Below are positions 1-53,132 of a stretch of 53,132 bases of DNA, in pieces (within the stretch, counting starts at the first letter, position 1; each line of letters starts with the position of its first letter). The translations under genes and the position numbers were made by a program. The notes under the pieces were generated by a model. The model was not told the DNA's origin. It searched no databases and saw only the letters and a program-made list of their open reading frames with translations. Source of the stretch: Clostridia bacterium (lineage in GTDB: Bacteria > Bacillota > Clostridia > Oscillospirales > Acutalibacteraceae); the NCBI GenBank assembly GCA_017935325.1, contig JAGBHV010000028.1, positions 1-53,132 on the forward strand. The letters run 5' to 3'.

Positions 1-120
1 ATTTCCAAACGTGTCATTCTCGAGCGACAGCGAAGAATCTCGTTTGGAAATGCTTTATGTGTTGCCATTTTGAGATCCTTCGCTTTCGCTCAAGGATGAC
101 AGCAAAATGGCAAGGTTAGT
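1..120. repeat. Dispersed repeat, two palindromic modules (copy A)
   Basis: There are two hairpin modules. Module 1 (about 1-51) is bounded by ATTTCCAAACG and its reverse complement CGTTTGGAAAT. Module 2 (about 62-113) is bounded by TTGCCATTTT and AAAATGGCAA. Each interior carries a TTCTTCGCT or CCTTCGCT type sequence. The whole block recurs in inverted orientation near 52803-52918 with few differences. No coding potential is visible. Confidence 0.85.
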
Positions 121-143
121 TACATATAAATTATAATTTATTG

Positions 144-183
144 TAAAAAAACGTCCCTGAAACGATAAAGTTTCAGGGACGTT
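144..183 (-). terminator. Rho-independent terminator of the surface protein gene
   Basis: A perfect 14-bp stem (150-163 with 170-183) has a 6-nt loop. Read on the minus strand it is followed by a run of T (the A run at 144-151). It lies about 20 nt beyond the stop codon at 202. Confidence 0.9.
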
Positions 184-201
184 TCAATTTGGTGGTTAAA
201 C

Positions 202-3200
202 TTAAAAGACAATTTTAAGTGTGTATGCTTTGTATGTGCCGTCTGACTGCAGAATATTGATTTTTGCTGTTGCACCGTCAGGATTCTGTGATTTATAGAA
301 GTAGTAACGGCTGTCATTTTCTGAAACCACACCGTCAATGTCTGTGATTGTGAATTTCACAAGACTGTCTTTATAAATGCCTACACCTGTTGAAAGTGCG
401 TTTGCTTTGAGTTCAATATATTCTTCCGTGCCGTCATTCTGATAACTTAATGTACCTCTCAGCGTTTCAAGATATACAAGAGGGTCGGGGTTATCTGCAA
501 GGCCCATATCGAAGATGATTTTCTGTTCCTTTGTTGTTCCGTCAGGCATTGTGAAAATAATTGTTGCTGTGATATTTGCAACATTATTTGTCTTGTAGAA
601 CATCAATGAACTGGGGTTATTTGTAAGCTTACCGTTTGCATCGGCAATCTCAAATGTTGTGCCGTTTGCGGTTGTTTTGTAAAGACCTACTGAGGTCTGA
701 CCGCTTGTCATCTTGATTCTGATTGTGCCGTCTGCATCCATGATAACTGCACCGCGGATAGGTCTTAAACCTTTTGCAGCATTTACATAGGGGTCGGTTT
801 CGTAAAGCTTGTAAACGATTCTGTAAACCTTTGTTGTGCCGTCTGCTTCTGTTACTGAAATTCTTCCTTCAGGATTGAATGTATTCTGTGAGCCATAGAA
901 GATGTGAAGCTTTTCCTGCTCTATGAATTTGCCGTCTGCATCTATGAAAGTAACTGTTGAACCGTCAAGAGATGCTTTATAGATACCTACTGAAGACTGA
1001 CCTTCGTTCATTTCAACAAGAACATAATCGCCTTTTTCGTCAGTTGCAAGTGAAACCTTACCTCTGATAGGTTTGATTTTTTCTGCAGGGTTGAAGCTGA
1101 TTTCGCTTTCCATATCGTAAAGCTCAAACACTACGGGATAAGTTTCAACTTTACCGTCTGCATAAGTCAATGTCATTGTAGCCACAGGGTTTGACATGTT
1201 CTGTGCCTGATAAGCAACGTATCTGTCTGCAAGAGACTGAATATTACCGTAAACATCTGTAATTTCAACTGAACCGCCGTCTGTCAATTCAGTGTAAACA
1301 CCCGTTGCAGTTTTACCTTCTTCAATTGTAATTGCAATACATTTTTCACCTTTGAAGGTTTTGAAGGATGCTGTACCGCGGATAGTTTTAAGAAGCGTAA
1401 CAGCAGTCGGAATTTCTCTCTGTTCAGTTAAACCACAGCCTGAACATACTCTTTCCTGCTTGCCGTTGACTTCTGTCCACTGGCTCCAGCTGTGACCGAG
1501 TGCAGGAATTGTTTCTTCGGAAAGCACTTTATCGCAAACTGTACATACTGTTTTGATTGAACCTGCGTTTTCACAATCTGCGTCAACCTTTGTTGTTTCT
1601 TCTGTGTGACCGAGTGCTGAAATTGTTTCTTCAGAAAGCACTTTATCGCAAACTGTACATACTGTTTTGATTGAACCTGCGTTTTCGCAATCTGCGTCAA
1701 CCTTTGTTGTTTCTTCTGTGTGACCAAGTGCAGGAATTGTTTCTTCTGAAAGCACTTTATCGCAAACTGTACATACAGTTTTGATTGAACCTGCGTTTTC
1801 GCAATCTGCGTCAACAGTTGTTGTTTCTTCTGTGTGACCAAGTGCAGGAATTGTTTCTTCTGAAAGCACTTTATTACAAACTGTACATACTGTTTTGATT
1901 GAACCGTTTTCTTCACAAGTTGCATCAACGGTTATTGTTTCTTCTGTATGACCGAGTGCAGGAATTGTTTCTTCAGAAAGCACTTTATTACAAACAGTAC
2001 ATACTGTTGTTTTCAAACCTGCATTTTCGCAATCTGCATCGACAACTGTTGTTTCTTCTGTGTGACCGAGTGCATTTACATAATCTGCGATGTAACTGTC
2101 ACCGCAAACAGAGCAGGTATATGTTGTGAAGCCTTTGTTTTCGCAATCAGGTGCTGTCACTGCTTTTTTATAATCGTGACCTGCTGATTCGATAACTGTT
2201 TCTGAAATGATACCGCCACAAACTGAGCAATAAACTGTTGTTTTACCATCTTTAGTACAAGTTGCATTTACAGTTTCTGTTCTGCCTGCTGTGTGACCTG
2301 TTGCAGAAATTTTTTCTGTAACTGTAGCTGAACAAACTGCACATGTTTTTGTTTTTGAGCCGTCAGCTGTGCAGGTAGCATCTGTTACAACCCAATCACC
2401 ATATGTATGACCTGTTGCATTTACATATGAGTTTACATAACTGTCACCGCAGTTTGCACAAGTATGAGTTGTGAAACCTTTTTCTGTGCAGGTGGGAGCA
2501 GTAACTACTGCTTTATAGTTATGACCTGTTGCGGGGATTGTAGTTGATGTGTAAGCACCGCAACCTTCAAGAGTGCAGAGATATTTACCTGTGCCTGATG
2601 CTGTACAAGTAGGTGCTTTATCGGCAGTAACCTCTGCGCTGTATGTATGTTCTTCAATAACAAGCTGGTTTCCTTCCCATCTTGTGTGATATCCTTCAGG
2701 AGCAATAAATTCTGCATCATTCACATAAGTTTCTGTATCTCTCGTACTGAGTTTTGCAGATTCTTTTGTTGTTACTGAGAATACTGCATTATCGCCCTTA
2801 GTTACGACTGCACCTGAATCAAGATAAATTTCACCGCCTATTTCACCGTCAACATAAAGTTCACCGCCATTTTCGACAAAGCATTTTGCTGAAGGTCTTC
2901 CCTGAGGATAGCGGTAGTTTACTGTAAACTGTGAATCAGTAAGTTCTCTGTAAGCTACGATTTGTGAATATCTGTCACGGGTAGTTGTTTTGTATCTGTC
3001 AACTGAGAATTTTGCGCCGTCATGAATTGTAACTTCACAGCCGGGAAGGAATTTCATACTGATTGCTTTTGAGTTATAGTATGTATTATATTCGCCGTCA
3101 TAAAGATGAAGTTCGTTATCTCCGTCCATTGAAACAACAAAGCTTGATGAGTTAACTGTAACAGGAAGGACACTTATGTAAAATTTAATTGAAATAGAAC

Positions 3201-4080
3201 CTAAATATCCGCCGCCATAAAGTTTATAAACTTCTGCTTCTTTGCCGATTCTTTCACGGTATTCAATTGTTCTTACAAATTTACCGCCTTCTTTAAGGAT
3301 AAAAATACCATCTGATGAACCGATGAATGTAACTACATTATAGCTGAAACTGCTGTTAAAATATGCAACATTCTGTACTGTAAACTCTGCACCATAATGG
3401 ATAGTAATTTCAACAGTAATATTACGCACATCATATTCGTTTGCAATCCATACGCCTTGGGTTCTCATGTAAGATGAGTGTGTACCGCCGCGGAAATGCT
3501 CAATAACAAAAAGGTCTCTGACTTCTGCACCTGAGAAAGCTTCAATTTCGCCTGAACCTTTGATGTAGCCGTTAGCGACAACTACACCGCCGTTATTGAC
3601 ATTCATTTTTCCGTTAAGAACCATCTGAGCATAGTTGCCGTTAACTTCGTGACGATAGTGGCCACTCTTTTTCAGACCAATAAGAGCCGTTACCATAACT
3701 GTACCGTTAACTTCAATTGTAACGCCTTCGTTAACAGTAAGTGTTCTGTAAAGAACGTCTGTTACATACCCTGTAGCATTTGAGTTTACATCAGGATTAC
3801 CGCTTGAAGGATCGTAACCTGTATAACCGTCTTTATGAGGCACAAGCAGAGTAACGCCTGCTTTGACAGTAACGTTCTGAGTGATAGTTGTATCTTTCTG
3901 CACGATAACCGTGTCACCGCTTACTGCGGCATTAAGTGCATCTTCAACGCTGTTATAATAAACATCGCCGATACTTGCAACGTTTTCTTCCGCAGCTGAA
4001 ATATTCATTGCAAAGCACGATAAAGCAATGACAGCAACGAGAAGCACGCTTAAAAATCTTTTTGCGCTTTTCTTTAACAT
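202..4080 (-). CDS. Large secreted repeat protein with His-Cys3 modules
   Basis: This is a 1292-residue secreted protein of unknown function. The start is ATG 4080 because a GGAGGT ribosome site sits just upstream; a longer in-frame TTG start would swallow that site. Residues 1-30 form a signal peptide (KKSAKRF, hydrophobic core, AxA-like end). Residues 31-475 are Gly/Val/Thr-rich with repeated short strands, resembling a beta-helix. Residues about 477-892 hold 11 modules of about 38 residues, each beginning GH(T/N/D) and carrying one Cys and then a CxxC, so each has a potential His-Cys3 metal site. Residues about 893-1292 are four copies of a roughly 90-residue module starting (I/L)RG. I see no LPxTG, SLH or dockerin anchor. 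Similar GHT/CxxC repeats are common in surface proteins of gut Clostridia (from memory). An adhesin or wall-associated role is inference. Confidence 0.8.
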   Translation of the reverse strand: MLKKSAKRFLSVLLVAVIALSCFAMNISAAEENVASIGDVYYNSVEDALNAAVSGDTVIVQKDTTITQNVTVKAGVTLLVPHKDGYTGYDPSSGNPDVNSNATGYVTDVLYRTLTVNEGVTIEVNGTVMVTALIGLKKSGHYRHEVNGNYAQMVLNGKMNVNNGGVVVANGYIKGSGEIEAFSGAEVRDLFVIEHFRGGTHSSYMRTQGVWIANEYDVRNITVEITIHYGAEFTVQNVAYFNSSFSYNVVTFIGSSDGIFILKEGGKFVRTIEYRERIGKEAEVYKLYGGGYLGSISIKFYISVLPVTVNSSSFVVSMDGDNELHLYDGEYNTYYNSKAISMKFLPGCEVTIHDGAKFSVDRYKTTTRDRYSQIVAYRELTDSQFTVNYRYPQGRPSAKCFVENGGELYVDGEIGGEIYLDSGAVVTKGDNAVFSVTTKESAKLSTRDTETYVNDAEFIAPEGYHTRWEGNQLVIEEHTYSAEVTADKAPTCTASGTGKYLCTLEGCGAYTSTTIPATGHNYKAVVTAPTCTEKGFTTHTCANCGDSYVNSYVNATGHTYGDWVVTDATCTADGSKTKTCAVCSATVTEKISATGHTAGRTETVNATCTKDGKTTVYCSVCGGIISETVIESAGHDYKKAVTAPDCENKGFTTYTCSVCGDSYIADYVNALGHTEETTVVDADCENAGLKTTVCTVCNKVLSEETIPALGHTEETITVDATCEENGSIKTVCTVCNKVLSEETIPALGHTEETTTVDADCENAGSIKTVCTVCDKVLSEETIPALGHTEETTKVDADCENAGSIKTVCTVCDKVLSEETISALGHTEETTKVDADCENAGSIKTVCTVCDKVLSEETIPALGHSWSQWTEVNGKQERVCSGCGLTEQREIPTAVTLLKTIRGTASFKTFKGEKCIAITIEEGKTATGVYTELTDGGSVEITDVYGNIQSLADRYVAYQAQNMSNPVATMTLTYADGKVETYPVVFELYDMESEISFNPAEKIKPIRGKVSLATDEKGDYVLVEMNEGQSSVGIYKASLDGSTVTFIDADGKFIEQEKLHIFYGSQNTFNPEGRISVTEADGTTKVYRIVYKLYETDPYVNAAKGLRPIRGAVIMDADGTIRIKMTSGQTSVGLYKTTANGTTFEIADANGKLTNNPSSLMFYKTNNVANITATIIFTMPDGTTKEQKIIFDMGLADNPDPLVYLETLRGTLSYQNDGTEEYIELKANALSTGVGIYKDSLVKFTITDIDGVVSENDSRYYFYKSQNPDGATAKINILQSDGTYKAYTLKIVF
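1495..2064 (-). repeat. Five near-identical 114-bp tandem repeats inside the surface protein gene
   Basis: The motif around tgaccgagtgc/tgaccaagtgc recurs every 114 bp (about 1493, 1605, 1719, 1833, 1947). Each unit encodes 38 residues beginning HTEET and ending PALG. The units are much more alike at DNA level than the six flanking modules, which points to recent duplication or homogenisation. Confidence 0.85.
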
Positions 4081-4138
4081 TTTAACATACCTCCATTTGA
4101 TTTTCGGGCGCAAATATACAGTTTATATTTACACTTAT

Positions 4139-4167
4139 ATTATAATTTATTTGCATAAGATAGTCAA
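4139..4167 (-). promoter_or_regulatory. SigA-type promoter of the surface protein gene
   Basis: On the minus strand a TTGACT box (4162-4167) is separated by 17 bp from TATAAT (4139-4144). It is about 60 bp upstream of the start codon. Confidence 0.75.
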
Positions 4168-4275
4168 GGAAATAACAAACTTAAAAACATTTTTAATAGT
4201 TTTTAACAAATTAATTTTACGTATATGTTTTTAAAGCATTTTATTTTGTTGAAGATATAAAAAACATAAATAAAA

Positions 4276-4304
4276 TTGACAAAAACACAAAATCAATATA
4301 TAAT
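4276..4304 (+). promoter_or_regulatory. Consensus SigA promoter of metA
   Basis: TTGACA (4276-4281), a 17-bp spacer and TATAAT (4299-4304) match the consensus exactly. Predicted transcription start is near 4311, leaving a leader of about 23 nt. That is too short for a SAM riboswitch or T-box. Confidence 0.85.
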
Positions 4305-4333
4305 AAAAAGAAATGATTTACGGAGGTGAGATT

Positions 4334-5248
4334 ATGCCGATTAAGATTGATAACCAGCTGCCTGCACGTCACAGTCTTGAGCTTGAAAATATTTTCGTTA
4401 TGACGGAAGGCAGAGCAAGTAAGCAGGATATCAGACCGCTTAAAATTATAATACTCAATCTTATGCCTACTAAGGTGGTTACCGAAACACAGTTGTTACG
4501 TCTTTTAAGTAACAGCTCTCTGCAGATTGATGTTGAGCTTCTGCAGATGGCTACGCATAAATCAAAAAACACCTCTGAACAGCATATGCTCAAATTTTAT
4601 AAAACCTTTGATGAAATAAAAAACAACAGATATGACGGCATGATTATTACCGGTGCACCTGTTGAAAAATTAGAGTTTGAAGAAGTTGACTATTGGGAAG
4701 AGCTTTGCCGGATTTTTGAGTGGACTAAAACTCACGTTTATTCAACCTTCCATATCTGCTGGGGCGCACAGGCAGGTCTTTATTATCACTATGGCGTGCC
4801 GAAATATCCTCTTAAAGAAAAGATGTTCGGTATTTTCCCCCATGTGTCCCTTGATAAGTATCATCCGATTATGCGTGGCTTTGACGATGTTTTCTATGTT
4901 CCGCACTCAAGGCATACTGAAATCAGAAGAAGCGATATCGCTCTTGTGAAAGAGTTGCAGATACTTTCTTATTCGGAGCTTGCAGGCGTTCACCTTATCG
5001 CCGATATGGAATGCAGAAACTTCTTTGCAACAGGGCATTCCGAATACGATTGCGACACGCTTGCAAAAGAATATTTCCGCGATGTTTCCCAGGGTCTGGA
5101 TATAAAAATTCCATACAATTATTTTCCCAATGATGACCCCAACAGAATCCCCACAGTTCAATGGCGTTCAACGGCAAATCTGTTGTTTTCAAACTGGCTG
5201 AACTATTTCGTTTACCAGAGAACACCGTATGATTTATCAAATCTTTAA
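4334..5248 (+). CDS. metAA: Homoserine O-acetyltransferase, MetA family
   Basis: MetA-family acyltransferase activates homoserine for methionine synthesis in the cytoplasm. The start is ATG 4334, with GGAGG at 4322-4326; it gives 304 residues, the usual length. Numbering matches the E. coli and B. cereus enzymes: Cys142 ([10 protein letters not shown]) is the acyl-accepting nucleophile, and His235 and Glu237 lie in ATGHSEYD. Residue 111 is Glu (TGAPVE), where E. coli has Gly. In characterised MetA enzymes Glu111 goes with acetyl-CoA and Gly111 with succinyl-CoA, so this enzyme is predicted to acetylate despite the usual succinyltransferase label. It is monocistronic: its own consensus promoter in front and a terminator behind. 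No S-box precedes it, unlike metK in this window. Confidence 0.95.
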
Positions 5249-5251
5249 AAA

Positions 5252-5286
5252 ACAAAACCCTGCAGCTCACTGCAGGGTTAATTTTT
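5252..5286. terminator. Bidirectional terminator between metA and the isomerase gene
   Basis: The stem AACCCTGCAG / CTGCAGGGTT (5256-5265 with 5270-5279) has a 4-nt loop. It is followed by T-rich sequence on both strands and serves two convergent genes. Confidence 0.85.
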
Positions 5287-6163
5287 ATGCGTATTTTTCA
5301 ATTTTTGCAACTAAATATTTTGCTGTGTCGTACATGAATCTGAGTGCGGTGGGGATAAATTCATCGTCATAGCGTTTGAGAAAATTATCTGACTCAAATG
5401 TGAAATGCCCTTTGTATCCGATTTCCGCAAGTGCTTTGCAGATTTCATCCCAATTCATGCTCATCGTGCAGGGGAGAGTGTGTTTATCTTTGAAATAATC
5501 GTTATCGTGGATATGAAGGCAGGTGATTCTCTCTGCACCCAGAATGCGCAGCATATCCTGCGCTTCTCTTCCGCAAAGTCCGCAATGACCTAAATCGAGA
5601 CAGCCTGTAATATAGCTGCTGTTTAAATCATCAATATATTTTTTGAATTCTCTGCCGTCTGCACATACGCCGTCAAAACACACATCTCTGTTTTTATCTC
5701 CCTGGAACATGTTTTCAACTGCAATTTTTATACCGAATTTTTCAGCATAGGGAATAAGACTTCTGTAAAAAGCCATATTAAGCTCGTAAAGCTTTTCTGC
5801 GTTCATGGTATACGGCAGATGTTGCATAGGATGCACAACTATCATTTCCGCACCGAGGAATGCTGCAATTTCCATTGAACGTATTATTTTTTCTTTTATA
5901 CCGGCGTTGAATACTTTGTCATCTTTTTTTGCAGACGGAAACGGTGCATGAGCCTGATAACATTTTAAGCCCCGTTCATCTGCTTTTGCCTTGATTTTTT
6001 TTGCAAGGTCCATATAGTTTTCTCCGTTCATGGGAGATGAATCATCTTTCATATGGAATGCAGAATAGTCATATCCGTCAAAGCCTGCATCGGCTATCAG
6101 ATCAAGGGCTTTTTCAATACCGTATCTGTCGGCTAAAACATCTGTCTGCTGAACTATTTTCAT
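5285..6163 (-). CDS. Sugar phosphate isomerase/epimerase (xylose isomerase-like TIM barrel)
   Basis: A 292-residue member of the AP-endonuclease-2/xylose-isomerase-like TIM barrel family. These cytoplasmic metal-dependent enzymes isomerise or epimerise sugars, polyols or related acids. Motifs at the ends of successive strands fit the family: QAHAPFP, VVHPMQ, AVENMF, LDLGHCG (Asp and His), HIHDND and FTFESD, supplying the Glu/Asp/His metal ligands. ATG 6163 is preferred over an in-frame TTG nine bases upstream, because AAAGGTGG lies at the right distance from the ATG. It is monocistronic, with a promoter behind it at 6200-6228 and a terminator shared with metA. The exact substrate cannot be read from the sequence. 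Confidence 0.88.
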   Translation of the reverse strand: MKIVQQTDVLADRYGIEKALDLIADAGFDGYDYSAFHMKDDSSPMNGENYMDLAKKIKAKADERGLKCYQAHAPFPSAKKDDKVFNAGIKEKIIRSMEIAAFLGAEMIVVHPMQHLPYTMNAEKLYELNMAFYRSLIPYAEKFGIKIAVENMFQGDKNRDVCFDGVCADGREFKKYIDDLNSSYITGCLDLGHCGLCGREAQDMLRILGAERITCLHIHDNDYFKDKHTLPCTMSMNWDEICKALAEIGYKGHFTFESDNFLKRYDDEFIPTALRFMYDTAKYLVAKIEKYA

Positions 6164-6199
6164 GATTTTCAACCACCTTTATCAGAGATTGTTAAGTTG

Positions 6200-6228
6200 A
6201 TTATATAATAATTTTTCTTCATATTCAA
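6200..6228 (-). promoter_or_regulatory. SigA-type promoter of the isomerase/epimerase gene
   Basis: Minus strand TTGAAT (6223-6228), 17-bp spacer, TATAAT (6200-6205), about 37 bp upstream of ATG 6163. Confidence 0.7.
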
Positions 6229-6265
6229 CTATGAAAAAATTTTTTCAAAAATTTTCAAAAAACTA

Positions 6266-6294
6266 TTGACAAAACAGTACGAGAGTTGTATAAT
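6266..6294 (+). promoter_or_regulatory. Consensus SigA promoter of tRNA-Gln
   Basis: TTGACA (6266-6271), 17-bp spacer, TATAAT (6289-6294), an exact consensus match. Transcription should start about 7 bp before the mature tRNA. Confidence 0.85.
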
Positions 6295-6307
6295 ACCATT
6301 TGTTCGT

Positions 6308-6381
6308 AGGGGATTTGTGTAATGGTAGCACAGCAGACTCTGACTCTGTATGTAGAGGTTCGAATCCTTTATCCCCTGCCA
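6308..6381 (+). tRNA. tRNA-Gln (anticodon CTG)
   Basis: The sequence folds as a full cloverleaf. The acceptor stem is AGGGGAT/ATCCCCT, the D stem GTGT/GCAC, and the anticodon stem GCAGA/TCTGT closes the loop CTCTGAC (anticodon CTG). The T arm is AGAGG-TTCGAAT-CCTTT with G-U pairs. The discriminator G and an encoded CCA end at 6381. It is a single-gene unit with its own promoter and terminator. Confidence 0.93.
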
Positions 6382-6382
6382 G

Positions 6383-6418
6383 AATCGACAAGTTTCGCGT
6401 GAGACTTGTCGATTTTAC
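6383..6418 (+). terminator. Terminator of tRNA-Gln
   Basis: Stem AATCGACAAGT (6383-6393) pairs with ACTTGTCGATT (6404-6414), followed by T-rich sequence. Confidence 0.85.
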
Positions 6419-6451
6419 TTTTTCACTATTAACTCTTCACTTTTCGTTTAA

Positions 6452-6744
6452 GCAAGACTTTCGCCGAGTTACCATAAGGTAGTTTTTGTTTCTCGAAGCA
6501 AATTCCTTGTATTATTACCAAAAGCCTCGCAAGGCGGTAGCCTTGCTGCATTTTTGGCTTCAATCCAAGAAATTTTGCCTTTCTACGAAACTGCAAGGCA
6601 CTTTAAAATGCGAAATTGCGTGTGCAAGAAAAGGCAAACCCCACCGATAACGCTATCGCGTATCGGCGGGGTTTAACGCATTATTGTGCCGTAAGTTCAC
6701 ATTTTAAAGAAAAAATACTTATGGGAACTCGGCGTTTGTCTTGC
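6452..6744. repeat. 293-bp element with terminal inverted repeats
   Basis: Its ends, 6452-6478 and 6718-6744, are inverted repeats matching at 23 of 27 positions. The interior is rich in smaller palindromes: a 13-14 bp GC-rich stem at 6637-6674 (AAACCCC / GGGGTTT) and a CGCAAGGC/GCCTTGC type stem near 6530-6560. No convincing ORF lies in it. It fills the gap between tRNA-Gln and the glycosidase gene and could be a MITE-like element or a structured RNA. No second copy is in the window and no clear target-site duplication is seen. Confidence 0.6.
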
Positions 6745-6768
6745 TCTTTTTTTATACTGTGGTATAAT
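6741..6768 (+). promoter_or_regulatory. Extended -10 promoter of the glycosidase-reductase operon
   Basis: TATAAT (6763-6768) is preceded by TGG, an extended -10. A weak -35, TTGCTC (6741-6746), is 16 bp upstream and overlaps the right end of the inverted-repeat element. Confidence 0.55.
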
Positions 6769-6806
6769 GATATAAAAAACAATTCTGAACATCGGCGGTG
6801 CGGATT

Positions 6807-8267
6807 ATGAAAGATAAAAATTATTTTTTGAAAAAAGCAGAAGAAAACAGACCCCAATTATTTTTCAGGAAAATTGTGCCTGATGCAGAGCGATTCCTTG
6901 CTGAAAGCGGAAACAGCATCGTTCTTGACCTTAAAGAACACGCTGTGGGACATTTTTCATTTAAATTCGACAACTACGATGATTTTATTGATGCTCCCGT
7001 TCGTATGACAATCAAATTCGGGGAAGATTTATATGAAATAAACAGAGAATTTTCTACTTACGAACCGGGTCTTTCAAAAACGTGGCTTCAGGAAGAAATT
7101 CTCAACATCGACTTGCCCGGTGAAATAAAAATGCCGAGAAGATACAGTTGCCGATATATTAAAATCACAGTTGATTTCACAAGAAAACCGATTGTGCTTT
7201 CTGATTTTTGTTTTACAGCATCAACAAGTGCTGATATCACACAACTGGAAAAAGCAGAAACAAATGACGAAATGCTGGGAAGAATTGACGAAGTTGCAAC
7301 TGATACGCTGAAAGAATGCATGCAAGTATTCCTTGAGGACGGACCTAAACGTGACCGCCGACTGTGGACAGGCGACCTGCGACTTGAGGCACTGACAAAT
7401 TACTACACTTTTAACAATAATAAGATTGTCAGAAGATGCCTTTACCTTTTTGCCGCAGGCGAAACAGATGAGCTCGGTTTTCTTCCGTCATACATTTACG
7501 AAACACCGTATTATTTTTCAGGACGTGCACATATTGCTGATTATGCGCTGTTATTTGTTGTAACGCTCTGCGATTATTACGAGCATACTGCTGACGGAGA
7601 TACTGTTGACGACTTGCTTACAATCTGCAAATCACAGCTTGACTGCTTTGAAAAAATTCTTGATGAAAACCTGATTGTAACACCGCAAAAAGGTTGGTTT
7701 TCTTTCATTGACTGGTGTCCGGGTCTTAAAGCTTTAACAGCCCTGCAAGGTGTGTATCTTTATACACTTGAACGCTTTGCAGATCTTTTGGAAAAACTCG
7801 GAGACTGCGATTGTAAAAAATATTCAGAGTTACTCAAAAAAGTGCGTTTGTCATCAAAAACACATCTGTTTGATGAGAATAAAAAGGCATTTATAAACTA
7901 TCTTGATGAATATCAGTTTAATATACATTCGCAGGTATGGATGATTCTCGGTGGTGTGATTGGTGGTGAAGAAGCAAAAGAACTTCTGCTTTGTGCACTT
8001 GAGAGCGAAGATGCAAAGCAACCTGTTACACCGTATATGCAGCACTATGTTGTAGAAGCAATGTTGAAGCTTGGTATGAAAAAAGAAGCAACAGAATATC
8101 TGAAGAATTTCTGGGGCGGTATGATTGAGCTTGGTGCCGATACTTTCTGGGAAGCATATGTACCGGGTGAACCTGACTTTTCGCCTTATAATGACAGACT
8201 TTCAAACAGCCTTTGTCATGCATGGAGCTGTACACCCTCATATTTTATAAGAAAGTACAATTTATAA
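6807..8267 (+). CDS. Alpha-L-rhamnosidase-like six-hairpin glycosidase (GH78-like)
   Basis: A 486-residue glycosidase with an (alpha/alpha)6 barrel, related to GH78 alpha-L-rhamnosidases. An N-terminal beta region (about 1-125) precedes the helical catalytic domain. The hallmark DGPKRDRRLWTGD places the family's acidic catalytic residues, and later DTFWEAY and CHAWSCTPSYF follow the GH78 pattern. It is much shorter than typical GH78 enzymes (700-1000 residues) and lacks a signal peptide, so it should act in the cytoplasm on imported oligosaccharides. ATG 6807 is chosen; the ribosome site is weak (GGCGG). The aldo/keto reductase gene follows after 17 bp, so the two are probably one operon, perhaps for using a plant or mucin sugar. 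Substrate is not certain. Confidence 0.8.
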   Translation: MKDKNYFLKKAEENRPQLFFRKIVPDAERFLAESGNSIVLDLKEHAVGHFSFKFDNYDDFIDAPVRMTIKFGEDLYEINREFSTYEPGLSKTWLQEEILNIDLPGEIKMPRRYSCRYIKITVDFTRKPIVLSDFCFTASTSADITQLEKAETNDEMLGRIDEVATDTLKECMQVFLEDGPKRDRRLWTGDLRLEALTNYYTFNNNKIVRRCLYLFAAGETDELGFLPSYIYETPYYFSGRAHIADYALLFVVTLCDYYEHTADGDTVDDLLTICKSQLDCFEKILDENLIVTPQKGWFSFIDWCPGLKALTALQGVYLYTLERFADLLEKLGDCDCKKYSELLKKVRLSSKTHLFDENKKAFINYLDEYQFNIHSQVWMILGGVIGGEEAKELLLCALESEDAKQPVTPYMQHYVVEAMLKLGMKKEATEYLKNFWGGMIELGADTFWEAYVPGEPDFSPYNDRLSNSLCHAWSCTPSYFIRKYNL

Positions 8268-8284
8268 CACACAAGGAGAAAACT

Positions 8285-9202
8285 ATGAAATACATCAAAA
8301 CTTTTTCTGCTGACACAGAAGTTTCTCAGGTGGCTTTAGGCTGTATGAGAATTGCAGATTTTACGGACAGCGAAGCTGACAGATATCTGAGCACATCTAT
8401 TGACCTTGGTTATAACTACTTTGACCACGCTGATATTTATGGTGGTGGCAAGTGTGAAGAGGTTTTCGGTGGTGCACTCAGAAGAAACAAATCTCTGCGT
8501 GATAAAATCATTATCCAGACAAAGTGCAGTATACGCAAAGGTATGTATGATTTTTCAAAGGAGCATATTGTTTCTTCAGTTGAAAATTCTCTTAAAAGAT
8601 TAGGCGTTGAAAAAATTGATGTTTTACTTCTCCACAGACCTGATTTGCTTATGGAGCCTGAAGAAGTTGCCGAAGCATTTGATAAGCTTGAAAAAGACGG
8701 TAAAGTTGACTTTTTCGGTGTATCAAACCACAGTGCAATGCAGATTGAACTTCTTAAAACTGCAGTAAAGCAGGAATTAAAAATAAATCAGATGCAACTG
8801 AGCATTACAAACGCTACAATGCTGTCAAGCGGTGCAAACGTAAACCTTGATAACCGCGACGGAATCAACAAAGACGGATATCTGCGCGATTACTGCAGAC
8901 TTAATGGCATTACAATTCAGCCATGGTCACCATTGCAGAGAGGTTTCATTTCAGGATATTTCCTTGAAAACGGTGAAAATGCCGAGTTGGGAAAAACCGT
9001 TAACGAAATGGCTGAAAAATACAATACAACAGACAGCGGGATTGCAATTGCGTGGCTTTTGCGTCTTCCTGACAAAATGCAGCCTGTTGTGGGCAGCACA
9101 AATATTCAGAGAATAACTGATATTGCCAAAGCATCTGAAATTACAATGTCGAGAGAAGATTGGTATAAAATCTATCTTGCAGCAGGCTACAAATTACCAT
9201 AA
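8285..9202 (+). CDS. Aldo/keto reductase (YdhF-like)
   Basis: A 305-residue NADPH-dependent oxidoreductase with a TIM barrel. It is cytoplasmic and reduces carbonyl compounds. The catalytic tetrad is visible: Asp and Tyr in FDHADIYGGG, Lys in IIQTKCS, and His in LLLHRPDLL. C-terminal nucleotide-binding motifs (PWSPLQRG, VVGSTNIQRI) are present, and the protein ends YLAAGYKLP, as is usual for the YdhF branch. ATG 8285 has AGGAG a few bases upstream. It is the second gene of the operon with the GH78-like glycosidase, so it may process the released sugar or aglycone (inference). A terminator at 9309 ends the operon. Confidence 0.92.
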   Translation: MKYIKTFSADTEVSQVALGCMRIADFTDSEADRYLSTSIDLGYNYFDHADIYGGGKCEEVFGGALRRNKSLRDKIIIQTKCSIRKGMYDFSKEHIVSSVENSLKRLGVEKIDVLLLHRPDLLMEPEEVAEAFDKLEKDGKVDFFGVSNHSAMQIELLKTAVKQELKINQMQLSITNATMLSSGANVNLDNRDGINKDGYLRDYCRLNGITIQPWSPLQRGFISGYFLENGENAELGKTVNEMAEKYNTTDSGIAIAWLLRLPDKMQPVVGSTNIQRITDIAKASEITMSREDWYKIYLAAGYKLP

Positions 9203-9308
9203 GGACTTATATCTTTACGAAAATGGCAGGGGAAGTGCATCAAGAATAATACCATTGATGTTACCTTTGACGGTGTTTTAATAAAAGTATATACACTTGT
9301 ATAACAGA

Positions 9309-9346
9309 AAAACCGTACTTGCGGAAAAGTACGGTTTTGTTATTTA
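9309..9346 (+). terminator. Terminator of the glycosidase-reductase operon
   Basis: A 12-bp stem, AAAACCGTACTT (9309-9320) with AAGTACGGTTTT (9327-9338), followed by T-rich sequence. Confidence 0.88.
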
Positions 9347-9424
9347 TTATACTGTTTTATTCGGCGAGTTTCTGCATTAAAACTTACTATGCATTTGCGT
9401 GATTTTAATTTTCCGCAAATCAAC

Positions 9425-9501
9425 TCAGTGATAGCTTAAAAACCTGCTATGAGCATTGCTCTGACAAATTGTAATAATATCAACATCAGTGATAGCTTAA
9501 A
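9425..9501. repeat. Direct repeat of a 16-bp motif at the end of the TSCPD gene
   Basis: TCAGTGATAGCTTAAA occurs at 9425-9440 and again at 9486-9501. The second copy spans the stop codon of the TSCPD gene. The related tatcagtgatag is part of the dispersed repeats at 34230 and 52725. Confidence 0.65.
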
Positions 9502-9748
9502 TTTTTTCGAGAACTAATTTAAGAGCCTGTGCAAGCTGGTCGGGGCAGGAGGTGCTTTTGAATCCGCATCTGATGCCTTCAAAACGTTCAATTACGTGCT
9601 TTGCTTCCATACCTTCAACTAATTTTGAAATGCCTGCGGTGTTGCCGGCACATCCGCCGTTGAAGTGAACTTCTTTGATGATACCGTCTTCAACTTCCAC
9701 ATCAATTGTTCTTGCACAAGTGCCTTGTGTTCTGTATGTATATACCAT
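9497..9748 (-). CDS. TSCPD domain protein (TIGR03905-type, four conserved Cys)
   Basis: An 83-residue protein that is essentially one TSCPD domain, named after the motif that appears here verbatim in KSTSCPDQLAQAL. Four cysteines (GTCART, GGCAGN, IRCGFK, TSCPD) fit the four-Cys subfamily and may bind a metal. The domain is related to C-terminal extensions of some class II ribonucleotide reductases. The stand-alone form has no established function that I know of. ATG 9748 is chosen: AAAGGAGC lies 8 bp upstream and would be inside the coding region if the upstream in-frame ATG 9766 were used. The gene lies just behind the 5S rRNA terminator, and no separate promoter is evident. Confidence 0.88.
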   Translation of the reverse strand: MVYTYRTQGTCARTIDVEVEDGIIKEVHFNGGCAGNTAGISKLVEGMEAKHVIERFEGIRCGFKSTSCPDQLAQALKLVLEKI

Positions 9749-9772
9749 AAATAATGCTCCTTTCATCTTTCC

Positions 9773-9800
9773 AAAAAAATAACCACCCTATTGGGTGGCT
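9773..9800 (-). terminator. Terminator of the 5S rRNA gene
   Basis: Stem ACCACCC / GGGTGGC (9782-9799) with a 4-nt loop. On the minus strand it is followed by a run of T (A run at 9773-9779). Confidence 0.85.
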
Positions 9801-9810
9801 ACTCAATTAT

Positions 9811-9926
<116 letters not shown>

Positions 9927-9958
9927 TTATCAGAACGTTCTGTCCTGACGACTTAGAT

Positions 9959-9987
9959 ATAATACCACAACGTTTCACGATTGTCAA
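9959..9987 (-). promoter_or_regulatory. SigA promoter of the solitary 5S rRNA
   Basis: Minus strand TTGACA (9982-9987), 17-bp spacer, TATTAT (9959-9964), about 33 bp before the mature 5S end. Confidence 0.82.
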
Positions 9988-10034
9988 GCGTTTTTTTAAA
10001 ATTTTTAAAAAATTTTTTAAGGATACCGTTTTGG

Positions 10035-10532
10035 TCATTTTTCGAGCGTTTTCACAATCTCTGCAATATATACTTTATGGTAATCTTTGTTAGGATAACA
10101 GCTTTCATCGATTGTTTTATCAAGGAAAGAGTCAGGTGTTATATCTGTAACAGCAAGTGTTTTGAGAATAAGCACGTGTGATGCTTCTTTAATGTATGTT
10201 GTGCCGTCAGAAAAAACAGGAGTAAAACCTGTTTCTTTCATTTTGTCGCAATCTCTGCCACTCTTTTTTCCGCAGAAGCCAAGTTCTTTCTTGTATTCGC
10301 CACTGAAGAAAGAAAGGGTCATCATTTTTTCACGGTCGATAAATTCTTTTGTATATCTCTGCGGTCTGACGAAGATAAATGCCACATCCTTGCCCCAGAG
10401 CTCGCCGATTCCGCCCCAGCTTACAGTCATTGTGTTGAAGCCTGATTCGTTGCCTGCAGTAAGCAAAGCCCAATCGTCGCTGATCATCTTAAGTACGTTT
10501 TCTTTTAAATCTCTGATGTTTATTTCTTTCAT
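10035..10532 (-). CDS. Flavin reductase-like FMN-binding protein
   Basis: A 165-residue protein of the flavin-reductase-like split-barrel family, which binds FMN and transfers electrons in the cytoplasm. Family features are NTMTVSWGGIGELWGKD and IFVRPQRYTKEFID near residues 32-66, which form the flavin pocket, and the FCGKKSGRD segment around residue 86. The length is normal for the small stand-alone clostridial members. The start at 10532 has GGAGG about 8 bp upstream. It is divergent from rpmH and not obviously in an operon; the 5S gene lies downstream on the same strand. The physiological partner is unknown. Confidence 0.88.
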   Translation of the reverse strand: MKEINIRDLKENVLKMISDDWALLTAGNESGFNTMTVSWGGIGELWGKDVAFIFVRPQRYTKEFIDREKMMTLSFFSGEYKKELGFCGKKSGRDCDKMKETGFTPVFSDGTTYIKEASHVLILKTLAVTDITPDSFLDKTIDESCYPNKDYHKVYIAEIVKTLEK

Positions 10533-10661
10533 TTATATTACCTCCAACGTGTTTTACTAATATATATTACCACATTTCATCAAAATTTCATAGTGATTTG
10601 ATAATATTATTGTAAAATAACTCAAAGAGTGGAATATAAAAATTTATTTATAAAAAAGGTG

Positions 10662-10691
10662 TTGACATTATGGACATTTTTATTATATAAT
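10662..10691 (+). promoter_or_regulatory. SigA promoter of the rpmH-mnmE operon
   Basis: TTGACA (10662-10667), 18-bp spacer, TATAAT (10686-10691). The leader of about 120 nt contains a small hairpin, TGCAAGT/ACTTGCA at 10718-10734. Confidence 0.8.
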
Positions 10692-10818
10692 ATCATATTG
10701 TTGGAGTATGTTTTTTATGCAAGTCGGACTTGCATTAAAACTCAATTTCATCGGTTTTCGGATAAAGACGTTCCGGAAATTGCTGACAATATTAACTGAG
10801 AGGATAGGAGGGTTAAAG

Positions 10819-10953
10819 ATGAAAAGAACTTATCAGCCCAAAAAACGTCACAGAAAAATGGAACACGGTTTCCGCAAAAGAATGTCTGACAGAAACGGCC
10901 GCAAGGTTCTTGCTCGCCGCAGAGCAAAGGGCAGAAAGCACCTTTCTTATTAA
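10819..10953 (+). CDS. rpmH: 50S ribosomal protein L34
   Basis: This 44-residue basic protein is a textbook L34: it begins [12 protein letters not shown], contains HGFRKRM, and ends in an Arg/Lys-rich tail. It is part of the large ribosomal subunit. The start is ATG 10819 with AGGAGGG upstream; an ORF open further upstream would add residues that do not belong to L34. It is the first gene of rpmH-rnpA-yidD-yidC-jag. In many Firmicutes this cluster lies beside dnaA, but here the divergent neighbour is a flavin reductase. Confidence 0.98.
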
Positions 10954-10977
10954 TTTCTGTACATTCAGACGAACGGA

Positions 10978-11343
10978 TTGATTGATTTGTCAAAACCCAT
11001 AACGTTAAATCAGAACAGTGATTTCCGACGTGCGTACGGCAGAGGTAAGTCATTTGCATCAAGTGCACTTGTAACCTATGTTGTAAAAAATCGCGTCGGA
11101 TACTGTCGTTATGGTATAACGACAGGCAAGAAAATCGGCAACGCAGTTGAACGAAACCGCTCCCGCAGAGTTATCAGGGCAGCGTTTTATCAATTGTTTC
11201 CTGAAATTTCAGGAAGTTTCGACATCGTGTTCGTTGCAAGAAGCAAAACAAAGTATGTCAAGAGTACTGCCGTTATGAAAACGATGCGTGAGCATTTAGG
11301 TAGTGCCGGGGTAATAAACCGCAATGAAAAACATATTGATTAA
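10978..11343 (+). CDS. rnpA: Ribonuclease P protein component
   Basis: The 121-residue basic protein subunit of RNase P, which assists the RNA subunit in removing tRNA 5' leaders. The family signature is clear: [17 protein letters not shown] at about residues 49-65, with the RNR motif that contacts the RNA. The start is uncertain: two TTG codons (10978 and 10987) fit and the ribosome site is weak. It begins 24 bp after rpmH and its 3' end overlaps yidD by 20 bp, which suggests translational coupling. Confidence 0.93.
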
Positions 11344-11569
11344 ATTTATAAGGTTTTATCAAAGAAAAATATCTCCTCTGTTTCCTCCCCGATGCAGATA
11401 TTATCCGACTTGTTCTCAATACGCAGTTGATGCAATTGAGATTCACGGAGTTATCAAGGGAGGAATATTAGCTTTTTTGCGTCTGATGAGATGCAACCCG
11501 CTATTCCCCGGTGGGTATGACCCCGTAAAACCAAAAAAAACAAAACCTGCTTCGGAGGATAGAAAATGA
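11324..11569 (+). CDS. yidD: Membrane protein insertion efficiency factor YidD
   Basis: An 81-residue membrane-associated protein that assists YidC-dependent insertion of inner-membrane proteins. It shows the family core [21 protein letters not shown] (conserved Cys) and [22 protein letters not shown], with a short basic tail. The start overlaps the end of rnpA by 20 bp and the stop overlaps the yidC start by 4 bp (ATGA), so the three genes are tightly coupled. Confidence 0.96.
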
Positions 11570-12528
11570 GTTTTTTAGATTATGTATACCTGCCTTTTGC
11601 GTGGGTGCTTGAACAGTTTTACAATCTGAGCGGCAACTATGTCGTTGCATTGTTTCTTTTTGCAATAGTTTTCAAGCTTATACTTCTTCCATCTGCAATT
11701 TCTCAGCAGAAGACCACTGCAAAGCAGCAGCGCCTTCAGCCGAAAATAAGAAGAATCCAGGCAAGATATGCAGGCGATCAGAAAAAAATCCAGGAAGAAA
11801 CACAGGCTCTTTATCAGCGTGAGGGCTATAACCCCATGGGTGCACAGGGCTGCCTTCCTATGCTGATTCAGCTTCCCATCATTATGATTCTTTATAATGT
11901 TATCTATAAGCCCTTGACTTATGTTATTCGTATTCCGGCAGCTGATATTGCTGCGTTGACAAAGGCTGTTAACAAGATAGCAGGGGAGAGTAACGCTGCA
12001 AGACAGATTGAAATGCTTATTATGGACAAGTTCACAGAGATTTCTGATGTGGTTTCTGCAGATGTTGCTAAACAGATTACGGATTTTATCGATAACTTCT
12101 CAGCATTCGGTGTTACACTTACAACTTCTCCCAGCTTTGACACAATCAAAAACTGGTCAGCCAGTGATACCGGATCAAAGCTTATTCTGCTTATTCCGCT
12201 TCTTTCAGGTCTGACTTCAATGCTTACAAGCCTTATCACTTATGTCAGACAGAAAAAGCAAAACCCTGAAATGGCAAAAAATCCCTCTATGGGTTGTATG
12301 ACATTCGGTATGCCGCTTATGTCAGTGTATTTCACTTTCAAATTCCCGGCAGGTATCGGTGTCTACTGGATTTTCCAGAATATACTCAGCGCTGTTCAGA
12401 TGGTTATTCTCAACAAGGTTTACAGTAACGAAAAAGTTATGTCAAAAGTTCTTGTTGTGGAAACAATTCAGCGCCGTTCAAAAGAAAACAATATTAAAAT
12501 GATTTCAAAAATGAAAGACAAAGACTAA
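11566..12528 (+). CDS. yidC: Membrane protein insertase YidC/Oxa1
   Basis: A 320-residue membrane insertase of the YidC/Oxa1/SpoIIIJ family that helps proteins enter the cytoplasmic membrane, alone or with Sec. The core begins [19 protein letters not shown], with the conserved membrane Arg/Lys region and the cytoplasmic coiled helical hairpin (about residues 45-85: [18 protein letters not shown]). It continues through [18 protein letters not shown] to the C-terminal membrane hairpins, where [16 protein letters not shown] and [12 protein letters not shown] are recognisable. There is no lipoprotein signal peptide, unlike B. subtilis SpoIIIJ. A 45-55 residue insertion around residues 125-205 separates membrane segments. 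It lies between yidD and jag as expected. Confidence 0.96.
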
Positions 12529-12547
12529 TTTACAGGCGGTGAAATAA

Positions 12548-13531
12548 TTGAAAAAAACTATTGAGGCTTTCGGCACAGGTTCAACAGCAGAAGAAGCCCA
12601 GAAAGCTGCGGTAGCAGAACTTAACGCTCCTGAAAACGCAGATGTTATAAAAGAAATTGTCGACGTACAGGAAAAGAAAATTTTAGGTTTGTTCAGAGGC
12701 TCAACAGTTTATAAAGCAAGAGCTTTTTATGAGGTTGAAGTGAAAGAAGAAAAGAAACCTGAAGTTAAAGCTGAGGTTATAGCTGAAGCAAAACCTGAAG
12801 CTAAAAAGAACACAGAAAAGAAAAAGGTTGAAAAGAAACCTGCGAAAAAAGTTGAAGAAACATCAGAAGAAGATGATGCAAACGCAGTAGTTACAGTTGA
12901 TGCTGACGGCGTTGCTGAAAATTATATCAAGAGTATTTTTGCAGGCCTCGGACTTGAAGAAATCCATATCACAACAACAAAGAAATCTGATTCAATCAGT
13001 TTCAGCGTTGAATGCGGTGATGATTACGGTTGCGTAATCGGCAGACGCGGCGAAACACTTGACGCTATTCAGTATCTTGTACGCCTTGTTGTAGGCAAAG
13101 AAAACGAAGAATTCAAGCGTGTTTCAGTCAATGTAGGTAACTACAGAGAAAAGAGAGCAAACACTCTCACAGACCTTGCAAAGAGAAATGCAGATAAAGT
13201 GCTTAAATACGGCAGAAATGTTGTTCTTGAGCCTATGAATCCGTATGAAAGAAGAATCATCCACACTGCTGTTCAGCAGATTGAAAATGTTGAGTCTTAC
13301 TCAATCGGTAGTGATGATTCAAGAAGAGTTGTAATTAAACTTGTTGACGGTGTAAAACCCACACATGCATCAGGCAACTACAACCGTTCAAGACGTGATT
13401 CAAAAGGCGGTGCAAAAAAAGCATCTGCACCTTCTCAGCCGAAAACAAATGCACAGCCCAGATCAGATGTAAGCGGTGCATCACTTTACGGCAAAATCGA
13501 ACCCAAAGCAAAAACTGAATCAGCAGAATAA
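12548..13531 (+). CDS. khpB: RNA-binding protein Jag/KhpB (Jag_N, KH, R3H)
   Basis: A 327-residue cytoplasmic RNA-binding protein. The Jag_N domain occupies residues 1-50 (MKKTIEAFGTGSTAEEAQ; KKILGLFRGS). A long Lys/Glu-rich linker spans about 55-108. The KH domain (about 112-185) has an IGRRGETL binding loop, and the R3H domain (about 190-255) has YERRIIHTA. A basic Ser/Gly/Lys-rich tail follows. It starts with TTG 12548 behind GGCGGTG. In other Firmicutes KhpB pairs with KhpA to bind many small RNAs and affect cell division; khpA is also in this window at 27113-27346. The operon's terminator follows at 13537. Confidence 0.94.
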   Translation: MKKTIEAFGTGSTAEEAQKAAVAELNAPENADVIKEIVDVQEKKILGLFRGSTVYKARAFYEVEVKEEKKPEVKAEVIAEAKPEAKKNTEKKKVEKKPAKKVEETSEEDDANAVVTVDADGVAENYIKSIFAGLGLEEIHITTTKKSDSISFSVECGDDYGCVIGRRGETLDAIQYLVRLVVGKENEEFKRVSVNVGNYREKRANTLTDLAKRNADKVLKYGRNVVLEPMNPYERRIIHTAVQQIENVESYSIGSDDSRRVVIKLVDGVKPTHASGNYNRSRRDSKGGAKKASAPSQPKTNAQPRSDVSGASLYGKIEPKAKTESAE

Positions 13532-13536
13532 TATTT

Positions 13537-13567
13537 AATCGCAGAGTGTCCCTCTGCGATTTTTTTA
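13537..13567 (+). terminator. Terminator after jag
   Basis: Stem AATCGCAGAG / CTCTGCGATT (13537-13546 with 13552-13561) followed by a T run. It splits the rpmH-jag unit from the downstream FAD protein and mnmE, unless read through. Confidence 0.87.
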
Positions 13568-13587
13568 AAATAAGGAGGTTGTCAGGC

Positions 13588-14865
13588 ATGGAAAAATATA
13601 ATCTTTTAGTTGCAGGTGGCGGTTTTACAGGCGTTGCAGCGGCGATAAGTGCGGCGAGGAAAGGGCTTAAGGTTTTGCTTGTTGAAAAATCAGGCTGTCT
13701 CGGCGGTGCTATGTCAAATAACCTTATTTTTCCTTTTATGCCTTATTGGACTCAGGATCCTGAAACAAATGAGACAAAATACCTTTCCCGCGGTTTCTTT
13801 GAAGAATTACGTTTAAGACACATGGAAAATATGTGGAAGGACCACGTAAAACACTTTAACTCTGAATATATGAAATTTCTTCTTGATGAAATGACAGACG
13901 AAGCAAATGTTGATGTCCTTTTCCATTCATGTATTTTTGATGTTCAAAAAGAGGGCAGAAAGATAGAAAGCGTAACGGTTGCATCAAAATCAGGTAAATT
14001 TGAACTTGAAGCGGATTTTTATATCGATGCCACAGGTGACGGAGATTTGTTCTGCTTCGCAGGCTGTGATTATCAGCTTGGCAGAGATGATGACGGATTT
14101 TGTCAGCCCATGACAACTTGTTTCAGAGTAGGCGGAGTGGACGTGGATTTGTTTAAAGAGGAAAGAGCAAATCTGCAAAACCTTTATCTGGAAAAACAAA
14201 AGTCAGGCGAAATTACAAATCCCAGAGAAAATATTCTTTGCTTCTTCGGTACGGGTAATGACGTTGTTCATTTTAACACAACAAGGGTTATTAAACTTGA
14301 CCCTACAAACCCCTTTGAATTAAGCAAGGCGGAGAAAATCGCCAGACGTCAGATTGACGAGATGATGCGTTTTCTGAAAGAAAATTCAAAAGCCTTTGAA
14401 GAAAGCACTGTTTTATCTGTTGCCGGCGAAATTGGCGTCAGGGAAAGCCGTAAACTTAAAGGTGAATATATTTTAACTGCAGACGACCTTATTTCTTGCA
14501 CTATGTTCGATGATTCCATAGCCCTTGGCAATTACGATATTGATATCCACAACCCTGCAGGTACGGGCACAAGCCACAGGTATTTTGAAAAAGGTGAATT
14601 TTATTCAATTCCTTACAGAAGTTTACTTCCTAAAGAATTTGATAATCTCCTGGTCGCAGGCCGTTGTGCTTCCGCTACTCATGAGGCTCAGGCATCGATA
14701 AGAATTATGCCTATCTGCTGTTGTATGGGTGAAGCCGCAGGTGTTGCTTGTGCAGTGGCATTTGATTCAGGAAAAAATTTACATAATCTTGACGTTAAAC
14801 AAGTGCAGTCGATTTTGAGAGAAAACGGTGCTGCAATTTTTACGGAAGACGTTACAAATCAGTAG
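13588..14865 (+). CDS. FAD-dependent oxidoreductase (FAD_oxidored family)
   Basis: A 425-residue cytoplasmic flavoprotein. The N-terminal Rossmann motif LLVAGGGFTGVAAAISAA (about 5-22) is followed by the LVEKSGCLGGAMS flavin-contact segment. The C-terminal FAD motif is NLLVAGRCASATHEAQAS, with CCCMGEAAGVA near the end. This matches the FAD_oxidored (PF12831-like) group of uncertain substrate, not MnmG. ATG 13588 is chosen, with AAGGAGG at 13572-13578; reading frames open further upstream run through the jag terminator. It ends with TAG, 10 bp before mnmE, so the two are probably co-transcribed. Its position between jag and mnmE is unusual. Function is unknown. Confidence 0.85.
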   Translation: MEKYNLLVAGGGFTGVAAAISAARKGLKVLLVEKSGCLGGAMSNNLIFPFMPYWTQDPETNETKYLSRGFFEELRLRHMENMWKDHVKHFNSEYMKFLLDEMTDEANVDVLFHSCIFDVQKEGRKIESVTVASKSGKFELEADFYIDATGDGDLFCFAGCDYQLGRDDDGFCQPMTTCFRVGGVDVDLFKEERANLQNLYLEKQKSGEITNPRENILCFFGTGNDVVHFNTTRVIKLDPTNPFELSKAEKIARRQIDEMMRFLKENSKAFEESTVLSVAGEIGVRESRKLKGEYILTADDLISCTMFDDSIALGNYDIDIHNPAGTGTSHRYFEKGEFYSIPYRSLLPKEFDNLLVAGRCASATHEAQASIRIMPICCCMGEAAGVACAVAFDSGKNLHNLDVKQVQSILRENGAAIFTEDVTNQ

Positions 14866-14875
14866 GGTGAAAAAT

Positions 14876-16249
14876 ATGTTTGATGATAATAAAGTTATAG
14901 CCGCCATAGCAACTGCACAGGCTGCAGGCGGTGTTGGTATGATAAGAGTTTCAGGCGATGACGCTATGGAAATATGCGATAAAGTTTTTACAGCTGCAAG
15001 CGGGAATAAACTTGTGTCTTCAAAAGGATACAGAGCTCATTTCGGCAGAGTTCATGACCCTGACGGTGATATTGACGATTGCGTAGCTCTCGTTTTCAAA
15101 GCACCGCACAGTTATACGGGGGAGAATGTTGTTGAACTTTCCTGCCATGGTGGTCTTTATGTGCTTAAAAGAGCTTTGCGTGCTGTGCTTTCAGCAGGTG
15201 CTTCTCCCGCAAGAGCAGGTGAATTTACCGAAAGAGCATTTTTAAACGGTAAAATGGATTTAACACAGGCGGAAGCCGTTATGGACCTGATAGGTGCGCA
15301 GGGTAAGCAGGCAGCTGATGCAGCACTGACAGCCCTTGACGGAACTTTAAGCCGTAAAATCGATGAAAATACGCAGAAGCTTGTAAATATCTGTGCTCAT
15401 CTTTCAGCGTGGGTTGACTATCCCGATGAAGAAATTGAAGAGCTTGAAACAGATGAAATGTTGTCTACAATAGATGAAGTGGAAAATGCTCTTGAAAAGC
15501 TAATTTCAACTTATGACAGCGGTAAAGTGTTGACTCAGGGTGTCAAAACCGCAATTGTCGGCAGACCGAATGTAGGCAAATCAACGCTTATGAATATGCT
15601 TGTGGGAAGTCAGAGAAGTATTGTTACTAGTTATGCAGGCACAACACGCGATGTTGTTGAAGATACGGTAACACTCGGCGGAATTTCACTTCATTTATCA
15701 GATACTGCAGGAATCAGAAAAAGCGAAGACCCCATTGAAGCAATCGGTGTTGATATTGCAAAAGACAGACTCAGAAAATCTGAATTTGTAATTGCAGTTT
15801 TTGACGGCTCTGAAGAGCTTGCAAAAGAAGATATGGAGGTTCTTGAATTCTGCAAGGATAAGCTCTGCCTCGGTGTTATAAACAAAACAGACCTTGATAC
15901 AAAAAATATAAAAGATGTGATATCGGAATATATTGAAACGTTGGTGGAAATCAGCGCAGAAAAACTTGATGGTAAAGATGAGCTTGAAAAGGCAGTTGAA
16001 AAACTTCTTGAAACTGACAGAATTGATACAAGCGCCGCAATGCTGACGGGTGAAAGGCAATATCTTTCAACAGTCGAGGCGTTGAATTGCGTAAAGGAAG
16101 CGAAAAATGCCCTTGAATACGGGCTTACGCTCGATGCAGTAAACGTGTCGCTTGATTGTGCTATTGAAAAGCTCCTTGAGCTTACAGGCAAAAAAGCAAG
16201 CGAAGCAGTAGTCAATGAAATTTTCTCACAATTCTGTGTCGGCAAATAA
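14876..16249 (+). CDS. mnmE: tRNA modification GTPase MnmE
   Basis: A 457-residue GTPase that, with MnmG, installs 5-carboxymethylaminomethyl-type groups on the wobble uridine of certain tRNAs. The N-terminal tetrahydrofolate-binding domain (about 1-115) begins with the IAAIATAQAAGGVGMIRVSG signature. A helical domain follows, and the inserted G domain shows GRPNVGKST, TTRD, DTAGIR and NKTD. The C-terminus ends FCVGK, keeping the essential Cys. ATG 14876 follows GGGTGA. MnmG normally lies next door but is not encoded in this window; the preceding FAD protein is a different family. Confidence 0.97.
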   Translation: MFDDNKVIAAIATAQAAGGVGMIRVSGDDAMEICDKVFTAASGNKLVSSKGYRAHFGRVHDPDGDIDDCVALVFKAPHSYTGENVVELSCHGGLYVLKRALRAVLSAGASPARAGEFTERAFLNGKMDLTQAEAVMDLIGAQGKQAADAALTALDGTLSRKIDENTQKLVNICAHLSAWVDYPDEEIEELETDEMLSTIDEVENALEKLISTYDSGKVLTQGVKTAIVGRPNVGKSTLMNMLVGSQRSIVTSYAGTTRDVVEDTVTLGGISLHLSDTAGIRKSEDPIEAIGVDIAKDRLRKSEFVIAVFDGSEELAKEDMEVLEFCKDKLCLGVINKTDLDTKNIKDVISEYIETLVEISAEKLDGKDELEKAVEKLLETDRIDTSAAMLTGERQYLSTVEALNCVKEAKNALEYGLTLDAVNVSLDCAIEKLLELTGKKASEAVVNEIFSQFCVGK

Positions 16250-16286
16250 AGCCTTGAATTCATAATACGCACATAAAAGTAATTGA

Positions 16287-16331
16287 AAAACCGCGATAGA
16301 AGTTATCTTGCTTCTGCCGCGGTTTTGTTAT
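16287..16331 (+). terminator. Terminator of mnmE
   Basis: Stem AAAACCGCG...AGAAG / CTTCT..CGCGGTTTT (16287-16326) with a small internal bulge, followed by T-rich sequence. Confidence 0.85.
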
Positions 16332-16372
16332 TACATAAATTCTAATTTATCTCTATGTCTAAAACGTTATTG

Positions 16373-16545
16373 TAGGGCGGGGGCTTGCTCCCGCCGTTTG
16401 TTATTTTGCGTAAGATTTGGCGGCAGGACCAAGGCCCTGCCCTACGAGTGTTAAAATTAAATTGAGATTTCGTGGGGTCGGCGTCCTCGACGACCCGTTA
16501 AATTATGCGTCATTTTCAGGCGGACGCCCAATGGGCGCCCCTACG
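16373..16545. repeat. Block of four GC-rich palindromes (copy C)
   Basis: In the 450-bp gap after mnmE are four self-complementary modules of about 20-26 bp: GGCGGG/CCCGCC (about 16373-16396), GGCAGG..CCTGCC (16419-16444), GGGTCG..CGACCC (16473-16497) and GGCGGACGCC..GGGCGCCC (16519-16543). They are spaced by AT-rich linkers, several flanked by gTAGGG or CCCTAcg. The same four modules in inverse order occupy 52966-53132. The remainder of the gap (16546-16648) shows nothing recognisable. Confidence 0.85.
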
Positions 16546-16648
16546 ATAAAATAATTAACTGCACGACAAATCATAATCTGAAAACCTGATATGGCGTTGT
16601 AATTGCGTGATATAACAAAAGCTTACGACGGTGACAGTATAAAATCAT

Positions 16649-16677
16649 AAAAAATCGGATGGCAGATTGCCACCCGG
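16649..16677 (-). terminator. Terminator of the exonuclease gene
   Basis: Stem CGGATGGCA / TGCCACCCG (16656-16676, one G-U pair). On the minus strand it is followed by ATTTTTT. Confidence 0.82.
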
Positions 16678-16699
16678 AATTTGTTTGGAATTATTTTCA

Positions 16700-17578
16700 T
16701 TAAACTTTAAGCTCTGTGCTGTCCGCTGACGTTTCTTCCTCAACAATGGGTTTTACGATTTTGCGGATTTCCGTGCGGTCATACATTTTTCTGAAGCGGA
16801 CATTGACCTGATATTTTTTATCACAGCTTTCACAATAATACTGTGCACGGAAATACTGATTTGAATATTTCCACTTTGTAAGCGCCGTAGCAGGTTTACC
16901 GCATTCTTCGCAGGTACAGTTAAGATAAGATTTATCAACAAGGGGATTTTTCATTGAACTGATAACCTTGTTCTTGAAAATTATTCTTGAATAAAATTCA
17001 TCATTACACTCTTTGATATAATCTTTTATAATCTTATCTTCCCTGATTACAGAAAAGCATTTTGCCGTTATCTTACTGTCATCAAGGGCCCTGTGCAGAG
17101 AATATCCGTCATCGCTGATACCCACCATTTCCGCAGCATTTGACAGCCCTATCTGCTGCGACTTTGAGGTACATTTTATTCTCTGAAAATATTTCTGCAA
17201 ATCCATATACCTATCAAGGAAAGGTATTCTGTCACCGCAACCGAAATATTTACAGTTATCAATAAGGACTCTGACATCGCCGTCGCCCCATGTCATAATA
17301 ACGCTTTCATCTTTACCTATCCACTTTTTGAATTCGGAAACAGCTTTTGTAAAAGGGATACCCGTTTTGATTTCATCATTTGTAATATGGGTAATTTCCT
17401 TGGTGTTTGCGCGGAGCTTTTTGCCGACCTGTGTATTAATAAGGCAGGTAAACTCATCATAAATATTACCCTCTTCATCAACCTTTACGGCACCGAATTC
17501 TATTATTTCATTGAAAAAGCCTTTGATTTTTTTACCGTAGACGTTGTTCCATTCCAAATCGAGGGCAATAAACTGCAT
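16700..17578 (-). CDS. DEDDh 3'-5' exonuclease with C-terminal zinc ribbon
   Basis: A 292-residue nuclease with an N-terminal DnaQ-like exonuclease domain (about 1-180). Exo I is ALDLEW (Asp, Glu), Exo II includes WGDGDVRVL, and Exo III is SLHRALDDS, giving the DEDDh set of metal ligands. Residues about 210-270 hold four cysteines in two CxxC pairs (CTCEECG, CESCDK), a likely zinc ribbon that could guide substrate choice. This arrangement resembles KapD-type exonucleases of sporulating Firmicutes with an added ribbon. It lies 21 bp after the DHHW gene on the same strand and may be co-transcribed. Its substrate (RNA or DNA) cannot be told from sequence. Confidence 0.87.
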   Translation of the reverse strand: MQFIALDLEWNNVYGKKIKGFFNEIIEFGAVKVDEEGNIYDEFTCLINTQVGKKLRANTKEITHITNDEIKTGIPFTKAVSEFKKWIGKDESVIMTWGDGDVRVLIDNCKYFGCGDRIPFLDRYMDLQKYFQRIKCTSKSQQIGLSNAAEMVGISDDGYSLHRALDDSKITAKCFSVIREDKIIKDYIKECNDEFYSRIIFKNKVISSMKNPLVDKSYLNCTCEECGKPATALTKWKYSNQYFRAQYYCESCDKKYQVNVRFRKMYDRTEIRKIVKPIVEEETSADSTELKV

Positions 17579-17599
17579 TTTTATCTTCCTAACATTTAA

Positions 17600-18916
17600 T
17601 TAATCTATCATTGCGTAAAGTGCATCGGAGAAGGTTTTATTTGCCATTGCAAACGAATAGTTAATCATAAGAACTTCGCCGATACCTTGTTCTTTTACAA
17701 AATCAGGCAAATCAAAATTTGTCTGCCTGGGGTCAACAACATAAACTTCCTCATAATTATCGCAGAGGAACGGAACTAAAGCATTTCCGTAAGACTCTTT
17801 GATAACAAGGATTTTTTTGCCGTTTTTATTACTTGTTACAATTTTTTCAAGCGGCTGGTCGCCGCCGATAAACGCAAGATACTTATTGCTTGAATTTACC
17901 GAACGTGCAACGACATAGAACGGATAGCCGTCAGCCATTTCGCTGTTTTCATAAACCATACCGTCAACTTCAACACGTGTTTTGAAAAATTCCACATAGT
18001 CGGGATTTTTCTTAAGAACATCGGCATTACTTGCCTTATAAAGACTGCCGACAAAATCTTTGATTTTACCTGTTTCAAGGTCTTTCAGGTCAACGGGTGT
18101 CTGCTTTGAAACATCACAGAATTCAAGATATGCCTGATATGCACCTCTCTGAGTCCAATGATGGTCAGTTCTGAAATAGATATATTCATCTGCTTTTTCT
18201 TCAAGACGTGAATACACATCGAGAGTAATAACAGAGGAATCCATCTTCTTATATGCCAGCTTTATTGAATCCTTCTGTGAGTGCTCACCTGAGGTAAACC
18301 TCTTTGTGCCGTAAAATTCAATTGCGGTGGGAACTACCATAGAATAGAACTTCACACCCTCAGGCATTGCAGAAGAAGTTGAATTTACGAGCTCTGCATA
18401 CTTACTTGTCATAGAATCAGAGCCGGTGAAAACCTCCATTCCTCTGTCACCGCTGATAAGAATTGAGCCTTTGAAAGCAGCATCCTCTTCTTTTGCATGG
18501 AAATCTTTTTTAGTTTCCTCTTCTTTCTTGATACCTACATCAATACCTTCACCCGTAAAATCAGAGTCATGCTTCTCGTAATTTACGATAACATTATCTT
18601 CCTTGCCTGAAAACTGAGTAAGCACTGAAGAAATTTTACCGTTCATTGACATAAACATTTCTCTGAGCGGGAAAGTATCGGAATAATAATTCTCAAAATC
18701 CCGGGTATAAGTTCCGCCGAAAAGCGATGAAAAAGAAAATTCAGGCTTTGCAGCAAGCTTTCTGTTTTCGCTTTCAGATACAGTCGGGTCAACATCAAGA
18801 AAGCTTATAACGCCGAAAAAGCCAAGCACAATAAGAAAGAAAATTGCTGATACAAGGGCGAAAATGTTAGAATAAATTCTTCTTTCTCTGTTTGATTTAT
18901 TATTAATTTCACTCAT
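17600..18916 (-). CDS. DHHW family protein (AlgJ/AlgX-like, surface polymer acylation)
   Basis: A 438-residue extracytoplasmic protein with one N-terminal membrane anchor (about 18-40). It belongs to the DHHW family, named after the motif found here in FRTDHHWTQRG, and is related to the SGNH-like AlgJ/AlgX proteins that pass acetyl groups to exported polysaccharides. A second conserved segment, IKESYGNALVPFL, sits near the C-terminus. It begins 18 bp after the MBOAT acyltransferase gene, the classic partner. MBOAT moves the acyl group across the membrane and DHHW transfers it. The polymer is unknown; wall or capsule glycan is the best guess. Confidence 0.87.
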   Translation of the reverse strand: MSEINNKSNRERRIYSNIFALVSAIFFLIVLGFFGVISFLDVDPTVSESENRKLAAKPEFSFSSLFGGTYTRDFENYYSDTFPLREMFMSMNGKISSVLTQFSGKEDNVIVNYEKHDSDFTGEGIDVGIKKEEETKKDFHAKEEDAAFKGSILISGDRGMEVFTGSDSMTSKYAELVNSTSSAMPEGVKFYSMVVPTAIEFYGTKRFTSGEHSQKDSIKLAYKKMDSSVITLDVYSRLEEKADEYIYFRTDHHWTQRGAYQAYLEFCDVSKQTPVDLKDLETGKIKDFVGSLYKASNADVLKKNPDYVEFFKTRVEVDGMVYENSEMADGYPFYVVARSVNSSNKYLAFIGGDQPLEKIVTSNKNGKKILVIKESYGNALVPFLCDNYEEVYVVDPRQTNFDLPDFVKEQGIGEVLMINYSFAMANKTFSDALYAMID

Positions 18917-18934
18917 TCTGAATCCCCCCTCTTC

Positions 18935-20350
18935 TTAAAACCTGAAGTACAGGAACGGATTATAAGTTGAGCCGACAAGGCAAGCCATACAGCCGACCAG
19001 CACAACCGCCTGGAAAACAAGAGTCACAACGCCGTTGAGAATAACGCCGTTGGGTGATTTTTTCAGAACAGTTGTGAACTTATTTGCACAGATTGAACAC
19101 AACGGAGTAACCGCAATTGCACAAAGCACAAGCAGGAAAACATTATTTGTAAGTGTTGTGATATCCTGCGCAGTTGTGCCTGAAACAGATGTTACGCCGA
19201 ACATTGCACCGAGCATTCTGCCGATTGACGGAATATCCTCGAAATAGAAAAATACCCAACCGATAATAACGATAAAGAGAGAATAAATAAGCCTGAAAAC
19301 TTTCGGGATTTTATCAAGTATTTTGCCAAGCACATATTTTTCAAATGCAAGCATTACAAAATAATAAAGTCCCCACAGAACAAAGTTCCAGCTTGCGCCG
19401 TGCCAGAATCCTGTAAGCAACCACACAACAAACATGTTGCGCAATTGGTGATGCCTGTTACCGCCCAGCGGAATGTACACATAATCTCTGAAAAAGCTTG
19501 AAAGGCTCATATGCCACCTTCTCCAGAAATCAGTAACCGAAAGAGAAATATACGGATAATTGAAGTTTTCGCGGAATTTGAAGCCCAGCATTCTTCCTAT
19601 ACCGATTGCCATATCGGAATAACCTGAAAAATCAAAATAAATCTGGAAGAAGTAAGCTATAATGCCTGTCCATGCGCCGAGGACAGAAAGCGATTTCAGG
19701 TCGCCTGCCAGATAGTTTTCAGCAAGAAGACCTGCAAAATTCGCAAAAATCGCTTTTTTTGTAAGACCGATAAGGAATTTTGTAACACCATCAGAAAAAT
19801 CCACAAGTGTGACTTTTCTTTCTGCAATTTCATTGGCAACGTCAACGTATCTTACAATCGGTCCTGCAATAAGCTGAGGGAACATGCTGACATACAGCAG
19901 AAGATTAAAATAATTCTTCTGATAATCAACATCTTTTCTGTAAACATCCACAACATAGCTTAATGCCTGGAAAGTATAAAAAGAAATACCTATGGGCAGA
20001 ACAAGATTTGTCTGCGGAATGTTGAAAAACGGAATAAAATTGAGGTTTGTTGTGAAGAAATTGAGATATTTGAACACGACCAAAAAGCCGAGAGTCACCA
20101 CAACCGAGCAAATCAAAGCGAACTTTCTGACACTGTTCTTCTTTGATTTGCCGATTACGACACCGGCCAGATAATCTATAAAAGCAGTAACAAGCATTAC
20201 TACTATCCATTTCGGTTCTCCCCATGCGTAGAAAAGAAGTGACGCAACAAGAAGAATTATATTTTTAAGTTTAAGACCCGGACTTATGTGATACAAAATC
20301 AGAACAGCCGGGAAGAATATACAAAGAAATACTAAACTTGAAAATACCAT
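18935..20350 (-). CDS. MBOAT O-acyltransferase (AlgI/DltB-like)
   Basis: A 471-residue membrane protein with about ten hydrophobic segments, of the membrane-bound O-acyltransferase family. The family core is clear: FPQLIAGPIVRY, QIYFDFSGYSDMAIGIGRMLGF, NFNYPYIS, DFWRRWHMSLSSFFRDYVYIPLGG and the invariant histidine in TGFWHGASWNF. It moves acyl groups across the cytoplasmic membrane to acylate an exported polymer. It starts with GAGAGG upstream; a likely promoter (TTGATT-16-TATACT, minus strand) lies in the gap behind sigE. The DHHW partner follows immediately. Confidence 0.93.
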   Translation of the reverse strand: MVFSSLVFLCIFFPAVLILYHISPGLKLKNIILLVASLLFYAWGEPKWIVVMLVTAFIDYLAGVVIGKSKKNSVRKFALICSVVVTLGFLVVFKYLNFFTTNLNFIPFFNIPQTNLVLPIGISFYTFQALSYVVDVYRKDVDYQKNYFNLLLYVSMFPQLIAGPIVRYVDVANEIAERKVTLVDFSDGVTKFLIGLTKKAIFANFAGLLAENYLAGDLKSLSVLGAWTGIIAYFFQIYFDFSGYSDMAIGIGRMLGFKFRENFNYPYISLSVTDFWRRWHMSLSSFFRDYVYIPLGGNRHHQLRNMFVVWLLTGFWHGASWNFVLWGLYYFVMLAFEKYVLGKILDKIPKVFRLIYSLFIVIIGWVFFYFEDIPSIGRMLGAMFGVTSVSGTTAQDITTLTNNVFLLVLCAIAVTPLCSICANKFTTVLKKSPNGVILNGVVTLVFQAVVLVGCMACLVGSTYNPFLYFRF

Positions 20351-20441
20351 TTCTTTTTCCTCTCACAAAGTAATATAAAACCACATACATATAAAAGTAT
20401 ATCACTTAAAGAGAAAAAATCAAGGGTATTTACAATAATAA

Positions 20442-21164
20442 TTAAGAAACTCTCTCCATTTCGCGTTTTATTTTCTCAAGTATTCTTTTTTCCAACCTTG
20501 AAATATAGCTTTGGGAGATTCCCAGGATATCTGCCACTTCTTTCTGGGTGTGTTCGCGGGGTGTTCCTATGCCGAAACGCATCTTCATAATTTTCCTTTC
20601 ACGCTCGGGCAGACTGTCCACAAGTTTCAGAATCAGACGTCTTTCGTCCTCCTTTTCAATCGGCTGTCCCACAGTATCGGCTTCACTTCCGAGAACGTCA
20701 GACAAAAGCAATTCGTTTCCGTCCCAGTCAACATTCAGCGGTTCATCAATTGACACTTCTGTTTTGAGTATATTTGTTTTGCGCAGATACATCAGTATTT
20801 CGTTTTCAATGCAACGCGAAGCATAAGTTGCAAGTTTTATATTTCTTGTAGGACAGAAAGTGTTCACTGCTTTTATCAGCCCTATCGTTCCGATTGAAAT
20901 CAGGTCCTCTGTGGGAACTGACGAATTTTCAAACTTTTTAGCGATATACACAACAAGCCGCAGATTATGCACAATCAGAGGTTCACGTGCGCTTTCATCA
21001 CCGTTTTCTATTCTTTGCATTATATCCTTTTCTTCCTCTTTTGTCAGCGGCGGCGGTAATGTTTCAGGTCCGTTGATATAGTGGATTTCCTGCGGCATAA
21101 ATTTATATTCAATTTTTTCTGCAAGTAAAATAAGTTTTTGTTTGATTTTTGAAAATATTCTCAT
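20442..21164 (-). CDS. sigE: Sporulation sigma factor SigE (mother cell)
   Basis: A 240-residue sigma-70 family factor that directs early mother-cell transcription during sporulation. It carries an N-terminal pro-segment of about 25-30 residues ahead of the LPPPLT motif, as in B. subtilis pro-SigE. Region 2 is LVVYIAKKFE..DLISIGTIGLIKAVNTF..LATYASRCIENEI, and region 4 contains the helix-turn-helix ADILGISQSYISRLEKRI. It needs cleavage by SpoIIGA, encoded 9 bp upstream in the same operon. Confidence 0.97.
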   Translation of the reverse strand: MRIFSKIKQKLILLAEKIEYKFMPQEIHYINGPETLPPPLTKEEEKDIMQRIENGDESAREPLIVHNLRLVVYIAKKFENSSVPTEDLISIGTIGLIKAVNTFCPTRNIKLATYASRCIENEILMYLRKTNILKTEVSIDEPLNVDWDGNELLLSDVLGSEADTVGQPIEKEDERRLILKLVDSLPERERKIMKMRFGIGTPREHTQKEVADILGISQSYISRLEKRILEKIKREMERVS

Positions 21165-21173
21165 AGTTTTACC

Positions 21174-22040
21174 TCAAAATAAATTTGGATTCAAAAGCAT
21201 ATCGAAGCTTTCGTTTATATATTTTTTACGGCTCATTACGCCGACAAATACTTTATCAGTTTCATGCGTTTTATCAATAATAAGCTTATCGGGCTGAAAA
21301 GCAGGAAGAAGCCCCGTGTCGCCAACTGTCAGAAATGACACAACCCTTACTCTTTTACGCCATTGTTCATCTGTGATTCCGCAAAGCGAGTTTACATCAC
21401 CTTTAAAAAATTTTTCACTGCTTTCCGGAATTATGTTCTTTATAAAATCATATGTACAAATCACCACGGGATAGCCTGAAAAGCCTTCAGAGAGTGTGTT
21501 GCCCGTATCAAGCATTGCTCTGCCTTTGAGTTTTTCGCCGAAAATTTCAAGTTCCGTTTCGCAGATTGTTTTCTGCGGTTTGTTTTTCGCTATAAACTTC
21601 ATCGCAAGCTTTATCACAACATAACATACTGCAGTTGTTGCAACCAGAACAGGTAAGCTTATGCCGAAATAAACTGTTGAATTATTAATAAGCATACCCT
21701 GCGGTCTGAAGAGTATCCACAGTGCAATCATAAGCCCTGCAAAGAGGAACGTCATTAATATAAAAACTGCCGAAAGCTTCAGAAAGCGTTTATATGTTTT
21801 AAAGCCGAACGTCACAAAAACAATTCCTGCACCTGCAAAAACACGCGAAAATATGTTGAAAAGCGTTCCCATTTCAGGCAGAAAAACGACAAGAGAAAAC
21901 ACTGCGCCAAGCAACGCACCAAGAAGCAGACGCAGCCTTTTTGTGCTTTCCTTCTGTGCAAAAGAAGTCAGAAGAAGCAAAAAATAATTGATAAACAGAT
22001 TCAACACAATCAGAACGTCAACATAAATTATCTCATGCAA
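21174..22040 (-). CDS. spoIIGA: Sigma-E processing peptidase SpoIIGA
   Basis: A 288-residue membrane aspartic protease that removes the SigE pro-segment. The start is TTG 22040: GGAGGG is 7 bp upstream and the product begins HEIIYVDVL, as SpoIIGA proteins do. A longer ORF extends back to 22178 but would run through a terminator hairpin. The N-terminal half has about five membrane segments; the C-terminal half carries the catalytic AMLDTGNTL (Asp near residue 178) and then the GYPVVIC and KVFVGVMS segments. SpoIIGA and SigE form the spoIIG operon. A possible Spo0A-controlled promoter lies at 22086-22119. Confidence 0.95.
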   Translation of the reverse strand: MHEIIYVDVLIVLNLFINYFLLLLTSFAQKESTKRLRLLLGALLGAVFSLVVFLPEMGTLFNIFSRVFAGAGIVFVTFGFKTYKRFLKLSAVFILMTFLFAGLMIALWILFRPQGMLINNSTVYFGISLPVLVATTAVCYVVIKLAMKFIAKNKPQKTICETELEIFGEKLKGRAMLDTGNTLSEGFSGYPVVICTYDFIKNIIPESSEKFFKGDVNSLCGITDEQWRKRVRVVSFLTVGDTGLLPAFQPDKLIIDKTHETDKVFVGVMSRKKYINESFDMLLNPNLF

Positions 22041-22061
22041 AAGCTCTTCCCTCCTCACAAA

Positions 22062-22100
22062 TAAAAAATCCCCTGTCACGTAAACATTATACGTGACAGG
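22062..22100 (-). terminator. Terminator of the zinc-ribbon gene, in front of spoIIGA
   Basis: A perfect 11-bp stem, CCTGTCACGTA (22072-22082) with TACGTGACAGG (22090-22100), has a 7-nt loop. On the minus strand it is followed by GGATTTTTT. It also contains the candidate spoIIGA -10 box. Confidence 0.82.
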
Positions 22101-22119
22101 AGGATAAAATTTTGTCATA
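22086..22119 (-). promoter_or_regulatory. Candidate Spo0A-controlled spoIIG promoter
   Basis: On the minus strand TATAAT (22086-22091) lies 21 bp from an ATGACA -35 (22113-22118). The -35 overlaps a 0A-box-like sequence, TTTGTCATA on the plus strand (22111-22119), 8 of 9 matches to TTTGTCRAA. The B. subtilis spoIIG promoter is also SigA-type with an over-long 22-bp spacer and 0A boxes at the -35 (known). The assignment here is inference. Confidence 0.5.
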
Positions 22120-22180
22120 TTATGTTGTGATATTTGCAAATTAATATTGAAATTATTTTCTATGAGCTGTGATAACAAAC

Positions 22181-23014
22181 TCAGTCATTTGCCACAGAAA
22201 TCATTACCTCTGCGCATTTTGCATTATCGTCAGGCTCATCAAACCAGCAGTATGTGAACCGGTATCCGTCGAATTCAAATGATGTATAGTATGAACTATC
22301 GTAATCAGAATACTGAGGACGGCTTATTCCGGAAACAATTTCTTTAAGTTCGTTGTAAGACATATCAGCATAAAAATCTTTATAAAGATGTGATGTATCC
22401 CACGCAAGAATAAATTTTACAATTCTGTCTTTCTGTTCCTTTCTGTCTTCACCTTCGTCATAACTCGGACAGAATCCCATAAGAGGATAAGCATCAGGAT
22501 AATAAACAAAATCTCCGCCCTCATAATAGAAGGTCTCAAAATTATTTCCGTACTGCTCAAATATTTTACTGTATGTCCCGCCAAGATACTTAGCAGCTTC
22601 ATCATCAAGCACAAGGGAATTGCCTGTTTCTGTGCTGAAAGTATTTATTTCAAAAATTTTCCATATGCGTTTTCCGTCTGCTTCCGTAAGACCGATAACA
22701 CCTTCAACACCATATTTCGCCTCAGTACCGTCATGATATTTACCGGATGAACTGAACTTATATCTGTTGTCTGAAAGTCTTTCGTATTTTGTTTCAAAGG
22801 TCGGGAAAGATTCCTCGGAAACAGCTACTGCACTATAAAAATAATCACCGTAATAATACCACATCGGTGCAGAAATATTTCTGTCCGGCTGTTGTCCGAA
22901 AACATTTTCTATAATCCAATCAATTTTATCTGCAGGGAATTTTATATAGCCGTCATGATTTAAGAATCTTCCCAACGGGTCAGGATTTTCATACTCTAAA
23001 CGGCCTGTTGACAT
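22181..23014 (-). pseudogene. Downstream part of the amber-split zinc-ribbon protein
   Basis: This 277-codon ORF begins at an ATG with no convincing ribosome site. It is in the same frame as the zinc-ribbon gene behind it: after TAG (23081-23083) the frame runs open through 22 codons to this ATG and on to the TGA at 22181. The sequence (Tyr/Asp-rich, soluble, with a stretch around WKIFEINTF) looks like a normal extracellular domain and has no family I recognise. It most likely is the C-terminal domain of one 563-codon gene, lost or made only by readthrough. A terminator follows at 22062-22100. Confidence 0.65.
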
Positions 23015-23080
23015 TAAAGTACTTTTATCACCAAGATGCTTTTCAAAATCACTTTCATCAAAAAAGCAACTGTATAACTT

Positions 23081-23083
23081 CTA
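23081..23083 (-). other. In-frame amber codon splitting one reading frame
   Basis: TAG follows LSGYDG; the next codons (KLYSCFFDES...) continue in the same frame without interruption to 22181. A single TGG, CAG, AAG or TAT/TAC to TAG change would explain it. TAG also ends other genes here (14863-14865, 44513-44515), so the codon is not generally reassigned. Confidence 0.75.
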
Positions 23084-23872
23084 TCCGTCATAACCTGATA
23101 GACAAGCATATGCAATTGAAAACGCCCTCGGTGCATCGACACTGTAATTTTTAACATTTACAGCATGAATATTGATAATTTTATCAAAATTTTTAAAATC
23201 TTCTTCTTTTGCTTCTTCCCATTTCTGAGGCTCAAGCTCAATTTCGATTATCTGTCCGTTTACATCTGTTGCGTAAATTTTCATTCCGTCCTGATGAACG
23301 TCAGAATATTTGCCTGAAATTTCTGCTTCTGCAGGTTCATTTTCTCTTACTGTGTAAACGTAAGAATGACCTGTTTCCGCTTCATCATCGTAAATTTCAA
23401 AAGAAACATAAATTGTATCGTCAACTTCAATTGTGCCGTTTGAGTGACCGCTTACATCTTCTTTTATAACTTCTGCTTCTGTCTGATTTACAAAGTAAAC
23501 ATCTGCATCAATATATTCTGTGTATTCCTCTTTTTCTTCAGAATCACCAACTACTGCATATGCTTCTTTCTCGCCGTTATCATCAAAATCCTCACAGATG
23601 AGTTCAACAATCGGCTCATCTGTGTATTTTTCAAGAATCTCAATAAGTTTTGCATCATCTTTCTTCTTGACGAACACAACAACTGCAATCACAATGGCAA
23701 TCACAAGCAAAACCGCCACTATGGGAATAATTATTTTCCACGGGGTTTTCTTCGGTTTCATCGGCTGATAATTTACATTCATATTCTGAGGTTGTCCCAT
23801 TACCGGCACACCGCAATACTGACACACGCGTGAATCTTCCGGTATTTGCTTTCCGCATTTTTGACAAAACAT
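23081..23872 (-). CDS. Zinc-ribbon membrane protein (N-terminal part of split gene)
   Basis: A 263-residue protein. An N-terminal zinc ribbon (MFCQKCGKQIPEDS..CQYCGVPV, residues 1-24) precedes a short linker and one membrane segment (about 46-69, PWKIIIPIVAVLLVIAIVIA). An acidic extracytoplasmic region follows, with a domain around residues 85-200. Such ribbon-plus-one-helix proteins with diverse outer domains are common in Firmicutes and of unknown role. It ends at TAG, but the frame continues open for 300 more codons, so it is probably the 5' part of a larger gene. A promoter lies at 23909-23937. Confidence 0.8.
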   Translation of the reverse strand: MFCQKCGKQIPEDSRVCQYCGVPVMGQPQNMNVNYQPMKPKKTPWKIIIPIVAVLLVIAIVIAVVVFVKKKDDAKLIEILEKYTDEPIVELICEDFDDNGEKEAYAVVGDSEEKEEYTEYIDADVYFVNQTEAEVIKEDVSGHSNGTIEVDDTIYVSFEIYDDEAETGHSYVYTVRENEPAEAEISGKYSDVHQDGMKIYATDVNGQIIEIELEPQKWEEAKEEDFKNFDKIINIHAVNVKNYSVDAPRAFSIAYACLSGYDG

Positions 23873-23908
23873 TATTTTCTCCCCTTATTAATTGTTTCTG
23901 CAATTAAT

Positions 23909-23937
23909 ATTTTATTTCTTTTATAAGAAAATGTCAA
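23909..23937 (-). promoter_or_regulatory. SigA promoter of the zinc-ribbon gene
   Basis: Minus strand TTGACA (23932-23937), 17-bp spacer, TAAAAT (23909-23914), about 37 bp before ATG 23872. Confidence 0.72.
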
Positions 23938-23968
23938 TATGATGATATTTGTCACACACATATCGGAA

Positions 23969-24439
23969 TCATTTATCTGAGCATTTTTCTGCATCTATTG
24001 CAAGAACGAGCATTAATGCACAAAGAGAATTATTTGCATCAGGAACATTGATAACATAAGTATCGGTAAACCTGAAAAGTTCCTTTGAAATATCAGCGAT
24101 TTTTCTGCCGTCGGCAGACACTACTGAATAATCCCACCCCATAAAATCGCCTTCAACTCTCCAGCCGTTGCAGTCGATATTATATTTTGGTCTGAAAAAT
24201 GAAATCTCTTTACTGATGCAACCTATATATCTGTCAGACAGATACATTTCAAACTTCGGCAAAAAAGTAATAATTTTTTCTTTCACCGTTCCTATATGAT
24301 TTCCGTTTACATCAAAAATTTTAAGGCAATGCCCCCATGAAAGCTGACCTTTGACGATATACAGCGTATTTCCCGCTTCATCGTAAATATCAAAACTGTC
24401 AAACCAGGAGAAAAACCTTTGTCTGAAAAGCATTTTCAT
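23969..24439 (-). CDS. LURP-one-related (LOR) family protein
   Basis: A 156-residue soluble protein built of repeated strand motifs (FDIYDEAGNTLYIVKGQ, LKIFDVNGNHIGTVKEK, YSVVSADGRKIADISKE), the pattern of the LURP-one-related/Tubby-like barrel family. The family is widespread and its function in bacteria is not established. ATG 24439 is chosen because AAGGAG lies about 9 bp upstream, overlapping the stop codon of the PHP gene. It is the last gene of the ylxM-trmD operon. Confidence 0.75.
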   Translation of the reverse strand: MKMLFRQRFFSWFDSFDIYDEAGNTLYIVKGQLSWGHCLKIFDVNGNHIGTVKEKIITFLPKFEMYLSDRYIGCISKEISFFRPKYNIDCNGWRVEGDFMGWDYSVVSADGRKIADISKELFRFTDTYVINVPDANNSLCALMLVLAIDAEKCSDK

Positions 24440-24452
24440 TTTCCGATTCTCC

Positions 24453-25193
24453 TTAATACAATATTTCTTTGAGTCTTTCTGCAAACTGTGTTGAATCAAC
24501 AGCACACAAACGGTGAGCGTCTGTGCCGATATTGAAAACGCAACCTACTTCTTTACCAATCTGAAAATATCTGTGGTAAAATTCAGGGTCAGACATAACT
24601 GCACCGGTGTTTAATTCCCAGGCAATCTGCTTGTTGTTGGCTTTTTCCATTATGTCGCCAAGTTCATTATCCTTATATGCTCTTGTTACTTCGTGAGGGT
24701 CGTCAAAATTATGTATGTAGCCTGCGTGGAAAGGATGAGCAAAGCAGTCCGCCTGACGCAAATCAACTACGCTTTCTGCCATTTTAAGCATCTGCACAGC
24801 AAACCCGCGTGGTGTTTTATCTTCAGGCTGGTCCCAGAAACGAACGTGAAAGTGATTCATTGTGTAAAGTTTATAATCCATTTGTGAATCGCAGGAAATA
24901 TCGTTTACAAATTTTCCGATTCCGCAGCAGGAAAGCTCTGCACCTACTAAAACCTTAACCTTTGATTCTTTCAGCTCAGATAAAATCTGTTTGCGGAAAT
25001 CTGCAACAATATTCGGCTTGTCAGCAGTATCATGGTCTGTAAGAGCAATCAGTTTAAGCCCTGCTTCTTCAGCAGTTTTCACAATATCATTCACCTGCAT
25101 TTCAGGCCTCGCGCAACCTGAAAAATGTGTGTGAATATGGGTATTATAACGGACAAGCTCGTCTATATCATAAGTTTTTTCGTGGAAAAACAT
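24453..25193 (-). CDS. PHP domain metal-dependent phosphoesterase
   Basis: A 246-residue cytoplasmic hydrolase of the polymerase-and-histidinol-phosphatase superfamily. Metal-binding motifs are visible in order: YNTHIHTHFSG (HxH), LTDHDTADK, DCFAHPFHAG and GTDAHR. The family hydrolyses phosphate esters, including nucleotides and histidinol phosphate; the substrate here is unknown. Its ATG shares one base with the trmD stop codon (TAATG), so it is translationally coupled to trmD. Confidence 0.87.
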   Translation of the reverse strand: MFFHEKTYDIDELVRYNTHIHTHFSGCARPEMQVNDIVKTAEEAGLKLIALTDHDTADKPNIVADFRKQILSELKESKVKVLVGAELSCCGIGKFVNDISCDSQMDYKLYTMNHFHVRFWDQPEDKTPRGFAVQMLKMAESVVDLRQADCFAHPFHAGYIHNFDDPHEVTRAYKDNELGDIMEKANNKQIAWELNTGAVMSDPEFYHRYFQIGKEVGCVFNIGTDAHRLCAVDSTQFAERLKEILY

Positions 25194-25930
25194 TACTCGT
25201 TCTCCTTTTTAAGTTTTTCGATATACTTTTTATCTTTATCTGACAAATCAGCTTTTTCAATCATATCGGGACGCTTTCTGAGCGTTCTTTCAAGAGCCTG
25301 CTCATGACGCCATTTCTCTATATTCGCATGATGCCCTGTCAGCAATACATTGGGAACAGTTCTGCCATGCCATTCAAAGGGTCTTGTGTACTGGGGATAT
25401 TCAAGAAGCCCTGAATAATGGCTTTCATCTTCGAAACATTCATTATCGGAAAGCACACCGGGAATCATTCTTGCTACACTATCCGCAAGCACAAGTGCAG
25501 GCAGCTCACCGCCCGTCAGAACATAATCACCGATTGAAATTTCTTCATCAACGATTTCTTCAATGATTCTTTCATCAACGCCTTCGTAATGACCGCAAAG
25601 GAGAGTTATATTTTTCATTTGTGAAAGCTGACGCACCTTTTCCTGAGTCAGCACATTTCCCTGAGGGGACATATATATCAGGTACGGTCTTTCACCCGTT
25701 TCTTCGCAGATGTGACGAAAGCACGAGTCTATCGGCTGGGTCTGCATAATCATTCCCATACCTCCGCCGTAGGGTGAATCATCAACGCGGTTATGTTTAT
25801 CAAGCGTGAAATCACGGATATTATGGCAATTAATCTGAACATATCCGTTCTCCCTTGCCCTGCCGACGATGCTTGAAGATAAAACGCTCTCGCACATTTC
25901 GGGAAAAAGAGTCATTATATCAATTCTCAT
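25193..25930 (-). CDS. trmD: tRNA (guanine-N1)-methyltransferase TrmD
   Basis: A 245-residue SPOUT methyltransferase that makes m1G37 next to the anticodon and prevents frameshifting. Conserved parts are IDIMTLFPEM at the start, RVDDSPYGGGMGM, and the knot segment LLCGHYEGVDERI followed by EISIGDYVLTGGELPALVL. ATG 25930 (MRIDIMTLF) is preferred over TTG 25936. The start overlaps the 3' end of rimM by 11 bp. Confidence 0.97.
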   Translation of the reverse strand: MRIDIMTLFPEMCESVLSSSIVGRARENGYVQINCHNIRDFTLDKHNRVDDSPYGGGMGMIMQTQPIDSCFRHICEETGERPYLIYMSPQGNVLTQEKVRQLSQMKNITLLCGHYEGVDERIIEEIVDEEISIGDYVLTGGELPALVLADSVARMIPGVLSDNECFEDESHYSGLLEYPQYTRPFEWHGRTVPNVLLTGHHANIEKWRHEQALERTLRKRPDMIEKADLSDKDKKYIEKLKKENE

Positions 25931-26438
25931 CGTCAAAAATTCCTTTCAGCGGACGGATTTTTATTATACCATCTTCAACATCAACGCTGATTACAACGTC
26001 TTTTATTGCGGGGATAAGATATTCTTTATCGTCCTTTGTTATGTGCCACACGTCATTTGCGCCTGTTTCGCTGACGTCGGTAATAATCCCGTAAACTATG
26101 CTTTCATCGTCTGCATCATAAACAGTACAGTCAATAAGCTCTGCAATAAAATAATTGCCTTTCTGCAATCGTGCATCATCGCGCTTTATGTAAAGAACCT
26201 TGCCGCGCATTGCCTGAGCTTTTTCCACAGTATCAATTCCGTCAACAGTTATCAGAGCTATATTGCCGTGTTCTCTTGCACTTTTTACATCAAGGCTTTT
26301 TCCGCCGTTTTCATCAAGATAAAGCTTTTTGAATTTCTTTAAAAATGACGGTGCATCACACCACGGATTTACGCGCATTTCACCGCGCACACCATGAGTG
26401 CCTACAATTTCACCCGCTTCGAGAAAATCTTTTTTCAT
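25920..26438 (-). CDS. rimM: Ribosome maturation factor RimM
   Basis: A 172-residue cytoplasmic factor for 30S subunit head assembly. The N-terminal barrel has the family motif GEIVGTHGVRGEMRV. The C-terminal PRC-barrel follows, with DVSETGANDVWHI and EYLIPAIKDVV. Its start overlaps the DUF308 gene by 4 bp (ATGA) and its end overlaps trmD. Confidence 0.97.
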   Translation of the reverse strand: MKKDFLEAGEIVGTHGVRGEMRVNPWCDAPSFLKKFKKLYLDENGGKSLDVKSAREHGNIALITVDGIDTVEKAQAMRGKVLYIKRDDARLQKGNYFIAELIDCTVYDADDESIVYGIITDVSETGANDVWHITKDDKEYLIPAIKDVVISVDVEDGIIKIRPLKGIFDDEN

Positions 26439-27061
26439 TCGTCAACATCCTCCGATTTAATTTCTCTGCCCTCGCCTTCAATTTCGCCGTTATGGTTAAT
26501 GACGGTTGTATTGACAGACTCTGATTTATATTCCTTTGAAATGCAGAAAATTGTCCATAGCTCACTCACAGCTATAAAAATAAGCACGCCGCCGATAATA
26601 CGCATCATAAGGTCAAAAGACAGACCCGGATTCGTGATAAAAACTATACCGATAAGTGACGAAATAACTGAAGTCAGCAAAACACTCCACCACTTATTTA
26701 TTCCCTGATTTTTAAGGCGCATTGCGTTGCGGAATTTCGTAATTCCGTTTACGAGCACAATCACGCCGAAAAGGCTTACGATAAACCCTGAAATAACGTG
26801 AGGATTTGCAATAAAATATATTCCTGCAATTGCGGATATAATCCCTATTGCCAGACCGAAAACAGAAACGCGTGCACCTTCTGTTTTTGAAAAATAGCCG
26901 ACAATTTTAGTCACGCCAAAGCCAACTGCAACAGCGCCGATAATATATGAAGCGGTTTTTGCCACAATAGCGGGAAAAATAATCAGCAATACACCGATTA
27001 CAGCAAACCCGATAAATACAAAAATACCGTTACGTTTTATATTTTTAATGAATTTTTCCAT
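26435..27061 (-). CDS. DUF308/HdeD-like membrane protein
   Basis: A 208-residue protein with six hydrophobic segments in three pairs, ending in a charged Glu-rich tail (about 190-208). The glycine-rich membrane repeats such as IGAVAVGFGVTKIVGYF, FGVIVLVNGITKF and IGGVLIFIAVSELW fit DUF308 (HdeD family), whose role is unknown beyond acid stress in enterobacteria. It is inserted between khpA and rimM, where it is not usual, and is coupled to rimM by a 4-bp overlap. A hairpin in front of it may cut transcription entering from khpA. Confidence 0.83.
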   Translation of the reverse strand: MEKFIKNIKRNGIFVFIGFAVIGVLLIIFPAIVAKTASYIIGAVAVGFGVTKIVGYFSKTEGARVSVFGLAIGIISAIAGIYFIANPHVISGFIVSLFGVIVLVNGITKFRNAMRLKNQGINKWWSVLLTSVISSLIGIVFITNPGLSFDLMMRIIGGVLIFIAVSELWTIFCISKEYKSESVNTTVINHNGEIEGEGREIKSEDVDE

Positions 27062-27074
27062 AAATGTTTCTCCT

Positions 27075-27109
27075 GTAAAAAAGGCAAAAGGCGGCTTTAA
27101 AGCCGCCTT
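27075..27109 (-). terminator. Hairpin/possible attenuator between khpA and the DUF308 gene
   Basis: A palindrome, AAGGCGGCTTT / AAAGCCGCCTT (27088-27109), is followed on the minus strand by TTTTGCCTTTTTT. It begins only a few bases after the khpA stop and could reduce expression of rimM-trmD relative to ffh-rpsP-khpA. Confidence 0.6.
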
Positions 27110-27112
27110 ACA

Positions 27113-27346
27113 TCAATCAATTTCTACCTTAACCCTTACGTCATTGCGTATAGCGGCTGCACGCATAACTGTGCGGATAGCTTTCGCAATTCTGCCCTGT
27201 TTGCCGATAACTCTGCCCATATCTTCAGCAGAAACGTTAACGTGGAAAACAGTAAGGCCTTCTTCTTCAGTTGTTGATGATGTGACCTTCACTTCATTCG
27301 GATTCTCAACGAGACCCTTAACGATTGATACTAACAATTCTTCCAT
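27113..27346 (-). CDS. khpA: KH-domain RNA-binding protein KhpA
   Basis: A 77-residue single KH domain protein. The RNA-binding loop is MGRVIGKQGRIAKAIR, followed by the basic helix MRAAA. ATG 27346 (MEELLVSIV) is chosen because AAAGGA lies upstream inside the longer ORF. In other Firmicutes it dimerises with KhpB/Jag, also encoded in this window. It lies between rpsP and DUF308-rimM, as expected for this operon. Confidence 0.95.
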   Translation of the reverse strand: MEELLVSIVKGLVENPNEVKVTSSTTEEEGLTVFHVNVSAEDMGRVIGKQGRIAKAIRTVMRAAAIRNDVRVKVEID

Positions 27347-27415
27347 TGTCGTACGTCCTTTCATTATTCCGTTGCATTGTAAGTATTGCCAATATACAAC
27401 AAATTATCAGCGACC

Positions 27416-27658
27416 TCAGATAATGTTTTCTTTCTTAAGAAGAGATTTTACTGTATCTGTGGGCTGTGCACCGTTAGAAATCCATTTCTTTGCTTTGTCA
27501 GCATCGATTTTAATTTCTGCGGGTTCTGTCATGGGGTTGAAGTAACCGATTTCTTCGATGAATCTGCCGTCACGGGGATATCTTGAATCCGCAACAACTA
27601 CACGATAGAAAGGTGCCTTTTTAGCGCCCATACGACGCAATCTGATTTTTACTGCCAT
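27416..27658 (-). CDS. rpsP: 30S ribosomal protein S16
   Basis: An 80-residue S16 of the small ribosomal subunit. It begins [26 protein letters not shown] and has [10 protein letters not shown] and [13 protein letters not shown]. The true start is ATG 27658, with GGAGG about 8 bp upstream. Confidence 0.98.
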
Positions 27659-27701
27659 TTTTGTTTCCTCCAAAAATTTATTTTTATTTTTTATAAACTG
27701 A

Positions 27702-29060
27702 TTAAATGTTGAAGCCGTTCATATTGCCAATCTGTGACATATTGAACCTTCTTCTCTTTTTCTTTGAGCCTGATTTACCGCCAAGCTGCTTGAACATCTT
27801 CTGCATCTGCTTGAACTGCTGAAGCAATCTGTTGACATCTTCAACTGTCTGACCGCTGCCTGCCGCAATACGTTTCTTTCTTGAGGGATTGATAATATCG
27901 GGCTTTTCTCTCTCCTGCGGAGTCATTGATTCAACAAGAGCACGGAGTCTGTCAAACTTTCTTTCGTCAATGTCGATATCGTCAACTTTTTTACCGATAC
28001 CGGGAAGCATCTTCAGCGTATCCTTGATTGAACCCATTTTTCTTACCTGCTCAATCTGCTCGATAAGGTCATTGAGGTCAAATTTGTTTTCACGCAATTT
28101 TGCTTCAAGCTCTTCTGCTTTCTTTTCGTCAATAGCCTGCTCTGCTTTTTCGATAAGTGAAAGCACGTCGCCCATGCCGAGAATACGTGAAGCCATTCTG
28201 TCGGGATGGAAAACGTCAAGGTCGCCCAACTTTTCACCTACACCGACAAACTTAATAGGCTTGCCCGTAACTGCTCTTGCTGAAAGAGCTGCACCGCCTC
28301 GTGTGTCACCGTCAAGCTTTGTAAGCACAAGACCGTCAATTCCGAGAGCTTCATTGAATGAAGTTGCCACATTGACTGCGTCCTGACCTGTCATGGCATC
28401 GACTACAAGAAGAATTTCATGAGGATGAACTGCGCTCTTTACGCTTTTGAGCTCCTGCATGAGTTCTTCATCAATATGCAAACGGCCTGCAGTATCAAGG
28501 AATACGTAATCATAACCCTGGTCTTTAGCAAGCTTAATTGCATTCTCGGCGATTTTAACGGGATTTTCCGTACCCATTTCAAAAACGGGAACGCCTGCCT
28601 GTTCGCCCACAACCTGTAACTGCTTGATAGCAGCAGGTCTGTAAATATCACAAGCAACGAGCAAAGGTCTGTGACCCTGATTTTTAAGCATCATTGCGAT
28701 TTTTGCACTGTGAGTTGTTTTACCTGAACCCTGAAGACCGCACATCATAACTACCGTAGGCGGATGATTTGCAACCGCAAGACGTGATTTTGTGCCGCCC
28801 ATAAGAGCTGTTAACTCCTCATTGACGATTTTAATAACCATCTGACCGGGAGTAAGACTTTCCATAACCTGCGCACCGATTGCACGCTCTGTTACGGTTT
28901 TTGTGAAATCCTTTGCAACCTTGTAGCTTACGTCAGCTTCAAGCAAAGCCAGACGGACTTCACGCATCGCTTCTTTAACATCGGATTCGGTAAGACTTCC
29001 TTTACTTTTTAACTTTTTAAACGCTTCTTCAAGCTTATCGGCAAGTCCTTCAAAAGCCAT
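27702..29060 (-). CDS. ffh: Signal recognition particle protein Ffh
   Basis: A 452-residue SRP54 GTPase that with SRP RNA targets nascent membrane proteins to the Sec translocon. An N domain (1-85) is followed by the G domain, with [13 protein letters not shown] (P-loop), DTAGR and [10 protein letters not shown]. The Met-rich M domain (about 295-452) contains [24 protein letters not shown] and a Met/Gln-rich tail ([15 protein letters not shown]). It lies 12 bp after ylxM. The SRP RNA gene is not in this window. Confidence 0.98.
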
Positions 29061-29072
29061 GTCGCTTCTCCT

Positions 29073-29435
29073 TTATTGGGAAATTTCGTTAACTGCTGTT
29101 CTTATTTTAACAGTAAGCTCGCTGATTTCCTTTGACAGAAGTGTCTGCATATTAATCTTGCTGATTTCAGCAGCACTATCGCTTATCAGCTTAAGCTTTT
29201 CTTCTATTTCTTCAAAGCGTTTTGCTAATTTCAGCTTTTCTTCCATTTCAAAAAGAAGGGTTTCTGCCCTTTTTATGGAATCACGCACGCCCTGACGTGT
29301 AATGCCTTCATTTTCGGCAATTTCGGAAAGTGACAAGTCCTCGTCATAATACAGCGAAATAAAATCACGTTGTTTTTCTGTAAGCAAATCGCCGTAGTAA
29401 TCAAGCAGAACTGCCACCTGCAGGTTCTTTGCCAT
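29073..29435 (-). CDS. ylxM: YlxM/p13-like helix-turn-helix protein
   Basis: A 120-residue protein. A sigma-region-4-like helix-turn-helix (about 20-62: TEKQRDFISLYYDEDLSLSE..ITRQGVRDSIKRAE) is followed by a long helical tail. It belongs to the UPF0122/YlxM family, which is nearly always encoded in front of ffh and is thought to assist or regulate SRP. The start has AGGAGG upstream. It is the first gene of a long operon with a consensus promoter at 29492-29520. Confidence 0.93.
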   Translation of the reverse strand: MAKNLQVAVLLDYYGDLLTEKQRDFISLYYDEDLSLSEIAENEGITRQGVRDSIKRAETLLFEMEEKLKLAKRFEEIEEKLKLISDSAAEISKINMQTLLSKEISELTVKIRTAVNEISQ

Positions 29436-29460
29436 AGACTTGAACCTCCTTAAACAATCT

Positions 29461-29484
29461 CTGTAAAGTATTTCAACTTTACAG
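29461..29484 (-). other. Leader hairpin in front of ylxM
   Basis: CTGTAAAG / CTTTACAG (29461-29468 with 29477-29484) gives an 8-bp stem in the untranslated leader of the ylxM operon. There is no T run, so it is not a terminator; an mRNA-stability or regulatory role is possible. Confidence 0.5.
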
Positions 29485-29491
29485 CCTCATT

Positions 29492-29520
29492 ATTATACAA
29501 CACCGCACCTTCTCTGTCAA
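29492..29520 (-). promoter_or_regulatory. Consensus SigA promoter of the ylxM-ffh operon
   Basis: Minus strand TTGACA (29515-29520), 17-bp spacer, TATAAT (29492-29497), an exact match to consensus. Confidence 0.85.
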
Positions 29521-29563
29521 GACTTTTTGCATTAATTTTGTGAATTTTTTATTAATATTGGGG

Positions 29564-29612
29564 CAAAAAACTTCCCTGCAGTGAACCTCGCTTCAATCTG
29601 CAGGGATTTTTT
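29564..29612. terminator. Bidirectional hairpin terminator
   Basis: Stem TCCCTGCAG / CTGCAGGGA (29573-29581 with 29598-29606). T6 follows on the plus strand and, on the minus strand, GTTTTTTG. It ends the metallophosphoesterase gene. Confidence 0.8.
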
Positions 29613-29614
29613 CT

Positions 29615-30808
29615 TTATCTTTCCGGATATGAAATCTGTCTGCCCGTTACAATGTGGGCAAATGTGCGGTAAAATCCGTCAAAGAATTTCTGGAAAGCAC
29701 CGAGAAATGCAATTTTTGTTGCAATTTCTTTGCCGTAGCTGTCTTCAACCTTCAATGCTTCTCTGAGTGTAAGCATATCGTACCAATGAACGGCGTAGGT
29801 TGAGTAATCTGAAGTATTGTTTTCGTCAACTTCAATCATTCTGTAGCCGTAAAGAGTTGAATAACGCTCGTTATTATATCGTGTGCTCAATGAGTTTACT
29901 ATATCAATTCCCTGATTCTGTACGCCGAAAGCATTTGAATGGTCGTGACCTGTAAACATCGCAAGCACATCACCTTTTTCAACCATTGCATCAAACTGAC
30001 CGAAGTTTTCATAGCCTGAACAAGGTGTTTCATTGAGTGTACCGTAGTTCTTCTGCGTTTCGTCGAAGTAATAGTATTCGCCTTCATTATACATATGGTC
30101 AAATGAGAACAACACTTTTTTGTCGCTCTTTTTAAGGACATCATAAACTTCAGGCACGATTATGTGTTGAAACGCAAGCGAGTAAACTTTCTCACCACCG
30201 TTTGCAGCTTTCAGTTCATCAGATGTTTTCTTATACCATTCAACCTGGTCAGCCTGCACACAGCTGTAGTGACCATCTTTATCGTAATCATTTGAATCGA
30301 ACACCCAGAGATTGAATTTTACTTTTTGGCCGTCAGAAGACATAACGGGAATATTATATGTACCGCAACCTGAAAGTGCTTCACCGTCGTCAACTGAAAC
30401 CGAGCATGAATAAGTGTTATAATATGCCATTAATTCCTCTCTTGACATTGCTCCTGTTTCGGAATCGTGATTACCGAATGTCACTGCAACGGGAATGTTC
30501 CTTGACTCAAAAACTGTCATCAGTTTATCAATAAGGCGTTTTGTATCTTCAGGATTTTCGCAGTTCTGCACATTGTCACCTGTGATAACAACGATATCAG
30601 GTTTTTCTTTATCGCAGGCATAACCGATTGCCCAGCATGAAGGGTCTGCGTTATAATCCTCAAAATGAGTATCAGTTACGTGCATAACCCTGAATTTTCC
30701 GTCAGAATTAAATTTCATTACTTTCTCCCCTTCTTCTGCAAAGGAAGTAATTGCAAAACTTCCCATTACCATAATAACTACCAACAAAAATGAAATAAAC
30801 TTTTTCAT
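29615..30808 (-). CDS. Secreted metallophosphoesterase
   Basis: A 397-residue secreted calcineurin-like phosphoesterase. The signal peptide is MKKFISFLLVVIMVMGSFAI ending near AEE (residue 25). Metal-ligand motifs follow in order: VMHVTDTHFE (DxH), VITGDNVQN (GD), VTFGNHDSE (GNHD), a His in LAFQHIIVPE, and FTGHDHSNAF (GHDH). It should act outside the membrane on phosphodiesters or phosphomonoesters; substrate unknown. It follows metK by 58 bp with only a weak hairpin between, so some co-transcription is possible. Confidence 0.9.
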   Translation of the reverse strand: MKKFISFLLVVIMVMGSFAITSFAEEGEKVMKFNSDGKFRVMHVTDTHFEDYNADPSCWAIGYACDKEKPDIVVITGDNVQNCENPEDTKRLIDKLMTVFESRNIPVAVTFGNHDSETGAMSREELMAYYNTYSCSVSVDDGEALSGCGTYNIPVMSSDGQKVKFNLWVFDSNDYDKDGHYSCVQADQVEWYKKTSDELKAANGGEKVYSLAFQHIIVPEVYDVLKKSDKKVLFSFDHMYNEGEYYYFDETQKNYGTLNETPCSGYENFGQFDAMVEKGDVLAMFTGHDHSNAFGVQNQGIDIVNSLSTRYNNERYSTLYGYRMIEVDENNTSDYSTYAVHWYDMLTLREALKVEDSYGKEIATKIAFLGAFQKFFDGFYRTFAHIVTGRQISYPER

Positions 30809-30833
30809 AATTATCTCCTGTATAAATATTTCA

Positions 30834-30854
30834 GGGAACTCTTAACGAGTTCCC
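30834..30854 (-). other. Hairpin between metK and the metallophosphoesterase gene
   Basis: GGGAACTC / GAGTTCCC (30834-30854, 5-nt loop). On the minus strand it is followed by TGAAATATTT, a poor T tract, so it is at best a weak metK terminator. Confidence 0.5.
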
Positions 30855-30866
30855 TTTCTTTGCAAA

Positions 30867-32060
30867 TCAAAGATTATCAATACCTGCAGCTTTTCTGATT
30901 GCTTCTGCCTTGTCAGTCTTTTCCCATTTGACATCAAGGTCTTCTCTGCCCACGTGACCGTAAGCAGCAAGCTGACTGTAAATAGGCTTTCTCAATTCGA
31001 GGTCTTTGATAATTGCTGAAGGACGAAGATCAAAGAGTTCAGAAACGATTGAGCTGATTGCACTATCGTCAATTTTACCTGTGCCGAAAGTATCAATCAT
31101 AACTGAAACGGGTTTTGCAACACCGATTGCGTATGCAAGCTGAACTTCGCATTTCTTTGCAACGCCTGAAGCTACCACGTTCTTTGCGATGTATCTTGCA
31201 GCGTAAGCAGCACTTCTGTCAACCTTTGTGGGGTCTTTGCCGCTGAATGCACCACCGCCGTGACGTGAATATCCGCCGTATGTGTCAACAATGATTTTTC
31301 TGCCTGTAAGACCGCTGTCACCGTGAGGTCCGCCTGTTACAAAACGGCCTGTGGGGTTAACATAGATGATTGTGTCATCATCCATAAGTTCTTCGGGAAT
31401 GATGGGTTTAATAACGTTAACAACGATATCTTTTCTTATCTGTTCAAGTGAAACATCAGCACTGTGCTGTGAAGAAATAACAATTGTTTCAACTCTTACG
31501 GGTGTGTCATCTTCATATTCAACAGTAACCTGAGTTTTTCCGTCAGGTCTCAAATAAGGTAATGTGCCGTCTTTTCTTACTTTAGTAAGCTGTTTTGCAA
31601 GCTTATGTGCCAAAGAAATAGGCATGGGCATTAATTCTTCAGTTTCGTCACAAGCAAAGCCGAACATCATACCCTGGTCGCCTGCACCGTGCTGGTTATG
31701 CTCGTCTTCGTTGCCTTCTTTGATTTCAGCTGAGTTATCAACGCCGAGAGCAATATCAGGTGACTGCTCATGGATTGCAAGAAGAACTGCACAGGTGTTG
31801 CCGTCAAAGCCTTTCTGAGCATCGTCATAACCGATATCACAGACTGCTTCTCTTGCGATTTTTGCAATTTCGATATCAGCTGTGGTAGTGATTTCACCCA
31901 TAATAAGAATCTGACCTGTTGTGCATGTTGTTTCGCATGCAACTCTGCCGTTGGGGTCCTGAGCCATGATTGCATCAAGAACTGAATCAGAAATTCTGTC
32001 GCATATTTTGTCAGGATGACCTTCTGTCACCGATTCTGATGTAAAAAGAAATTTTGCCAT
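30867..32060 (-). CDS. metK: S-adenosylmethionine synthetase
   Basis: A 397-residue enzyme that makes SAM from methionine and ATP. Motifs include [17 protein letters not shown] at the N-terminus, [16 protein letters not shown] (ATP binding), [20 protein letters not shown], and [25 protein letters not shown] 32060 is used, with GAGGAAG upstream, not the codon two residues earlier. It is controlled by a SAM-I riboswitch with its own terminator directly upstream, a feedback loop on SAM level. Confidence 0.98.
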
Positions 32061-32080
32061 AATCAACTTCCTCTCTCAAA

Positions 32081-32107
32081 TAAAAATCCGCAGGAAAACC
32101 TGCGGAT
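32081..32107 (-). terminator. Expression-platform terminator of the SAM riboswitch
   Basis: Stem ATCCGCAGG / CCTGCGGAT (32086-32107) with a 4-nt loop, followed on the minus strand by TTTTTA. The aptamer's CCTGCGG segment can compete with the stem as antiterminator. Confidence 0.88.
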
Positions 32108-32116
32108 GAAATTTAA

Positions 32117-32211
32117 CTTATCTCTCGGATAAATTCCGCAGGATTTAGCACCTTGCAAAATGCAGGTTGCCGAGCTTCACAGGGCCTGTTCCCTCCGCTA
32201 CTCTTAATAAG
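32117..32211 (-). ncRNA. SAM-I (S-box) riboswitch aptamer upstream of metK
   Basis: On the minus strand the conserved S-box core is present: AAGAGTAGCGGAGGGAACAG, GGCCCTGTGAAGCTCGGCAACC, GGTGCTAAATCCTGC, and closing GAGAGATAAG pairing with the 5' CTTAT. SAM binding is expected to favour the downstream terminator and lower metK expression. Confidence 0.96.
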
Positions 32212-32232
32212 ATGTATTTAATTTACAAGTAT

Positions 32233-32261
32233 ATTCTATTATAACATTCGCCATTTGTCAA
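32233..32261 (-). promoter_or_regulatory. SigA promoter of metK leader
   Basis: Minus strand TTGACA (32256-32261), 17-bp spacer, TAGAAT (32233-32238), about 20 bp before the SAM-I aptamer. Confidence 0.75.
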
Positions 32262-32277
32262 GGCTTTAACAATATTT

Positions 32278-32880
32278 TTACAGTTTTGTCACTTTTCTGA
32301 GCTTATCGACAAGCACTAAAATTATCGGGTAAGCAACTGCGCTTAATGTTACACCCTTAACAACATTGATAATACATGCATAAGAAAGGTAGCCGATAAG
32401 GAATTCGTCAGTAATTATCTGACCGACAAAGTATTTGAAGTAAAGAGGCGCAATAAAGTAGTTAGCTGCCGCACCTATTCCTATCAGAGCAAGGCAACCG
32501 ATAACTGCCGAAACAAGAATTGCAACTGACTTTTTCATCTTCTTTGCAAATTCATTATAGCAAAGAACAAAAGGCACTATGTAAGCACTTCCCACAACGA
32601 AATTCATCAGGTCGCCGAATCCCATTGTTGAGCCGAGACCCTTTATGAAAACGTGAATAAGGTTTTTGAGAAGCTCAATCATAACGCCAGAAAGAGGTCC
32701 GAAGAAAATCCCTCCGATTAAAGCGGCAATATCACTGAAATCAAATTTCAGAAATGCAAACGGCCCTGTAAAAAGCGGAAAATCCAGCATATAAAGCACT
32801 TCCGCTATTGCCGTAAGCATCGCCACGGCAACCATTTTATAAATATTATTTTTCTTTTCGTGTTTTTTAAGTTTGCTCAT
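32278..32880 (-). CDS. ribU: Riboflavin ECF transporter S-component RibU
   Basis: A 200-residue membrane protein with six hydrophobic segments, the substrate-binding component of an ECF vitamin transporter. Family features are the KMVAVAMLTAIAEVLYML first helix, FLKFDFSDIAALIGG, GVMIELLKNLIHVF and the MNFVVGSAYIVPF region. An FMN riboswitch directly upstream fixes the substrate as riboflavin. The EcfA/EcfT energising module is not in the window. ATG 32880 follows GGGAGGAG; an upstream in-frame start would begin inside the riboswitch terminator. Confidence 0.94.
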   Translation of the reverse strand: MSKLKKHEKKNNIYKMVAVAMLTAIAEVLYMLDFPLFTGPFAFLKFDFSDIAALIGGIFFGPLSGVMIELLKNLIHVFIKGLGSTMGFGDLMNFVVGSAYIVPFVLCYNEFAKKMKKSVAILVSAVIGCLALIGIGAAANYFIAPLYFKYFVGQIITDEFLIGYLSYACIINVVKGVTLSAVAYPIILVLVDKLRKVTKL

Positions 32881-32892
32881 TTTTTCTCCTCC

Positions 32893-32925
32893 CAAAAAAG
32901 AAAACCCTGCGACAATGTCACAGGG
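32893..32925 (-). terminator. Expression-platform terminator of the FMN riboswitch
   Basis: Stem CCCTGCGAC / GTCACAGGG (32905-32925, one G-U pair) followed on the minus strand by TTTTCTTTTTT. Confidence 0.87.
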
Positions 32926-32943
32926 CAAAAGTTACATTCATAA

Positions 32944-33054
32944 AACCTTTCTTCCATCCGGACTATACCGTCGGCTTCGGAGTTTCACCGAATCAACCAT
33001 TTCTGGCTCGTGGGCTGTACCACCGGTGGGGAATCGCACCCCGCCCTGAAAGTA
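32944..33054 (-). ncRNA. FMN (RFN) riboswitch aptamer upstream of ribU
   Basis: Conserved RFN segments read on the minus strand: TCAGGGCGGGGTGCGATTCC, CCACCGGTGGTACAGCCCAC, GAGCC, GATTCGGTGAAACTCCGAAG, and CCGACGGTATAGTCCGGATG. The P1 stem is ACTTTC / GAAAGGT. It begins only about 18 bp after the acpP stop. Confidence 0.97.
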
Positions 33055-33071
33055 TTTTGTTTTGGCTGAAA

Positions 33072-33296
33072 TTACATTTCTTCTATATATTTAACAATAT
33101 CGCCTACTGTTTTGAAATTCTCAAGCTCTTCATCGGGAACTTCAACTTCAAAGCAGTCTTCAAGCGACATTGCAAGGTCAATCAAGTCAAGGCTGTCTGC
33201 ATCGAGGTCTTCCATGATAACTGTGTCTTCGGTAATATCGTCCTCTGAAAGGGCAAACTGTTCGCTGATGATTTTTTTGATTTTTTCCAATGCCAT
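33072..33296 (-). CDS. acpP: Acyl carrier protein
   Basis: A 74-residue acidic four-helix carrier of fatty-acid intermediates. The phosphopantetheine site is Ser35 in EDLDADSLDLIDL. It matches fatty-acid-synthesis ACP, but no other fab gene is near. It is followed almost at once by the FMN riboswitch and ribU, with no terminator in between. A promoter lies at 33340-33368. Confidence 0.96.
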   Translation of the reverse strand: MALEKIKKIISEQFALSEDDITEDTVIMEDLDADSLDLIDLAMSLEDCFEVEVPDEELENFKTVGDIVKYIEEM

Positions 33297-33339
33297 AGAT
33301 ATTCATCCTTTCTGTACGTACATTTATTGTACTAATCAT

Positions 33340-33368
33340 AATATAATAACTCTCAAACAATTTGTCAA
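33340..33368 (-). promoter_or_regulatory. SigA promoter of acpP
   Basis: Minus strand TTGACA (33363-33368), 17-bp spacer, TATATT (33340-33345). Confidence 0.72.
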
Positions 33369-33600
33369 GATATTTTAAAAAAGTTTGGCGGCAAATTTTT
33401 TAAAAGTTTTTTATTTTTGTTAAAATCTACAAAAAAATAATTTTTTATAAAAAGTCTTGACAGATTTTTGGTTACAAAGCTGTAACTTTTAGTTTTGCAA
33501 GTTTTTTGTTTCATTCCGTCATTTTCAGCTTTCAGATATAACTTTATCAAACTAAAGTTTTGCACTTTATTTTTGTTTTTACGCAAATTAAACGCAATTT

Positions 33601-33657
33601 TGTGGAAAACTTGAAAACTCACAAGTGTGTGGAAAACTCTGTGGAAAATGTGGAAAA
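33601..33657. other. Cluster of four DnaA-box-like sites
   Basis: TGTGGAAAA occurs four times in the same orientation: 33601-33609, 33628-33636, 33640-33648 and 33649-33657 (the last two abut). Its reverse complement TTTTCCACA fits the relaxed DnaA-box consensus TTWTNCACA. A related TTTTCAACA follows near 33699. The flanks are AT-rich. This could be part of an origin or a DnaA-titration/regulatory site; dnaA itself is not in the window. Confidence 0.55.
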
Positions 33658-34002
33658 GCCTTGAAAATCAAGGGGTTTTTAGATGTTTAAACAAAGTTTT
33701 CAACACTTTTAATTCTATTTTGTAATAATAAATGATTTTTCCCAACTTTTGTCATTTTGCAAGAGTTTTTAATTTTCTCCAATTTCAGGAAATTTTTTTG
33801 AAGTTTTTATGATAAAAAATACGAATAATTTTTGAAGTCAAGCAACAAAACTGTTACACTTTTTCTTCTAAAAACAAAATAAAAAAACTAAAAATTCATG
33901 TTTTTTTTGAATTTTTATTAAACTTGCACAAAAATCATCAGCGACAATTTCCGACAAGGGTCTTGACAAAAAAACAGCCCTCTCCGCAACCGCAAATAAT
34001 TT

Positions 34003-34031
34003 TCAGACGGACGCCCGATGGGCGCCCCTAC
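34003..34031. repeat. Solitary REP-like palindrome
   Basis: CGGACGCCCGATGGGCGCCCCTACGAG matches the fourth module of the block at 16519-16543, including the trailing CCCTACGA. It shows that the modules also occur singly. Confidence 0.75.
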
Positions 34032-34060
34032 GAGTGTTGGTTTTAATTTGTATGTTAAAT

Positions 34061-34184
34061 TATAATTTAGTGCAGAATGCAAAATTGCGGGTCTGCGACG
34101 CTATTATGTTTGGGTGTGGGCTTTGCCCACCCGCAAATTTGCACTCTGCACTATGCACTTTGCATTCAAATTATAATTTATCTG
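34061..34184. repeat. Palindromic element bounded by TAAATTATAATTT
   Basis: The left end TAAATTATAATTT (34061) plus GCAGAATGCAAAATTGCGGGT is inversely repeated at the right (ACCCGCAAATTTGC...GCATTCAAATTATAATTTA, to 34184). A GC-rich inner hairpin, GGTGTGGGC/GCCCACCC, lies about 34114-34135. There is no ORF. It has the form of a miniature inverted-repeat element. Confidence 0.65.
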
Positions 34185-34262
34185 TTGAAAACCATTTATG
34201 CATTGTACCTGCAATTTGTTATGAAATTCATATCAGTGATAGATGAAAAACTCCCCTTGAAA
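34172..34262. repeat. Dispersed repeat with decayed terminator end (copy E)
   Basis: The stretch from AAATTATAATTTATCTG through TATCAGTGATAGATGAAAAACTCCCCTTGAAAATG is the reverse complement, with a few changes, of 52690-52795. The 52.7-kb copy contains the intact copA terminator hairpin; this copy lacks the second arm. Confidence 0.8.
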
Positions 34263-34299
34263 ATGTCAGAGGAAATTTTCGTAAAAACCGGAGAATCCT

Positions 34300-34337
34300 G
34301 TAATAAACAAATATCCCACGCAAAACTGCGTGGGATA
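34300..34337 (-). terminator. Terminator of proS
   Basis: Stem TATCCCACGC / GCGTGGGATA (34312-34337) with a 6-nt loop; on the minus strand it is followed by TTTGTTTATT. Confidence 0.82.
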
Positions 34338-34354
34338 CATCTGTTTTATTAATA

Positions 34355-35791
34355 TTAATATGCTTTGCCCCAATAGAGCATGTGTTTTGCTTTTTTACCG
34401 CAGCAAACACAGGTATCTGTAATTTCTTCCTGTTCAAAGGGAATACATCTTGATGTAACGCCTGCAACCTCTTTGAGCTTTTCTTCGCAAGCAAGGTCAC
34501 CGCACCACATTGCTTTGATGAAGCCGGGACGCTCGTCTGCGTTTTTAATCATTTCGTCAAGGTCTTTCACGCTATATGTCATCTCTTCACGGCGTTCAAG
34601 TGCTTTCTTATAAAGTCCGTCATGCACAGCCTTGAGATTTTCGGGGATTTTTGTTTCAAGTTCATCAAGAGATACAAAAATCTTTTCTCTGTTATCACGG
34701 CGTACAAGAACACACTGATTGTTTTCAATATCCTTAGGACCGATTTCAAGGCGAACGGGAACACCCTTCATCTCGTATTCAGCAAATTTCCAGCCTGCTG
34801 AATTGTCGCTGTCGTCAATTTTTGCACGGCAGAATTTTGAAATTCTTGCTGTGAGTTCTCTTGCTTTATCAAGAACGCCTTCCTTGTGCTGAGCAATCGG
34901 AAGAACAACAACCTGAATGGGAGCTACATAAGGCGGAAGAACAAGACCGTTATCGTCACCGTGAGTCATGATAACTGCACCGATAATACGGCTTGACATA
35001 CCCCAGGATGTTTCGTGAGGGAACTGCTGAGTGTTATCTCTGCCTGTGAATGAAACTTCAAAAGCTTTTGAGAAGCCGTCACCGAAATAGTGGCTTGTAC
35101 CGCTCTGCAAAGCTTTACCGTCGTGCATAAGGGCTTCGATTGTGTATGTAGATTCTGCACCTGCAAATTTTTCTTTGTCTGTTTTCTTACCTTTTACAAC
35201 AGGGATAGCAAGGCACTGTTCGCAGAAATCAGCATAAACGTTAAGCATTCTTTCTGTTTCTTCAATTGCTTCCTCTGCAGTTTCATGCATTGTGTGGCCT
35301 TCCTGCCAGAAGAATTCCATTGTTCTGAGGAAAGGTCTTGTTGTTTTTTCCCAACGGACAACAGAACACCACTGATTATAGAGTTTAGGCAAATCTCTGT
35401 ATGAATGGATTACTTCTGCGTAATGGTCGCAGAAAAGAGTTTCTGAAGTAGGTCTTACGCAAAGACGTTCTGTTAATTTTTCAGCACCGCCGTGAGTTAC
35501 CCATGCAACTTCGGGAGCAAAGCCCTCAACATGGTCTTTTTCCTTCTGCAGAAGGCTTTCAGGAATAAACATCGGCATCATCACGTTTTCGTGACCTGTT
35601 TCTTTGAATCTTCTGTCAAGCTCGTTACGGATATTTTCCCATAAAGCAGTACCGTAAGGACGCACCACCATACAACCTCTTACGCTTGAGTAAGAAGCAA
35701 GTTCTGCTTTTTTCACAACGTCGGTATACCATTTAGCAAAGTCGGTATCCATAGAAGTGATTTCTTCTACCATCTTTTTCTGGTTTGCCAC
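34355..35791 (-). CDS. proS: Prolyl-tRNA synthetase, archaeal/eukaryotic type
   Basis: A 478-residue class II synthetase that charges tRNA-Pro. It is the short type without the bacterial editing insertion. Motif 2 is [14 protein letters not shown], and [17 protein letters not shown] and [22 protein letters not shown] lie at the active site. The anticodon domain follows, and a C-terminal zinc-binding-type domain (CGDLACEEK...CVCCGK) ends in Tyr. The start is GTG 35791, with GAGAGG upstream. A promoter lies at 35843-35871, overlapping the end of thiT. Confidence 0.97.
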
Positions 35792-35842
35792 TTGAAAAAC
35801 CTCTCTTTATGTTAATAGTATTGAATGCATTATCAAAAATAT

Positions 35843-35871
35843 ATTATACACTATTCTGTCAAGGTTTTCAA
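35843..35871 (-). promoter_or_regulatory. SigA promoter of proS
   Basis: Minus strand TTGAAA (35866-35871), 17-bp spacer, TATAAT (35843-35848). Confidence 0.75.
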
Positions 35872-35874
35872 CTG

Positions 35875-36456
35875 TTATTTTCTTTTTCTTATAAGATTCG
35901 GGCGTGAAAAATCAAGAACTGCACTGAGCAGGACTACTCCCAGAACTGTTATTGCCGTTTCAACACCCATGTATGAGCCGTTGTATGCAAGGGAATACAC
36001 CCACACGCTCTTCCAGCCTTCTGCATAATCTGCCCATACCGTAACACCCGAAAGAAAATGGCAGAGAAGCCTGATTACTGAAACAATTCCTGCACCGAGT
36101 CCGATGGAAAGAGCCTGATTCTTAATTTTATTCCTGAACATACCGCCGAAACCGAGAATTGTGAAAGCAAGAATATAATCAAGCATTGCGACGGCGATAT
36201 ATGCCCAGACAGTGTTGACATAACTGAAATTTGCAACACCTGAAATAAGCTGAAAGATTGACAGCACAAAACCTGAAAATGCACCCCACTTGAGTCCGTG
36301 GCGGTAAGATAAAATTATAATCGGCACCTGGCTGAATGCGGTAATACCCCCGCCCTGCGGCAATTTGTAAATTGTAATTACACTAAGCACACACGACAGC
36401 GCAACCATGATTGCACATTCCGTTAAAATTCTTGTTCTTTTTAAATTATCTGACAT
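35875..36456 (-). CDS. thiT: Thiamine ECF transporter S-component ThiT
   Basis: A 193-residue membrane protein with about six helices, the thiamine-binding subunit of an ECF transporter. Family motifs include the loop YKLPQGGGITAFSQVPI near residues 30-46, WADYAEGWKSVWVYSLAYNGSYM (thiamine pocket Trp/Tyr/Asn) and a basic C-terminus. A TPP riboswitch and terminator upstream confirm the substrate and give feedback control. The EcfA/EcfT module is elsewhere. Confidence 0.95.
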   Translation of the reverse strand: MSDNLKRTRILTECAIMVALSCVLSVITIYKLPQGGGITAFSQVPIIILSYRHGLKWGAFSGFVLSIFQLISGVANFSYVNTVWAYIAVAMLDYILAFTILGFGGMFRNKIKNQALSIGLGAGIVSVIRLLCHFLSGVTVWADYAEGWKSVWVYSLAYNGSYMGVETAITVLGVVLLSAVLDFSRPNLIRKRK

Positions 36457-36528
36457 AAATAAACATTCCTTTCAAGAACAAAAGGGTAAATAACCCGGCC
36501 GGTAAATTATAATTTTACTAAAGCCTGA

Positions 36529-36563
36529 AAAAGAAAATCCGCGTGATACTTACCACGCGGATT
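36529..36563 (-). terminator. Expression-platform terminator of the TPP riboswitch
   Basis: Stem AATCCGCGTG / CACGCGGATT (36537-36563) with a 7-nt loop; on the minus strand it is followed by TTCTTTTTC. Confidence 0.88.
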
Positions 36564-36574
36564 GAATTATAAAT

Positions 36575-36672
36575 TAAGCTTCATCCCTACGCCGGCATTA
36601 TCCGTATCAGGTTATTAGGGTCAAAGGAAAACTATCCTTAATCTCAGCCGAATTTCATCAGCACCCCTTAAG
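36575..36672 (-). ncRNA. TPP (THI-box) riboswitch upstream of thiT
   Basis: Minus strand core: GGGGTGCTGATGAAATTCGG, CTGAGA, GACCCTAATAACCTGATACG, GGATAATGCCGGCGTAGGGA. The closing stem pairs CTTAAG with the 3' CTTAA region. Confidence 0.96.
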
Positions 36673-36705
36673 TTCTGTTAAATTTTTAAGACGTCTTATG
36701 AAAGG

Positions 36706-36734
36706 ATTATATACCTGATTTTATTTTTTGTCAA
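36706..36734 (-). promoter_or_regulatory. Consensus SigA promoter of thiT
   Basis: Minus strand TTGACA (36729-36734), 17-bp spacer, TATAAT (36706-36711), an exact match. The -35 box lies within the last codons of the upstream MFS gene, so thiT is transcribed separately. Confidence 0.82.
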
Positions 36735-38079
36735 CACTTTCAAAAGCTTTTTTCTTTGAAAGCAGAAGAATCGGAACAATAACAAATATTGCAACGATTG
36801 CTGCATACAGGAACATACTTGAAGAAGGCACAAGCTTTTCTGCACCGAATTCTTCAATTGTGATATTTGATGTACGGCATGCAATATCGCCCAGTGCAGG
36901 ACCTACTACCATAGGAATAAGAACAAAGAAAATCATTCTGATACCCTGGAAAAGTCCGACTTTATCTTCAGGAATAAAGTCACGCACGGCAGCACTCAGC
37001 TGAATCTGAAGCACTACGTAACCGATAAGTGTGGGTGCAATACCGATAAGCACAACAATAATATTTGTTGAGAATGAAAGAATAAACAAACCGATTGCAA
37101 AAAGAATAACGGTGGGGATAAATGCTTTTAATTTGTTTTTGCCCGCAATTTTCATAAGGAAGATTATGCCCAATGCTAAAACGGCAACTGCAAAAACAGC
37201 AGTAATTATTGTTTTTGCATCAAACACAACACCGGGAAGAACGCATTTTTCAAGGTAAACAAAAAGATAAGGGAAGAATACCTGCACTGCAACGTTATAA
37301 AGACATACTGCAAGAAGCGCAAGGTAAAGCTTTGAGTTTTCTTTTATGACTGAAGGTCTGAAGCCATAGAAAAGGTCTGCCCAATAATTTGAATTTGTTT
37401 TTTCGCCTTTGATTTTCGGTTCTTCCATTGTGAAAAGACCGACAAAACCGCAAAGTGCAACGATAAGTCCGAGTCCGAGGAAGAACACTTTGTAAGAAAT
37501 CACATCGCCCTGTGCAAGACTGCCCACGCCCATAACCATAAGCATTGACACAAGTCCTACAACAAGAAGGGCAGTTTCAACTTTCGGGCGGACTACAGGG
37601 TTTGTAACGTCTGTCACCCATGCATTAAATGCAGAGTCATTACTTGTTGAACCCATAAATGTCATAATCATATCCATAATTATAACTGTCCACACAGAGA
37701 ATGCAAGAATTTTTACTTCATCGGAAAGTCCGAAAATTGCGGCAACATTTTCTTTTGAAATAAAGCCGAATGCAGCAGTAATAATACCCCAGACAATGTA
37801 ACCAGCAGAAATGAAGACTTTACGTTTTTTCATTTTTTCGCTCAGCGTACCCATAATAAATGTGGTAACAACCGCTGTGATTGCGGAAAGAGCAACCATA
37901 CGGCTGATTGCAGTAGTCGGCGGCATAACACCTGCAAGAGCTGTTGCAGAAACACCGTCATAAATTGAGCCGTAGAGGAAGGTGTTGAAATACATATTTT
38001 CAAGGTTCCATGCAACACCGCCCATTAAGCTGAAAATTATAATATTCAGCCATATTCGTTTCGAAAGTTTGTTTTCCAT
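36721..38079 (-). CDS. MFS transporter
   Basis: A 452-residue major-facilitator-superfamily protein with about 12 membrane segments. The loop between helices 2 and 3 reads GTLSEKMKKRKVFI, the usual MFS signature position. The protein resembles the GPH/SLC45-like branch (MGSTSNDSAFNAWVTDVT segment), but the substrate cannot be assigned. Its start, with AAGGAGG upstream, is 5 bp after the glycerophosphotransferase gene. It is therefore probably the last gene of the greA-lysS-surface polymer run. Confidence 0.85.
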   Translation of the reverse strand: MENKLSKRIWLNIIIFSLMGGVAWNLENMYFNTFLYGSIYDGVSATALAGVMPPTTAISRMVALSAITAVVTTFIMGTLSEKMKKRKVFISAGYIVWGIITAAFGFISKENVAAIFGLSDEVKILAFSVWTVIIMDMIMTFMGSTSNDSAFNAWVTDVTNPVVRPKVETALLVVGLVSMLMVMGVGSLAQGDVISYKVFFLGLGLIVALCGFVGLFTMEEPKIKGEKTNSNYWADLFYGFRPSVIKENSKLYLALLAVCLYNVAVQVFFPYLFVYLEKCVLPGVVFDAKTIITAVFAVAVLALGIIFLMKIAGKNKLKAFIPTVILFAIGLFILSFSTNIIVVLIGIAPTLIGYVVLQIQLSAAVRDFIPEDKVGLFQGIRMIFFVLIPMVVGPALGDIACRTSNITIEEFGAEKLVPSSSMFLYAAIVAIFVIVPILLLSKKKAFESVDKK

Positions 38080-38084
38080 TTTTT

Positions 38085-39176
38085 TCAGACCTCCTTATTC
38101 AATAAAAAATCTGCAAGACGGGCTGATGACCTGCCGTCATAATAATCAAAGTTGAATTCTCTGAACGCAGCATTTTTCTCTTCATCAAAATCGCCTTTTC
38201 TGATTGCAGATATTATTTCGTCCGTTGTTTTTACAACCTTGCCGGGAACATAGGATTCATAGTCAAAATACAAATCCCTGTCTTCTTTATACTTTTCAAG
38301 GTCGTATGCAAAGAAAAGCATCGGCTTTTTCAGCATTGAGAAATCCATACAGATTGACGAGTAATCGGTAATCAGGATATCACATTCGCGGATAAGCTCA
38401 TTGACATCGTCATAATCTGTAGCATTGATAAATCCGTTTTCGGGAACTGATGTATGTACCTGCGGATGAAGCCTGATTAAGAGAGCATAATCTGCACCCA
38501 ATTCACGGTTGAATTTTTCAATATCAAAATTTTCAAAAATCTGCTTGTCCGCCCGGGCATCATCGCGGAAAGTAGGAGCATAAAGAATTGTTTTTCTTCC
38601 CCTGAGTTCAGGGAAAGTATCATAAAAATGAGTTTTGGTATTTTTGAAAAGTGCATCAGATGCAGGCTGACCAAAGGGCAGACACTTTTCTTTTTCTACA
38701 CCGAAAGCGCCTGCACAAAGAGGCAGAACCTGCTTTGAAGACACAACAACATAAGTGTATTTATCTGCACATTTCTGAGCAATTTTTCTCACACCGGGAT
38801 CTAAATCCGTATCCATGACAAATTTTTTGAAAACTCCCTGTCCGTGCCAGAGCTGAACGATAACTGCTTTTTCCGAAAAATTGAGTTTTGCCATTGGCAT
38901 AAACGTATCATTGAGAAAAATATATTTTGCCGTTGCAAGAAGAAACGCTTTTATTGTGAAAAATTTAATCGCGCTCGGTATTCCGTCCAATTCACGGCTG
39001 CTGATTTCCACAAAAGAGAAATCTCCCCTTTTTGCAAATTCCTGCTTAACATACATCAGACTATCCTTAAAATTTGCGTTGTGAGGAGATAAAAGAACTA
39101 CTCTGTTTTCCTTTATGGGGAAAACTCTGAACAGGTGAAAGAAAACCGAATACAGAAAATAAAACAGCTTTTTCAT
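38085..39176 (-). CDS. CDP-glycerol glycerophosphotransferase family protein (TagB/TagF-like)
   Basis: A 363-residue peripheral membrane glycosyltransferase-B-fold enzyme. The family adds glycerol phosphate (or ribitol phosphate) from the CDP donor to teichoic-acid-like polymers. Characteristic parts are the basic/hydrophobic N-terminus, IVQLWHGQGVFKKF (catalytic His), GQPASDALF, ILYAPTFRDDAR, LIRLHPQVH and ILITDYSSICMDFSMLKKP. The two-gene ABC exporter upstream and the two glycosyltransferases fit synthesis and export of a phosphate-containing surface polymer. Confidence 0.92.
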   Translation of the reverse strand: MKKLFYFLYSVFFHLFRVFPIKENRVVLLSPHNANFKDSLMYVKQEFAKRGDFSFVEISSRELDGIPSAIKFFTIKAFLLATAKYIFLNDTFMPMAKLNFSEKAVIVQLWHGQGVFKKFVMDTDLDPGVRKIAQKCADKYTYVVVSSKQVLPLCAGAFGVEKEKCLPFGQPASDALFKNTKTHFYDTFPELRGRKTILYAPTFRDDARADKQIFENFDIEKFNRELGADYALLIRLHPQVHTSVPENGFINATDYDDVNELIRECDILITDYSSICMDFSMLKKPMLFFAYDLEKYKEDRDLYFDYESYVPGKVVKTTDEIISAIRKGDFDEEKNAAFREFNFDYYDGRSSARLADFLLNKEV

Positions 39177-39196
39177 TTTCGTATCACCTTTGATAT

Positions 39197-39949
39197 TTAT
39201 TTTTTACCGCCTTTGACAAGTGCATCGTACTTGTCACAGACTTCATTTGCTTCGCCTGAAGCAACAACCTTGCCGTGGTCAAGAATAATTGCCTTGTTGC
39301 AAAGTCTTCTTACCTGAGCCGTGTTATGTGAAACAAAAAGAACAGTCACGCCTTTATCGAACATTGATTGGACTTTCTTTTCGCTCTTTGCTTTGAATTT
39401 GGCATCGCCTACAGACAGAACTTCGTCAAGAATCAGCACTTCCGGGTCAACAGCAGTTGCAATAGAGAAGCCGAGCCTTGCTCTCATACCTGAAGAATAA
39501 TTCTTAATCGGCACATCTATGAAATCGCCAAGCTCTGCGAAAGCTACAATATCATCGTATCTTTCTTCAATATATTTTCTTGAATAACCCATCGTTGCAC
39601 CGTAAAGAAAAACGTTTTCCTTACCTGTGTAGTTTGAGTCAAAGCCTGCACCGAGTTCAAGAAGCGGAGCAATAACGCCCTCAACCTCAACAGAACCCTT
39701 TGTAGGCTTCAATACGCCTGCAACAGTTTTAAGAAGCGTACTTTTGCCTGCACCGTTGAAGCCGAGTACTCCGAGACGCTCGCCCTTTTCAATTGTAAAG
39801 CTGACATCCTGCAAAGCCCAGAATTCTGTAAAGCGGAGCTTTCTTGTAACAAGCTTTATAAAATATTCTTTAATGTTATCAACCTTTTCTTTGTTAAGGT
39901 TAAACATTACGCTTACATTTTCAACTTTTACGGCAATATTATTTTCCAT
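39197..39949 (-). CDS. Polysaccharide/teichoic acid ABC exporter ATPase (TagH/Wzt-like)
   Basis: A 250-residue ATPase with Walker A GFNGAGKSTLLK, the Q-loop in the LLELGAGFDSNYTGKENV segment, signature YSSGMRARLGFSIAT, Walker B VLILDEVLSVGDAKF and H-loop FVSHN. The VLSVGDAKF region is typical of O-antigen and teichoic-acid exporters. It lacks the C-terminal carbohydrate-binding extension of some Wzt proteins. It pairs with the permease gene 8 bp upstream. Confidence 0.92.
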   Translation of the reverse strand: MENNIAVKVENVSVMFNLNKEKVDNIKEYFIKLVTRKLRFTEFWALQDVSFTIEKGERLGVLGFNGAGKSTLLKTVAGVLKPTKGSVEVEGVIAPLLELGAGFDSNYTGKENVFLYGATMGYSRKYIEERYDDIVAFAELGDFIDVPIKNYSSGMRARLGFSIATAVDPEVLILDEVLSVGDAKFKAKSEKKVQSMFDKGVTVLFVSHNTAQVRRLCNKAIILDHGKVVASGEANEVCDKYDALVKGGKK

Positions 39950-39957
39950 AAATCCAC

Positions 39958-40800
39958 CTATATATGAAGTATAAATTTATCTTGCTTTTTCTTAAACATC
40001 AATGCACCGATAATTACGCAAACCACGCTGAATGCCAGAGAATACAGCAAATGATTCATGTTGAACATTCTGCCGTTGAGTACACAATCCCTGAACATAC
40101 CTACAATCGAATAAAGCGGATTTGCCATAATACCCATCTGCACATATTTGTTCATGTTCATGCTGTCAACTACGTACACAATCGGTGTTGCATAGAAAAG
40201 AAGCATACAGAAAACATCATAAAGATATTCAGCATCCTTAAAGAAAACCGCCGCAGTAGATAATATCATACCCACACCAACGCAAAGAATGAAAAGCACG
40301 GCTATGGGCACAACCGACAAAAGAATGTACGGCGTAATCGGCACAGCTTTATCGGTAAAGCCGTAACCGATAAGGAAGCCTGCAAGAATTATAAGTGAAA
40401 TAAGAAAAGTCACAAAGCAGGAAATTACGTTACCTAAAGGATACATATATTTCGGAACATAAACCTTTTTGATAACGCCTGCGCTGAGCCTTATTGATTT
40501 CATCGCTCTTTTTGTTGACTGGCTGAAGAAATCATAAAGGAGTCTGCCGCAAAGCAGATAGATAACGTAGTTTGAAATGCCGTCGGCTTTTTTTCCAAAG
40601 AATCCGCCGAAAACAAGTGCTAAAACAACGGTAGTAAGAAGCGGCTGGAGAAGTGTCCAGAAAATTCCGAGAACAGAATCCCTGTACTGCACCTTGATGT
40701 TTCTTCTTACAATCTCACTCAGAAGATATCTGTATTTAACAAAATCTGAAAGAAATTTTGATTTTTTTACAATTTTGAGATTTTCTGTTTTCTCTCCCAT
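39958..40800 (-). CDS. Polysaccharide/teichoic acid ABC exporter permease (TagG/Wzm-like)
   Basis: A 280-residue ABC-2 type membrane protein with six hydrophobic segments. The N-terminal IVRRNIKVQYRDSVLGIFWTLLQPL motif region (cytoplasmic amphipathic helix, then helix 1) is typical of the TagG/Wzm family. It exports a lipid-linked surface glycan together with the adjacent ATPase. ATG 40800 is preferred because the upstream GTG overlaps the AAAGGCGG ribosome site. Confidence 0.9.
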   Translation of the reverse strand: MGEKTENLKIVKKSKFLSDFVKYRYLLSEIVRRNIKVQYRDSVLGIFWTLLQPLLTTVVLALVFGGFFGKKADGISNYVIYLLCGRLLYDFFSQSTKRAMKSIRLSAGVIKKVYVPKYMYPLGNVISCFVTFLISLIILAGFLIGYGFTDKAVPITPYILLSVVPIAVLFILCVGVGMILSTAAVFFKDAEYLYDVFCMLLFYATPIVYVVDSMNMNKYVQMGIMANPLYSIVGMFRDCVLNGRMFNMNHLLYSLAFSVVCVIIGALMFKKKQDKFILHI

Positions 40801-40829
40801 AAAGTTCACCGCCTTTATGTATTAGTTTT

Positions 40830-41600
40830 TTACTTCCTTAACATCCATTTGAAATAAAACTTCATCATGGACTTAATCTGCACGAGCTTGAGTTTGAAAT
40901 TCTTTTTGCTTTCCCTGCCCCACACGTGGTAAATAATTGCGCCGGGATAGTAAATTACTTTTGAAATTTTATTAACTGCACAAGACAAATCAAAATCTTC
41001 AAAATACAGGAAATAACTGTCATCAAATCCGCCGATTTTTTTGAAAATGTCTGTTCTGATGAACATAAAGCAGCCCGTTGCAATTTCAACTCTGTATTCA
41101 GAATCAGGGTCCTTATCCAGCATTGCATATTCTGCAAGAAGCTTTGAAGGTTCATCTCCGCTTCTCATTCTGCTTGCAATAAGATATCTGAGTTTCGGCA
41201 TTCTTTTGCCGAGAATCTGAAGTCTTCCGTCAGGAAAAAGAATTTTCGGAGAAAGCATACCTATAGATGAATCCTCGTCCATTCGGTCTGCCATTGCTTT
41301 GATAACATCGCTGTCAATTACTATATCAGGGTTTATGATTGCGTGATATTTTGAATTGATTTTTGAAAGAACTTCATTATGACCTGAACCGAAGCCTTTG
41401 TTTGTGCCGGGTTCAATGAGTTCAACCTGAGGGTAGTTTTCTCTGATAAATTCAGGTGTACCGTCAGTTGAAAGGTTGTCAACAACAAAAAGCTTGAAAT
41501 CAACACCTTTTGTATATTCAAGAATCGAATCGAGAGTATCTTTTATCGTTCTCATATTGTTATAAGTAACGATACATCCCGATACCGTATATTTTTCCAT
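40830..41600 (-). CDS. Family 2 glycosyltransferase (rhamnosyltransferase-like)
   Basis: A 256-residue cytoplasmic GT-A fold glycosyltransferase. It shows VSGCIVTYNN at the N-terminus, VVDNLSTDGTPE, AIINPDIVIDSD (DxD-like metal/nucleotide site), GCFMFIRTDIFKKIGGFDDSYFLYFEDFDLS and a final YHVWGRESKK segment. This pattern fits wall-rhamnan-type transferases. ATG 41600 with GAGGTG upstream is chosen. It lies in the surface-polymer gene run. Confidence 0.88.
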   Translation of the reverse strand: MEKYTVSGCIVTYNNMRTIKDTLDSILEYTKGVDFKLFVVDNLSTDGTPEFIRENYPQVELIEPGTNKGFGSGHNEVLSKINSKYHAIINPDIVIDSDVIKAMADRMDEDSSIGMLSPKILFPDGRLQILGKRMPKLRYLIASRMRSGDEPSKLLAEYAMLDKDPDSEYRVEIATGCFMFIRTDIFKKIGGFDDSYFLYFEDFDLSCAVNKISKVIYYPGAIIYHVWGRESKKNFKLKLVQIKSMMKFYFKWMLRK

Positions 41601-41621
41601 TTTGCACCTCATTATATTACA

Positions 41622-42329
41622 TCAGGAGAGTCTTTTTCTGATTTTCTGTGCAATTGAGATTCTCCATATAATTTTTTGTCTGAGAGAAGTTTTGCCCCCC
41701 GTCATGTTTGCGCCGTGCCTTCTGTACAAAATAAGCGGTTTTTCAACAAGGCATACATCGCCTGATTTTTCGGCAATGAGACCTATCCATTGGTCGTGCA
41801 TCGGCAAATCATTTTCAAAGGGAAGAATTTTTTTGCATAACTCTCTCCTGAAAGCCATACAGCATCCCATATACGAATTTTTAATAAGGTTATTCATAAA
41901 ACCTTTTTTCGTGCCGTGGGATTTGAAGAATGATGTGTCTTTAACTGTAAGTTTTTCATCGGTTACCATTGCGTTGTGAAGAACAAGAACAAACCCATCA
42001 TCGAGTTTTTCCGTCACCGTTTCAACTTTATCGGGCAACCACACATCATCCTGGTCGCAAAGGAAAATATAATCTCCAGTGCAGTTTTTTATTGCATTTT
42101 CAAAGTTCATTATGAGTCCGCGTCCCGGACCTTTAATGTATCTGATTCTTGCATCTTTTTCTGCCAGATTTCTGACGATTTTCTCGGTTTCTCCGCCGGG
42201 CAAATCGTCAGAAACAATAATTTCATCATCATCTTTCAGCTGAAAAACAATTGAAGAAAGCTGTTCTTCAATATATTTTTCACCTTTGTAAGCGGCAAGA
42301 ACAACAGAAATTTTCTTCTGAGTACTCAT
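41622..42329 (-). CDS. Family 2 glycosyltransferase
   Basis: A 235-residue GT-A fold transferase. Motifs are SVVLAAYKGEKYIEEQLSSI, IIVSDDLPGGETE, FLCDQDDVWLPDKVE (QDD donor site) and MHDQWIGLIAEKSG. This is the WcaA/rhamnosyl-type arrangement. It starts one base after the lysS stop codon, so translation is coupled to lysS. It probably builds the repeating unit of the polymer exported by the downstream ABC genes. Confidence 0.9.
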   Translation of the reverse strand: MSTQKKISVVLAAYKGEKYIEEQLSSIVFQLKDDDEIIVSDDLPGGETEKIVRNLAEKDARIRYIKGPGRGLIMNFENAIKNCTGDYIFLCDQDDVWLPDKVETVTEKLDDGFVLVLHNAMVTDEKLTVKDTSFFKSHGTKKGFMNNLIKNSYMGCCMAFRRELCKKILPFENDLPMHDQWIGLIAEKSGDVCLVEKPLILYRRHGANMTGGKTSLRQKIIWRISIAQKIRKRLS

Positions 42330-42330
42330 C

Positions 42331-43836
42331 TTATGAAAGTGACTTCATTGTGGGGAACAGAAGAACATCTCTGATTGCCTGTGAATCAGTAAGAAGCATG
42401 CACATTCTGTCAATACCGAAGCCGATACCGCCCGTAGGAGGCATACCGATTTCAAGAGCATTGAGGAAATCTTCGTCTGTTGTGTTTGCTTCTTCATCGC
42501 CCTGAGCAAGAAGTGCTTCCTGAGCTTTGAAACGCTCTCTCTGGTCGATGGGGTCGTTAAGTTCTGAATATGCGTTAGCCATTTCCCAGCCGTTCATGAA
42601 GAACTCAAAACGTTCAACATAATCGGGGTTACCCGGCTTTTTCTTTGTAAGGGGAGAAATTTCAATGGGATGGTCTGTAACGAATGTAGGCTGAATAAGA
42701 TGTTTTTCAGCATATTCTTCAAAGAAGAGGCTTAAAATATCACCTTTGCCGTGTCTTGCTTCATATTCAATGTGATGCTCATCAGCAAGCTTTCTTGCAT
42801 CTTCAAGAGTTTCAACTTCGTTCCAGTCGATATTTGCATATTTCTTAACAGCGTCAATCATTGTGATTCTTTCAAAGGGTTTGCCCAAGTCCATTTCAAT
42901 GCCGTTGTAAGAAATTTTAGTTGTACCGAGAACTGCTTTTACAACGTGACGGTAGAGATTTTCTGTCAAATCCATCATGCCGTTGTAGTCAGTATATGCC
43001 TGGTAGAGCTCCATAAGTGTGAATTCGGGGTTATGTCTTGTATCACAGCCTTCGTTTCTGAAAACTCTGCCGATTTCGTAAACTCTTTCCATACCGCCGA
43101 CAATAAGTCTTTTAAGATAGAGTTCAAGAGAAATACGGAGCTTGAAATCTTCATTAAGAGCATTGTGGTGAGTAACAAAAGGTCTTGCAGCAGCACCGCC
43201 TGCGTTTGAAACGAGGATAGGTGTTTCAACTTCAAGGAAGCCCTGTGAATCAAGATAATTTCTTACTGCTCTTAAAATAAGAGAACGTTTTACAAAAGTA
43301 TCTTTAACCTCGGGGTTAACAACAAGATCAAGGTAACGCTGACGGTAACGTGTGTCAACGTCTTTGAGTCCGTGGAATTTTTCGGGAAGGGGCTGAAGCG
43401 ATTTTGAAAGAAGCTTCACAGCATGTGCATGAACTGAAATTTCGCCTCTTCTTGTTCTGAAAACAAAGCCTTTAACTTCAATGATATCGCCTAAATCCCA
43501 TTTTTTGAATTCAGCAAAGCTTTCTTCGCCGATATCGTTGATTCTTACGTAAACCTGCATTCTGCCTGAACGGTCATGGACATCGATAAAGTTTGCTTTA
43601 CCCATATCTCTCCATGTCATGATTCTTCCGCAGATATACACTTCACTGCCTTCAAGAGCGTCAAAATTCTCAACGATTTCTTTATTTGTGATAGTCTGTT
43701 TTGCAATTGTTATTTCAAACGGGTCACGTCCGTCTTTCTGCAAAGCTTCAAGCTTTTCAAGGCGGATTCTTCTCTGTTCGCTGATGTCAATTTCCACTTC
43801 TTCGAGTGCTTCATTTGTCTTGATTTCTTCACTCAT
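42331..43836 (-). CDS. lysS: Lysyl-tRNA synthetase (class II)
   Basis: A 501-residue class II synthetase. The N-terminal OB-fold anticodon domain (about 60-165: VYICGRIMTWRDMGKANFID) is followed by motif 2 (GRVFRNEGCDTRHNPEFTLMELY) and motif 3 (MPPTGGIGFGIDRMCMLLTD). It begins 74 bp after greA, a pairing conserved in many Firmicutes. A surface-polymer gene set follows without a gap. Confidence 0.98.
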   Translation of the reverse strand: MSEEIKTNEALEEVEIDISEQRRIRLEKLEALQKDGRDPFEITIAKQTITNKEIVENFDALEGSEVYICGRIMTWRDMGKANFIDVHDRSGRMQVYVRINDIGEESFAEFKKWDLGDIIEVKGFVFRTRRGEISVHAHAVKLLSKSLQPLPEKFHGLKDVDTRYRQRYLDLVVNPEVKDTFVKRSLILRAVRNYLDSQGFLEVETPILVSNAGGAAARPFVTHHNALNEDFKLRISLELYLKRLIVGGMERVYEIGRVFRNEGCDTRHNPEFTLMELYQAYTDYNGMMDLTENLYRHVVKAVLGTTKISYNGIEMDLGKPFERITMIDAVKKYANIDWNEVETLEDARKLADEHHIEYEARHGKGDILSLFFEEYAEKHLIQPTFVTDHPIEISPLTKKKPGNPDYVERFEFFMNGWEMANAYSELNDPIDQRERFKAQEALLAQGDEEANTTDEDFLNALEIGMPPTGGIGFGIDRMCMLLTDSQAIRDVLLFPTMKSLS

Positions 43837-43869
43837 TATAACTCATTCCTTTCGTATAAATACCGAAAC

Positions 43870-43895
43870 AAGGGCGAAGCCGTATCTTCGCCCTT
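43870..43895 (-). other. Hairpin between greA and lysS
   Basis: AAGGGCGAAG / CTTCGCCCTT (43870-43895), a 10-bp stem with a 6-nt loop. The minus-strand T tract after it is poor, so it may only attenuate or protect the mRNA end. Confidence 0.5.
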
Positions 43896-43910
43896 GATAA
43901 ATATTAAAAT

Positions 43911-44384
43911 TTATTTAGAAATTTCAAGAATTTCATATGCGAAAATGCCCAAGGGAACTTCGATGTTCACAGTTTCGCCGATAGCATGGCCGATGAGACC
44001 TGCACCGATGGGAGAATATGCAGAGATAACACCGTTATCAGGGTCTGACTCTTTTTCTCCGAGAATTTTATATTCCAGAATTTCATCAAACTCAACGTCT
44101 CTTACTTTAACTTTTGAGCCTACGTTGACTGTTTCGTTTGAAATTTCGCTTTCATCAATGATTCTTGCATTCTTGAGTGTTTCTTCAATTTCGTTGATGC
44201 GGTGTTCCATTTTGCCCTGTTCATTTTTGGCTTCGTCATACTCACTGTTTTCTGACAAGTCACCGTATGAAAGAGCAACCTTGATTTTTTCGGCTATGTC
44301 GTCACGGCCTTTTGTTTTAAGTTCGTTAAGCTCAGCATTAAGCTTGTCATAGCCTTCTTTGGTCAGCAATATTTCTTCTGCCAT
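43911..44384 (-). CDS. greA: Transcription elongation factor GreA
   Basis: A 157-residue factor that rescues backtracked RNA polymerase by stimulating transcript cleavage. The N-terminal coiled coil (LLTKEGYDKLNAELNEL; SENSEYDEAKNEQGKMEHRI) carries the acidic tip. The C-terminal globular domain ends with SPIGAGLIGHAIGETVNIEVP. ATG 44384 follows GGGAGG; the longer reading frame upstream covers a leader hairpin. It is the first gene of the greA-lysS-surface polymer run. Confidence 0.97.
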   Translation of the reverse strand: MAEEILLTKEGYDKLNAELNELKTKGRDDIAEKIKVALSYGDLSENSEYDEAKNEQGKMEHRINEIEETLKNARIIDESEISNETVNVGSKVKVRDVEFDEILEYKILGEKESDPDNGVISAYSPIGAGLIGHAIGETVNIEVPLGIFAYEILEISK

Positions 44385-44401
44385 AATTTCAAAATCCTCC
44401 C

Positions 44402-44421
44402 GAATAACCCGCTTATTTATG
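44402..44421 (-). other. Leader hairpin in front of greA
   Basis: ACCCGC / GCGGGT (about 44405-44424) forms a stem in the greA leader, a few bases before the GGGAGG site. There is no T run, so a role in translation or stability is possible. Confidence 0.4.
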
Positions 44422-44466
44422 CGGGTACTGTATTTCAATAATTAATTATAGACAACGTGTCTTTAC

Positions 44467-44494
44467 ATTATATCACAAAAACGCAAAATGTCAA
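44467..44494 (-). promoter_or_regulatory. SigA promoter of greA
   Basis: Minus strand TTGACA (44489-44494), 16-bp spacer, TATAAT (44467-44472). Confidence 0.78.
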
Positions 44495-44512
44495 GTATTT
44501 CCTTGCTATGCT

Positions 44513-45331
44513 CTATTCTCCGGCACTTCTGCAGACCAATTCTGACAGTTGATGATGAGTAATTGCCTTTTCGGAAAGTGAAAGCGAAAGAAAATCCCTC
44601 TCTGCCAAGAAATGCGCATTGTTCCTTTCAAAAAGTGCTGAAGCAAACATTAAATCGTCTATTGACTGACTTTTGAGTATTTTATATTCATCTTCAAGAA
44701 AAATCCCTTCACCCGTTACAGTATTGTAGGCCATCACGCTTTTATCTGCAAGAAAAACAAGCTCTGCCTCTTTCATACAGGGCAGGTATTCATCTGCGAT
44801 AATTATTTCCGCAGGCTTCTGAGCTGATTCATATTCGTTTATTTTTATGCTCATTCCGCTTTCCCGGGTAATAAGCGATGCGCGGTAAAAGTATTCACTT
44901 ATTTTTTCAGTATAAACCGATGCATTGCGCACAAGAGGTACTGTTTTTTCAATTTCGTTCACAAGGAAACCGTCCTTATCAAAAACCGAAATATTTATGT
45001 GACGGGGCTTATCCGCCTTTTTGAGAACGCGGCACAAAGCCCTGAACATCATCAACAACGGCAATCTGCGCGGCACATAAGGTGTAAGTGAAATATGCTC
45101 AGGCAGAGACACCGCATCACTTTTGAGTACCACGCGTTCATCTTTTGTAAGAAGTGCAGATATTTTGCACCAATCAATATTATTCTCTCTCACATTCAGG
45201 CGCAGGAATGGCGTTGCCCCTTTCAGCTGAACATACTGCCGCTGCGGTTCGGGAGGCCTGATTTTTTCATAAATTTTTGTAAGTATACCCTCATTTTCGG
45301 GCAGAATTTCTATGCAGGTAAACATTTTCAT
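44513..45331 (-). CDS. Hypothetical protein
   Basis: A 272-residue soluble protein that I do not recognise. It is moderately charged, with no signal peptide, membrane segment or obvious catalytic motif. It has an LRLNVRENNIDW segment near residue 50, a basic proline-rich stretch TPYVPRRLPLLMMFRALCRVL near 85-107, and possible alpha/beta character. The start is uncertain between ATG 45331 and ATG 45325; the ribosome site is weak. It ends with TAG. It is the last minus-strand gene before the divergent switch at 45.4 kb. Coding status is supported by length and codon use. Confidence 0.6.
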   Translation of the reverse strand: MKMFTCIEILPENEGILTKIYEKIRPPEPQRQYVQLKGATPFLRLNVRENNIDWCKISALLTKDERVVLKSDAVSLPEHISLTPYVPRRLPLLMMFRALCRVLKKADKPRHINISVFDKDGFLVNEIEKTVPLVRNASVYTEKISEYFYRASLITRESGMSIKINEYESAQKPAEIIIADEYLPCMKEAELVFLADKSVMAYNTVTGEGIFLEDEYKILKSQSIDDLMFASALFERNNAHFLAERDFLSLSLSEKAITHHQLSELVCRSAGE

Positions 45332-45395
45332 CACCACGTTGAAAATATACTTAAGTTTTCTTAATTTTATTCCATCGTTTTTTATTAATATCCCA

Positions 45396-45424
45396 TTGAT
45401 TTTTATTTAAATATGTTGTATTAT
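45396..45424 (+). promoter_or_regulatory. SigA-type promoter of the secreted protein gene
   Basis: TTGATT (45396-45401), 17-bp spacer, TATTAT (45419-45424). A hairpin CGTAAGT/ACTTACG follows at about 45434-45450 in the leader. Confidence 0.65.
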
Positions 45425-45469
45425 ATTACATATCGTAAGTTTCACTTACGGAAGAAAGGTGGTACATAT

Positions 45470-46147
45470 ATGAAAAAAATTATTTCTGTTTTACTTGCAA
45501 TTGTAATGTGCTTTACAATGACTACAGTTGCATTTGCTGCAGATGAAGAAACTCCCGAAGTTTCAAAGGACGACATCATCAGCGTTCTTCTTGAAGCTGC
45601 AAAAATTGCAAGCGACCTCAACGATGAAGCAAGAAAGAAATTAAGCGAAGAGCTTGAAAAACTTATTATTGAAAAAATTGCAGGCGACAGCGAAATCCTT
45701 CAGGGCGCTGCAGAATGGGTGCTTGACAAAGTTATCGGTCTTTCAGGCGCTGACAATCTTCTTGACATTGACAGAGAACAGGCTGAAAAAATAGCTGACC
45801 TTCTCACAAAAATGTACGACGGCAATCTTGCTGATGCTGTTGACAGCCCCATCCTCAAGCTTGTAATCAACGCTATCCCCGAAGAAATGCTCAAAGAAGC
45901 AGTTGTATGGATTCTCTCTGACGGTTTCGGCGATGCACTTGATGAATTCATCAAGGAATATGGCGGTGAATCGGGCGAAGAAACACCTGATGCTCCCCCT
46001 GCAGCAGATGACGGTGCTCAGGATGGAATTTTTGCAGACCTTGACATCGTAACAGTTATTTCAGCAGCTTTCAAAGCTTTAAGTGATGTTATCACAGAAT
46101 TAATCAATCAGATTTCAGCACTTATCAACACTCAGCCTGCTGCATAA
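45470..46147 (+). CDS. Small secreted helical protein
   Basis: A 225-residue secreted protein of unknown function. The signal peptide is MKKIISVLLAIVMCFTMTTV, ending AFAA near residue 23. The mature part is acidic and almost entirely predicted helix, rich in Glu, Asp, Ala, Ile and Leu. A Pro/Glu/Ala-rich linker (EETPDAPPAADD, about 172-185) precedes a short C-terminal helix. There are no cysteines after the signal and no sortase or SLH anchor. ATG 45470 follows AAAGGTGG. It is monocistronic and the first plus-strand gene after the strand switch. Confidence 0.8.
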   Translation: MKKIISVLLAIVMCFTMTTVAFAADEETPEVSKDDIISVLLEAAKIASDLNDEARKKLSEELEKLIIEKIAGDSEILQGAAEWVLDKVIGLSGADNLLDIDREQAEKIADLLTKMYDGNLADAVDSPILKLVINAIPEEMLKEAVVWILSDGFGDALDEFIKEYGGESGEETPDAPPAADDGAQDGIFADLDIVTVISAAFKALSDVITELINQISALINTQPAA

Positions 46148-46169
46148 CTGCATAAGTTAAAACAACAGT

Positions 46170-46197
46170 ATGGGGACGGGAAACCGTCCCATAATTT
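46170..46197 (+). terminator. Weak terminator of the secreted protein gene
   Basis: GGGACGG / CCGTCCC (about 46173-46190) followed by ATAATTTTG; stem good, T tract short. Confidence 0.6.
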
Positions 46198-46228
46198 TGC
46201 AAATTTACATTTAGTTCATTTAAATTTG

Positions 46229-46257
46229 TTGACAGCAACAAGTTTTTGTGGGATAAT
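46229..46257 (+). promoter_or_regulatory. SigA promoter of the ABC transporter operon
   Basis: TTGACA (46229-46234), 17-bp spacer, GATAAT (46252-46257). Confidence 0.72.
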
Positions 46258-46289
46258 TAGTTATTATTATAAATCAAGGAGGACTGAAG

Positions 46290-47033
46290 TTGGCTTCGAT
46301 TATTGAAATGGACGAGATTTATTCTGCTCCTATTATAGATGTAAAGAACCTTTCAAAATCTTACGGCAAAAATCAGGTTCTTAACAACGTTTCTGTTTCT
46401 TTGAAGCCCGGTCAGATTATCGGTCTTTTAGGACCTAACGGCTGTGGCAAAACTTCACTTATAAAAATTCTCACAGGTCTTATCAACGACTATTCCGGTG
46501 ACGTAAAAGTCAACGGCTTCAAGCCCGGCGTTGAAAGCAAAGCAATAGTAGCTTATCTGCCGGAAAAAACATACCTTGCCGATTGGATGCGCCCGATTGA
46601 TGCAATCAATTATTTTGACGATTTCTTTGCTGATTTTGATAAAGAAAAGGCTCTTGCAATGATGAAACATTTCAACCTGCCTATGAAACAAAAAGCAAAA
46701 ACAATGTCAAAAGGTATGCAGGAAAAGCTCCAGCTTCTTCTTGTTATGAGCAGAAAAGCAAAGCTCTACATTCTTGATGAACCTCTCGGCGGTGTTGACC
46801 CTGCCGCAAGAAGCTTCATCCTTGACACTATTATGCAAAACTATTCAAAGAACTCAACCGTTCTTCTTTCAACTCACCTTATCCATGATGTTGAAAGAAT
46901 TTTCGACCATGTTCTCATGATTGGCAAAGGTCAGGTTCTTCTTGATGAAGATACTGATAAATTAAAGGCTGACGGCAGAACGATCGAGGACGTATTTAAG
47001 GAGGTGTTCCACTTTGCTTGGGAAGTTAATTAA
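46290..47033 (+). CDS. ABC transporter ATP-binding protein
   Basis: A 247-residue ATPase with Walker A GLLGPNGCGKTSLIKIL, signature MSKGMQEKLQLLLVMS, Walker B LYILDEPLGGVDPAARS and H-loop LSTHL. It starts at TTG 46290 behind AGGAGG. The C-terminal part resembles YtrB/BcrA-like exporters. It overlaps the permease gene by 20 bp, so the two form one transporter. The substrate is unknown; peptide antibiotic or lipid export is typical of the branch. Confidence 0.88.
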   Translation: MASIIEMDEIYSAPIIDVKNLSKSYGKNQVLNNVSVSLKPGQIIGLLGPNGCGKTSLIKILTGLINDYSGDVKVNGFKPGVESKAIVAYLPEKTYLADWMRPIDAINYFDDFFADFDKEKALAMMKHFNLPMKQKAKTMSKGMQEKLQLLLVMSRKAKLYILDEPLGGVDPAARSFILDTIMQNYSKNSTVLLSTHLIHDVERIFDHVLMIGKGQVLLDEDTDKLKADGRTIEDVFKEVFHFAWEVN

Positions 47034-47826
47034 AAACGATTTTATAGCAAGTGCGCACTCTATGCTCGGCATTTACATTGCAACTCTTGCAGTAGGTATT
47101 GTCACAGCAATTACTTATGCTTTTGAAAGCCCCGCTGTTATCCAGGGTATCGTAACTGTTATCCTGCTGATTCTCAGTTTTGCAATCCTTATCATCCCGA
47201 TTTTTCAGCTTTTGTCTTATTTCAACAAATCACTTTACTCGAATCAGGGTTATTTAAGTTACACTCTCCCCGTAAAAAGCCGTAACCTTCTTTTCTCAAA
47301 GGCTGTAGTTTCATTCTCATGGATTACATTGAGTTATGCTTTCTACATCGGCATTTACACTTTCATCATCAAGTATTTCTTCAGCAAAATGGACCCGTCC
47401 ATCCTTGAACAGCTTGAATTGATTTACGACATGATTGAATCTCTGCCTGACAAATCAGTTATCTTAAAAGTAGTTGCAGTTGTTCTGCTGCTTGCTTTTA
47501 TTGAAATCCTCGTTCTTGTTTCGCAGATTTTCTTCTCAATCACACTTTCAAACATCAAACCTCTCAATCAGCTCGGCGGTGCAGGCGGTGTGATTTTGTT
47601 CATAGCAATTTTCCTTGCAATGTTTTCTGCCTTCATTAATCTTACGCAGTATTTCCCGCTTTCACTGTACATCACAAACCAGAAGGTTATGCTTGTTCAG
47701 AGTGCAATGTACGGCACTGCAGGAACACTCATCGGCATTGCAGGAATCATATTCCAGATAGTCTGCACAGCGGCTATGTTCGTTGCTACAAATTATCTTA
47801 TGAAGAAAAAAATCAACATCAAATAA
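47014..47826 (+). CDS. ABC-2 type transporter permease
   Basis: A 270-residue protein with six hydrophobic segments; it partners the preceding ATPase. It starts at TTG 47014, with AAGGAGG inside the end of the ATPase gene. The segment GYLSYTLPVKSRNLLFSKAV after the second helix is common in permeases of YtrC/bacitracin-type exporters. A strong terminator follows at 47833. The substrate is unknown. Confidence 0.85.
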   Translation: MLGKLIKNDFIASAHSMLGIYIATLAVGIVTAITYAFESPAVIQGIVTVILLILSFAILIIPIFQLLSYFNKSLYSNQGYLSYTLPVKSRNLLFSKAVVSFSWITLSYAFYIGIYTFIIKYFFSKMDPSILEQLELIYDMIESLPDKSVILKVVAVVLLLAFIEILVLVSQIFFSITLSNIKPLNQLGGAGGVILFIAIFLAMFSAFINLTQYFPLSLYITNQKVMLVQSAMYGTAGTLIGIAGIIFQIVCTAAMFVATNYLMKKKINIK

Positions 47827-47832
47827 TTTCTC

Positions 47833-47871
47833 ATGCACCGGAAACTTCCTTTAGTTTCGGTGCATTTTTTC
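47833..47871 (+). terminator. Terminator of the ABC transporter operon
   Basis: Stem ATGCACCG.AAAC / GTTTCGGTGCAT (47833-47865) followed by a T run. Confidence 0.85.
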
Positions 47872-47883
47872 GAGGTAAAGCAA

Positions 47884-48492
47884 ATGAAAAAGAAATATAA
47901 AAATCTTCTTATATGTATTTTTTCCTTTTTTGCCCTGTGCTTTATTGCAGCAGCAGGAATCAATATTTATATTGTGCAGTATTCAAAGCCTTATATAATT
48001 TCAGAAGAAGATGCCGCAAAGCTTGACAAAGACTGCGTTCTGGCTCTCGGTGCACAGGTTTTTGCAGACGGAACACCATGCGATCAGCTGTACGACAGGG
48101 TGTCTGTTGCAAGTCAGATTCATCTTGCGGGCGCAGGAAAGAAGCTGCTTTTAAGCGGTGACTCCCACAACTCAACTAACTACGACGAAATTCAGGCAAT
48201 GAAAAAAGTGGCGTACGAAAAAGGTGTAGATTCAGATTCAATCGTTTCTGACCCGTACGGGCTTAACACTTTCCAATCCATGCAGAGAATGAAAGATGAA
48301 TTCGGCTTTGATTCTGCCGTTGTAGTAACCCAGGAATATCACATTTACCGTTCAGTTTTTCTTGCAAGAAAATTAGGTATTGATGCTTACGGTGTCTGCT
48401 CTGACCCGCGCAGTTATGGTACTATCTTCTACAATGAAGCGCGTGAATTTTTAGCACGTATCAAAGCTTTTTATTTGACAATTAATTTATAA
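47884..48492 (+). CDS. SanA/YdcF-like DUF218 membrane protein
   Basis: A 202-residue protein with one N-terminal membrane segment (about 7-30) and a DUF218 domain outside. Family motifs are CVLALGAQVFADGTPCDQLYDRV, LLLSGDS, NTFQSMQRM and VVVTQEYHIYRSVFLARKLG. SanA and ElyC/YdcF proteins affect envelope integrity in enterobacteria, possibly through lipid carriers. ATG 47884 follows GAGG; an ORF open further upstream would run through the terminator. Confidence 0.88.
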   Translation: MKKKYKNLLICIFSFFALCFIAAAGINIYIVQYSKPYIISEEDAAKLDKDCVLALGAQVFADGTPCDQLYDRVSVASQIHLAGAGKKLLLSGDSHNSTNYDEIQAMKKVAYEKGVDSDSIVSDPYGLNTFQSMQRMKDEFGFDSAVVVTQEYHIYRSVFLARKLGIDAYGVCSDPRSYGTIFYNEAREFLARIKAFYLTINL

Positions 48493-48503
48493 TATTATAA
48501 AAT
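48475..48503 (+). promoter_or_regulatory. SigA promoter of the exporter-like gene
   Basis: TTGACA (48475-48480), 17-bp spacer, TAAAAT (48498-48503). The -35 box is inside the last codons of the SanA-like gene. Confidence 0.65.
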
Positions 48504-48533
48504 AAATGGGGATAATATTTTCGGTGATTTAAA

Positions 48534-49073
48534 TTGAAAAAACGTTTCCCCGTCGGAATGAGAACCATAAAAACAGCATTATGTGTGCTTATATGCCTTC
48601 TTATTTACAAATTGTTTTATTACCTCGATATGCATTTCGCAGGCAATAAAATTATTTCCGTTATTCACAACTACCTTTTTGGAACTTCTCCGTCTTTTGC
48701 ATGCATTGCATCGGTAATATGCATGCAGGACACAATTGAAAGTTCGGTTCAGTTCGGTATAAGCCGCATTATAGGCTCTGTTCTCGGCGGTATTGCCGCT
48801 GTTGCGCTCAGCCTCATCAACGCAAACCTTTTTGCAGAACGCGGTGACATTTTCGTATGCGTTTTCGGCGTTCTTCTTCTTATCTGGCTTTGCAATGCAA
48901 TCGGCAGAAAAGAAGCTTCATCGATTACCGTAATTACTTTTCTTATCATAATCATCGGCATCGATTTCGCCCGTCCCCTTGTTGCCGCCGTAAACAGAAC
49001 ATTCGGCACGGCAATCGGCGCGGCAATTTCGATTTTTATAAACAAAACAATCAAAGCCCCTGTAATAAAGTAG
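48534..49073 (+). CDS. Aromatic acid exporter family-like (ArAE/FUSC) membrane protein
   Basis: A 179-residue membrane protein with about five hydrophobic segments. The sequence RTIKTALCVLICLLIYKL, ASVICMQDTIESSVQFGISRIIGSVLGGI and VNRTFGTAIGAAIS fits the short aromatic-acid-exporter-like family (DUF939/YgaE-type). Function in Firmicutes is unknown. TTG 48534 (KKRFPVGMRT) is used because GGTGA lies just upstream; ATG 48558 is an alternative. Confidence 0.75.
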   Translation: MKKRFPVGMRTIKTALCVLICLLIYKLFYYLDMHFAGNKIISVIHNYLFGTSPSFACIASVICMQDTIESSVQFGISRIIGSVLGGIAAVALSLINANLFAERGDIFVCVFGVLLLIWLCNAIGRKEASSITVITFLIIIIGIDFARPLVAAVNRTFGTAIGAAISIFINKTIKAPVIK

Positions 49074-49075
49074 GA

Positions 49076-49110
49076 CATCCTTTCATATAGTTTTAAAAAA
49101 AGAAAGGATG
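49076..49110 (+). promoter_or_regulatory. Hairpin covering the ribosome site of the GNAT gene
   Basis: CATCCTTTC (49076-49084) pairs with GAAAGGATG (49102-49110). The second arm contains the AAAGG ribosome site for ATG 49117, so folding should restrict translation. Confidence 0.5.
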
Positions 49111-49116
49111 AAAAAC

Positions 49117-49551
49117 ATGAAATTTATCATCAGGAACGCTGAAGAAAAAGACCTGACATCTGTCATGAAGCTCTTTGAAAAGAAAGAGGATATTCCCGTA
49201 TCCCCTCCCGGCAAAGAGAAAAAGAAGCTTTTTGCCGACATGCTCAAAGAAACTTCAAGGTACATATTGGTCGGCGAAAAAAACGGCATCATATGCGCTT
49301 TTCTGTCAATGAAAATTGAACCTGAATTCAAAACCTTCTTCAGGCTTTGCGCGTATGTTACCGATATAAAAACAGATTCTGAACATGCGGAAATTTTAAC
49401 CGCAATTCTCTCCCGTGCAACTGCAATTGCAATGGAAAACGGCTGTAATAAAATTGTACTTTCCGATGAAAGCGTCAACGCACGGTCAAACGCGGTATAC
49501 TCAATCTGCAATTTCAGAGAAAGCAACACAACGTATTTCAAAAAATTATAA
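49117..49551 (+). CDS. GNAT family acetyltransferase
   Basis: A 144-residue protein with the GNAT fold: strand 1 MKFIIRNAEEKDLTSVMKLF, a central strand YILVGEKNGIICAFLSMKI, and a C-terminal helix-strand VNARSNAVYSICNFRE. The acetyl-CoA loop (R/Q-x-x-G-x-G/A) is not clear, so catalysis is uncertain. ATG 49117 is chosen over ATG 49108, which would sit on the ribosome site. It lies between the exporter-like gene and a GDPD-like gene 17 bp downstream. Confidence 0.7.
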   Translation: MKFIIRNAEEKDLTSVMKLFEKKEDIPVSPPGKEKKKLFADMLKETSRYILVGEKNGIICAFLSMKIEPEFKTFFRLCAYVTDIKTDSEHAEILTAILSRATAIAMENGCNKIVLSDESVNARSNAVYSICNFRESNTTYFKKL

Positions 49552-49568
49552 TTTTAAGGATTGATAAA

Positions 49569-50420
49569 ATGAGGACGTTTAAATTCAACAAAAAACACAT
49601 ACCGGCTCTTATTCTTGCTGCAGTGTGCCTCGTTGTGGCAGTGCTCTGTATTGTAAAAGCAGTCGATGACATTAAATATCACGAAGAATTAACCCAGTCC
49701 TCAATTATCGATATTACGCAGACCATTCTTACCGCTGATGGCGGAAACGGCAAAAAAGTTCCGAAAAACACTTATCTGGCAATTGACGATTTGCACATCA
49801 AAGGCTTTACAAGCGTAAAAATCGATGCCCGCCTGACAGGAGATAAAAAATGGGTAGCTTTAGCTGATGAAAACATTTCTGTTGCCACAAACGGCCACGG
49901 CAAAGTGTCAGAATACAAGTATTATGAGCTTCTCAACTACAATATCAAAGGTGCTCCCGTTTTCAGTAAGGCAGTTATAGAATTAGTCCGCGACACTGCA
50001 AAATATGCGTACGATAATTCAATTACCCCCATAGTCTATGTTCATAATTATTCAAAAAAACCGATACGCTCATTAATCGGCGAACTGACAGAAATGTTAA
50101 ATAATTCTTTTTACATTGCATCTGCTGACAAAAGAACAATAGAATATGCCAAAACAGTTCTGCCTACGTTGATGTGCATCTATTACGTCGATGAAATCAC
50201 AGACGAAGACATTGAATTCTGCAGACAAAATACATCTGTTTCTCTCTGCTTCAATGCAGCAAACAAAAACAACACTTACGATAAAATAGAAAAAATATTT
50301 TCAGCCGAAATTCTCTCTGCATGCTATGGTGCGGAAACACTTGAGGAAATTGAAAAGTTTTACAAAATAGGAGTAAGACATTTTATAAACGACAGCATTG
50401 AACCGGGGGTTTTACAATGA
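49569..50420 (+). CDS. GDPD-like membrane protein lacking catalytic residues
   Basis: A 283-residue protein with one N-terminal membrane segment (about 11-30) and an outer domain that aligns with glycerophosphodiester phosphodiesterases. The family order is still visible: KNTYLAI (PENT in active enzymes), GFTSVKIDARLTGDKKWVALADENISVATNGHGKV, then KYYELLNYNI. The first catalytic HRG is missing, the Glu of ElDV is Lys, and the second catalytic HD is AD. It is therefore probably a non-catalytic relative, perhaps a binding protein. It overlaps copA by 4 bp. Confidence 0.65.
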   Translation: MRTFKFNKKHIPALILAAVCLVVAVLCIVKAVDDIKYHEELTQSSIIDITQTILTADGGNGKKVPKNTYLAIDDLHIKGFTSVKIDARLTGDKKWVALADENISVATNGHGKVSEYKYYELLNYNIKGAPVFSKAVIELVRDTAKYAYDNSITPIVYVHNYSKKPIRSLIGELTEMLNNSFYIASADKRTIEYAKTVLPTLMCIYYVDEITDEDIEFCRQNTSVSLCFNAANKNNTYDKIEKIFSAEILSACYGAETLEEIEKFYKIGVRHFINDSIEPGVLQ

Positions 50421-52642
50421 GAGAAGAAATTTATAACATAACGGGAATGCATTGTGCAGCCTGCTCATCTTCAGTTGAGAGAGTCACAAGAAAGCTTCCC
50501 GGAGTAAAAGAAAGCAACGTCAACCTCCCCCTTAACAGGCTGACAATAGTGTATGATGAAAATCTTACTACTTCTCAGGACATTATAAACAAAATAAAAA
50601 AAGCAGGTTTTTCCGCTTCATTAAAGGAAGAAGAAAAACCTGCTGAAAAGCCGACCGAAGAAAAGAGCTTTTTAAGTGAAAAAATCTCACTGGCAGCATC
50701 AATCTTCTTTTCGGCGGTTTTGCTTTTTATATCAATGGGTCAGATGCTTTTCCCTGATATGCCCGTCCCGGATATAATTTCAATAGACACTCACCCTGCT
50801 AATTTTGCACTCATTCAGCTTCTGCTGACTGTCCCTGTATTAATTCTGGGCAAAAAGTTTTTCATCGGCGGTTTCAGGTCTTTGTTCCATCTCTCGCCGA
50901 ATATGGATTCTCTTGTGGCGTTAAGCAGCACCGCTTCGCTGATTTACAGCATTGTAATGACTTTCCTCATTTCCGACAATCCTCATGCTGTGCATAACCT
51001 TTACTACGAATCTGCCGCAGTTGTTGTGGCTTTGGTTTCCGTGGGGAAATTCCTTGAAGAAAAGAATAAAGAAAAAACCAAAAGCTCAATCTCAGCGCTT
51101 ATGTCGCTGACTCCTGATACAGCCGTTTTAGTCGATGAAAACGGTGAATGGGAAGTGCCCGTAAGCATGCTCAAAGAAGGCGACACCTTCCTTGTAAAAC
51201 ACGGCTCTAAAATCCCTCTTGACGGTATCGTGATTCAGGGAAGTGCAAGTGCGGACGAATCAATGCTGACGGGAGAAAGCAATCCCGTTGAAAAGCAGGA
51301 AGGCGACGAGGTTATAGGCGGCAGTATATTGACGGGTGGAGCTATTTACGTTAAAGTTACACGCACAGGTGAAGATACAACCCTTGCAAAAATTATCCGT
51401 TTCGTAGAAGATGCCCAGAACAAAAAAGCTCCTATCGCAAGAGTCGCCGACAAGGTTGCGGGCATTTTTGTTCCGCTTTTAATCGGAATCGGACTTGTGG
51501 CAGGCATAATCTGGTTTATCATAAACCGCGACTTTTCTTTTTCAGTTAAAATATTCACATCAGTTCTCGTAATCGGCTGTCCGTGCGCAATGGGGCTTGC
51601 AACACCTACTGCAATTATCGTAGGTACGGGTCTCGGCGCAACAAAAGGGATTTTAATCAAAAACGGTGAGGCACTTGAAACAACACACAAGGCGGACGTT
51701 GTGATTTTTGATAAGACGGGTACTGTCACAGAGGGCAAAATGTCAGTTACCGACATTATTTCTGAAGATAAAAATCAGATTCTCCGCACAGCATATTCCC
51801 TTGAAAAATTATCAGAGCATCCCATTTCAAAAGCAATCTGCTCAAAAGCACGTGAAGAAGAAGCTGAAAGCTTTGATGTAACCGACTTTGAAAGTAAGGC
51901 AGGTTTCGGAATCACAGCAAAAGATGGTGAAAACAAAAAAATCCTTGCAGGTAACGCAAGGCTTATGCAGGAAAACGGAATTGATATATCTGAATCTGAA
52001 AGTGACGTTTTGTCTCTCACGGAGAAAGGCAAAACACTTGTTTTTGTGGCAAAGGAAGACAAGCTCCTCGGCATTATCGCAGTTGCTGACACCGTTAAGA
52101 AAAACGCAAAATCAGCGATAGATAAGCTCAGAAGCATGGGTATCCACACAGTCCTTCTGACGGGTGACAACAAAAAAGCCGCCCAATATATCGGTTCACT
52201 TGCAGGCTTTGATGAAATCATATCTGAAGTCCTACCAACTGAAAAAGCAGACGTCGTAAAACATTTTCAGGAAAACAACAAGACTGTTATCATGGTCGGC
52301 GACGGAATCAATGACGCCCCTGCCCTGACGCAGGCAGATATCGGCTGTGCCGTAGCAAACGGTAGCTTTGTTGCAGTTGAATCTGCAAGCATTGTGCTGA
52401 TGAAAGATAACCTTGAGGATGTTTACCGTGCAATACGCTTAAGCAGAATCACAATAAGAAATATACGGCAGAATCTTTTCTGGGCTTTCTGCTACAACAC
52501 CCTTGCAATACCTGTTGCCGCGGGCGTGCTGTTCCCCGCTTTCGGTCTGTTGCTCTCTCCGATGATAGGCGCAATCGCCATGAGCTTAAGCTCCCTTTTT
52601 GTAGTTACAAACGCATTAAGACTGAAAACATATAAATTATAA
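50417..52642 (+). CDS. copA: Copper-exporting P1B-type ATPase CopA
   Basis: A 741-residue heavy-metal P-type ATPase. One N-terminal HMA domain carries the copper site GMHCAACSS (Cys13, Cys16). Eight membrane segments follow, with the transport motif GCPCAMG in the sixth. The actuator motif is LTGESNPV, the phosphorylation site FDKTGTVTEGK, the nucleotide-binding motif SEHPIS, and the hinge VGDGINDAPAL. FCYNTLAIP and MSLSSLFVVTNALRL near the end are the copper(I) specificity motifs. It exports Cu(I) from the cytoplasm. The start codon overlaps the GDPD-like gene (ATGA). No copper regulator or chaperone gene is visible beside it. Confidence 0.96.
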   Translation: MREEIYNITGMHCAACSSSVERVTRKLPGVKESNVNLPLNRLTIVYDENLTTSQDIINKIKKAGFSASLKEEEKPAEKPTEEKSFLSEKISLAASIFFSAVLLFISMGQMLFPDMPVPDIISIDTHPANFALIQLLLTVPVLILGKKFFIGGFRSLFHLSPNMDSLVALSSTASLIYSIVMTFLISDNPHAVHNLYYESAAVVVALVSVGKFLEEKNKEKTKSSISALMSLTPDTAVLVDENGEWEVPVSMLKEGDTFLVKHGSKIPLDGIVIQGSASADESMLTGESNPVEKQEGDEVIGGSILTGGAIYVKVTRTGEDTTLAKIIRFVEDAQNKKAPIARVADKVAGIFVPLLIGIGLVAGIIWFIINRDFSFSVKIFTSVLVIGCPCAMGLATPTAIIVGTGLGATKGILIKNGEALETTHKADVVIFDKTGTVTEGKMSVTDIISEDKNQILRTAYSLEKLSEHPISKAICSKAREEEAESFDVTDFESKAGFGITAKDGENKKILAGNARLMQENGIDISESESDVLSLTEKGKTLVFVAKEDKLLGIIAVADTVKKNAKSAIDKLRSMGIHTVLLTGDNKKAAQYIGSLAGFDEIISEVLPTEKADVVKHFQENNKTVIMVGDGINDAPALTQADIGCAVANGSFVAVESASIVLMKDNLEDVYRAIRLSRITIRNIRQNLFWAFCYNTLAIPVAAGVLFPAFGLLLSPMIGAIAMSLSSLFVVTNALRLKTYKL

Positions 52643-52687
52643 TTTTCAACGAAAAATCCCCTCTGTCGTTTACTTGCAAAACAACAG

Positions 52688-52717
52688 CTCCCCTTGCATT
52701 TTCAAGGGGAGTTTTTC
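52688..52717 (+). terminator. Terminator of copA, part of a dispersed repeat
   Basis: Stem CTCCCCTTG / CAAGGGGAG (52688-52711) followed by TTTTT. The flanking sequence to 52795 is shared in inverse orientation with 34172-34262. Confidence 0.88.
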
Positions 52718-52795
52718 ATCTATCACTGATATGAATTTCATAACAAATTGCAGATACAATGCCATAAATGGTTTTCAACCGATAAATTATAATTT
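52690..52795. repeat. Dispersed repeat with terminator end (copy F)
   Basis: From the copA terminator through TATCACTGATATGAATTTCA to GATAAATTATAATTTATC this is the inverse of the 34.2-kb repeat. It ends at the TAAATTATAATTTA palindrome. Confidence 0.8.
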
Positions 52796-52802
52796 ATCTG
52801 TG

Positions 52803-52918
52803 GCTAACCTTGCCATTTTGTTGTCATCCTAGAGCGTAGCGAAGGATCTCAAAATGGCAACACATAAAATATTTCCAAACGAGATTCTTCGCTTCGCTCG
52901 AGAATGACACGTTTGGAA
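52803..52918. repeat. Dispersed repeat, two palindromic modules (copy B, inverse of copy A)
   Basis: Module 2 (TTGCCATTTT/AAAATGGCAA) and then module 1 (ATTTCCAAACG/CGTTTGGAAAT) are the reverse complement of 1-120 with few differences. AAATTATAAT follows at about 52928. Confidence 0.85.
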
Positions 52919-52965
52919 ATGTCAGCGATAAATTATAATCTTACATAAAATTGCAAATTCAATAT

Positions 52966-53132
52966 CGTAGGGGCGCCCAGTGGGCGTCCGCCTGAAAATA
53001 ACGCATAATTTAACGGGTCGTCGAGGACGCCGACCCCTACGAAATCTCAATTTAATTTTAACACTCGTAGGGCAGGGCCTTGGTCCTGCCGCCAAATCTT
53101 ACGCAAAATAACAAACGGCGGGAGCAAGCCCC
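52966..53132. repeat. Block of four GC-rich palindromes (copy D, inverse of copy C)
   Basis: Reverse complement of 16373-16545: GGGCGCCC..GGGCGTCCGCC, GGGTCGTCGAGGACGCCGACC, GGCAGGGCCTTGGTCCTGCC and GGCGGGAGCAAGCCCC in order. It is cut by the end of the window. Confidence 0.85.

What the first reader, a model, noticed from the sequence alone, without database searches (positions are those of the whole stretch)
33601..33657. Four TGTGGAAAA boxes in 57 bp inside a 1-kb AT-rich gap: possible origin or DnaA regulatory site
The boxes match the relaxed DnaA-box consensus as TTTTCCACA, share one orientation, and two abut. They sit in the longest gene-free, most AT-rich stretch of the window, 23 kb from rpmH-rnpA-yidC-jag-mnmE, a cluster usually near oriC. 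dnaA/dnaN are absent, and neighbouring genes on both sides are on the minus strand, which is not typical. So this is either a dnaA-distant origin, a second origin half, or a titration site.
Basis: partly seen in the sequence, partly recalled or inferred. Interest (0 to 1): 0.7.

Follow-up and report, generated by a model that had tools for sequence, protein, structure and literature searches.

The report
Extra-origin DnaA-box element beside acpP
The four repeats are very probably landing sites for DnaA, the protein that starts chromosome copying, but they seem to sit away from the copying origin, in front of a fat-synthesis gene, as one copy of a fixed three-box pattern that recurs in related gut bacteria and may tune DnaA rather than start replication.

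Summary
In detail: four TTTTCCACA boxes at 33601-33657, minus strand, in the window's AT-richest kilobase; 0 of 20000 local shuffles gave four. They are probably not the origin. In this genus a DnaA-trio-like tract lies upstream of dnaN (own contig C59), GC skew flips within about 9 kb of it in three genomes, and skew keeps its sign around the acpP boxes.

Three boxes form a module spaced 9 then 12 bp, upstream of acp in 5 of 7 genus genomes; the other two gave no close acp match. In 1.37 Mb of public loci chosen by proS, this geometry gave 4 hits and 48 others none; three of the 4 lie upstream of acp. The core also precedes mraZ and an unnamed small ORF.

In 18 of 28 pattern matches among 398 family genomes the module belongs to a larger element with GTAAAG-N7-CTTTAC-like dyads, in several gene contexts. 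The window's copy lacks the dyads.

Best reading: a non-origin DnaA-binding element acting on DnaA availability or activity, perhaps also on acpP. Binding is untested.

The parts
33649..33657 (-). DnaA box 1 of the triple module (TTTTCCACA)
   Evidence: exact match; position conserved upstream of acp in G002, G006, G001, G005, with base changes in some
33640..33648 (-). DnaA box 2, 9 bp from box 1
   Evidence: exact match; position conserved
33628..33636 (-). DnaA box 3, 12 bp from box 2; completes the 9/12 module 33628-33657
   Evidence: exact match; 9/12 is the enriched geometry
33601..33609 (-). fourth TTTTCCACA box, 18 bp beyond box 3; exact in the window and G002, one base off in G006; related elements have CTTTACA near this place
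33697..33705 (+). opposite relaxed DnaA box TTTTCAACA, conserved in G000, G002, G006
33297..33975 (.). non-coding upstream region with several conserved blocks in G000, G002 and G006 (right end approximate); it goes with acpP, not proS
   Evidence: alignment; the gene beyond differs in G002 and G006
33471..33486 (.). inverted repeat GTTACA-N4-TGTAAC between the boxes and the acpP promoter, conserved in three species, binder unknown
   Evidence: alignment
33340..33368 (-). likely acpP promoter: -35 TTGACA 33363-33368, 17-bp spacer, -10 TATATT 33340-33345
   Evidence: read from the sequence; conserved in G000, G002, G006
33075..33296 (-). acpP, acyl carrier protein
   Evidence: PF00550; translation
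32942..33057 (-). FMN riboswitch in front of the ribU-like gene
   Evidence: Rfam RF00050
32278..32928 (-). ECF transporter substrate component (ribU-like; name recalled); start uncertain
   Evidence: PF12822
34355..35791 (-). proS, prolyl-tRNA synthetase (name recalled, no family scan); its 3' end faces the gap
   Evidence: translation; listed relatives 70-90% identical

Best explanation
The boxes are a DnaA-binding element outside the origin. Three head-to-tail boxes spaced 9 and 12 bp (outer boxes 21 bp apart, two helical turns) are proposed to seat an ordered DnaA oligomer. In related genomes the same core is flanked by GTAAAG-N7-CTTTAC-like dyads at a fixed distance on one side and at helically stepped distances on the other, which suggests a second DNA-binding protein; in the window's own subclade the dyads are gone and extra DnaA boxes stand near their place. 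The element most likely acts on DnaA itself, by holding or altering the pool available for initiation, and where it lies in front of acpP it may also tie acpP expression to DnaA. Shown by sequence: boxes, geometry, conservation, positions. Inferred: DnaA binding (about 0.85), not an origin (about 0.93), action on the DnaA pool (about 0.5).
For: The same 9-mer lies upstream of dnaN beside a trio-like tract, and family genome G045 has a dnaA-dnaN region dense in TTTTCCACA and TTTTCAACA beside a TAGTAG tract. The own DnaA aligns with solved DnaA chain 8btg (B. subtilis by recall) over residues 4-433 of 439, with GRDHSTV against GRDHTTV, and has PF08299. The module begins 361-389 bp upstream of acp in the 5 genus genomes that hold acp-ribU-metK. 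Spacing: of 93 strict pairs in 160 family genomes (2 for the reversed control), 40 are 12 bp apart, 12 are 9 bp and 9 are 21 bp; leaving out G000, G002 and G045, 34 of 69 are 12 bp apart. Loci chosen by proS alone: 4 hits for 9/12 against 0 for 48 other geometries at 24 of 27. Upstream of acp, 11 rows from 8 loci score 24-27 and the other 55 rows 20 or less; all 8 loci have the same orientation. Composite element: 18 of 28 pattern matches carry two further boxes that the pattern did not ask for; the left dyad, also not asked for, is perfect in 11 of 20 elements, each with 0 of 1000 shuffles as good. Gap from left dyad to box 1 is 22, 31-34 or 42-46 bp in 19 of 20. Gene contexts vary, which favours a stand-alone element.
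Against: No binding data. The strict composite pattern is not more frequent than its reversed control (28 against 33 by my count); only the extra features separate real copies. That pattern does not match the window's genome, G002 or G006, and their copies have no convincing dyad (3-5 mismatches of 12), so their equivalence to the composite element rests on the core and on the place beside acp. Most acp rows have no module (55 of 66). Two of 7 genus genomes gave no close acp match. The elements are not independent: several come from one genus (g126, g15, g19, g147) or probably one species. Left-dyad matches of G012, G020, G024 and G092 are weak (3 mismatches; 32-65 of 1000 shuffles as good) and G254 has none. 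[quoted passage not shown] subtilis (passage), and PMC13220808 that tenfold DnaA there gave no over-initiation (passage).
Confidence: 0.52

Rival explanations
1. A DnaA operator whose main job is to control acpP transcription, coupling fatty-acid synthesis to replication, as DnaA is reported to bind the ftsL promoter region in B. subtilis.
For: Module in one orientation 252-389 bp upstream of acp in eight loci and at 361 bp in the window; the same 30-bp core precedes mraZ in G003 and G006, with variants in the other five genus genomes; DnaA at the B. subtilis ftsL promoter region is cited in PMC8203912 and PMC11019786 (passages); fatty-acid synthesis affects replication through oriC in B. subtilis (PMC4207641, passages).
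Against: The module lies about 260 bp upstream of the likely -35 box; in G012 a gene lies between, in G021/L019 it is about 3 kb from acp beyond proS; the composite element also sits between rpe-like and tsaD genes and elsewhere; most acp rows lack it. PMC8203912 notes that DnaA's transcriptional activity has not been shown to matter much for division timing (passage).
Confidence: 0.26
2. The array binds another regulator, for example MraZ (whose operator repeats contain GTGG, recalled) or an unknown protein, and only resembles DnaA boxes.
For: At mraZ it abuts GTGG-containing repeats; in G001 spacer and box changes (CCACCGATTTTTCCACA) are shared by acp and mraZ, in G005 only partly.
Against: The GTGG repeats at mraZ run the other way with about 10-bp steps (read), while the array is 9/12; arrays occur without mraZ; flavour follows the dnaN-side boxes.
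Confidence: 0.12
3. Origin of replication, or half of a bipartite one.
For: Box cluster in an AT-rich gap; in G001 the acp array is 14 kb from the dnaN-side boxes on one contig.
Against: No trio seen at the site; trio-like tract upstream of dnaN in 7 of 7 genus genomes; skew flips near dnaN, not here.
Confidence: 0.04
4. Chance or neutral relic of AT-rich sequence.
For: The 9-mer is not enriched genome-wide.
Against: 0 of 20000 shuffles; conservation in 5 genus genomes; geometry enrichment.
Confidence: 0.02

Closest known systems
Non-oriC DnaA-box clusters of Bacillus subtilis (Okumura et al. 2012; paper not held, known here through passages of PMC13220808, PMC5295017 and PMC4447404)
   Same: Several DnaA boxes in intergenic DNA outside oriC. 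One B. subtilis DnaA region is downstream of gcp; here modules or box pairs lie downstream of tsaD (gcp by recall) in G056, G029 and G034, and composite elements in G367, G318 and G024.
   Different: A fixed 9/12 triple core shared between unlinked loci, and flanking CTTTAC dyads; the passages read do not mention such a geometry in B. subtilis.
E. coli DARS1, DARS2 and datA
   Same: A three-box core outside oriC (DARS) plus helper-protein sites whose distance matters (PMC4245941, PMC4585315, passages).
   Different: No IHF or Fis site was looked for; nucleotide exchange or hydrolysis is untested; box orientation in the DARS core was not in the passages; PMC4245941 says that the DARS2 core is conserved in gamma-proteobacteria, and PMC13220808 that B. 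subtilis lacks these loci.
DnaA-bound promoter region of B. subtilis ftsL
   Same: Box arrays upstream of mraZ in this genus may parallel it.
   Different: The acpP copy lies far upstream of its likely promoter.
Chromosomal oriC
   Same: Same box sequence.
   Different: No trio seen, no skew switch.

Membership tests
oriC | DnaA-trio beside a DnaA box | tested here: not met
   none seen in 33301-34300 (by eye); trio-like tract upstream of dnaN in 7 of 7 genus genomes, the neighbouring box degenerate in G001, G003 and G005 (by eye)
oriC | GC-skew switch at the site | tested here: not met
oriC | marker-frequency peak | not testable with these tools
   no reads
DnaA-box cluster outside oriC | at least three boxes less than 100 bp apart on average (definition quoted in PMC7561715) | tested here: met
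DnaA-box cluster outside oriC | lies outside oriC | tested here: met
   by skew and trio only
DnaA-box cluster outside oriC | binds DnaA | not testable with these tools
   indirect only
DARS / datA | three-box core outside oriC (DARS) | tested here: met
DARS / datA | helper-protein sites at set distance | tested here: inconclusive
   dyads in relatives, not in the window's copy; binder unknown
DARS / datA | catalyses ADP release or ATP hydrolysis on DnaA | not testable with these tools
   needs purified DnaA
DnaA-regulated promoter | boxes overlap or adjoin the promoter | tested here: inconclusive
   about 260 bp between box 3 and the likely -35 of acpP; a second, nearer promoter was not excluded
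MraZ operator | direct GTGG repeats with about 10-bp steps (recalled) | tested here: not met
   spacing 9 and 12

The most novel reading that the evidence does not exclude
The three-box core with dyads is a stand-alone DnaA-control locus of Firmicutes, a counterpart of DARS or datA in a phylum whose model species lacks them: an ordered DnaA oligomer on the 9/12 core plus an unknown dyad-binding protein resets or drains active DnaA, and the acpP copy links this to lipid synthesis. In the window's subclade the helper sites were replaced by further DnaA boxes.
Probability: 0.2. Interest if true: 0.85.

Novelty: new variant of a known kind. Interest (0 to 1): 0.55.

Why it matters
A 2026 review says that datA and DARS are absent from B. 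subtilis and that it is unknown whether that species has regulators balancing ADP-DnaA and ATP-DnaA (PMC13220808, passage). A conserved box geometry with helper-like dyads, in one recognised copy in each of 18 genomes, gives a concrete element on which to test that in Firmicutes. Its recurrence near acpP, and of its core near mraZ, offers a testable link between replication, lipid synthesis and division in a gut family known mostly from metagenomes.

Tried and rejected
Origin: rejected on trio, skew and the dnaN locus. TTWTNCACA is uninformative. An unoriented scan of acp loci was misleading and was redone. Two wrong-frame translations of acpP were corrected. The composite pattern alone does not beat its control. 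MraZ as binder: judged unlikely from spacing and orientation. No Pfam family for the small ORF. Literature, held library only: no paper holds 'DnaA box' with acpP and promoter, 'DnaA box' with Ruminococcaceae, or DnaA with ftsL and yllB; 12 hold 'DnaA box' and mraZ, of which I looked into one; most subscription papers and the Okumura paper are not held. L019 and G021, L029 and G131, L034 and G355 carry identical arrays and are probably the same species, so they are not independent. In one search some loci gave two rows; one L095 row used a 3218-base stretch through a slicing slip; L286 had itself been found by a box pattern. In one search G019 was left out and 6 of 19 genomes had too few boxes. 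The skew tables are noisy: the own C59 turns negative again from 36 kb, and the first 12 kb of G006:C8 are positive. The repeat scan of the gap gave one 82% hairpin and mostly AT-rich pairs.

Full report
WHERE IT IS. The window is a whole contig (C51) of a draft genome of 1.97 Mb in 96 contigs, 81.5% complete. The nearest listed public relatives are metagenome-assembled genomes titled Clostridia, Ruminococcaceae, Oscillospiraceae and the like. The four boxes lie between acpP and proS, both on the minus strand; acpP is followed by an FMN riboswitch and a ribU-like gene, then a SAM riboswitch and metK (metK by recall).

CHECK OF THE OBSERVATION. In 20000 local dinucleotide shuffles none reached four copies. 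The single 9-mer is not enriched in the genome (51 against 62 control), so the signal is the clustering. Pairs in one orientation with gaps of 0-30 exist at four places in the genome: here, between serS and dnaN (C59), upstream of mraZ (C95) and between dinB-like and small ORFs (C10).

NOT THE ORIGIN, AS FAR AS TESTED. In the own genome dnaA lies on C13 and dnaN on C59, as serS-dnaN-recF-gyrB with parA- and parB-like genes near (most names from recall of the sequences). Upstream of dnaN, 7 of 7 genus genomes have a trio-like tract (CTAnTA repeats), beside a DnaA-like box that is degenerate in G001, G003 and G005 (by eye); a trio precedes the unwound region in C. difficile and is suggested to do so in other clostridia (PMC7561715, passages). 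Skew turns from negative to positive at about 84 kb of G002:C22 (dnaN boxes at 92.6 kb), about 44 kb of G006:C8 (boxes at 51.4 kb) and about 24 kb of the own C59 (boxes at 17.7 kb), though C59 is negative again from 36 kb and the first 12 kb of G006:C8 are positive. Around the acpP array skew keeps its sign: negative in the window, positive from 112 to 152 kb of G002:C9. In G001 skew is too weak to tell.

CONSERVATION AT acpP. The genus holds seven genomes. Five hold acp-ribU-metK, all with the array: G000 and G002 are identical over the 30-bp core, G006 differs in one base, and G001 and G005 keep three box-like words with 9/12 spacing but changed last bases. G003 and G004 gave no close acp match. 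Other blocks of the upstream region are conserved in G000, G002 and G006, including a GTTACA-N4-TGTAAC repeat and a TTGACA-17-TATATT promoter.

THE GEOMETRY. Of 93 strict box pairs in 160 family genomes (49 genomes with a match; reversed control 2 matches), 40 are 12 bp apart, 12 are 9 bp apart and 9 are 21 bp apart; every other class has 4 or fewer. Pairs overlap within arrays and G045 alone gives 12; without G000, G002 and G045, 34 of 69 are 12 bp apart. The 80 public loci (1.37 Mb) chosen by proS were scored for three boxes at 49 spacing combinations, each box at least 7 of 9: 4 hits for 9/12 and none for the other 48 at 24 of 27; at 23 of 27, 4 for 9/12 and 9 in all for the other 48. Three of the four lie 255-369 bp upstream of acp. 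Upstream of acp the best score is two-peaked: 11 rows from 8 loci at 24-27, 55 rows at 20 or less.

OTHER PLACES OF THE CORE. Upstream of mraZ in the genus (full or partial array in 7 of 7) and in G048 and G044; it is absent from most of the other 23 mraZ loci. Upstream of the small ORF, 16 of 23 genomes have two or more box words within 300 bp. Also near tsaD, rlmB, dnaX-like and gyrB genes in other genomes.

THE COMPOSITE ELEMENT. Around acp modules of relatives I saw TGTAAAG-N7-CTTTACA on the left and CTTTACA 16 bp after box 3 on the right. A search of 398 family genomes for box 3-N16-CTTTAC gave 28 matches in 27 genomes; the reversed control gave 33 by my count, so the pattern alone proves nothing. 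But 18 of the 28 carry both further boxes at 9/12 spacing, each at least 7 of 9, and the other 10 do not. Adding G092 and L028 gives 20 elements; the left dyad is perfect in 11 of 20 and within 2 of 12 mismatches in 15 of 20. Eight of these 20 had suggested the motif (G001, G005, G012, G021, G131, G355, G092, L028); G383, G172, G300, G405, G243 and G152 are new and perfect. The dyad-to-core gap is 22, 31-34 or 42-46 bp in 19 of 20, four of them with weak dyads. Of the 18, six have acp 223-374 bp downstream of box 3, G012 has it one gene further, G021 lies about 3 kb from acp, G231 ends near a contig edge, three lie between rpe-like and tsaD genes, and six lie elsewhere. Several come from one genus, so they are not independent.

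THE WINDOW'S COPY. It has the perfect core but no dyad (best match 5 of 12 mismatches on each side); an opposite TTTTCAACA box stands on the left and a fourth TTTTCCACA on the right. I read it as a variant of the element in which helper sites were replaced by DnaA boxes; this step is inference.

WHY DnaA. Same 9-mer upstream of dnaN, an ordinary DnaA with a GRDHSTV motif, and box flavour following that of the dnaN side (kinship not corrected for). Binding has not been measured.

MECHANISM. I commit to a non-origin DnaA-binding element acting mainly on the DnaA pool (0.52), with an acpP operator as the main rival (0.26). B. subtilis offers precedents for both: six extra clusters whose joint loss gives early initiation (PMC13220808 and PMC5295017, passages), though PMC5295017 also says that no cluster with a significant role has been identified there; and DnaA at the ftsL promoter region (PMC8203912, PMC11019786, passages). 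E. coli DARS shares the plan of a three-box core plus helper sites (PMC4245941, PMC4585315, passages), but its defining activity is untested here.

Noticed in passing
L012:6746-7012 (own C10:46745-47011): Small ORF of 89 aa without a Pfam match, found in 22 of 25 same-family and 1 of 15 other genomes searched; 16 of these 23 have two or more DnaA-box words within 300 bp upstream. Function unknown.
   Followed up: partly
L010:3829-5148: dnaA lies on C13 directly behind another gene, away from dnaN and with no box cluster upstream; in G000, G001, G002 and G006 serS stands upstream of dnaN, where G045, G023 and G024 have dnaA.
   Followed up: partly
L011:8765-8792: Box array between GTGG-type repeats and the start codon of mraZ, in 7 of 7 genus genomes in full or partial form.
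   Followed up: partly
L159:8683-9263: In G045, 21 relaxed DnaA boxes within 580 bp upstream of the small ORF, against 19 in 345 bp at its dnaA-dnaN region.
   Followed up: no
L012:6500-6555: GAACATTTGTTC repeats in front of the dinB-like gene, which look like SOS (LexA) boxes (motif recalled).
   Followed up: no
34056-34180: Nested inverted repeat (34-nt arms, 82%, inside 13-nt perfect arms) near the 3' end of proS, possibly a small repeat element.
   Followed up: no
32115-32213, 36566-36678: SAM riboswitch before metK and TPP riboswitch in front of the ORF at 35875-36456.
   Followed up: no
33471-33486: GTTACA-N4-TGTAAC inverted repeat conserved between the boxes and the acpP promoter; binder unknown.
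   Followed up: no
L166:5414-5458: In G005, three TTTTCCACA boxes upstream of ylxM- and ffh-like genes (names recalled).
   Followed up: no
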